From a virus: a DNA stretch of 24,206 nt. Below the pieces are notes generated by a model. The model was given only the letters and a program-made list of their open reading frames with translations, did not search any database and was not told the origin of the DNA. Within the stretch, counting starts at the first letter, position 1. The number at the start of each line of letters is the position of its first letter. Shown one piece after another: positions 1 through 24,206 of the stretch. The translations under genes and the position numbers were made by a program. The DNA lies in the IMG/VR virus record IMGVR_UViG_3300007539_000219, positions 1 through 24,206 of that record. One strand, 5' to 3'.

Positions 1-109
1 CGAAAATTTTGATGCTGATTTCTCAAAAGATATTGAAAAAGAACTTGAATGGAGACTTGCAGAAAGTAATGATATAGCAAGAAGTTTTATGTGGGGTGGT
101 GATTACTAA
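1..109 (+). CDS. C-terminal end of an unidentified protein (5' truncated)
   Basis: An open frame enters from the left edge (first full codon at base 2) and ends at TAA 107-109. Only 35 residues are visible. They are charged and helical-looking, with an EKELEWRLAES segment, and end in WGGDY. There is no recognisable domain and the function cannot be inferred. A hairpin followed by T-rich sequence lies directly downstream and probably ends its transcript. The stop codon is embedded in a 16-base motif that recurs at the stop of the next gene. Confidence 0.6.
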   Translation, partial: ENFDADFSKDIEKELEWRLAESNDIARSFMWGGDY

Positions 110-124
110 ATTACGCCTAACGGT
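109..124 (+). repeat. Stop-proximal 16-base motif, copy 1
   Basis: AATTACGCCTAACGGT begins at the last base of the stop codon of the truncated gene. It matches 15 of 16 positions with the copy at 658-673, which also begins inside a stop codon. It contains GCCTAAC, which fits the RYYYAAC simple site of integron attC recombination sites. Whether it works as such is unproven. Confidence 0.6.
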
Positions 125-155
125 TGAGTGTAAAAAACCGTTTTAATGTTTTTTA
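119..155 (+). terminator. Probable intrinsic terminator
   Basis: AACGGTT (119-125) and AACCGTT (136-142) form a perfect 7-bp stem around a 10-base A-rich loop. The 3' arm runs into T-rich sequence to about base 155. It lies just after the stop of the left-edge gene. The stem is AT-rich, so termination may be modest. Confidence 0.5.
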
Positions 156-161
156 TTTATT

Positions 162-298
162 GTTGTGCAAAGTGCTTTGCGGTTTACTCATTAAAAAGGC
201 AAGAAAGTACCTTAGATAACCAGTTCGCATGGATAACAAATGGGAAATCTAATAGAATTTCTGGGAGCAGAAGAAGCCTTCTCCGCATTTTGCACAAC
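162..298. other. Long-range inverted repeat closing a possible structured RNA or DNA element
   Basis: GTTGTGCAAAGTGC (162-175) pairs with GCATTTTGCACAAC (285-298) over 14 positions, with only one G.T wobble. The 109 bases between them contain no convincing ORF but do contain smaller dyads, for example GAAAT/ATTTC near 244-261. Together with the 305-339 hairpin it fills most of the gap 110-377. It could be the closing stem of a non-coding RNA, a recombination site, or a remnant of a mobile cassette. No known RNA family is recognised. Confidence 0.45.
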
Positions 299-304
299 GG
301 GCTT

Positions 305-339
305 GGGTATGGTTTCGTTGCGTGATTGAAACACTACCC
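305..339. other. Stem-loop upstream of the 93-aa gene
   Basis: GGGTATGGTTTC (305-316) and GAAACACTACCC (328-339) pair at 10 of 12 positions, with a two-base internal mismatch and an 11-base loop. No T-run follows, so a terminator is unlikely. It lies 38 bases before the ATG at 378 and could be part of the 5' leader or of the element at 162-298. Confidence 0.45.
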
Positions 340-377
340 TATCAAATTAAAACGAATTTAATTAAAAGAAATACAGT

Positions 378-659
378 ATGAATAAGCAAGAACAAAGCAA
401 TGAACTATACCCTTTGTTAGGTGTAGTTACTTCTGATGAAATAACCTCAATTGACAAGCGAATAAAGTCTTGTATGATTGAAAATAAGGAAGAACCTAAT
501 GACGAAATTTATGTAAAAATATGGTTTAATTATAAAATAGGAAATAACCCTGTAAAAACTGACGGACGACAAGAATTTGTTTCGGATACAAAAGAAACTT
601 TGATTAAGGAAATACAAGACTTTCTGAAAGTTAATAAAGAGGGATGGTGTATCTTGTAA
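378..659 (+). CDS. Hypothetical protein, 93 aa
   Basis: The ATG is preceded by an A-rich leader (AAAAGAAATACAGT). The product is a small, soluble, charged protein with a central beta-like stretch (YVKIWFNYKIG, about residues 45-55) and a helical C-terminal third ending in GWCIL. No family is recognised. It stands alone between two non-coding stretches rich in inverted repeats, unlike the tightly packed genes to the right. This cassette-like isolation suggests an accessory gene, but nothing in the sequence tells its function. Confidence 0.6.
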   Translation: MNKQEQSNELYPLLGVVTSDEITSIDKRIKSCMIENKEEPNDEIYVKIWFNYKIGNNPVKTDGRQEFVSDTKETLIKEIQDFLKVNKEGWCIL

Positions 660-673
660 TTACACCTAACGGT
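658..673 (+). repeat. Stop-proximal 16-base motif, copy 2
   Basis: AATTACACCTAACGGT differs from the copy at 109-124 by one base and likewise overlaps the stop codon of the preceding gene (TAA 657-659). ACCTAAC fits RYYYAAC. It forms the 5' shoulder of the long hairpin described for 661-758. Confidence 0.6.
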
Positions 674-758
674 AGGTACATGGTGAGTAGCCCTACCCAC
701 AAACTTAAATATTAACCTGATGCCTTCGATGGGCTATTCACTATACCTATTGTTGTAG
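661..758. other. Long imperfect hairpin resembling an integron attC site
   Basis: TAGG-TA (673-678) pairs with TACCTA (744-749), and TGGTGAGTAGCCC (681-693) pairs with GGGCTATTCACTA (731-743) with two G.T wobbles. A two-base bulge (679-680) sits on the 5' strand. The outer bases CTAACGG and TTGTTG continue the pairing through an AAC/GTT core. Length (about 95 bases), the AAC...GTT ends and the one-sided bulge recall attC sites. However, the 3' GTTGTAG does not fit the GTTRRRY consensus. A structured leader RNA for the next gene is the main alternative. Confidence 0.35.
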
Positions 759-771
759 CATCGTAAAGCGA

Positions 772-978
772 ATGGAAATGAAAGTAATACTTGAACTTGA
801 GATAGAAAATTGTAAGGACTGTCCAAACTTTGAATATATAGGCGACTCTTGGAGCGAGCCTTGCTATAATTGCAAAAAGACTGGTTATGACGTTGGGGAA
901 GGTGAAGGAATACCTAATCATTGCCCATTGATTGAAAGCACAATGAAACGACTACGTGAATTACAGGGACGGACGTAG
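772..978 (+). CDS. Small cysteine-rich, possibly zinc-binding protein, 68 aa
   Basis: The product opens with a beta-like MKVILELEIENC segment. Cysteines are arranged as C-x2-C (CKDC, about 15-18), a second C-x2-C (CYNC, about 31-34) and a late Cys in NHCPLIE (about 51). This spacing looks like a small zinc ribbon, a common type of phage protein of unknown role. Two in-frame ATGs occur six bases apart (772 and 778). The second would give the cleaner MKVILEL start. The protein lacks a catalytic motif, so a structural or nucleic-acid-binding role is only a guess. Confidence 0.65.
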   Translation: MEMKVILELEIENCKDCPNFEYIGDSWSEPCYNCKKTGYDVGEGEGIPNHCPLIESTMKRLRELQGRT

Positions 979-1016
979 GACCATTGAGAGATGGTGCTAA
1001 AACAAAACCGATTAAA

Positions 1017-1268
1017 ATGGAGAACTATTTAGAACACTGCGAAAGCGTTGCAGAAGAACTTATAATGAATGGTTTTGATGTGAGGCTAGTAAAAGATGTT
1101 TTGCTTATTGAGTATGACACCATCGCTGGAAGAATGAAATACTCTTGCAGCGAAAAGACGGTAATGGCAGATTACTACCGATTCATAAACCACTACGGAA
1201 GCAAATTGTCAAAGTGGGGTTTGAACAAAAAACTTGAAACGTATAATAACAAGAGAGAATCATGCTAA
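1017..1268 (+). CDS. Hypothetical protein, 83 aa
   Basis: I start this gene at ATG 1017 (MENYLEHCES), which has an A-rich leader, rather than at the in-frame TTG at 984. The product has an N-terminal helix, a short beta hairpin (DVRLVKDVLLIEYD) and a lysine-rich tail. No family is recognised. Its stop overlaps the next start in ATGCTAA (1262-1268), indicating translational coupling within the block of small genes. Confidence 0.6.
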   Translation: MENYLEHCESVAEELIMNGFDVRLVKDVLLIEYDTIAGRMKYSCSEKTVMADYYRFINHYGSKLSKWGLNKKLETYNNKRESC

Positions 1269-1540
1269 CAGGGAAGAATAAGAAACAGTTTGAGGAGTGG
1301 TTGAATAGAAATTATTATGGTAAAGAAGAATTTTACAACGACCCTTTAGCGTGTCAATGGGGAGTTATTCAAGACTATGCTGATTCGATTGGAAAGGCTT
1401 TAATGGTTTATAGGGTTTCAATACCTAATGGTTGGCATATTGTGTTTGGTGATACCACTCTGTACGTTAAGAAAGAAAGCATTGATGAAGCCCGTAAAGC
1501 CGCTATCAAAGCGTTTGATGAGATTGTGAATCGCGAATAG
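1262..1540 (+). CDS. Hypothetical protein, 92 aa
   Basis: The start overlaps the previous stop. The sequence begins with a helix typical of small phage proteins (KKQFEEWLNRNY), followed by a hydrophobic beta region (MVYRVSIPNGWHIVFGDTT) and a C-terminal helix rich in Ala, Lys and Glu. It looks like a compact alpha-beta domain. No catalytic or binding motif stands out and no function is assigned. Confidence 0.65.
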   Translation: MLTGKNKKQFEEWLNRNYYGKEEFYNDPLACQWGVIQDYADSIGKALMVYRVSIPNGWHIVFGDTTLYVKKESIDEARKAAIKAFDEIVNRE

Positions 1541-1584
1541 AATTAAGTTGAATCGTGCGGTATAGCACACTAAATCAGAGAAAA

Positions 1585-2064
1585 ATGAGACCAACACTAC
1601 ACGAGTACGTTATTGAGCATAGAAACCAAAGAGAAGGGATGGCATGCAATAGCGAAAGAGATGCGCAAGGTTATTACAAAATAGTAGAATATGCAACACT
1701 AACCAACCGCGCACCACGCTTAAGAGATTTTGTTCCGTGTGATGATGATGGTAATGTTTTGGAGAAGCCTGCTTCATTAAGCTATTATAGTGACATTTGT
1801 GGTTATCAGCATGGTCAAAATAAGATAGCACAATACCAAGCAGCACAGGACAGAGTGATATTCGCTGGTGATTGGGAGGTTGTTGACCAAGAATTAGATT
1901 GGACTCAAATCAGAAGTAAAGAGTTGAAGTTAGATATTGAATGGTCAGGTAATGAATGTGATGTTACAGTATGGGATTCTAATTGGAACACTTGCGACTA
2001 CTTATCTGCTAACCGCATCGAAGACCTACCGCGAGAAATAACCTTTAAAGAGAATGTGATATGA
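1585..2064 (+). CDS. Hypothetical protein, 159 aa
   Basis: ATG 1585 (MRPTLHEYVIEHRNQ) follows AGAGAAAA and is preferred over an in-frame GTG at 1555. The first 45 residues are basic and helical. The middle (YYSDICGYQHGQNKIAQYQ) is tyrosine- and glutamine-rich, and the C-terminal third is acidic with several Trp (DWTQIRSK, WDSNWNTCDY). No known domain is recognised. The stop overlaps the next start (ATGA at 2061), consistent with a coupled operon of small accessory genes. Confidence 0.6.
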   Translation: MRPTLHEYVIEHRNQREGMACNSERDAQGYYKIVEYATLTNRAPRLRDFVPCDDDGNVLEKPASLSYYSDICGYQHGQNKIAQYQAAQDRVIFAGDWEVVDQELDWTQIRSKELKLDIEWSGNECDVTVWDSNWNTCDYLSANRIEDLPREITFKENVI

Positions 2065-2309
2065 AAAAGACAGCTATGCAACTGCTGATTGAGCAACTTG
2101 AATCAATGAAACTTACGCATCCAAACAATTCTTTTTTTGATAAAGGAATCCACGAAGGAATAAGATGTGCTATTAGAGAGGCAAATCAATCACTCGAAAC
2201 GGAACGGGAGCAGATTGAGGAGGCTTACGTTTCTGGAGATTTAGATTATGATAAGGTTGCAATGCCTAAAACAAGAGCGAAACAATACTACAAAGACACG
2301 TACCAATGA
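2061..2309 (+). CDS. Hypothetical helical protein, 82 aa
   Basis: It starts within ATGA overlapping the previous stop. The product appears almost entirely helical: MQLLIEQLESMK at the N-terminus, then REANQSLETEREQIEEAY, and a basic end KTRAKQYYKDTYQ. This pattern resembles small phage helical proteins of unknown role found in early accessory blocks. There is no signal peptide or membrane segment. Confidence 0.6.
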   Translation: MKKTAMQLLIEQLESMKLTHPNNSFFDKGIHEGIRCAIREANQSLETEREQIEEAYVSGDLDYDKVAMPKTRAKQYYKDTYQ

Positions 2310-2488
2310 AAACAACAATAGCATTGATATTACTTGCATTTGCGGTAATCAGAACATGGACAAGATGGGCGCAAGATTGTAGCGATAACACCTCAAATTC
2401 AGAAAGACTAGCTCAACTTTTTGTTGCAATAAGCACTACTTGGGCTTTTTACATTATTGCAAGTAATCACATCGAAATAACAGATTGA
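2306..2488 (+). CDS. Small membrane protein, 60 aa
   Basis: Start overlaps the previous stop in ATGA. Residues 3-15 (TTIALILLAFAVI) form one hydrophobic segment and about 37-52 (QLFVAISTTWAFYIIA) a second, joined by a polar loop rich in Asn, Ser and Asp. Two-pass membrane topology is likely. It could influence the host envelope (superinfection exclusion or lysis timing), but no family is recognised. Confidence 0.6.
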   Translation: MKTTIALILLAFAVIRTWTRWAQDCSDNTSNSERLAQLFVAISTTWAFYIIASNHIEITD

Positions 2489-2489
2489 T

Positions 2490-2840
2490 ATGAAAACAAG
2501 AAAAGAAGCAGAGGATAGGGCTATGGAGTTGTATCCAGACTTTGAAGGTTTAGGATATACTACAAGACTTCACAATCGTCTTAGTAGACAAGCCTTCCTC
2601 CAATGTTGGGATGAAATGCAAGCAAACAAGCAGACCTGTGGATTCTGCGTTGAACCAAAAGAAGAACAACTCGGACAATATGACCAAGTCAAGGAGCAAC
2701 TACTAACTGTGAAACAAGCTGAATCAATATGCATTGGTTTTTACAATGACCTTGTAGGACATCTTGAATCAGGATTATCTACTGAACTGTTTCATGGTGA
2801 AATAGTATTCAACAAACACTTAGAAAAAGCACTGAAATGA
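2490..2840 (+). CDS. Hypothetical protein, 116 aa
   Basis: The start follows the previous stop by one base (TGATATG). The N-terminal half (RKEAEDRAMELYPDFEG, RLSRQAFLQCWDEMQANK) is a helical segment of the kind common in small proteins from Bacteroidota phages, with one CGFC pair near residues 51-54. The C-terminal half is helical and acidic, ending in a Lys-rich tail. No enzyme motif is seen. The end overlaps the 43-aa gene in ATGA. Confidence 0.6.
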   Translation: MKTRKEAEDRAMELYPDFEGLGYTTRLHNRLSRQAFLQCWDEMQANKQTCGFCVEPKEEQLGQYDQVKEQLLTVKQAESICIGFYNDLVGHLESGLSTELFHGEIVFNKHLEKALK

Positions 2841-2968
2841 AAATTGAAGTAACTCTTTGCAACCACCGAGCTAAGAGAGGGACTCTTTTGGCTAAGAAGT
2901 ATGGGACAATCATCATTTTTCTGTCCTGGTTATTTACAGGAGGGATGGTGTATTCAATGACATTATAG
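2837..2968 (+). CDS. Tiny single-pass membrane protein, 43 aa
   Basis: ATG 2837 sits in an ATGA overlap with the previous stop, and the frame closes at TAG 2966-2968. The N-terminal 23 residues are basic (NHRAKRGTLLAKKYG). Residues about 24-40 (TIIIFLSWLFTGGMVYS) are hydrophobic, giving a positive-inside single-pass topology. The coupled start supports it as a real gene despite its length. Function unknown. Confidence 0.5.
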   Translation: MKIEVTLCNHRAKRGTLLAKKYGTIIIFLSWLFTGGMVYSMTL

Positions 2969-3025
2969 AGGAAGCCGAAAATCTTTAATAGAGTAGGCAT
3001 TTTCATCATAAAAAAGACATGAACG

Positions 3026-3184
3026 ATGAAAAACATATTCAGAGTGGAATACTTCCACACATTTCAACTACTCCCGAACATATTGGTGTTCAGCATAGGA
3101 GTGACAGAACCAGGGATACTTATAACGCTTCCCTTTTATTTATCGATAAGTATAAGCTTGCGTTCTCAATCTTCATCTCAGTAG
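3026..3184 (+). CDS. Small hydrophobic membrane protein, 52 aa
   Basis: ATG 3026 opens MKNIFRVEYFHTFQLLPNIL and the frame ends at TAG 3182-3184. About residues 15-44 are hydrophobic (LLPNILVFSIGV, GILITLPFYLSIS), giving two short membrane segments. The overlapping frame starting at 3019 encodes a less coherent polypeptide and is taken as a shadow. The RVEYFHTFQ opening resembles small membrane proteins I associate with phages of Bacteroidota, although I cannot name a family. Confidence 0.5.
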   Translation: MKNIFRVEYFHTFQLLPNILVFSIGVTEPGILITLPFYLSISISLRSQSSSQ

Positions 3185-3194
3185 ACTTTACGGT

Positions 3195-3413
3195 ATGGAT
3201 AGTAAGCATACTGACACGAAGCCTTATGTGAACCTCAGTAATGAGGATCATATTGATATGAACAATCGACATTTTAATGCAGAGGTTGTAATAGCATACA
3301 ACAATTATCTTGATGAAGAGATTGATAAAGCACTGAAAGGTGACGATAGCGATTTATGTGCATTAATAGAGATGCAAAGATTGGTTAAACTTAGTTTGAT
3401 AAAATTCAATTGA
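3195..3413 (+). CDS. Hypothetical acidic protein, 72 aa
   Basis: The start ATG lies 11 bases after the preceding stop. The product is acidic, with a mid-protein helix (AEVVIAYNNYLDEEIDKAL) and a C-terminal helix (ALIEMQRLVKLSLIKF). ATG 3258 (MNNRHFN) is an alternative start that would remove a polar, low-complexity N-terminus. No family is recognised. Confidence 0.5.
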   Translation: MDSKHTDTKPYVNLSNEDHIDMNNRHFNAEVVIAYNNYLDEEIDKALKGDDSDLCALIEMQRLVKLSLIKFN

Positions 3414-3414
3414 A

Positions 3415-3696
3415 ATGAGTGAAAGTAAATACACTATGGGAATAGCTGTGTCTCCACGTACAGGTAATAAAGTATTGGCTGTAAGAAAGAACACGCGAGA
3501 AATAACAGTCTTTTATCGTACCGTAAAAGAAATAGACGGTACTGATGATTCAGGATTTGTAGAGTTTCAAGGTGAGAAAGATGAGGTTCTTAACTATGTA
3601 ACTCTTGAGTTATATGGTAATATAGGACTTGTATCTGAAATTACACCAAAGGGTATCCGACCTATTTCGGACAACACTGATAAAGAAGAGAAATAA
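3415..3696 (+). CDS. Hypothetical protein, 93 aa
   Basis: It follows the previous gene with a one-base gap and shares a base with the next start (TAATGG). The sequence alternates short beta strands (YTMGIAVSPRTGNKVLAV, REITVFYRTV, GFVEFQGEK) and looks like a small all-beta domain with an acidic, disordered tail (SDNTDKEEK). The function is unknown. It begins the tightly packed run leading into the polymerase gene. Confidence 0.6.
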   Translation: MSESKYTMGIAVSPRTGNKVLAVRKNTREITVFYRTVKEIDGTDDSGFVEFQGEKDEVLNYVTLELYGNIGLVSEITPKGIRPISDNTDKEEK

Positions 3697-4106
3697 TGGC
3701 AGTGGATATTGAAGGTAAAGAGCTACGCGAAAAGGATCGTGTAGTATGTGTTGAGAGTAGCATCATCATGGCTCCTTATTGCACAGACTACAGGGAACGC
3801 CCAAGTAGAATAAGCAAAAAGAAGAGAGAACGTGTTGTATTTGAGGATACAGATAGTGCAGACGACATACTGATAAAGCAGTTTAACAGCTCTGTACGTA
3901 ATGCAAAACTGTGGCGTGATGAGATCATAGGTGAGAAGACTGTAAAGAGTTTGAACCCTGGTAAGAAGTTTATTCACATGCAATGGTATACGATCAAACG
4001 TATAAGTGGTGACTACTTGGAGTTCTACAATGTTGAAGGACAAGCAGTTACGAGACACTGGCATCCTGCCAGCAAGTTTAGAAAAGTTGAACCCAAAAAG
4101 AAATAG
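3696..4106 (+). CDS. Hypothetical protein with possible SH3-like ends, 136 aa
   Basis: The opening (VDIEGKELREKDRVVCVESS) and the end (MQWYTIKRISGDYLEFYNV, then HWHPASKFRKVEP) look like small beta-barrel strands split by a basic, charged insert (SRISKKKRERVVFEDTDS, about residues 37-54). This is reminiscent of KOW/SH3-like adaptor domains in phages, but no signature is strong enough to name. It shares one base with the preceding stop and is two bases from the next gene. Confidence 0.6.
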   Translation: MAVDIEGKELREKDRVVCVESSIIMAPYCTDYRERPSRISKKKRERVVFEDTDSADDILIKQFNSSVRNAKLWRDEIIGEKTVKSLNPGKKFIHMQWYTIKRISGDYLEFYNVEGQAVTRHWHPASKFRKVEPKKK

Positions 4107-4108
4107 TT

Positions 4109-4609
4109 ATGACAATTGAAGAACTATCAGATCTTGCCGAACTCATTCCTAAGTTGACAAAAACAGTTCCTTTATACAGCAGACCTATTGATAAATATCA
4201 TGCAGGTACGAGTTATGGTCTTATAGAAGATGTTGGTACTCAATACGAAGGTTATGCTTATGCTTATATGTCAAGCTTTGTTCATGAGAATAACAATACT
4301 ATTCTCAAGCTTTGTTCGATAAATCATAAAGATTCACCAGCAAGAACAATAGAAATCAGGGAGAATATGCCTGAGAAGTTATGCAGAACATTTTCTTTTC
4401 ATGATCTTATGCATGATATCAAAAATACTGTGATAGATATGCAGATGATCGTTGCTATGGCTGATCATATCAAAAGATATCCTGAAGAGTACAAGACTAT
4501 GAAGACACTTTTTAACAACAAGAAACTCATAGAGAAGCTTATCAAGAAGCCTAACTTTAAACTTAAAGATCATATGGATCTGCTTGAGTTTGCATCTGAA
4601 GAGTCATGA
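4109..4609 (+). CDS. Hypothetical protein, 166 aa
   Basis: The first ~95 residues look alpha-beta, with aromatic beta strands (YEGYAYAYMSSFVHE, NTILKLCSINHK). The rest is helical (FSHD-like segment near 96-110, then DMQMIVAMADHIKR and the Lys-rich ETLFNNKKLIEKLIKK-type region). No catalytic motif is recognised. The stop overlaps the start of the DNA polymerase in ATGA, so it may be translated with it and serve the replisome, but that is context only. Confidence 0.6.
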   Translation: MTIEELSDLAELIPKLTKTVPLYSRPIDKYHAGTSYGLIEDVGTQYEGYAYAYMSSFVHENNNTILKLCSINHKDSPARTIEIRENMPEKLCRTFSFHDLMHDIKNTVIDMQMIVAMADHIKRYPEEYKTMKTLFNNKKLIEKLIKKPNFKLKDHMDLLEFASEES

Positions 4610-6546
4610 TCAAAGAGGTGGGAGACATTGAGGTCTATCCGAACCTGTTTATTTATGTAGGACATTCATTGGAGAGTGAGGAACGTTATGAATACGTTCT
4701 TCACGCCTCTGATGAAGAGAATACTATAGGACAGTTCCTTGATCGGATGACAGATGGTATAGCTATGATGGGTTTTAACAATATAGGATACGACTATCCT
4801 GTATTGCATCATATGCTGGGCATGTATCGTAATGTATCAGCTGCTGAAACATGTATGAATATCTATAGGTACTCTGATAATCTGATCAGATCTGACGAGA
4901 AGCCTTGGATAAAAGACAGTGAGGTACGTATACCTCAGTTCGATCTGTTTCTAATGCATCACTTTAACAATAAGGCTAAAGCATGCGGTCTCAAACATAT
5001 TGAGATAGCAATGCGAATGGAGAACGTGGAAGATCTTCCATTTACTCCAGGTAAATATATCAGTAAAGATGATGTATCTAAAGTATTGTCCTATTGTCAT
5101 CACGATGTAGCAGCTACAAAGCAGTTTGCTCTTGCTTCAAAGCAGGAAATAGAATTGCGTAAAGGATTGAGTAAAACCTATGGTCTTAAACTGTATGATG
5201 CAAATGACCCTAAAATAGGTAGTGAGATCATTCTTAAATTCATTGCTGAGAAGATGGGTATCCCACATTGGGAGATACGTAAGATGCGTACATATCGCAA
5301 TGGAGGATTGGATCTCAATGATATTATTCTGCCTTATGTGAAGTTCGATACACCAGAGTTCAGTTCTGTACTTGACAAGTTCAAGAACACCATAGTACGT
5401 GATACTAAAGGTGATCTGAAACATCAGATGACATTCAGAGGTGTACCATACGATTACGGTACAGGTGGCATACATGCCTGTACAGCAAGTGGTTCGTATC
5501 ACGAGGATGAAGAGCATATGATATACGATATCGATGTGCAGTCATACTATCCGAATCTTGCTATACGTAATAAGAAAGCACCACAGCATTTGGGTGATGC
5601 ATTCTGCGAAGTGTATGAGACCATCTTTGAGACACGTAAGACCTTTGCGAAAGGAACTCCAGAGAATTATGGATTGAAGATCGCATTGAATGGTGTGTAT
5701 GGTAAATCGAATGATATTTATTCATATCTTTATGACCCCAAATTCACAATGTTCATTACGGTCAACGGGCAGTTACTGCTCAGTATGTTGACAGAATGGA
5801 TACTTACATCTACAAATGCTGTATTGCTTCAGGCAAACACAGACGGTATTACCGTTAGAATGCCTCGTAGTCAGTACAGTATTGTTCAGACATTGATGAA
5901 GAAGTGGGAAGAACTCACAGGTCTTGTGCTTGAAGATGCTCATTACAAGAGTATGTTCATCAGGGATGTCAATAATTACCTGAGTGTTACAACTGATAAC
6001 AAGTATAAGTTCAAGGGTGCATTTGAGATAGATAAAGCTTGGCATAAGGATCAATCACATAGGATTGTTTCTATTGCTGTAGCTCGTGCATGTATTCATG
6101 GTGTATCTGTAGAGGATACTATTATGAATCATCTTGACATTGATCATTACGATGATCTGAATGTAAAGTCGCACGGTATCTATGACTTCTGTGGTTCTGT
6201 AAGAGCACGTGGAGGAGCAAGATACGAGATTGAATATTTCAAAGATGGCAAGCATGTCGTTGTATCGACACAGAAAACCAATAGGTACTATGTGTCGAAT
6301 GAAGGTGTTTATCTGAGAAAGGTTCTACCTCCTGATGTCAATAAAAAAGACATTTTGGAGTTACAGCCATCAAATCAGACAAACATCTTTGATTTCATAG
6401 ATGATGTCAAAATAGATGTAGAACGGAAATCATATATTGAAGCAGGTTATACAGTAACCATGTTCAACAGAGCATTTAATGGACCTTATGATCTCAATTA
6501 TGATTACTATGTAAACGAGTGTAATAAAATTCTTAATAAGTTATGA
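4606..6546 (+). CDS. Family B DNA polymerase with 3'-5' exonuclease
   Basis: Replicative DNA polymerase of the phage. The exonuclease domain shows Exo I (D7-I-E9), Exo II (FNNIGYD, D63) and Exo III (YCHHD, Tyr163/Asp167). The polymerase domain shows motif A (DVQSYYPN, Asp310), motif B (KIALNGVYG, Lys358) and motif C (ANTDG, Asp413). Motif C is unusual: the first Asp of the canonical DTD is Asn, while the metal-binding second Asp is kept. At 646 residues it is short for family B, with only about 48 residues between motifs A and B, so the fingers are reduced. It overlaps the genes on both sides in ATGA and heads the replication block with helicase, primase and SSB downstream. Identification is firm; proofreading activity is inferred. 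Confidence 0.92.
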   Translation: MIKEVGDIEVYPNLFIYVGHSLESEERYEYVLHASDEENTIGQFLDRMTDGIAMMGFNNIGYDYPVLHHMLGMYRNVSAAETCMNIYRYSDNLIRSDEKPWIKDSEVRIPQFDLFLMHHFNNKAKACGLKHIEIAMRMENVEDLPFTPGKYISKDDVSKVLSYCHHDVAATKQFALASKQEIELRKGLSKTYGLKLYDANDPKIGSEIILKFIAEKMGIPHWEIRKMRTYRNGGLDLNDIILPYVKFDTPEFSSVLDKFKNTIVRDTKGDLKHQMTFRGVPYDYGTGGIHACTASGSYHEDEEHMIYDIDVQSYYPNLAIRNKKAPQHLGDAFCEVYETIFETRKTFAKGTPENYGLKIALNGVYGKSNDIYSYLYDPKFTMFITVNGQLLLSMLTEWILTSTNAVLLQANTDGITVRMPRSQYSIVQTLMKKWEELTGLVLEDAHYKSMFIRDVNNYLSVTTDNKYKFKGAFEIDKAWHKDQSHRIVSIAVARACIHGVSVEDTIMNHLDIDHYDDLNVKSHGIYDFCGSVRARGGARYEIEYFKDGKHVVVSTQKTNRYYVSNEGVYLRKVLPPDVNKKDILELQPSNQTNIFDFIDDVKIDVERKSYIEAGYTVTMFNRAFNGPYDLNYDYYVNECNKILNKL

Positions 6547-6659
6547 AAGAACCGTCAGATGAATTATTAAGCAAAGCCGTAGTTGCTTTTGGTTTAGTGT
6601 TATTGCTTTTGACAGCTGCTCATGCAGTATACACATATGGAAAATTCTTCTTTGAATGA
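6543..6659 (+). CDS. Tiny single-pass membrane protein, 38 aa
   Basis: ATG 6543 overlaps the polymerase stop in ATGA, and the TGA (6657-6659) overlaps the helicase start, again in ATGA. Residues about 12-32 (AVVAFGLVLLLLTAAHAVYTY) form a membrane helix after a short acidic N-terminus. The double coupling and perfect fit between two sure genes make it convincing despite its size. A membrane protein between polymerase and helicase might tether the replisome, but this is speculation. Confidence 0.6.
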   Translation: MKEPSDELLSKAVVAFGLVLLLLTAAHAVYTYGKFFFE

Positions 6660-7864
6660 AAGTAGACAAGAAGAAAAGAGAAGTGGCACTCCAGGCTATA
6701 ACTGCTTGGGAGGCTGCTGATAAGAAGGCTACTGTAGAACTTGCGACAGGTATGGGTAAAACCTTTCTGTCCTTGGACTGCATGGCTAAAATGCGTAAAG
6801 GTTCAAACGTTGTGTTTCTCGCAGAGACAGCACAGCGTGAACATGATCTAATGGTTGACATAGAAAAGTACAATAAGCTTTTCGGTGTTGACATATTAAG
6901 TCATGTGAATCTTGAGTTTGCATGCTATCAATCAGCATGTAAGTGGGTCAAGAAGACTTTTGATCTTGCAGTATGCGATGAGATACATGACTCTATGAGT
7001 CCAGTATATGTACAGTTCTATAAGAACAACAAGTGTAAGAGTATACTTGGTCTCAGCGCAACAGTAAAGTCAGAAAGAACTTATGTAATAGATGGTGTAG
7101 AGGTAAGCAAGGAGATTCTTCTTGATGATATCGCACCAGTATGTTTTACATATGATGTAGGTGATGGTCAACGTGAAGGTACAAGCAGAAAGCTTGACAT
7201 ACATGTTATCTATCATAGGCTTGACACAGACAAGAAGACTGTTGATGGAGGCTCTAAAGCCAATAGATTCAAGACAACTGAGGCACGTGCCTATAAGTAT
7301 CTTGACGATCTGTTCTGGCAAGGAGTGTACAGCAACAAGGATTTTCTTGTAAAGAGTGCAGCAATGAAACGTTCAAAGTTATTGTATAGTCTACCGTCAA
7401 AGGTAGATGCTGTGAAGAATATACTCAAGACTGTAAAGGGCAAGAGTATCATATTCAACAATGATCTGAACATACTTGAGGACATAACTCCTCACATTGT
7501 AAGATCTGCAAAGAAAGGTGAGACCAAGAAGCAGAGAGATACTATGAACTTCGAGACCCGTAACAATTTTGACAAGGGTGACATCGATGTGATAGGTTCT
7601 TTCAAGATGCTGAAGCAAGGTGCTAATCTTAAAGGTGCAGATAATGTCATCATTATGAGCTACTACAGTTCCTCATTGGATATGATCCAACGTATAGGAA
7701 GACTGCGTAAGAATGGTAACAAGAAGGGTAAGGTATTTATCCTTGTGACCATAGGTACACAGGAAGAGAAGTGGTTCAACAAGATGACAGAAAGCATTCC
7801 GATGCAAGAGTTCAATGTAGTTCCGCATTTGAATATTGATTCGCTTATTAAGAAAGCGGTATAA
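6656..7864 (+). CDS. Superfamily 2 DNA helicase
   Basis: ATP-dependent helicase or translocase of the SF2 (ResIII/DEAD-like) type. It has Walker A ATGMGKT (30-36), Walker B DEIH (108-111), motif III SAT (134-136), a motif V region (FKMLKQGANLKGADNVII) and motif VI QRIGRLRK (345-352) with its arginine fingers. At 402 residues it has the two RecA-like lobes and little else. The role is probably branch migration, fork remodelling or R-loop removal, as for T4 UvsW, but the substrate is not evident. It is translationally coupled to the upstream 38-aa gene, and a 61-base gap follows. Confidence 0.88.
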   Translation: MKVDKKKREVALQAITAWEAADKKATVELATGMGKTFLSLDCMAKMRKGSNVVFLAETAQREHDLMVDIEKYNKLFGVDILSHVNLEFACYQSACKWVKKTFDLAVCDEIHDSMSPVYVQFYKNNKCKSILGLSATVKSERTYVIDGVEVSKEILLDDIAPVCFTYDVGDGQREGTSRKLDIHVIYHRLDTDKKTVDGGSKANRFKTTEARAYKYLDDLFWQGVYSNKDFLVKSAAMKRSKLLYSLPSKVDAVKNILKTVKGKSIIFNNDLNILEDITPHIVRSAKKGETKKQRDTMNFETRNNFDKGDIDVIGSFKMLKQGANLKGADNVIIMSYYSSSLDMIQRIGRLRKNGNKKGKVFILVTIGTQEEKWFNKMTESIPMQEFNVVPHLNIDSLIKKAV

Positions 7865-7865
7865 G

Positions 7866-7880
7866 ATCAATACTATTGAT
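7866..7880. promoter_or_regulatory. Perfect 15-base palindrome, candidate operator
   Basis: ATCAATA-C-TATTGAT is a perfect 7+1+7 inverted repeat two bases after the helicase stop. It lies in one of the few gaps (7865-7925) in the replication block. No T-run follows it, so a terminator is unlikely. It may be a regulator-binding site for the unit starting at 7926. No promoter boxes could be placed with confidence. Confidence 0.3.
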
Positions 7881-7925
7881 ATGATAATTCTAATTGGAAT
7901 ATAAAACTAAAATGAAAAGAATCTA

Positions 7926-8489
7926 ATGGAAAGAATAGGTGTAAATGTGAAGTTGATGAGTGATTATGGACTTACACCGAACGAAGTATTTTATCTAAAG
8001 ATGCTTAGTGCAGGTTCTGACGACATGATCGGAAATATGGTGAACAGAGATTATCTACACAATATAGGTGTTATCGATGAAGATGACAATATAACTGATA
8101 AGGGTATCAAGTTTGTAACCGAAATATTCTTTGAGATACAGCAGGCGAAGATACCTCAGTCTACTGAGGAGATCGTGAAGCTATGTTCTGAGTTCAGAGA
8201 TTACTTTCCGAAAGGAGTCAAGACTAACAATCATCCTGTTAGAGGGAATCTTACTAATATCATTCGCAAGATGCGAAAGTTTAAGCGAGAGTTCGACTAT
8301 ACGGATGAGATAATATTGGCAGCTACTAAGAAATATGTCACAGATAAAGCAAAGGAAGGCTACTCATTTATGAAAATAGCAGAGTATCTTATCTACAAGG
8401 ATAATAACTCAACACTTGCTTCATTATGTGACGCAATAATAGAAGATGGAGGAGAACAAGATAGAGTCAAGTGGGGAAGGCATATTTGA
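7926..8489 (+). CDS. Hypothetical protein, possible helicase-loader or replication accessory, 187 aa
   Basis: The N-terminus (LMSDYGLTPNEVFYLKML, then YLHNIGVIDEDDNITDKG) looks like a winged-helix-type domain. The C-terminal half is basic and helical (NIIRKMRKFKREFDYTDE, KYVTDKAKEGYSFMKIAEYLIY), separated by an HPVRGN turn. It overlaps the DnaB-type helicase gene by 44 bases, which argues for a joint role; loaders and organisers often sit there. No DnaC or gp59 signature is visible, so the proposed role rests on context. Confidence 0.7.
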   Translation: MERIGVNVKLMSDYGLTPNEVFYLKMLSAGSDDMIGNMVNRDYLHNIGVIDEDDNITDKGIKFVTEIFFEIQQAKIPQSTEEIVKLCSEFRDYFPKGVKTNNHPVRGNLTNIIRKMRKFKREFDYTDEIILAATKKYVTDKAKEGYSFMKIAEYLIYKDNNSTLASLCDAIIEDGGEQDRVKWGRHI

Positions 8490-9576
8490 TTCTGCCCTTT
8501 CGCAGATAAAGAAAAGGCAGGAGAGAGCAGCTCTCGGACATGTGAATTGTATTCCATTTCCTTTTGAAAGAACCAGTAAGTTCTTTCCTGGTATTGAACG
8601 AGGTACATACGATATATGTACAGCTAACTCAGGCGTTGGTAAATCAAAGCTTGCACGTTTTCTGTATGTTATCGTCCCTTACACGTTCATCAAGGAGAAC
8701 CCTGATACAGACATCAGACTGAAAATATTCTATTTCAGTTTAGAGGAAAGCAAGGAGAAATTCATGATGTCCATCATATCATACTGGTTGTTCGTGCAAC
8801 ATGGTATGCGAGTGTCCGTTAAACAACTCAGGTCAGTTGGAAACGTAGGGTATTATCTACCTGATGATGTAATTACTAAGATAGAAGAAGCAAAGGATTA
8901 CTTTGCTGATCTTGAAAAGTATGTCACCATTATAGATCACATACATAATCCTACAGGCATCTTCAAAACAATGAAGAGCTACAACGAGAGCAGAGGACAT
9001 TGGACAAAACGCACCATTACCATCGATGGGAAAGATAAGGAGGTCAACGACACCTATATTCCTGATGATGTCAATGAGTATGTCATATGTATCACTGACC
9101 ATATCGGTCTATTGAGAACAGAGAGAGGTCTCAGTAAGCATGAGACAATAAGCAAATTCTCTTCAGAGCATTGTATTGAACTACGTAACAAGTATGCTAA
9201 CATAGTTGTAAACGTTCAGCAGCAGAGTTCTGATAAAGAGAAGAAGCAATACACTTTCAAAGGTCAATCAATAGACGAGAAGCTTGAACCATCACTTGAC
9301 GGGTTAGCAAACAATAAGGAGACACAGCGTGATGCTGATAATGTTTTCGGATTGTTTGCCCCTGATAGATATCAGATGGAAGAGTGTGACGATTATAGAG
9401 TGGATGTAATGCAAGATCATTTCAGAATGTTACTTATACTCAAAAGTCGTGACGGAGAAGCCAACATCAGAACACCATTATTCTTTGATGGTGCATGCAG
9501 TTATTTCAAGGAACTGCCAAGAGTAGAAGATACTGCAGAGATCGAAAAGGTCTATCAGTATACACAGAATCTTTAA
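8446..9576 (+). CDS. DnaB-type replicative helicase (RecA-like domain only)
   Basis: Replicative fork helicase. It has Walker A NSGVGKS (61-67), the YFSLEES helicase segment (96-102), Walker B region ICITDH (Asp218), a polar NVQQQS sensor-like motif (256-261) and the DnaB-family ILKSRDG (331-337). At 376 residues it lacks the N-terminal primase-binding domain of bacterial DnaB and carries an extra charged stretch around 180-205. The start at 8446 lies inside the preceding gene, and no later ATG would keep the conserved N-terminal region. The neighbours (loader candidate, Sak4, SSB, primase) fit a replisome module. Confidence 0.88.
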   Translation: MEENKIESSGEGIFDSALSQIKKRQERAALGHVNCIPFPFERTSKFFPGIERGTYDICTANSGVGKSKLARFLYVIVPYTFIKENPDTDIRLKIFYFSLEESKEKFMMSIISYWLFVQHGMRVSVKQLRSVGNVGYYLPDDVITKIEEAKDYFADLEKYVTIIDHIHNPTGIFKTMKSYNESRGHWTKRTITIDGKDKEVNDTYIPDDVNEYVICITDHIGLLRTERGLSKHETISKFSSEHCIELRNKYANIVVNVQQQSSDKEKKQYTFKGQSIDEKLEPSLDGLANNKETQRDADNVFGLFAPDRYQMEECDDYRVDVMQDHFRMLLILKSRDGEANIRTPLFFDGACSYFKELPRVEDTAEIEKVYQYTQNL

Positions 9577-9587
9577 ATAGAATAAGA

Positions 9588-10298
9588 ATGAGCGCAATAG
9601 GCGTATGTATTATCGGACCATCAGGTGTCGGTAAGAGCACATCAATAATGAATCTCGATCCAAAGAGTACTTACATTATCAACGTTCAAGGTAAGGCATT
9701 GCCGTTTCCTAAAGGACGAGACTACAAAAGAGTCGCAAAGGGAGCATCTCCTGACAGTGGCAACATATATACTACAGATGATGTACCTACAATACTTCAG
9801 GTGATGAAATTCATCAATGATAAGATGCCACACATTAAAACCATCATTGTAGATGATTGGCAGTATTGTGCAGCGAATGAGTTCATGCGTAAGGCTGAGA
9901 TAAAAGGGTTTGACAAGTTCACCCAGATCGGCAAACATATATGGGAACTCGCCAATGCACCAGCAGATCTACGTGATGACATGACCGTTGTATATCTTAC
10001 TCACGATGAGGAAGTTATGGATTCATCAGGTGTCAGAAAGCGTAAAGCTAAGACAGTAGGTAAACTTGTTGACAACGTGGTTACGTTGGAAGGCATGTTC
10101 ACTATTGTACTGTATGCAGGAGTAGATACAAAAGAAGAAGGAGACACAAAGAAACTCTGGAATCATTTTGTAACTCAGAATACGGGTGATACAACTGCTA
10201 AGTCCCCAATGGGAATGTTCAATGAACTTAAGATCGACAACGATCTAAAGAAGGTCATCAGTACTATTGATGATTATTATGGGAGAGGGTCTCACTGA
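9588..10298 (+). CDS. Sak4-like RecA-fold ATPase (recombination)
   Basis: ATP-binding protein of the Sak4/AAA_24 type, which works with SSB in phage single-strand annealing and recombination. I start at ATG 9588 (MSAIGVCIIGPSGVGKS) because the ORF extension to 9495 lies inside the helicase gene and lacks conserved sequence. Walker A is GPSGVGKS (10-17) and Walker B is TIIVDDW (Asp89-Asp90). A later MTVVYLTHDEE segment fits the sensor strand of this fold. The length of 236 aa is normal for the family. The SSB and RecB-type exonuclease in the window are its expected partners. Confidence 0.82.
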   Translation: MSAIGVCIIGPSGVGKSTSIMNLDPKSTYIINVQGKALPFPKGRDYKRVAKGASPDSGNIYTTDDVPTILQVMKFINDKMPHIKTIIVDDWQYCAANEFMRKAEIKGFDKFTQIGKHIWELANAPADLRDDMTVVYLTHDEEVMDSSGVRKRKAKTVGKLVDNVVTLEGMFTIVLYAGVDTKEEGDTKKLWNHFVTQNTGDTTAKSPMGMFNELKIDNDLKKVISTIDDYYGRGSH

Positions 10299-10328
10299 TC
10301 AATTTAATTTTTTAATCTTTATTTAGAA

Positions 10329-10688
10329 ATGGAAGATTCCAATTCAAAAAAGACGATCTCTATCAGCGAGATCATTACCTTGATGGGTTCAGGGTACACA
10401 AGAACAAACACTGCTCGTAACTATAATCCTGAGATCGGATGTATTCAGGATTACTATGACCTGCCTAAAGAGCAGGTAAAGCTTTTGTTTGAGCATCCGA
10501 AGTTGGCAAAAGTTAAGACCACGAAAGTAGTTGTACCTACATTCACATTGGTTGATGACGTAGCTGATGATACTACTGGTAGCGAACCAGTATTCAATGA
10601 GACCCCTCAACATATTCCTGGTGTAACAACCAACGAAGAACCAGAGGAAACTAACACTACAAACTATAATGTAGAAACATGGCAATAG
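10329..10688 (+). CDS. Hypothetical protein with acidic, disordered C-terminus, 119 aa
   Basis: The first ~60 residues are a small helical domain (ISISEIITLMGSGYTRT, then DYYDLPKEQVKLLFEHPKL). The last half is Thr-, Glu- and Pro-rich and probably disordered (GSEPVFNETPQHIPGVTTNE). It lies between Sak4 and the SSB gene and overlaps the latter by 10 bases. The context suggests an SSB- or recombinase-associated adaptor, but no family is recognised. Confidence 0.65.
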   Translation: MEDSNSKKTISISEIITLMGSGYTRTNTARNYNPEIGCIQDYYDLPKEQVKLLFEHPKLAKVKTTKVVVPTFTLVDDVADDTTGSEPVFNETPQHIPGVTTNEEPEETNTTNYNVETWQ

Positions 10689-11482
10689 GCGTAAGAGATG
10701 GTGACGAGAAAGTCACTGGAGGACGTAAGTTGATGACAGGTGCAAACTTTGTATATGTCAAAGCTATCTGTCCTAACGTGGAGGAGATGAAGAGTGTTCT
10801 CGGATTCGAGAATCCTAAAGAACCTACATCTAATGTAGATAAGGATAACGAGGGTAATACCCGTGTCAGAATCGACATGTGGCTAAGTCGTCCAGAAGAT
10901 GATTTCCTATATCGTGAGTCATTCTTTATTACAAAGAAGCCTGTAGAATCATCTACAGGTAAGTTTCAGTATGTGAACAATGCCGCACAGTTCTGCTATG
11001 CAGATCCTACTGATGGACCAACGTATGAGTGGTACAGTAAGGATGGTATGCGTAAAGCATTCAACGGTGAGGAGCAGTTCATGAATTTTATCCGTACATG
11101 GGTAAACCACAAAGGTGGTAAGAACGGAGATCCTTTATACTTCGATAACTGGGATGCTATCTTTGCAGGTGACTTCTCAGAGATCAAGGACATCATGAAG
11201 ATGACCAACGAAGGAGAACCTAACCGTGTAGGTATGCTGTTCGGTGTAAGAACAGTAGATGTAAATGGTGAGGAACAACAGTATCAATCTGCATATCGCA
11301 AGATGTATGTCCGCCCTTATCAGAATGCTGCAGTAGAATTTTCCAAGTCACTCAATAGCGAATATGGTGAGTTCAAAGACGAATACCAAGGAAGTATTGA
11401 GTGGCAGGAATACAATCCTACCGCAGTAACGACCCCAGCTGGTGCAACAGAGGCAGGTGCTTCTGACACACCTTGGGGATGA
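10679..11482 (+). CDS. Putative single-stranded DNA-binding protein
   Basis: Probable phage SSB, coating ssDNA during replication and recombination. Evidence is indirect: 267 aa, aromatic-rich beta sequence (TGANFVYVKAICPNVEEM, YRESFFITKKPVE, GKFQYVNNAAQFCYAD), a Gly/Ala/Thr-rich flexible linker near the C-terminus, and an end of SDTPWG recalling the short Pro- and Gly-containing tips of SSBs, though only one Asp is present. The position between Sak4 and primase fits strongly. No textbook OB-fold motif can be read by eye, so another ssDNA-binding fold remains possible. Confidence 0.6.
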   Translation: MAIGVRDGDEKVTGGRKLMTGANFVYVKAICPNVEEMKSVLGFENPKEPTSNVDKDNEGNTRVRIDMWLSRPEDDFLYRESFFITKKPVESSTGKFQYVNNAAQFCYADPTDGPTYEWYSKDGMRKAFNGEEQFMNFIRTWVNHKGGKNGDPLYFDNWDAIFAGDFSEIKDIMKMTNEGEPNRVGMLFGVRTVDVNGEEQQYQSAYRKMYVRPYQNAAVEFSKSLNSEYGEFKDEYQGSIEWQEYNPTAVTTPAGATEAGASDTPWG

Positions 11483-11512
11483 TAAACAGTTAATTTCTGT
11501 CAATATGTTATT

Positions 11513-12448
11513 ATGCCTGTTAACGTACGAAAAAACCTGAGTGTTGATAAGATACTTGAAAGAACTTCAGAACTTGATATCTATAGGAGATACATCGGCA
11601 ATGTAATGCCATTGAAGATGATATCGTCTCCTCTTCGTGAGGATGACCATACACCTTCCTTCAGACTCTATTATGGTAACAACGGTAGTTTAAGGTTTAT
11701 TGATTACGGTACAGGCATGCGAGGTAATGTCTTTGATTATGTCAAAGCATTATATCCATACTTAACTTTTGGTGAGCTGCTCGAAAGAGTATGGGAGGAC
11801 ATGCAATGTGTGTCTCTCCCATCGCTCCCAATGGTTAAAAAACGTCCAGTAAGGACACAGTTTCCACATTTGCTTGTCAACAAGAGAAAGCCTACGGCTG
11901 AAGATGTTGAGCTATGGCAACAGTGGGGAATCACACCTGATACTTTGAATCATTTCAGAGTGGAACCGATATCTAAATTCTGGGTAGATAGGTCATTATT
12001 TAAATGTAAGACCCTCTCTTATTCCTATGATCTATTCACAGAGTTCAAGATATACAGACCATTTGAGAAGATAATGAAGTTTGTTGCAGGAGGTTTGTCT
12101 CTACAAGGGTACAAATTACTACCGCAAAACGGTGAGGTATGTGTCATACAGAAATCTTACAAGGACGTTATGCTCATGCATGAGTTCGGTTATCCATCAT
12201 TTGCACCACAGGCTGAATCAGTCGATGTGCCTGAAGATGTTATGGAAAGTATTCTTAAGAGATTCGATAAAGTTGTAATATGGGGTGACCCAGATGATGC
12301 TGGTAAAGCATTCATGCAACGACATGAAGATCTCTACGGTATATCATCTGTAATGAACTATGGTGATACCAAGGATATAACCGACTGTTGTAAAGAGCAT
12401 GGTAAGGAATACGCTAAACGTATGACAGATAAGCTGTTGGGTATCTGA
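11513..12448 (+). CDS. DnaG-like primase with degenerate zinc-binding and TOPRIM motifs
   Basis: Primase making RNA primers. The N-terminal region has the CHC2-like pattern SPLREDDHTPSF (39-50), then YGTGMRGNVFDYVKAL, but the zinc-binding Cys/His ligands are missing. The TOPRIM region shows VVIWGDPDDAG (254-264) with the metal-binding Asp259 and Asp261 intact and a later DTKDITD. The conserved TOPRIM Glu (EGYMD in DnaG) reads KSYKD here (Lys214). The length of 311 aa is much shorter than bacterial DnaG, and no helicase-binding domain is evident. The degenerate motifs look like a phage-specific lineage; activity is likely but unproven. Confidence 0.78.
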   Translation: MPVNVRKNLSVDKILERTSELDIYRRYIGNVMPLKMISSPLREDDHTPSFRLYYGNNGSLRFIDYGTGMRGNVFDYVKALYPYLTFGELLERVWEDMQCVSLPSLPMVKKRPVRTQFPHLLVNKRKPTAEDVELWQQWGITPDTLNHFRVEPISKFWVDRSLFKCKTLSYSYDLFTEFKIYRPFEKIMKFVAGGLSLQGYKLLPQNGEVCVIQKSYKDVMLMHEFGYPSFAPQAESVDVPEDVMESILKRFDKVVIWGDPDDAGKAFMQRHEDLYGISSVMNYGDTKDITDCCKEHGKEYAKRMTDKLLGI

Positions 12449-12468
12449 CAGCACAGTGAAGTTGAATA

Positions 12469-12816
12469 ATGGCTAATCGTAATAGACGCGCAGGTCATTC
12501 GTGGGAGAGAGAGTGTGTAAAGATACTCGTTGAGTTCTTTCCAGATGTTGTTACTTCACGTGCAGAATCAAGAAATAGAGACGACCAAAAGGTTGACCTC
12601 TGTTATACTGGATTTCTGAATGTGCAGTGCAAGACATTGAAAGACAGAGTGAACTACGTTGAAGTTCTGTCTGAAATGCCTGACGAAGAGGGTCAAATAA
12701 ATGTCATCTTTGATAAGAAGACACGCAAGACCCCGAAAGGTAGATTTGTAACAGAAGGGATGTATGTTCACTTAAAATTGGAAGATTTTGTTGAACTGAT
12801 CCGTAAATCATGTTAA
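12469..12816 (+). CDS. Holliday-junction-resolvase-like PD-(D/E)XK nuclease, 115 aa
   Basis: Small nuclease probably cutting branched DNA after replication and recombination. The pattern is Hjc-like: N-terminal helix HSWERECVKILVEFFPD with Glu13/Glu15, TSRAESRNRDDQKVDL with the catalytic Asp43, then NVQCK (Gln53-x-Lys55). Gln replaces the usual Glu of ExK, a known variation in this superfamily. The short length suits a dimeric resolvase. The gene follows primase by 20 bases and overlaps the secreted 3D-domain gene by 7 bases. A different DNA-repair substrate cannot be excluded. Confidence 0.7.
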   Translation: MANRNRRAGHSWERECVKILVEFFPDVVTSRAESRNRDDQKVDLCYTGFLNVQCKTLKDRVNYVEVLSEMPDEEGQINVIFDKKTRKTPKGRFVTEGMYVHLKLEDFVELIRKSC

Positions 12817-13172
12817 AACTATCAATATTAACTTTAAGTATCCTGTTGAGTATCGATCAAACAGTAACGGTAACGTGTTACCAAGCTACTGTAGCGCAAT
12901 GCGACAGTGATCCATTCACAACAGCATTCGGATACAAGATAGATCCAAAAGATCCTATGTCCCATAGGTATATTGCTATCAGTAGAGATCTTGAAACATA
13001 CTTTTCACCAGGTGATTCTGTTCTTGTAACAGGAACTGGTGTTTATGACGGTATGTGGATGGTAGCTGATAGAATGAACCGAAGATGGACAAATAGGATT
13101 GACCTACTTGTTGGTTATGACTCCTATGTTGACAAGTTTATGGGTGTGACCATTAAGAAACATGTTTGGTGA
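12810..13172 (+). CDS. Exported 3D-domain (RlpA-like double-psi barrel) protein
   Basis: Residues 1-~19 (MLKLSILTLSILLSIDQTV) look like a cleavable signal peptide. The mature part starts with VTCYQATVAQCDSDPFTTAFG and ends in VADRMNRRWTNRIDLLVG, the conserved pattern of 3D/RlpA-type double-psi beta-barrels found in peptidoglycan-acting proteins. The Asp residues of the 3D signature (Asp in VADRM and RIDLL) are present. It probably acts on the cell wall outside the cytoplasm, perhaps at lysis. It is out of place between replication genes and the ubiquitin-like cassette. It overlaps both neighbours by about 10 bases. Confidence 0.7.
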   Translation: MLKLSILTLSILLSIDQTVTVTCYQATVAQCDSDPFTTAFGYKIDPKDPMSHRYIAISRDLETYFSPGDSVLVTGTGVYDGMWMVADRMNRRWTNRIDLLVGYDSYVDKFMGVTIKKHVW

Positions 13173-13434
13173 ACAACTCTCCAATGAGACTTTGGAAAAG
13201 GCTTGTGAAGTTCTGAGAAGAGATAGAGATGAGATCGAATCGAGTAGTGTTAATGCACTACGATATGAGGTTTGCTATCTACAGGATGAAGCAAGTGACA
13301 ACGTGATGAGTTCAGCTATGGCAGGAGATGCTATTGAAGCTGAGATATCACGTAAACGAGATTTGGATGACCTATTCGGTAGTCTGATGATCGAAATTGA
13401 AAACCACCTTGACAATGGTGGAATATTAATCTGA
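13162..13434 (+). CDS. Hypothetical acidic helical protein, 90 aa
   Basis: The product appears wholly helical and acidic (NETLEKACEVLRRDRDEIE, EAEISRKRDLDDLFGSLM) and ends HLDNGGILI. It overlaps the 3D-domain gene by 11 bases and lies 15 bases before the ubiquitin-like gene. The Gly-Gly near the end is followed by three residues and is not on a beta-grasp fold, so I do not read it as a ubiquitin-type tail. Function unknown; it could belong to either neighbour. Confidence 0.6.
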   Translation: MFGEQLSNETLEKACEVLRRDRDEIESSSVNALRYEVCYLQDEASDNVMSSAMAGDAIEAEISRKRDLDDLFGSLMIEIENHLDNGGILI

Positions 13435-13449
13435 TAAATATTAGAAAAA

Positions 13450-13884
13450 ATGTCGAGAACGATTTATATCAAATCGGAAGGTAACGCAAGACCGTTGAAA
13501 GTAACTGACTTTGAAGGATTTACATTCGGTGAACTGAAAGATCATGTTCAAGAAGTAAACTTTGAGAACTCAAATGTCATTATTCACTCAACGAAGACGA
13601 CTCTATTTGACGATTCGTCACTTATCCCATCGGAAGGCGATGTGATTCTTCTTGTTGTTCCTCAAAAGATGAAAGCAGGTAATGATGAAACTCAGGTTTC
13701 TGATACTGATGAGTTTAGCGAACTTATGCAGTGCTACAATGATCTTGTAGATGCTTCAGCTAATTTTAACGAAGCACTTGAAGCGGTAGGAAAAATTATT
13801 GTAGAAGATGAAGAATCTATCGAAGTAGGTAACACTACACTTGCTGACATTAACAGAGCGTTCAGAAGTTTTCTGAACCGATAA
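13450..13884 (+). CDS. Ubiquitin-like beta-grasp protein with C-terminal extension
   Basis: Candidate protein modifier. Residues 1-77 read as a beta-grasp: strand RTIYIKSE, strand RPLKVTDF, helix FTFGELKDHVQ, strand NVIIHSTKTTL, then LIPSEGDVILLVVPQKMKAG. Domain length and the Gly at 77 match the place where ubiquitin ends. The pattern of a final strand followed by P-x-K-x-K-x-G resembles Prok_Ub/PRTRC protein C-type sequences, recalled and not searched. A 67-residue acidic helical extension follows (SDTDEFSELMQCYNDL...), so any exposed Gly would need cleavage, which the downstream JAB protease could do. The E2, JAB and E1 genes follow. The fold is inferred from pattern; conjugation is not shown. 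Confidence 0.7.
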   Translation: MSRTIYIKSEGNARPLKVTDFEGFTFGELKDHVQEVNFENSNVIIHSTKTTLFDDSSLIPSEGDVILLVVPQKMKAGNDETQVSDTDEFSELMQCYNDLVDASANFNEALEAVGKIIVEDEESIEVGNTTLADINRAFRSFLNR

Positions 13885-13891
13885 TCATATT

Positions 13892-13920
13892 AAGGGTCTC
13901 TCTATTGCAGGGAGACCCTT
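13892..13920 (+). terminator. Hairpin between the Ubl gene and the E2-JAB-E1 genes
   Basis: AAGGGTCTCT (13892-13901) pairs with GGAGACCCTT (13911-13920) over 10 positions with one G.T wobble, around a 9-base loop. It starts seven bases after the Ubl stop. The following ATTAATATCTT is T-rich but not a clean U-run, so it may be a partial terminator or an mRNA-stabilising stem. Either would make Ubl transcripts more abundant than enzyme transcripts. Confidence 0.7.
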
Positions 13921-13937
13921 ATTAATATCTTAAAAAT

Positions 13938-15065
13938 ATGCTTTTGAATATATTAATAAGAAACAAAAAGTTTGGAGCTGCTCTGATCAGTACAGCTTCT
14001 ATGCGTGAAACTTTTGAAGGTGAGGATTTTATAACCAATATGTTTGAAGATGATGATGTTGTAGATCGATCTTCGCTTGCAGCTGAGCCTATTCTTAAGA
14101 ATATTAATGATCTTCTTGAAGCTCATTATGATATGACAGGATCTCTTGATAACATTGATATCAAGATGAGTAGTAGTTATATGAATCGTGATGATCTTAC
14201 AGATCTTGAATTGTATTATGATGTTTATGTAAAACATGGTGATATAGAGATCAAAAATGCTCGTAACGAATGTACTCTGCTAAAAGGTGTTTACACAAAA
14301 TCTTCATTTGTGTCTACTGTTAAAAGAACCAAGATGAGGAAGATCCATATGTTCAGAGATACTTACAATGAGATAGAGCTACATAGCAGATATATGCATT
14401 CTCATGTACCACATTTACAGGTAACCAGAATTGGTGATCAGGTGTTTAAAGACATGTGTCTTGGTACTGCCAGTATAGTAAGATTCAGAAGAGGTAAGAA
14501 ATATCAAGATATGTTCATGTATCTTGCTTATCTTGATAGTTTTATCAAATGGGAAAGTCTTGATGGTGGACCATATCATAAGATATGTGAGGCATATAAT
14601 GTTGCATCAGACTCAAAATTAGATCTTGATAATGTAGATGTAACTGATGTTATTTATAATAATGCAGATAATGTAACTGCTTATATAGATAGTGAAGGTA
14701 ATCTTTCAGCATCTTCTGATATTCTTAATCACATTGACGATGATAGATTGAAATGTGTAAACTATAGAGGTTATACTATGAAAGAGGACGGTTGGCATGT
14801 AGATTATTTATTAGATTCTGATGCTCCTACAATCTATAATTCCGTTTATGTTTTTAGAGGCAAACCTTTAAAGATCAGAATTATTCCATATGATAATTCT
14901 CTAATGAAAAAGTATGCAAAGTCATGCTATAGCCAAGTACCTAAAAAACTTGGTGACAAATTGGTTAAAAAGATAAATCAAATATTAAAATTATACTATG
15001 AACCAAAACAACAAGAAGTACCCAACCTACAATCACAAGGGGAAGGGCAAGCTTATAGTAACTAA
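13938..15065 (+). CDS. Candidate E2-like ubiquitin-conjugating protein
   Basis: Proposed carrier of the Ubl thioester. The key region is about 151-180: RYMHSHVPHL, then FKDMCLGTASI, giving His154/His156 followed 18-20 residues later by Cys174 in CLG. Prokaryotic E2/UBC-fold families (including PRTRC protein B, Prok-E2_D) carry a similar His-rich turn and catalytic Cys, as do eukaryotic E2s (HPN...G-x-CL). The surrounding 375 residues, far longer than a bare UBC fold, are not recognised. The gene stands between the Ubl and JAB genes, exactly where an E2 is found in Bil and PRTRC cassettes, and overlaps the JAB gene by 68 bases. The assignment rests on this motif plus context. Confidence 0.5.
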   Translation: MLLNILIRNKKFGAALISTASMRETFEGEDFITNMFEDDDVVDRSSLAAEPILKNINDLLEAHYDMTGSLDNIDIKMSSSYMNRDDLTDLELYYDVYVKHGDIEIKNARNECTLLKGVYTKSSFVSTVKRTKMRKIHMFRDTYNEIELHSRYMHSHVPHLQVTRIGDQVFKDMCLGTASIVRFRRGKKYQDMFMYLAYLDSFIKWESLDGGPYHKICEAYNVASDSKLDLDNVDVTDVIYNNADNVTAYIDSEGNLSASSDILNHIDDDRLKCVNYRGYTMKEDGWHVDYLLDSDAPTIYNSVYVFRGKPLKIRIIPYDNSLMKKYAKSCYSQVPKKLGDKLVKKINQILKLYYEPKQQEVPNLQSQGEGQAYSN

Positions 15066-16065
15066 AGAAGTTAAGAAAAAGATCGACCAACTTCATAGTG
15101 AAATAGGCAATACAGAATGGTGTGGATTTATCTTTTATGAGAAGATAGCTGGTACTATCAGTGATCCAGATACTTATGTAGCTAAGACAACTGATGTTTA
15201 TCTAATGGGTATCGGTACTCACAGCTATACTGAAAGTGAAAATCATTCTGATGATATCCTCAATATGGTAGACCGTGTGCCAGCTTATATGGAGAACCGT
15301 TACGGTCTTATCCATACGCATCATACAATGGATACGTTCTTTTCAGGTACAGATATTCAAGAATTGCATGACAATGCAGCTAACTATTCTTACTATCTGT
15401 CTCTTATTGTCAACATCAAAGAGAAATATTCAGCAAAGATCGCCAAGCTTGTAGAAGTAAAGGGCGCATCATTTGATCTTGACGAAGAAGATGAGGAGAC
15501 AGTATCTATGGAGCTTCCTGTAGAGCATATCCTTATGCAGTTTGACCTGGATGTAATTATTGAAGAAGATGCTGAATGTAATGATAAGATCATTACAGAA
15601 AGGATAGCTGAGATAAATAAACGAAAGGAAGAAGAAAAGGCGAAGTTTATTAAGTCTAAGATGAAAGTCACATCACATTCTGATGTAGAAGACAATAAGT
15701 GGTTCAATGCATATCGTCAGCAGTCTTTATGGGACCCTGCAATGTATGATGTAACACAGAATGATGCTGAAGACTTCTTATGTAGTCTTTACATTGATCC
15801 GTTTGTGGTAAACACACAGTTTGGTACATTTCCTACTTTGGAGGCATGTGTTAAACAAGAAGAAATACCTCCACTTACAAGTGAAATAATAGCTGATGAA
15901 GCAATTGATTTCTTTGGTGCTGATAAAGCAAGGACAGGACTTCTTAAAACTGCAGAGGTAACTCGTAAGCATATGACATTCATTGGTGACAATATGAGTC
16001 AGATGTATGATCTTATTACTGAAGCAGCAGAATCTTTTAACCAAAATAACGAGTATTCACTATGA
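14998..16065 (+). CDS. JAB/JAMM metalloprotease (deubiquitinase-like)
   Basis: Zinc metalloprotease expected to remove or process the ubiquitin-like modifier. The JAMM motif is complete: Glu40 in NTEWCGFIFY, then His106-Thr-His108, seven residues, Ser116-x2-Asp119 (LIHTHHTMDTFFSGTDIQEL). After the ~170-residue protease domain comes a charged segment (RIAEINKRKEEEKAKF) and a helical C-terminal region of about 130 residues of unknown role that may bind the E2 or E1. There is no ATG between 14998 and the conserved part, so the overlap with the E2-like gene is real. The E1 gene follows in an ATGA overlap. Identification is firm; the substrate is inferred from the neighbours. Confidence 0.87.
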   Translation: MNQNNKKYPTYNHKGKGKLIVTKEVKKKIDQLHSEIGNTEWCGFIFYEKIAGTISDPDTYVAKTTDVYLMGIGTHSYTESENHSDDILNMVDRVPAYMENRYGLIHTHHTMDTFFSGTDIQELHDNAANYSYYLSLIVNIKEKYSAKIAKLVEVKGASFDLDEEDEETVSMELPVEHILMQFDLDVIIEEDAECNDKIITERIAEINKRKEEEKAKFIKSKMKVTSHSDVEDNKWFNAYRQQSLWDPAMYDVTQNDAEDFLCSLYIDPFVVNTQFGTFPTLEACVKQEEIPPLTSEIIADEAIDFFGADKARTGLLKTAEVTRKHMTFIGDNMSQMYDLITEAAESFNQNNEYSL

Positions 16066-16748
16066 TCGAGACCATTAAGGAATCTCATACGAGGTTCAGT
16101 AGTGTCCCTTGGTACGGTAATACAAGAGAACTGACTATCGGTGGTTTAGGTACTATCGGTAGTTGGTTATCTCTTCTTATTGCCAGAACAGGTGACCACG
16201 AAATACTTCTATATGACAATGATACTATTGAGAAGGTAAACTATTCAGGTCAATTCTTTTCTAAAAATCAGCTTGAGAAAACCAAAGTAGGTTCAGCAGC
16301 TGAGAATATTTTGAATTTTACTGAGATCAATGACTTTAATGTTCACACTTTCAATTCTAAGTTTGATGAAAACACTTATGTTTCTAATGTAACGTTCTCC
16401 TGTTTCGATAATATGGAAGCCAGGAAAGCAATGTTTGATGCATGGTGTAAGAATGAAGAAAGAGAGTTGTTCATTGACGGTAGAATGAGTATCGAAAGTT
16501 ATGAAGTGTTCACTGTAAAACGTGGACAGGAGGAGCGTTATCGAAAGACGCTCTTTGATGACTCTGAGGTAGGAGAACAGATATGTTCTTTGAAGAATAC
16601 ATCTCATACAGGTGCATTGATCGCAGCAAGAATGGTGACAGCGTTCACTAATTATCTTGCTAATGAATCAATGGAGCTTGCTATAAGAGATACATCTTTC
16701 TATTTCAGAGAAGATATGGAAATGCAACTCATAAATATGAAAAAGTAA
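16062..16748 (+). CDS. E1-like/ThiF-family adenylating enzyme
   Basis: Proposed activator of the Ubl C-terminus by adenylation. A Rossmann ATP-binding loop GGLGTIG (27-33), the Asp pair YDND (52/54), Lys75 in KTKVG and FDNMEAR (Asp116, Arg121) match ThiF/MoeB/E1 enzymes. The usual NxxRQ reads NYSGQ (60-64), losing the Arg. Cys175 in ICSLKNTSH, just before the helix ALIAARMVTAF, is the likely thioester Cys. At 228 aa it is a minimal E1 without a UFD domain. It overlaps the JAB gene in ATGA and the next gene by one base, so the E2-JAB-E1 run is one translationally coupled unit. Confidence 0.83.
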   Translation: MIETIKESHTRFSSVPWYGNTRELTIGGLGTIGSWLSLLIARTGDHEILLYDNDTIEKVNYSGQFFSKNQLEKTKVGSAAENILNFTEINDFNVHTFNSKFDENTYVSNVTFSCFDNMEARKAMFDAWCKNEERELFIDGRMSIESYEVFTVKRGQEERYRKTLFDDSEVGEQICSLKNTSHTGALIAARMVTAFTNYLANESMELAIRDTSFYFREDMEMQLINMKK

Positions 16749-17203
16749 TGGTTGTTGAAATAGCTAAAAAAGATATAAAATCTTACTTCGAGTCACTATC
16801 TGACCGAGAGTATTCTATGCAAAGAATACCTTATGTTGAAAATGAAACTCTTGTTCCTTTACTCTATGCTATAACGGGATCAAATCTTACATGTGATCAT
16901 TATAGAAACGGTCTTAGAGATATTGCTAATTCTCGACTCAGTAGATTTTTTATTTGCTGTATTGATTATAAAAGAGTAAAAGAAATAAGACAGAAAGCGA
17001 TAGAGCTTTTGTTGAAAGATGATAATGCATCTATTATAATTGATGATGTTGTTGAAATAGAAGTAGAAGACAATACTACATATCATAATCTTACATTTCC
17101 TGAAAAGAAAGAGATGATGAATGATGTGAAAATTGCTCTGCCATCAATGATAAGAAATGCTATTGATTTTGAGAAAAAAATGAATGTAAATATTGTTCAA
17201 TAA
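16748..17203 (+). CDS. Unknown protein coupled to the E1 gene, 151 aa
   Basis: It shares one base with the E1 stop (TAATGG) and one with the exonuclease start. The sequence is helical, with a Tyr- and Cys-containing middle (NLTCDHYRNGLRDI, then SRLSRFFICCIDYKRVKEI), an Ile/Val/Asp/Glu-rich beta-like stretch (ASIIIDDVVEIEVEDNT) and a C-terminal helix. No membrane segment or catalytic motif. It could be a fifth component or a target of the Ubl cassette, or an accessory to the nuclease behind it. Confidence 0.65.
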   Translation: MVVEIAKKDIKSYFESLSDREYSMQRIPYVENETLVPLLYAITGSNLTCDHYRNGLRDIANSRLSRFFICCIDYKRVKEIRQKAIELLLKDDNASIIIDDVVEIEVEDNTTYHNLTFPEKKEMMNDVKIALPSMIRNAIDFEKKMNVNIVQ

Positions 17204-18282
17204 TGGAAAGAGATAATTATTTTGAAAGAAAGGCAGTGTCACGTTCACTGCTTTCTGAATTGGTTCGTCATCCATTACGAGCCAAAGCAATGCTTGATGG
17301 TGTTGCAGAAAAAGTAGAGAGTGAAGCTATGACATTCGGTAGTGCGTTTGACTCATTGATGTTCGACACAGCAACTGAGTTTACTTCTAAGTACAAGATT
17401 CGTCAGTATGAGAACCCTTGGACAGACAGACGTAAGAACACAGGTAAGTTTGCATATGCTCTTGAGCAGATAATGCAGGAAACACTTGCTAATGATGTAA
17501 CATCTGCTACGTTTGCTGCTACAGAAGATATTGAGACAATGTTTATGCAAGCATATACACAGTCAGGTATCAAAAGTCCCAAAGTATATGATCTGGTCGC
17601 TGAGTTTGTAGAACTCGGTGGTAGAGAGTGGGTAAAAGAATCCATGATGGCAAATGCATTTACCATGATATCTCAAGATGACTACAATAAGCTTGCAGCA
17701 ATGAAAGCCAATCTTATCAACGATGAGTATGTAGGACATCTATTTGTAATGGATGTGCCTGAAACTCATAGTGTTAGAAACGGTGATGTTGAAATCATTT
17801 ATCAGATGGATATTGATTTTCATATTGAAGGTGTAAAAGCCAAAGCTCTTCCTGATATTGTGAAGATAGATCATGCAGCCAAGGTTATAAATATATATGA
17901 CCTTAAGACCACATCTTCCTATGACCAGAATGTAATGGAGAGTATTGTAAAGTTCGGTTATGATCTTCAGGCAGCATGGTATACCGTAGCTCTTAATGCG
18001 CTTACGATGCAAGGTGAAAAGTATGAAGGTTATACAGTAGCAAAAGAGTTTGGTTTTATATTCATTGATACTAACATGATGAATGCTCCTATACATGTTA
18101 TGATACCAGAGAATGATCTTTTGTGTGCTATAAACGGTGGTAACCGTTATGGTAGACCACGTAAAGGTGTGTTTCAGTTACTTAATGAATATATGTGGCA
18201 TGTTGAAACTGATAAATGGGATTACCCTAGAGATTATTATGAGAATGACGGTTACATAAAGACTGATATATATGATAGCTGA
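17203..18282 (+). CDS. RecB/Cas4-type PD-(D/E)XK exonuclease
   Basis: Probable 5'-3' DNA exonuclease of phage recombination. MTFGSAFDSLMF (43-54) is the N-terminal conserved segment of the family, and the nuclease core has LPDIV (Asp218), fourteen residues, then YDLKTT (Asp233-x-Lys235). LQAAWY (255-260) supplies the QxxxY motif of RecB-family nucleases. At 359 aa it is in the size range of RecE/PDDEXK-12 phage exonucleases. With Sak4 and SSB earlier in the window it completes a recombination set. It lacks a helicase domain. Confidence 0.78.
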   Translation: MERDNYFERKAVSRSLLSELVRHPLRAKAMLDGVAEKVESEAMTFGSAFDSLMFDTATEFTSKYKIRQYENPWTDRRKNTGKFAYALEQIMQETLANDVTSATFAATEDIETMFMQAYTQSGIKSPKVYDLVAEFVELGGREWVKESMMANAFTMISQDDYNKLAAMKANLINDEYVGHLFVMDVPETHSVRNGDVEIIYQMDIDFHIEGVKAKALPDIVKIDHAAKVINIYDLKTTSSYDQNVMESIVKFGYDLQAAWYTVALNALTMQGEKYEGYTVAKEFGFIFIDTNMMNAPIHVMIPENDLLCAINGGNRYGRPRKGVFQLLNEYMWHVETDKWDYPRDYYENDGYIKTDIYDS

Positions 18283-19060
18283 ACCACTGATAGATGTAGT
18301 AACATTTACAGGCTTTCACGTTCAATTCAGTGTGAAAGATGTGGATGTTACAGACATTCTTTCTCAAGATGGAACAGGGATTCTTGAGATACGAAAAGGA
18401 GATAAGCGACTTTTCTATCGCGGTGATATGATATATGTAAGAGAGTCAGGTTGGTATCAACTGAATCGTATTGATCTTATGCGTCAAGATAAAGGCTTGC
18501 GTAAATACAGAGGTCTTATGATGGAACGTAGTGATACTTCATTGCTTGTTCTTCCAGTATTCGGAGGGACAAGACATGATGTATCTTTTACTGACCACTT
18601 ACTTAATGCATATCTGCATCGTGAAGACCATGAAGATGGTTCTATATGGATACTTATGAAGCGTCCTTACAATCCTAATTCTCAATATGAGAATGCGATA
18701 CATTTCTTTGAATCCAACGATTACTTTATAAAGAAGGAAACGCTTGGCGATCAGTTTGAAATGATCACAATGGATATTCCTGAACACTTTGAGACAGAAC
18801 TTATACTGATAAAGCAGGGTAAGTTCTCAGAGCTGGGAAACTTCCATAAGCAAAGGATATATGAGTTTCATAATATCAGAGATAAATATAATAAGATACG
18901 TCTCGAACTTGAGAAGAGTGAGGTACTGAGAGAAAAGATGGAGAATGAATATGACATTCAGATTCCAAAAGGTAGCGAGCTTAGATCAAGAATCAATGAT
19001 GACAGAGAGACATTCTATAACAAACTTATAATCAATGAGCACTCAACGAGTATTGAGTAA
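18272..19060 (+). CDS. Hypothetical protein with C-terminal coiled coil, 262 aa
   Basis: The N-terminal two thirds look alpha-beta, with segments such as VTFTGFHVQFSVKDVDVTDI and DMIYVRESGWYQLNRIDLM. The C-terminal quarter (KQRIYEFHNIRDKYNKIR, LELEKSEVLREKMENEY) is charged and coiled-coil-like. No family is recognised. It overlaps the exonuclease gene by 11 bases and the uracil-DNA glycosylase gene by 26 bases, suggesting a DNA-processing role through context alone. Confidence 0.65.
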   Translation: MIAEPLIDVVTFTGFHVQFSVKDVDVTDILSQDGTGILEIRKGDKRLFYRGDMIYVRESGWYQLNRIDLMRQDKGLRKYRGLMMERSDTSLLVLPVFGGTRHDVSFTDHLLNAYLHREDHEDGSIWILMKRPYNPNSQYENAIHFFESNDYFIKKETLGDQFEMITMDIPEHFETELILIKQGKFSELGNFHKQRIYEFHNIRDKYNKIRLELEKSEVLREKMENEYDIQIPKGSELRSRINDDRETFYNKLIINEHSTSIE

Positions 19061-19739
19061 TTTATTTGGTGAAGGTTGGTTCAATGCGATGGGAACATAT
19101 CTGATGTCACAGGATTTTGCAAACCTCGGTCACTGGTTGATCGAGGAACGCAAGACTAATACGGTTTATCCTGTGCAACAGAATGTTTTCAAAGCATTCA
19201 AGCTTACACCATACGAAGATGTCAAAGTTGTATTCTTAGGTCTTGATCCTTATATACGTAAGAATCAGGCTATAGGTCTTTCATTCGGTGTTTATACAGA
19301 GATGGGTGTCAAAGTACCACCATCTCTTAAAACTATCATTAAAGAGCTTGAGAGCGACCTTGATGTATTGTGTCTTGAGTTTGATCATTCTTTAGAAGGG
19401 TGGGCAAAGCAAGGTGTATTGATGCTTAATACAGCATTGACAGTTGTAGAAGGTCAGACCAATTCTCATTTAAAAGCATGGAATCCTTTTACCATGCAAG
19501 TAATAGATGCTATCAATCGTAAGAACGATAATGTAGTATACATTCTTCTTGGTAAAACTGCACAGGGGTATGAGAAGTATCTTGATGCTGATGCAACTAT
19601 AGTTATAAAAGCACCACATCCTGCAGCGGAAGCATATGCTGGAGGTAAGGCTGGCTTTTATGGAAGCAAGATATTCAGTAAGTGTAATAGCATACTGTAT
19701 ATGCTTGAGAAAGAAGAGATAAACTGGAATATACAATAA
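19035..19739 (+). CDS. Family 1 uracil-DNA glycosylase variant
   Basis: Base-excision enzyme of the UNG family, which removes uracil from DNA. The family order is visible: GLDPYIRKNQAIGLSF (69-84) for GQDPYHgpgqAhGLsF, LEGWAKQGVLMLNTALTV (120-137) with the base-binding Asn132, and APHPAAEAY (193-201) for HPSPLS with catalytic His195. Water-activating Asp71 is kept, but Gln63 and His67 of E. coli numbering are Leu and Ile, and SPLS is replaced. The overall length is normal. These changes may alter specificity or reduce activity. It could also protect or recognise modified bases. Family assignment is secure; uracil cleavage is not. Confidence 0.85.
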   Translation: MSTQRVLSNLFGEGWFNAMGTYLMSQDFANLGHWLIEERKTNTVYPVQQNVFKAFKLTPYEDVKVVFLGLDPYIRKNQAIGLSFGVYTEMGVKVPPSLKTIIKELESDLDVLCLEFDHSLEGWAKQGVLMLNTALTVVEGQTNSHLKAWNPFTMQVIDAINRKNDNVVYILLGKTAQGYEKYLDADATIVIKAPHPAAEAYAGGKAGFYGSKIFSKCNSILYMLEKEEINWNIQ

Positions 19740-19742
19740 ATT

Positions 19743-19979
19743 ATGTATTTAGATTACAAGTGTACAGTTTGGAGAAGGATACATTTTTCTGAAAAACAGA
19801 ATGATGTAGACAAAATTCTTGAAGATATCAAGGGAGGGTATCATCCTGATATTGTAGATGCAGAGTATGAAACTCTATATGATACTTCAGAAGATATGAC
19901 AGTAGAAGAGAATGGAGGTTTTTCAACTATTGAATTATTTGATTTTGAAGGTGAATTAATATTTAAAAATGGAGAGTAA
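19743..19979 (+). CDS. Hypothetical acidic protein, 78 aa
   Basis: Starts three bases after the glycosylase stop and shares one base with the next start. The product is acidic, with an N-terminal beta-like segment (YLDYKCTVWRRIHF), a helix (QNDVDKILEDIKGG) and an acidic middle (YETLYDTSEDMTVEEN). Such small acidic proteins are common in phages and may contact DNA-binding proteins, but no known anti-host protein is recognised. Confidence 0.6.
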   Translation: MYLDYKCTVWRRIHFSEKQNDVDKILEDIKGGYHPDIVDAEYETLYDTSEDMTVEENGGFSTIELFDFEGELIFKNGE

Positions 19980-20347
19980 TGGGACGTTATTATAGCGGAG
20001 ACATAGAAGGTAAGTTCTGGTTTGGTTTACAAAGCAGTACTGCACCTGAAAGATTCTGTGCTCAAGAGCAAAACTGGCAAGTAATTAACTATTACATTGA
20101 TCGTGATGATCTTCCTAAGATCAAAGAAGAAATAGAAAAAATAGAAAGTGATCCTGAAGTAAAAAAGATTATAGATCTATATAAAAATGATGAAAACTTT
20201 GGTTTTAGTGATGAGAATATAGAGAAGCATGCCATTACAAAAAAAGCAATGGAAGACTATGCTGATCTTTTATTAGGAAAACAGATCTATGATTATTTTG
20301 ATTTTGACCCTGAAAGATATGGGTGTGAGATAACCGCAGAATATTAA
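19979..20347 (+). CDS. Conserved hypothetical protein, 122 aa
   Basis: The N-terminus GRYYSGDIEGKFWFGLQSS is an opening I recall from small proteins of unknown function in phages and some large viruses, from memory and unsearched. The rest is acidic and helical (DLPKIKEEIEKIESDPEV) and ends DFDPERYGCEITAEY. The aromatic- and Gly-rich start may form a ligand-binding turn. It is coupled to the previous gene by a one-base overlap. Confidence 0.65.
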   Translation: MGRYYSGDIEGKFWFGLQSSTAPERFCAQEQNWQVINYYIDRDDLPKIKEEIEKIESDPEVKKIIDLYKNDENFGFSDENIEKHAITKKAMEDYADLLLGKQIYDYFDFDPERYGCEITAEY

Positions 20348-20351
20348 TAAT

Positions 20352-20508
20352 ATGAGCGAAAAAAAAGATAATAGAAGGACTCATGTTTATGCTTAAGGAT
20401 GAGAATATCAACGCAACAAAGTTGGTTAAAAGGATAGGTTTTAAGAACTATAAGAAGTTTGAAAAATCTATGGAGGAAGCATTTAAAATTGTAGAAAATG
20501 GAGAATAG
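20352..20508 (+). pseudogene. Small helical protein interrupted by a frameshift at an A8 run
   Basis: ATG 20352 reads MSEKK and then terminates after 14 codons. If one A of the A8 run (20359-20366) is dropped, it continues as MSEKKIIEGLMFMLKDENI and so on to TAG 20506-20508, a coherent 51-residue helical, Lys/Glu-rich protein. The alternative is a start at ATG 20383 or 20389, giving 41 or 39 residues without the first part. Causes could be a sequencing or assembly error in the homopolymer, a true mutation, or transcriptional or ribosomal slippage on A8. The stop overlaps the following gene. Confidence 0.5.
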
Positions 20509-20770
20509 TGTAAATTGCATAATTAATTATGTAAAGAATAATTCTTACATGGAATATGAAGGACATGAAGGTGATGAATTAATATTTGCTACTAGAGAAC
20601 ACGGTAACGTTGGAGATAAAACTCCAGGTCAGGAAGACATTCAACATGTCAGAGATCTGGCAAAAAAACTGAGAACCACGTGTGGTAACATAATAAGAGT
20701 TATAGAGCTTGAAGCTGTAGACGAATGGGTGCAGCTAAGAGTGAGATTAAATCCGATAGAAAAGGATTAA
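20498..20770 (+). CDS. Hypothetical protein, 90 aa
   Basis: Start lies within the end of the frameshifted small gene. The product has a helical opening (NCIINYVKNNSYMEYEGH), a polar middle (REHGNVGDKTPGQEDIQH) and a C-terminal alpha-beta stretch (NIIRVIELEAVDEWVQLRV). No family is recognised. A terminator-like hairpin begins 17 bases after the stop, so this is probably the last gene of its transcript. Confidence 0.6.
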   Translation: MENSVNCIINYVKNNSYMEYEGHEGDELIFATREHGNVGDKTPGQEDIQHVRDLAKKLRTTCGNIIRVIELEAVDEWVQLRVRLNPIEKD

Positions 20771-20786
20771 ACGTTTGGAAAAAGTT

Positions 20787-20816
20787 GAGAGAGGCAGTAT
20801 CTTTATTGCCTTTCTC
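20787..20816 (+). terminator. Intrinsic terminator
   Basis: GAGAGAGGCA (20787-20796) pairs with TGCCTTTCTC (20807-20816) over 10 positions with one G.T wobble and a 10-base loop, followed by TTTTTCTG. It lies between the 90-aa gene and the MazG-like gene and marks a unit boundary. It also argues that the MazG-like gene starts downstream of it. Confidence 0.7.
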
Positions 20817-20862
20817 TTTTTCTGAAGAGGATGCTGACATTTTAAATAAACAAACTATAAAA

Positions 20863-21360
20863 ATGGGGAAAATTCAACCTTTACATTCTTATATTACAGT
20901 CTGGTTAGAAAGACTGAATATCAAAAAACCTGTCGTTCCGAAGCTGATGACAGAGGAAGAAAGAAAGCTTCATATGATGCTCATTGATGAGGAGATGCAG
21001 GAACTACTGCTTGCTTTATCAAGAAACGATGATCTTACAGAATTATGTGATGCATACTTTGATGTGCTATGGGTGGTTACTCAGGCAGCAATGGTCAATG
21101 GTATCAACATCAATGATATTGTACGTGCTGGTTCAATGAGTAATCTATCAAAGTTCTGTTCTACATCTGACGAAGCATACGCTACTGTTGACGCATACGC
21201 TAAAGGTAAACATCCTGATAAACAAGGGGTGTCTATTGAAACGCATATAGAAGAGCAGGATGGTGTATTCATCGTTAAGAGAACTAAAGACAACAAGGTT
21301 ATGAAGTCAATAAACTTCAGTCAACCTAATTTTAACTTTATTGTAGGCAGAGCAAAATAA
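20863..21360 (+). CDS. MazG-like nucleotide pyrophosphohydrolase, 165 aa
   Basis: Predicted all-helical NTP pyrophosphohydrolase that cleans or converts nucleotides. The metal-binding pattern EE-x2-E (Glu43, Glu44, Glu47 in IDEEMQELLLA), then E-x2-D (Glu60, Asp63 in LTELCDAYFDVLW) is classic MazG. I start at ATG 20863 (MGKIQPLHSY), after an A-rich leader. The longer frame from 20725 runs through a terminator hairpin and the end of the previous gene, so it is rejected. A C-terminal region (DGVFIVKRTKDNK) adds a beta-like tail. It precedes the ribonucleotide reductase by one base, forming a nucleotide module. Confidence 0.8.
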   Translation: MGKIQPLHSYITVWLERLNIKKPVVPKLMTEEERKLHMMLIDEEMQELLLALSRNDDLTELCDAYFDVLWVVTQAAMVNGININDIVRAGSMSNLSKFCSTSDEAYATVDAYAKGKHPDKQGVSIETHIEEQDGVFIVKRTKDNKVMKSINFSQPNFNFIVGRAK

Positions 21361-21361
21361 C

Positions 21362-23221
21362 ATGGACAAAAGCAATCAGATCCTTAGTGATATTGTTGTA
21401 TTCAACAAGTATGCTAAGTACGTAGCAGGAGAAGAGAGAAGGGAAACCTGGAATGAAATAGTTGACAGGTACGTCAACATGATGAAGAAAAGGTATCCCA
21501 AGTTGAAGGATGATATAGAAAAGAATGCAAAGTTCATATATGACAAGAAGGTTCTGATGTCTATGAGAGCAGCTCAGTTTTCTGGAGCAGCTATCGAGAA
21601 ATCAGAGTCGAGAGTATATAACTGTGCATATCTACCTATTGATGATTATCGTGCATTCAGCGAAACTATGTTCTTATTGCTTGGAGGTACAGGTGTTGGA
21701 TACTCTGTACAAAGAGACCATGTAAATCAGCTCCCTGAGATTCATAAACCTAAGAAAAAGCAGAAGTATCTTGTAGGCGATTCTATTGAAGGATGGGCAG
21801 ATGCTGTCCGTCATCTTATGTCAGCATATTTTGGATTCAGAAAGACAAAACCTGTGTTTGACTTTAGTGACATCAGACCTAAAGGAGCAAGATTAGTAAC
21901 TGCTGGAGGTAAAGCACCTGGACCTGAACCTCTTAAGAAATGCTTGTTTAATCTTGAACTTATGTTAGACCGCAAAGAAGATGGTGAAAAACTATCTCCT
22001 ATAGAAGTACACGATATTATCTGTCACATTGCAGATGCTGTACTTGCTGGTGGTATTCGTAGAGCTGCACTTATTTCTTTGTTCTCTGCAGATGATGATG
22101 AGATGATAGCATGTAAGAGTGGTGCATGGTGGGAAAATAATCCTCAACGTGGACGAGCTAACAACAGTGCTGTACTTCTGCGTCATAGGATCACTAAAGA
22201 GTTCTTTGTAGATCTTTGGAAGAAGATTGAAAACAGTGGTAGCGGAGAACCTGGTACATATCTTAGTAATGATAAAGATTGGGGAACTAATCCTTGTTGT
22301 GAGATTGCACTAAGACCGTTTCAGTTCTGCAATCTTACAGAGATAAATGCAGGAGATGTTGTAGACCAGCTTGATCTTAATGACAGATCGAGAGCTGCTT
22401 CTTTCTTTGGAACACTACAGGCAGGGTTTACTAACTTTCATTATCTAAGACCTATCTGGAGAGAGACCACTGAAAAGGATGCTCTTGTAGGTGTAGGTAT
22501 GACAGGTATCTGTAACGGAGCTGTATACGATCTTGATCTTGAAGAAGCTGCAGGTATTGCTATAGAAGCTAACTACGAAACAGCTAGAAGTATAGGTATC
22601 AATCCTGCTGCTCGTATAACTACAGTAAAGCCAAGCGGTACTACATCCTGTGTAGTAGGTACGTCATCAGGTATACATGCATGGCACTCTAAGTATTACA
22701 TCAGACGCATGCAATGCAGTAAGGATGAAGCATTATATCAGTATCTTGCGATCAACCATCCTGAACTTGTAGAAGATATGACACTTATTCCTAACTCTGC
22801 AGTCATTGAGATTCCTCAGAAAGCTCCAGATACTGCAACTCTTCGTGAGGACGAGACAGCATTAGAAATGCTTGAGCGTGTTCAGCGTTGGAATATGCAG
22901 TGGGTAAAGCAAGGTCATATTCATGGTCGTAATACTCATAACGTATCTGCCACTGTATCAGTAAAACCTGATGAATGGGAAGGTATTGTAGAATGGATGT
23001 GGGAAAATAAAGATACTTTTAACGGTCTTTCTGTTCTTCCTTATGACGGTGGTACTTATGTACAGGCTCCTTTTGAAGAGATAACTGAAGAAGAGTTTGA
23101 CAAAAGGTACTCTGCACTTTCTGAAGTAGATCTTACTAAGGTAGTAGAGATCGATGATAACACTGATCTTTCAAATGAAATCGCTTGTAGTGGAGGTTCA
23201 TGTGAGGTCGTAAACTTATAA
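21362..23221 (+). CDS. nrdJ: Class II (adenosylcobalamin-dependent) ribonucleotide reductase, monomeric type
   Basis: Reduces ribonucleotides to deoxyribonucleotides using B12. The five cysteines of the RTPR mechanism are in place: Cys88 (VYNCAYLP), Cys312 in NPCCEIAL (with Asn310 and Glu314), Cys323 in FCNLTE eleven residues later, and Cys609/Cys614 in ACSGGSCE at the C-terminus (C-x4-C). The spacing follows the Lactobacillus enzyme (C408/C419, C731/C736). The KPSGTTSCVVGTSSGIHAWH segment is also characteristic. At 619 residues it is shorter than the ~739-residue Lactobacillus enzyme, and it needs no NrdB partner. It works without oxygen-dependent radical formation, which suits a host living with variable or no oxygen and access to cobalamin. 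Confidence 0.9.
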   Translation: MDKSNQILSDIVVFNKYAKYVAGEERRETWNEIVDRYVNMMKKRYPKLKDDIEKNAKFIYDKKVLMSMRAAQFSGAAIEKSESRVYNCAYLPIDDYRAFSETMFLLLGGTGVGYSVQRDHVNQLPEIHKPKKKQKYLVGDSIEGWADAVRHLMSAYFGFRKTKPVFDFSDIRPKGARLVTAGGKAPGPEPLKKCLFNLELMLDRKEDGEKLSPIEVHDIICHIADAVLAGGIRRAALISLFSADDDEMIACKSGAWWENNPQRGRANNSAVLLRHRITKEFFVDLWKKIENSGSGEPGTYLSNDKDWGTNPCCEIALRPFQFCNLTEINAGDVVDQLDLNDRSRAASFFGTLQAGFTNFHYLRPIWRETTEKDALVGVGMTGICNGAVYDLDLEEAAGIAIEANYETARSIGINPAARITTVKPSGTTSCVVGTSSGIHAWHSKYYIRRMQCSKDEALYQYLAINHPELVEDMTLIPNSAVIEIPQKAPDTATLREDETALEMLERVQRWNMQWVKQGHIHGRNTHNVSATVSVKPDEWEGIVEWMWENKDTFNGLSVLPYDGGTYVQAPFEEITEEEFDKRYSALSEVDLTKVVEIDDNTDLSNEIACSGGSCEVVNL

Positions 23222-23224
23222 GTT

Positions 23225-23371
23225 ATGTTTGATGATAAAGATTGGGAATTAAGTATAGGTATAAAACCTATGATTCTTTTTGGATATAGATCCTACGAGA
23301 ATCCAGATGTTACCTATTATGCATTTTACTTTGCTTTTATTGATATATGCCTTGCGGTGTATGAAGAATAG
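23225..23371 (+). CDS. Small aromatic-rich protein, 48 aa
   Basis: ATG 23225 lies four bases after the reductase stop, and the frame ends at TAG 23369-23371. The second half (ENPDVTYYAFYFAFIDICLAV) is aromatic and hydrophobic and could be a membrane segment or a beta-sheet core. The first half (DDKDWELSIGIKPMILFGYR) looks beta-like. The ending overlaps the next start in ATGAAGAATAG, which supports it as real. Function unknown. Confidence 0.55.
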   Translation: MFDDKDWELSIGIKPMILFGYRSYENPDVTYYAFYFAFIDICLAVYEE

Positions 23372-23783
23372 TAAGAACACTAATAAAATATATCAAGCAC
23401 TGATAGTCATACTATTGGTGCTTGTTATTTTATTGAGTAATCAATTAGATAAACTTAAAAACACTATGGAAATAAAATATAAATATTACAAACCCCTGGA
23501 TTCCAGGTTAACAATCAAGCCTTCTAACATAGACGGTCTTGGTTTATTTGCAGTTACAGATATAGAAGCTGGAGAAGTTCTCGGAATATCACATGTATAT
23601 GATGAGAGATTCAAGGATCGTTTTATCAGAACACCTCTTGGTGGATTTATCAATCATTCAGAAGATCCTAATCTTGAAGCTGTAATAGATGGTGACTACA
23701 GGTATGTAAAGACGATTAAAGATGTTGAAGATGGCGAAGAGCTTACTCTATTGTATAACCTTTATAATTTAGGAAATGAGTAA
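23361..23783 (+). CDS. SET-domain protein with possible N-terminal membrane anchor, 140 aa
   Basis: Candidate protein lysine methyltransferase. The SET core is visible: GLGLFAVTDIEAGEVLG (59-75), GGFINHSEDPNLE (94-106) with the AdoMet-binding Asn-His-Ser, and ELTLLYNLY (127-135) with a candidate catalytic Tyr. I choose ATG 23361, coupled to the previous stop. It adds residues 10-26 (YQALIVILLVLVILLSN), a membrane helix. Starting at ATG 23466 would give a soluble 105-aa SET protein instead. A longer frame from 23280 runs inside the upstream gene and is rejected. SET proteins are best known for methylating histone lysines; the target here is unknown. Confidence 0.72.
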   Translation: MKNSKNTNKIYQALIVILLVLVILLSNQLDKLKNTMEIKYKYYKPLDSRLTIKPSNIDGLGLFAVTDIEAGEVLGISHVYDERFKDRFIRTPLGGFINHSEDPNLEAVIDGDYRYVKTIKDVEDGEELTLLYNLYNLGNE

Positions 23784-24084
23784 GTGTTACTACTGTGGAA
23801 TGACCAATGGTAGACACCTTAAAGGATGGTGTCCTATTGTATCTGCTGATCCTAAAATGGTAGAAGTAGATGATTATAGCAAAGCATGTAATATCACTAA
23901 GGGTATAATCAAAGACCTTATAGACTCTGACAAGAAAGGAGTTGAGGAATATGGTACTACTGTAGACCGTAAAGATTATAATCTTAAAGATTGGTTACAA
24001 CATGCTTATGAGGAAACCCTGGATACTGCAAAATATCTTGCAGCAGCTATTAATAAACTTGAAGACCAAAACAAAGATGAGTGA
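23776..24084 (+). CDS. MazG-like helical protein with N-terminal zinc-knuckle, 102 aa
   Basis: The N-terminus KCYYCGMTNGRHLKGWCP has a C-x2-C pair followed by His and Cys, like a small zinc knuckle. The rest (KKGVEEYGTTVDRKDYNLKD, then HAYEETLDTAKYLAAAI) matches a phage all-alpha segment whose EETLD and YL pattern resembles MazG-type pyrophosphohydrolases. The first metal-binding EExxE helix is not obvious, so activity is uncertain. It overlaps the SET gene by eight bases. Confidence 0.6.
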   Translation: MSKCYYCGMTNGRHLKGWCPIVSADPKMVEVDDYSKACNITKGIIKDLIDSDKKGVEEYGTTVDRKDYNLKDWLQHAYEETLDTAKYLAAAINKLEDQNKDE

Positions 24085-24206
24085 AGAAAAATTGATATCG
24101 CATCTATGTTCTAAAATAGAAGAGTATAGATCTGACTCAGAATATAACGAAGGGGTCAGAAGGGGATTGGCAATAGCTATTGCTAATATTAAGAATATAA
24201 CTGACG
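24077..24206 (+). CDS. N-terminal part of an unidentified protein (3' truncated)
   Basis: ATG 24077 overlaps the previous stop and the frame is open to the window edge (43 codons). The visible part is helical and charged (EEKLISHLCSKIEEYRSDSE, then VRRGLAIAIANIKN). No domain can be recognised from this fragment. Confidence 0.6.
   Translation, partial: MSEEKLISHLCSKIEEYRSDSEYNEGVRRGLAIAIANIKNITD

Follow-up and report, generated by a model that had tools for sequence, protein, structure and literature searches.

A predicted ubiquitin-like conjugation cassette in the replication region of crAss-like phages

The bacterial Bil defence operons carry genes for a ubiquitin-like protein (Ubl), an E2, a JAB protease and an E1, in that order (PMC11354881). 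Among phages, the tail clusters of lambdoid phages include a Ubl/JAB pair (TAPI/TAPK), in which a beta-grasp domain with a conserved Gly is found with a JAB domain (PMC1779556). The PRTRC cassette is arranged ParB-E-C-F-B-A-ThiF, and the relative order of C (Ubl), B (E2), A (JAB) and ThiF (E1) within it is the same as in Bil. In the window, which is the whole 24,206 nt stretch of IMG/VR record IMGVR_UViG_3300007539_000219 analysed here, four consecutive + strand genes at 13450-16748 code in turn for a beta-grasp protein, a candidate E2, a protease of the JAMM type and an E1 of one domain. Their coordinates and strand were as claimed in an earlier sequence-only reading, and the last three overlap as it described, by 68 nt (E2 and JAB genes) and 4 nt (JAB and E1 genes). 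That reading had also placed the cassette in a replication module, which agrees with the primase found upstream and the exonuclease and uracil-DNA glycosylase (UDG) genes found downstream. The parts have so far been annotated singly, as 'thiamine biosynthesis protein', 'metalloprotease domain' or 'hypothetical protein'. The features of the region are as follows.

11513..12448, +, DNA primase (phrog_12622, 2.2e-32), by synteny the usual neighbour upstream of the cassette
13450..13884, +, Ubl precursor gene, 144 aa, with a beta-grasp domain (residues 1-77) followed by a 67-residue helical tail
13672..13680, +, K-A-G, residues 75-77 of the Ubl, predicted mature C-terminus; the Gly is nearly invariant and the model is disordered at 77-80
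13891..13921, +, 13-pair hairpin in the gap between the Ubl and E2 genes (dG -21.2 kcal/mol, z -4.6)
13938..15065, +, candidate E2, 375 aa, from motif, position and secondary-structure order
14397..14405, +, H-S-H, residues 154-156 of the candidate E2, second His invariant
14457..14465, +, C-L-G, residues 174-176 of the candidate E2, with the candidate catalytic Cys (invariant, 65/65)
14998..16065, +, JAB/JAMM metalloprotease, 355 aa, from a sub-cut-off Prok-JAB match and the family alignment
15313..15354, +, JAMM motif HTH-x7-SGTD
16062..16748, +, E1-like adenylating enzyme, 228 aa, with one ThiF domain
16584..16586, +, candidate catalytic Cys175 of the E1 (C-S-L-K-N-T)
16748..17203, +, trailing gene Y, 151 aa, overlapping the E1 gene by 1 nt
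17203..18282, +, PD-(D/E)XK exonuclease (phrog_412, 7.7e-27), the neighbour downstream of the cassette
19035..19739, +, uracil-DNA glycosylase (PF03167, 2.5e-12)

The gene order noticed in the window is kept in dozens of phages that are only distantly related, where 87 of the 94 loci examined had Ubl-E2-JAB-E1, far beyond chance. Nearly all of the loci came from crAss-like phages, such as crAss001 and DAC15, and from the Flavobacterium Fpv phages. Both E1 and JAB occurred in 74 phage records, the organism tally being identical, and were either co-present or co-absent in the Crassvirales genomes probed; the record collection used did not include p-crAssphage or IAS virus. The position of the cassette, between the primase and the Holliday-junction resolvase/exonuclease/UDG genes, is nearly fixed, and in two instances (L085 and L086) the whole cassette was relocated as one unit beside polA. 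Purifying selection was detected in all four cassette genes. The trailing gene Y evolves fast, and related proteins were found in 37 loci. When non-phage relatives were sought in a genome scan, only two small stray MAG contigs were recovered, and the phage E1 family was almost restricted to viruses. A recent transfer from bacteria was rejected on the basis of these two contigs and the lack of a near plasmid relative.

The AlphaFold (AF2) model of the Ubl (mean pLDDT 86.4) has the strand and helix order of a beta-grasp (E3-9, E16-21, H26-32, E41-45, E50-52, E65-71) and its Foldseek matches were ubiquitin-like folds, so the model predicts the fold that the sequence-only reading had assigned to this protein. 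There is only one beta-grasp, with helices after it. A PDB sequence search with the Ubl profile found chance matches only, and a Pfam scan of all Ubl family members found only scattered ones. Across the family, the Ubl domain ends in a near-invariant K-x-[KR]-[SA]-G, with Ala replacing the Gly in three sequences (L087, L090 and L092). In 14 distinct Ubl sequences the stop codon lies 1-5 codons past the conserved Gly, while others have a long extension beyond it, and in one locus (L015) a 67-aa indel begins exactly after the Gly. Together, the short-ending forms, the extended forms and the indel at the Gly resemble a ubiquitin precursor that is shortened by a protease, with cleavage predicted from sequence. 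A split form of the Ubl was found in cr106_1. A SAP-like DNA-binding tail, considered by eye for the longer forms, had no Pfam support and was discarded.

In the candidate E2, H156, C174 and G176 are invariant in all 65 aligned homologues, and the order of secondary-structure elements (helix, four strands, Cys loop, helices) is UBC-like. The motif, the secondary-structure order and the position in the cassette thus agree with the E2 proposed from the HSH...CLG residues, but a match to the UBC fold was not obtained. In Foldseek searches the model matched no solved E2 in the PDB and no known E2 in BFVD, where only proteins of crAss-like phages and unnamed viral proteins were found. The lack of a PDB match leaves the UBC fold unconfirmed and the protein a candidate. 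Sequence searches were similar, with chance matches only in the PDB using the E2 profile and scattered chance matches in a Pfam scan of all E2 family members.

The JAB protein matched Prok-JAB at 6.5e-4, below Pfam's own cut-off, and includes the full E...HxHx7SxxD motif; HxHx7SxxD was kept in all 78 uninterrupted homologues. The E1 matched Pfam ThiF at 7.8e-17. Both are consistent with the JAMM protease and E1/ThiF enzyme predicted earlier. Cys175 of the E1 was invariant in 43 of 43 aligned E1s and aligns with the CS motif of PRTRC ThiF. The E1 has NYSGQ and no Arg of the classical E1/ThiF N-x-x-R-Q motif. Its closest profiles in the PDB were those of UBA5, MccB and ThiF, with PaaA also near, and its best NCBIfam model was ThiF adenylyltransferase.

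These E1 matches bear on two other readings of the cassette. If the Ubl were a sulfur carrier, the E1 would thiocarboxylate it as occurs with ThiS/MoaD, and the sulfur would go into a modification of nucleotides, tRNA or DNA. In this scheme the JAB would trim the carrier, and the product of the second gene would be a sulfur acceptor and not an E2. The nearness of the E1 profile not only to UBA5 but also to ThiF and MccB, the best NCBIfam model, the nucleotide-metabolism and replication genes around the cassette and an E2 fold with no PDB match all fit. However, the His and C-x-G of the candidate E2 are kept in 65/65, the scans of flanking genes turned up neither a sulfurtransferase nor a thiolation gene, and two known operons of the conjugation type also have Ubl, Cys-enzyme, JAB and E1 in this order (PMC11354881 for one of them). 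We therefore regard a sulfur carrier as unlikely. It is very improbable that the E1 acts as MccB does, adenylating a small peptide at its C-terminus to give a nucleotide-peptide product, for which the Ubl-like protein would be only a precursor. The closest PDB profiles do include MccB and PaaA, but the presumed substrate here is a folded beta-grasp of ~77 residues and no short peptide, and a JAMM protease and a Cys enzyme travel along with it.

Probably, then, these four genes give crAss-like phages a ubiquitin-like conjugation pathway that is complete in itself. The JAMM protease would cut the Ubl precursor after K-x-[KR]-[SA]-G, exposing the Gly, and would also release target proteins from the tag. 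The E1, with its single domain, would adenylate the Gly and load the Ubl on Cys175, and by a thioester relay the candidate E2 would accept it on Cys174 and hand it to lysines of target proteins. The hairpin 3' of the Ubl gene may keep the three enzymes, which would be translationally coupled, at a lower output than the Ubl. A hairpin was found in the Ubl/E2 gap in 60 of 65 loci (Fisher p 3e-14 vs other gaps), and as it separates the tag gene from the enzyme genes, this suggests that more tag is made than enzyme. In the window it is the positional equivalent of a terminator-like hairpin present in most relatives; its U tract is weak and it did not pass strict terminator scans.

Such a pathway would most likely serve to tag proteins of the host or the phage, possibly in counter-defence. 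In relatives that have no cassette, the same slot is occupied by amidoligase genes or by rIIA/rIIB. The T4 homologues of rIIA/rIIB overcome exclusion. This exchange hints at an exchangeable host-interaction role and favours it over a core replication role; host takeover or counter-defence, which we rate at a little under an even chance, is likelier than a role in regulating replication or recombination proteins of the phage itself, which is doubtful. The nearly fixed place beside the replication genes would fit such regulation, but it may reflect expression timing only, and there are relatives with the same replication genes that have unrelated modules in the slot instead of the cassette. A more specific possibility, that the phage JAMM strips host Ubl or the phage Ubl is a decoy, and so counters Bil, appears quite improbable. 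The JAMM motif is intact throughout and the slot can hold genes whose homologues act against exclusion, but a decoy or protease alone needs no E1 and E2 of its own, and the phage Ubl is a single beta-grasp with no match to a PADLOC model.

In the human gut, few viruses are more abundant than the crAss-like phages. Taken together, the cassette parts make up a full predicted ubiquitin-like pathway, and one encoded by a bacterial virus. If the prediction holds, phages use Ubl tagging themselves, besides suffering it as a defence. Cultured commensal pairs, for example crAss001 on Bacteroides intestinalis, exist for testing. Among the open-access journal papers searched, none linked crAss-like phages with ubiquitin-like conjugation.

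When compared with known systems, the cassette was Bil- and PRTRC-like, as the sequence-only reading had it, in gene order, but by domains, motifs and partners it is neither. It shares with BilABCD the order Ubl, E2, JAB, E1 and the predicted trimming of the Ubl precursor by JAB at the Gly, as BilC does to BilA (PMC11354881). However, BilA has two tandem beta-grasp domains and the phage Ubl one, BilB has a Cys-first CEHH whereas HSH precedes CLG in the phage candidate, and BilD has an inactive adenylation domain, an active one and a separate Cys domain whereas the phage E1 is a single 228-aa domain. The BilD model matched the phage E1 only at 2.2e-4 over ~100 residues, and Bil is a bacterial defence operon rather than a phage-encoded cassette. 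As Ubl, E2 motif and E1 architecture all differ, membership of Bil was rejected.

Profile-profile comparisons with PRTRC cassettes from nine plasmids showed that the E1 profiles align over 174 columns (E 4e-13), including the CS Cys. The PRTRC Ubl ends in KG and the phage Ubl in KSG, and PRTRC B has a C-x-G motif. No profile similarity was found between the phage Ubl and PRTRC C, and the sole contact of the E2 candidate with PRTRC-B profiles was a non-significant one of ~20 columns at the Cys. No ParB_N domain was found in the window or in seven related records, in line with the absence of a ParB-like partner noted earlier. Prok_Ub (PF14454) did not match the window Ubl and was absent among the 25 families listed for 67 Ubl members, Prok-E2_D (PF14460) matched 0 of 66 E2 family members, and the phage E1 scored 21.2 bits against TIGR03736 (the PRTRC ThiF type), for which the cut-off is 144.75. 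PRTRC membership was rejected on these grounds.

TAPI/TAPK resembles the cassette in being a phage-encoded beta-grasp and JAB with a conserved Gly (PMC1779556). No E1 or E2 accompanies TAPI/TAPK, which lies in tail assembly clusters, whereas the cassette has both and lies in a replication region. The lambda-type JAB is fused to NlpC/P60, for which the JAB protein of the window had no match. ThiF/MoeB, UBA5 and MccB, the best PDB profile matches, are likewise single-Rossmann E1-like enzymes, and differ in their associated genes and presumably in their acceptor. We tentatively suggest that crAss-like phages may carry a third, virus-specific class of complete Ubl conjugation pathways, with Ubl and E2 families of its own, to be used in host takeover or counter-defence and placed in a slot of the replication region where relatives have rIIA/rIIB or an amidoligase module.

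All four open reading frames assigned to a phage-borne Ubl-E2-JAB-E1 cassette by the sequence-only reading were present as described in the window, an IMG/VR virus record of 24,206 bases:

13450-13884, + strand, Ubl gene
13938-15065, + strand, E2 candidate gene
14998-16065, + strand, JAB gene
16062-16748, + strand, E1 gene

The 16062 product was found to be an E1/ThiF enzyme (PF00899, 7.8e-17) and the 14998 product a JAB protein with a complete JAMM motif, matching PF14464 at 6.5e-4, which is under the family's own cut-off. The 13450 and 13938 products had no meaningful match to Pfam, NCBIfam or PADLOC models. The neighbouring genes encode a DNA polymerase, helicases, Sak4, a primase, a RusA-like resolvase, an exonuclease, UDG and a B12-dependent ribonucleotide reductase. 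Comparison of the window with its three nearest relatives revealed fewer non-synonymous than synonymous changes in all four cassette genes.

The gene order was conserved in related phages. Using HMMs seeded from the first eleven phages and then iterated over all loci, the order Ubl-E2-JAB-E1 was found in 87 of 94 loci, a tally that takes in a few near-duplicates and two loci with an interrupted JAB gene. The remaining loci were either truncated contigs or had an E2 missed by the profile, and in two of the latter (L087 and L092) an ORF with HPH...CLG occupies the E2 place. Among 70 distinct loci, the E2 and JAB genes overlap by at least 20 nt in 46 and the JAB and E1 genes overlap in 48. In nearly every locus a primase gene lies upstream of the cassette; L085 and L086 instead carry the entire cassette beside a DNA polymerase gene.

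The prediction that the 13450 product is a beta-grasp protein was borne out. An AlphaFold2 model built with 67 homologues folded residues 1-71 as a beta-grasp with high confidence, and Foldseek matched it to ubiquitin-like folds, among them the DWNN domain of RBBP6, DIX domains, and ubiquitin and its variants (E 5e-4 to 1e-2). Residues 77-80, directly after K-A-G (75-77), were modelled with low confidence, with helices beyond. Across the Ubl family the beta-grasp is closed by K-x-[KR]-[SA]-G, with the Gly present in at least 90% of alignment rows. Fourteen distinct sequences stop 1-5 residues past this Gly (e.g. ...FPNKVKSGK*), and others run 21 to about 200 residues beyond it. The Ubl of the window and that of a related locus, L015, are identical at 73 of the first 77 residues, and only one of the two carries a 67-residue module, which starts exactly after the Gly. 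In cr106_1 (L006, 5377-6580) the Ubl is split, with a 92-aa Ubl ending KSGKF separated by an HNH endonuclease gene from an ORF homologous to the Ubl extension. Judged from sequence, the Gly boundary, the variable extensions, the L015 indel and the cr106_1 split point to the anatomy of a ubiquitin precursor. The Ubl homologues in L087 (5900-6436), L090 (3841-4416) and L092 (6378-6911) carry Ala-Ala in place of the conserved Ser-Gly and are exceptions to this pattern; the E2 candidate is also highly diverged in these loci.

Folding of the Ubl-E2 intergenic gap was much more stable than that of shuffled sequences in 60 of the 65 distinct loci (mean z -4.1); for the stretch preceding the Ubl gene this held in 10 of 65. 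A motif scan found terminator-like sequences in 42 of 52 Ubl-E2 gaps versus 7 of 61 gaps elsewhere in these loci (Fisher p 3e-14, which overstates independence as the loci are related). The position of the hairpin is kept across lineages, and the stem sequences differ. In the window the stem (13891-13921, -21.2 kcal/mol) is followed by a weak U tract and does not pass strict terminator scans. The simplest reading is partial termination, by which the modifier, which is consumed, would be made in excess of its enzymes.

The HxHx7SxxD motif was intact in all 78 uninterrupted JAB homologues. In L019 the JAB gene (7378-8995) contains a group I intron (7702-8155; RF00028, 79.5 bits) immediately following the HxH within the JAMM motif. 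The JAB gene of L022 (6654-8969) has an insertion of approximately 1.1 kb at the same codon, which had no Rfam intron match and includes an antisense ORF (7213-7995) with LAGLIDADG-like motifs. In 43 E1 sequences the nucleotide-binding glycines, D54, K75, D116 and C175 are invariant, and C175 aligns with the PSCS motif of PRTRC ThiF. The Arg of the classical N-x-x-R-Q motif is not retained (NYSGQ in the window). Among PDB profiles, UBA5, MccB and ThiF come closest to the E1.

All 65 aligned homologues of the E2 candidate retain H156, C174 and G176; a variable loop separates HSH from CLG, and a conserved W-E-S-L-x-G-x-P-Y follows CLG. The AF2 model (pLDDT 82, pTM 0.80) contains a helix, four strands, a Cys loop and helices, a predicted order that is that of the UBC fold. 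When this model was searched with Foldseek against the PDB and viral models, no known E2 was matched. The 13938 product is a probable, not proven, E2. The cassette observation is confirmed for the ORFs, their order, the E1, the JAMM motif and the modelled beta-grasp, the E2 assignment stands only as probable, and the four-gene set is likely a Ubl conjugation cassette.

Two further genes flank the set. Between the resolvase and Ubl genes, 12810-13172 encodes a small protein of phrog_21574 (2.4e-25), a family of unknown function, with a signal-peptide-like N-terminus and, by eye only, a likeness to a secreted 3D/RlpA-type domain. The trailing gene (16748-17203) is the fastest-evolving of the set (dN/dS about 0.5 versus L015), and related proteins follow E1 in 37 loci. 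Its product could be a target or adaptor.

When 50,697 phage records were searched using tblastn, E1 and JAB were each found in 74, with identical organism tallies made up of crAss-like phages of Bacteroides (Steigviridae) and Fpv phages of Flavobacterium psychrophilum. Scanning IMG/VR with a profile recovered 223 relatives, from which 80 loci were retained. A crAss-type major capsid protein was found in 11 of 12 long relatives, and that of the nearest, L030, is 44% identical to the cr108_1 protein. As 84,980 genomes of bacteria and archaea yielded just two matches when scanned, both small MAG contigs, the E1 family is almost confined to viruses.

Six Crassvirales genomes were probed for JAB by profile and for E1 by the E1 profile or PF00899. 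Both were present in cr126_1, and neither was detected in phi14:2, cr108_1, cr116_1, cr3_1 or cr11_1. In phi14:2 (L120) and cr108_1 (L117) the space between primase and UDG, the slot of the Ubl cassette in other Steigviridae, is filled by RimK-like ATP-grasp, COOH.NH2 ligase, amidoligase and glutamine amidotransferase-type genes, another amide-bond-forming module. In cr116_1 (L122, 6608-10764) it is filled by rIIA and rIIB homologues, with an intron-type endonuclease gene within the rIIA region. The T4 rII genes are known to overcome exclusion. These alternative occupants of the slot point to a host-interaction function for the cassette, as a lead rather than proof.

Novelty was judged against a library of open papers only, and the readable papers in it on crAss001 and crAss-like genomes make no mention of ubiquitin, ThiF or the metalloprotease. 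Phage Ubl/JAB pairs are known from lambdoid tail clusters, but without E1 and E2 (PMC1779556). In Bil operons the Ubl has two domains, the E2 carries a Cys-first CEHH motif, and the E1 combines a Cys domain with two adenylation domains (PMC11354881). The phage cassette shows none of these features, and Bil membership was rejected. On plasmids the PRTRC order is ParB-E-C-F-B-A-ThiF. Membership of PRTRC was likewise rejected, as the phage Ubl and E2 gave no match to the PRTRC families and no ParB_N domain was found in the window or in seven related records. The phage cassette would thus work like Bil and PRTRC and keeps their gene order, without belonging to either system.
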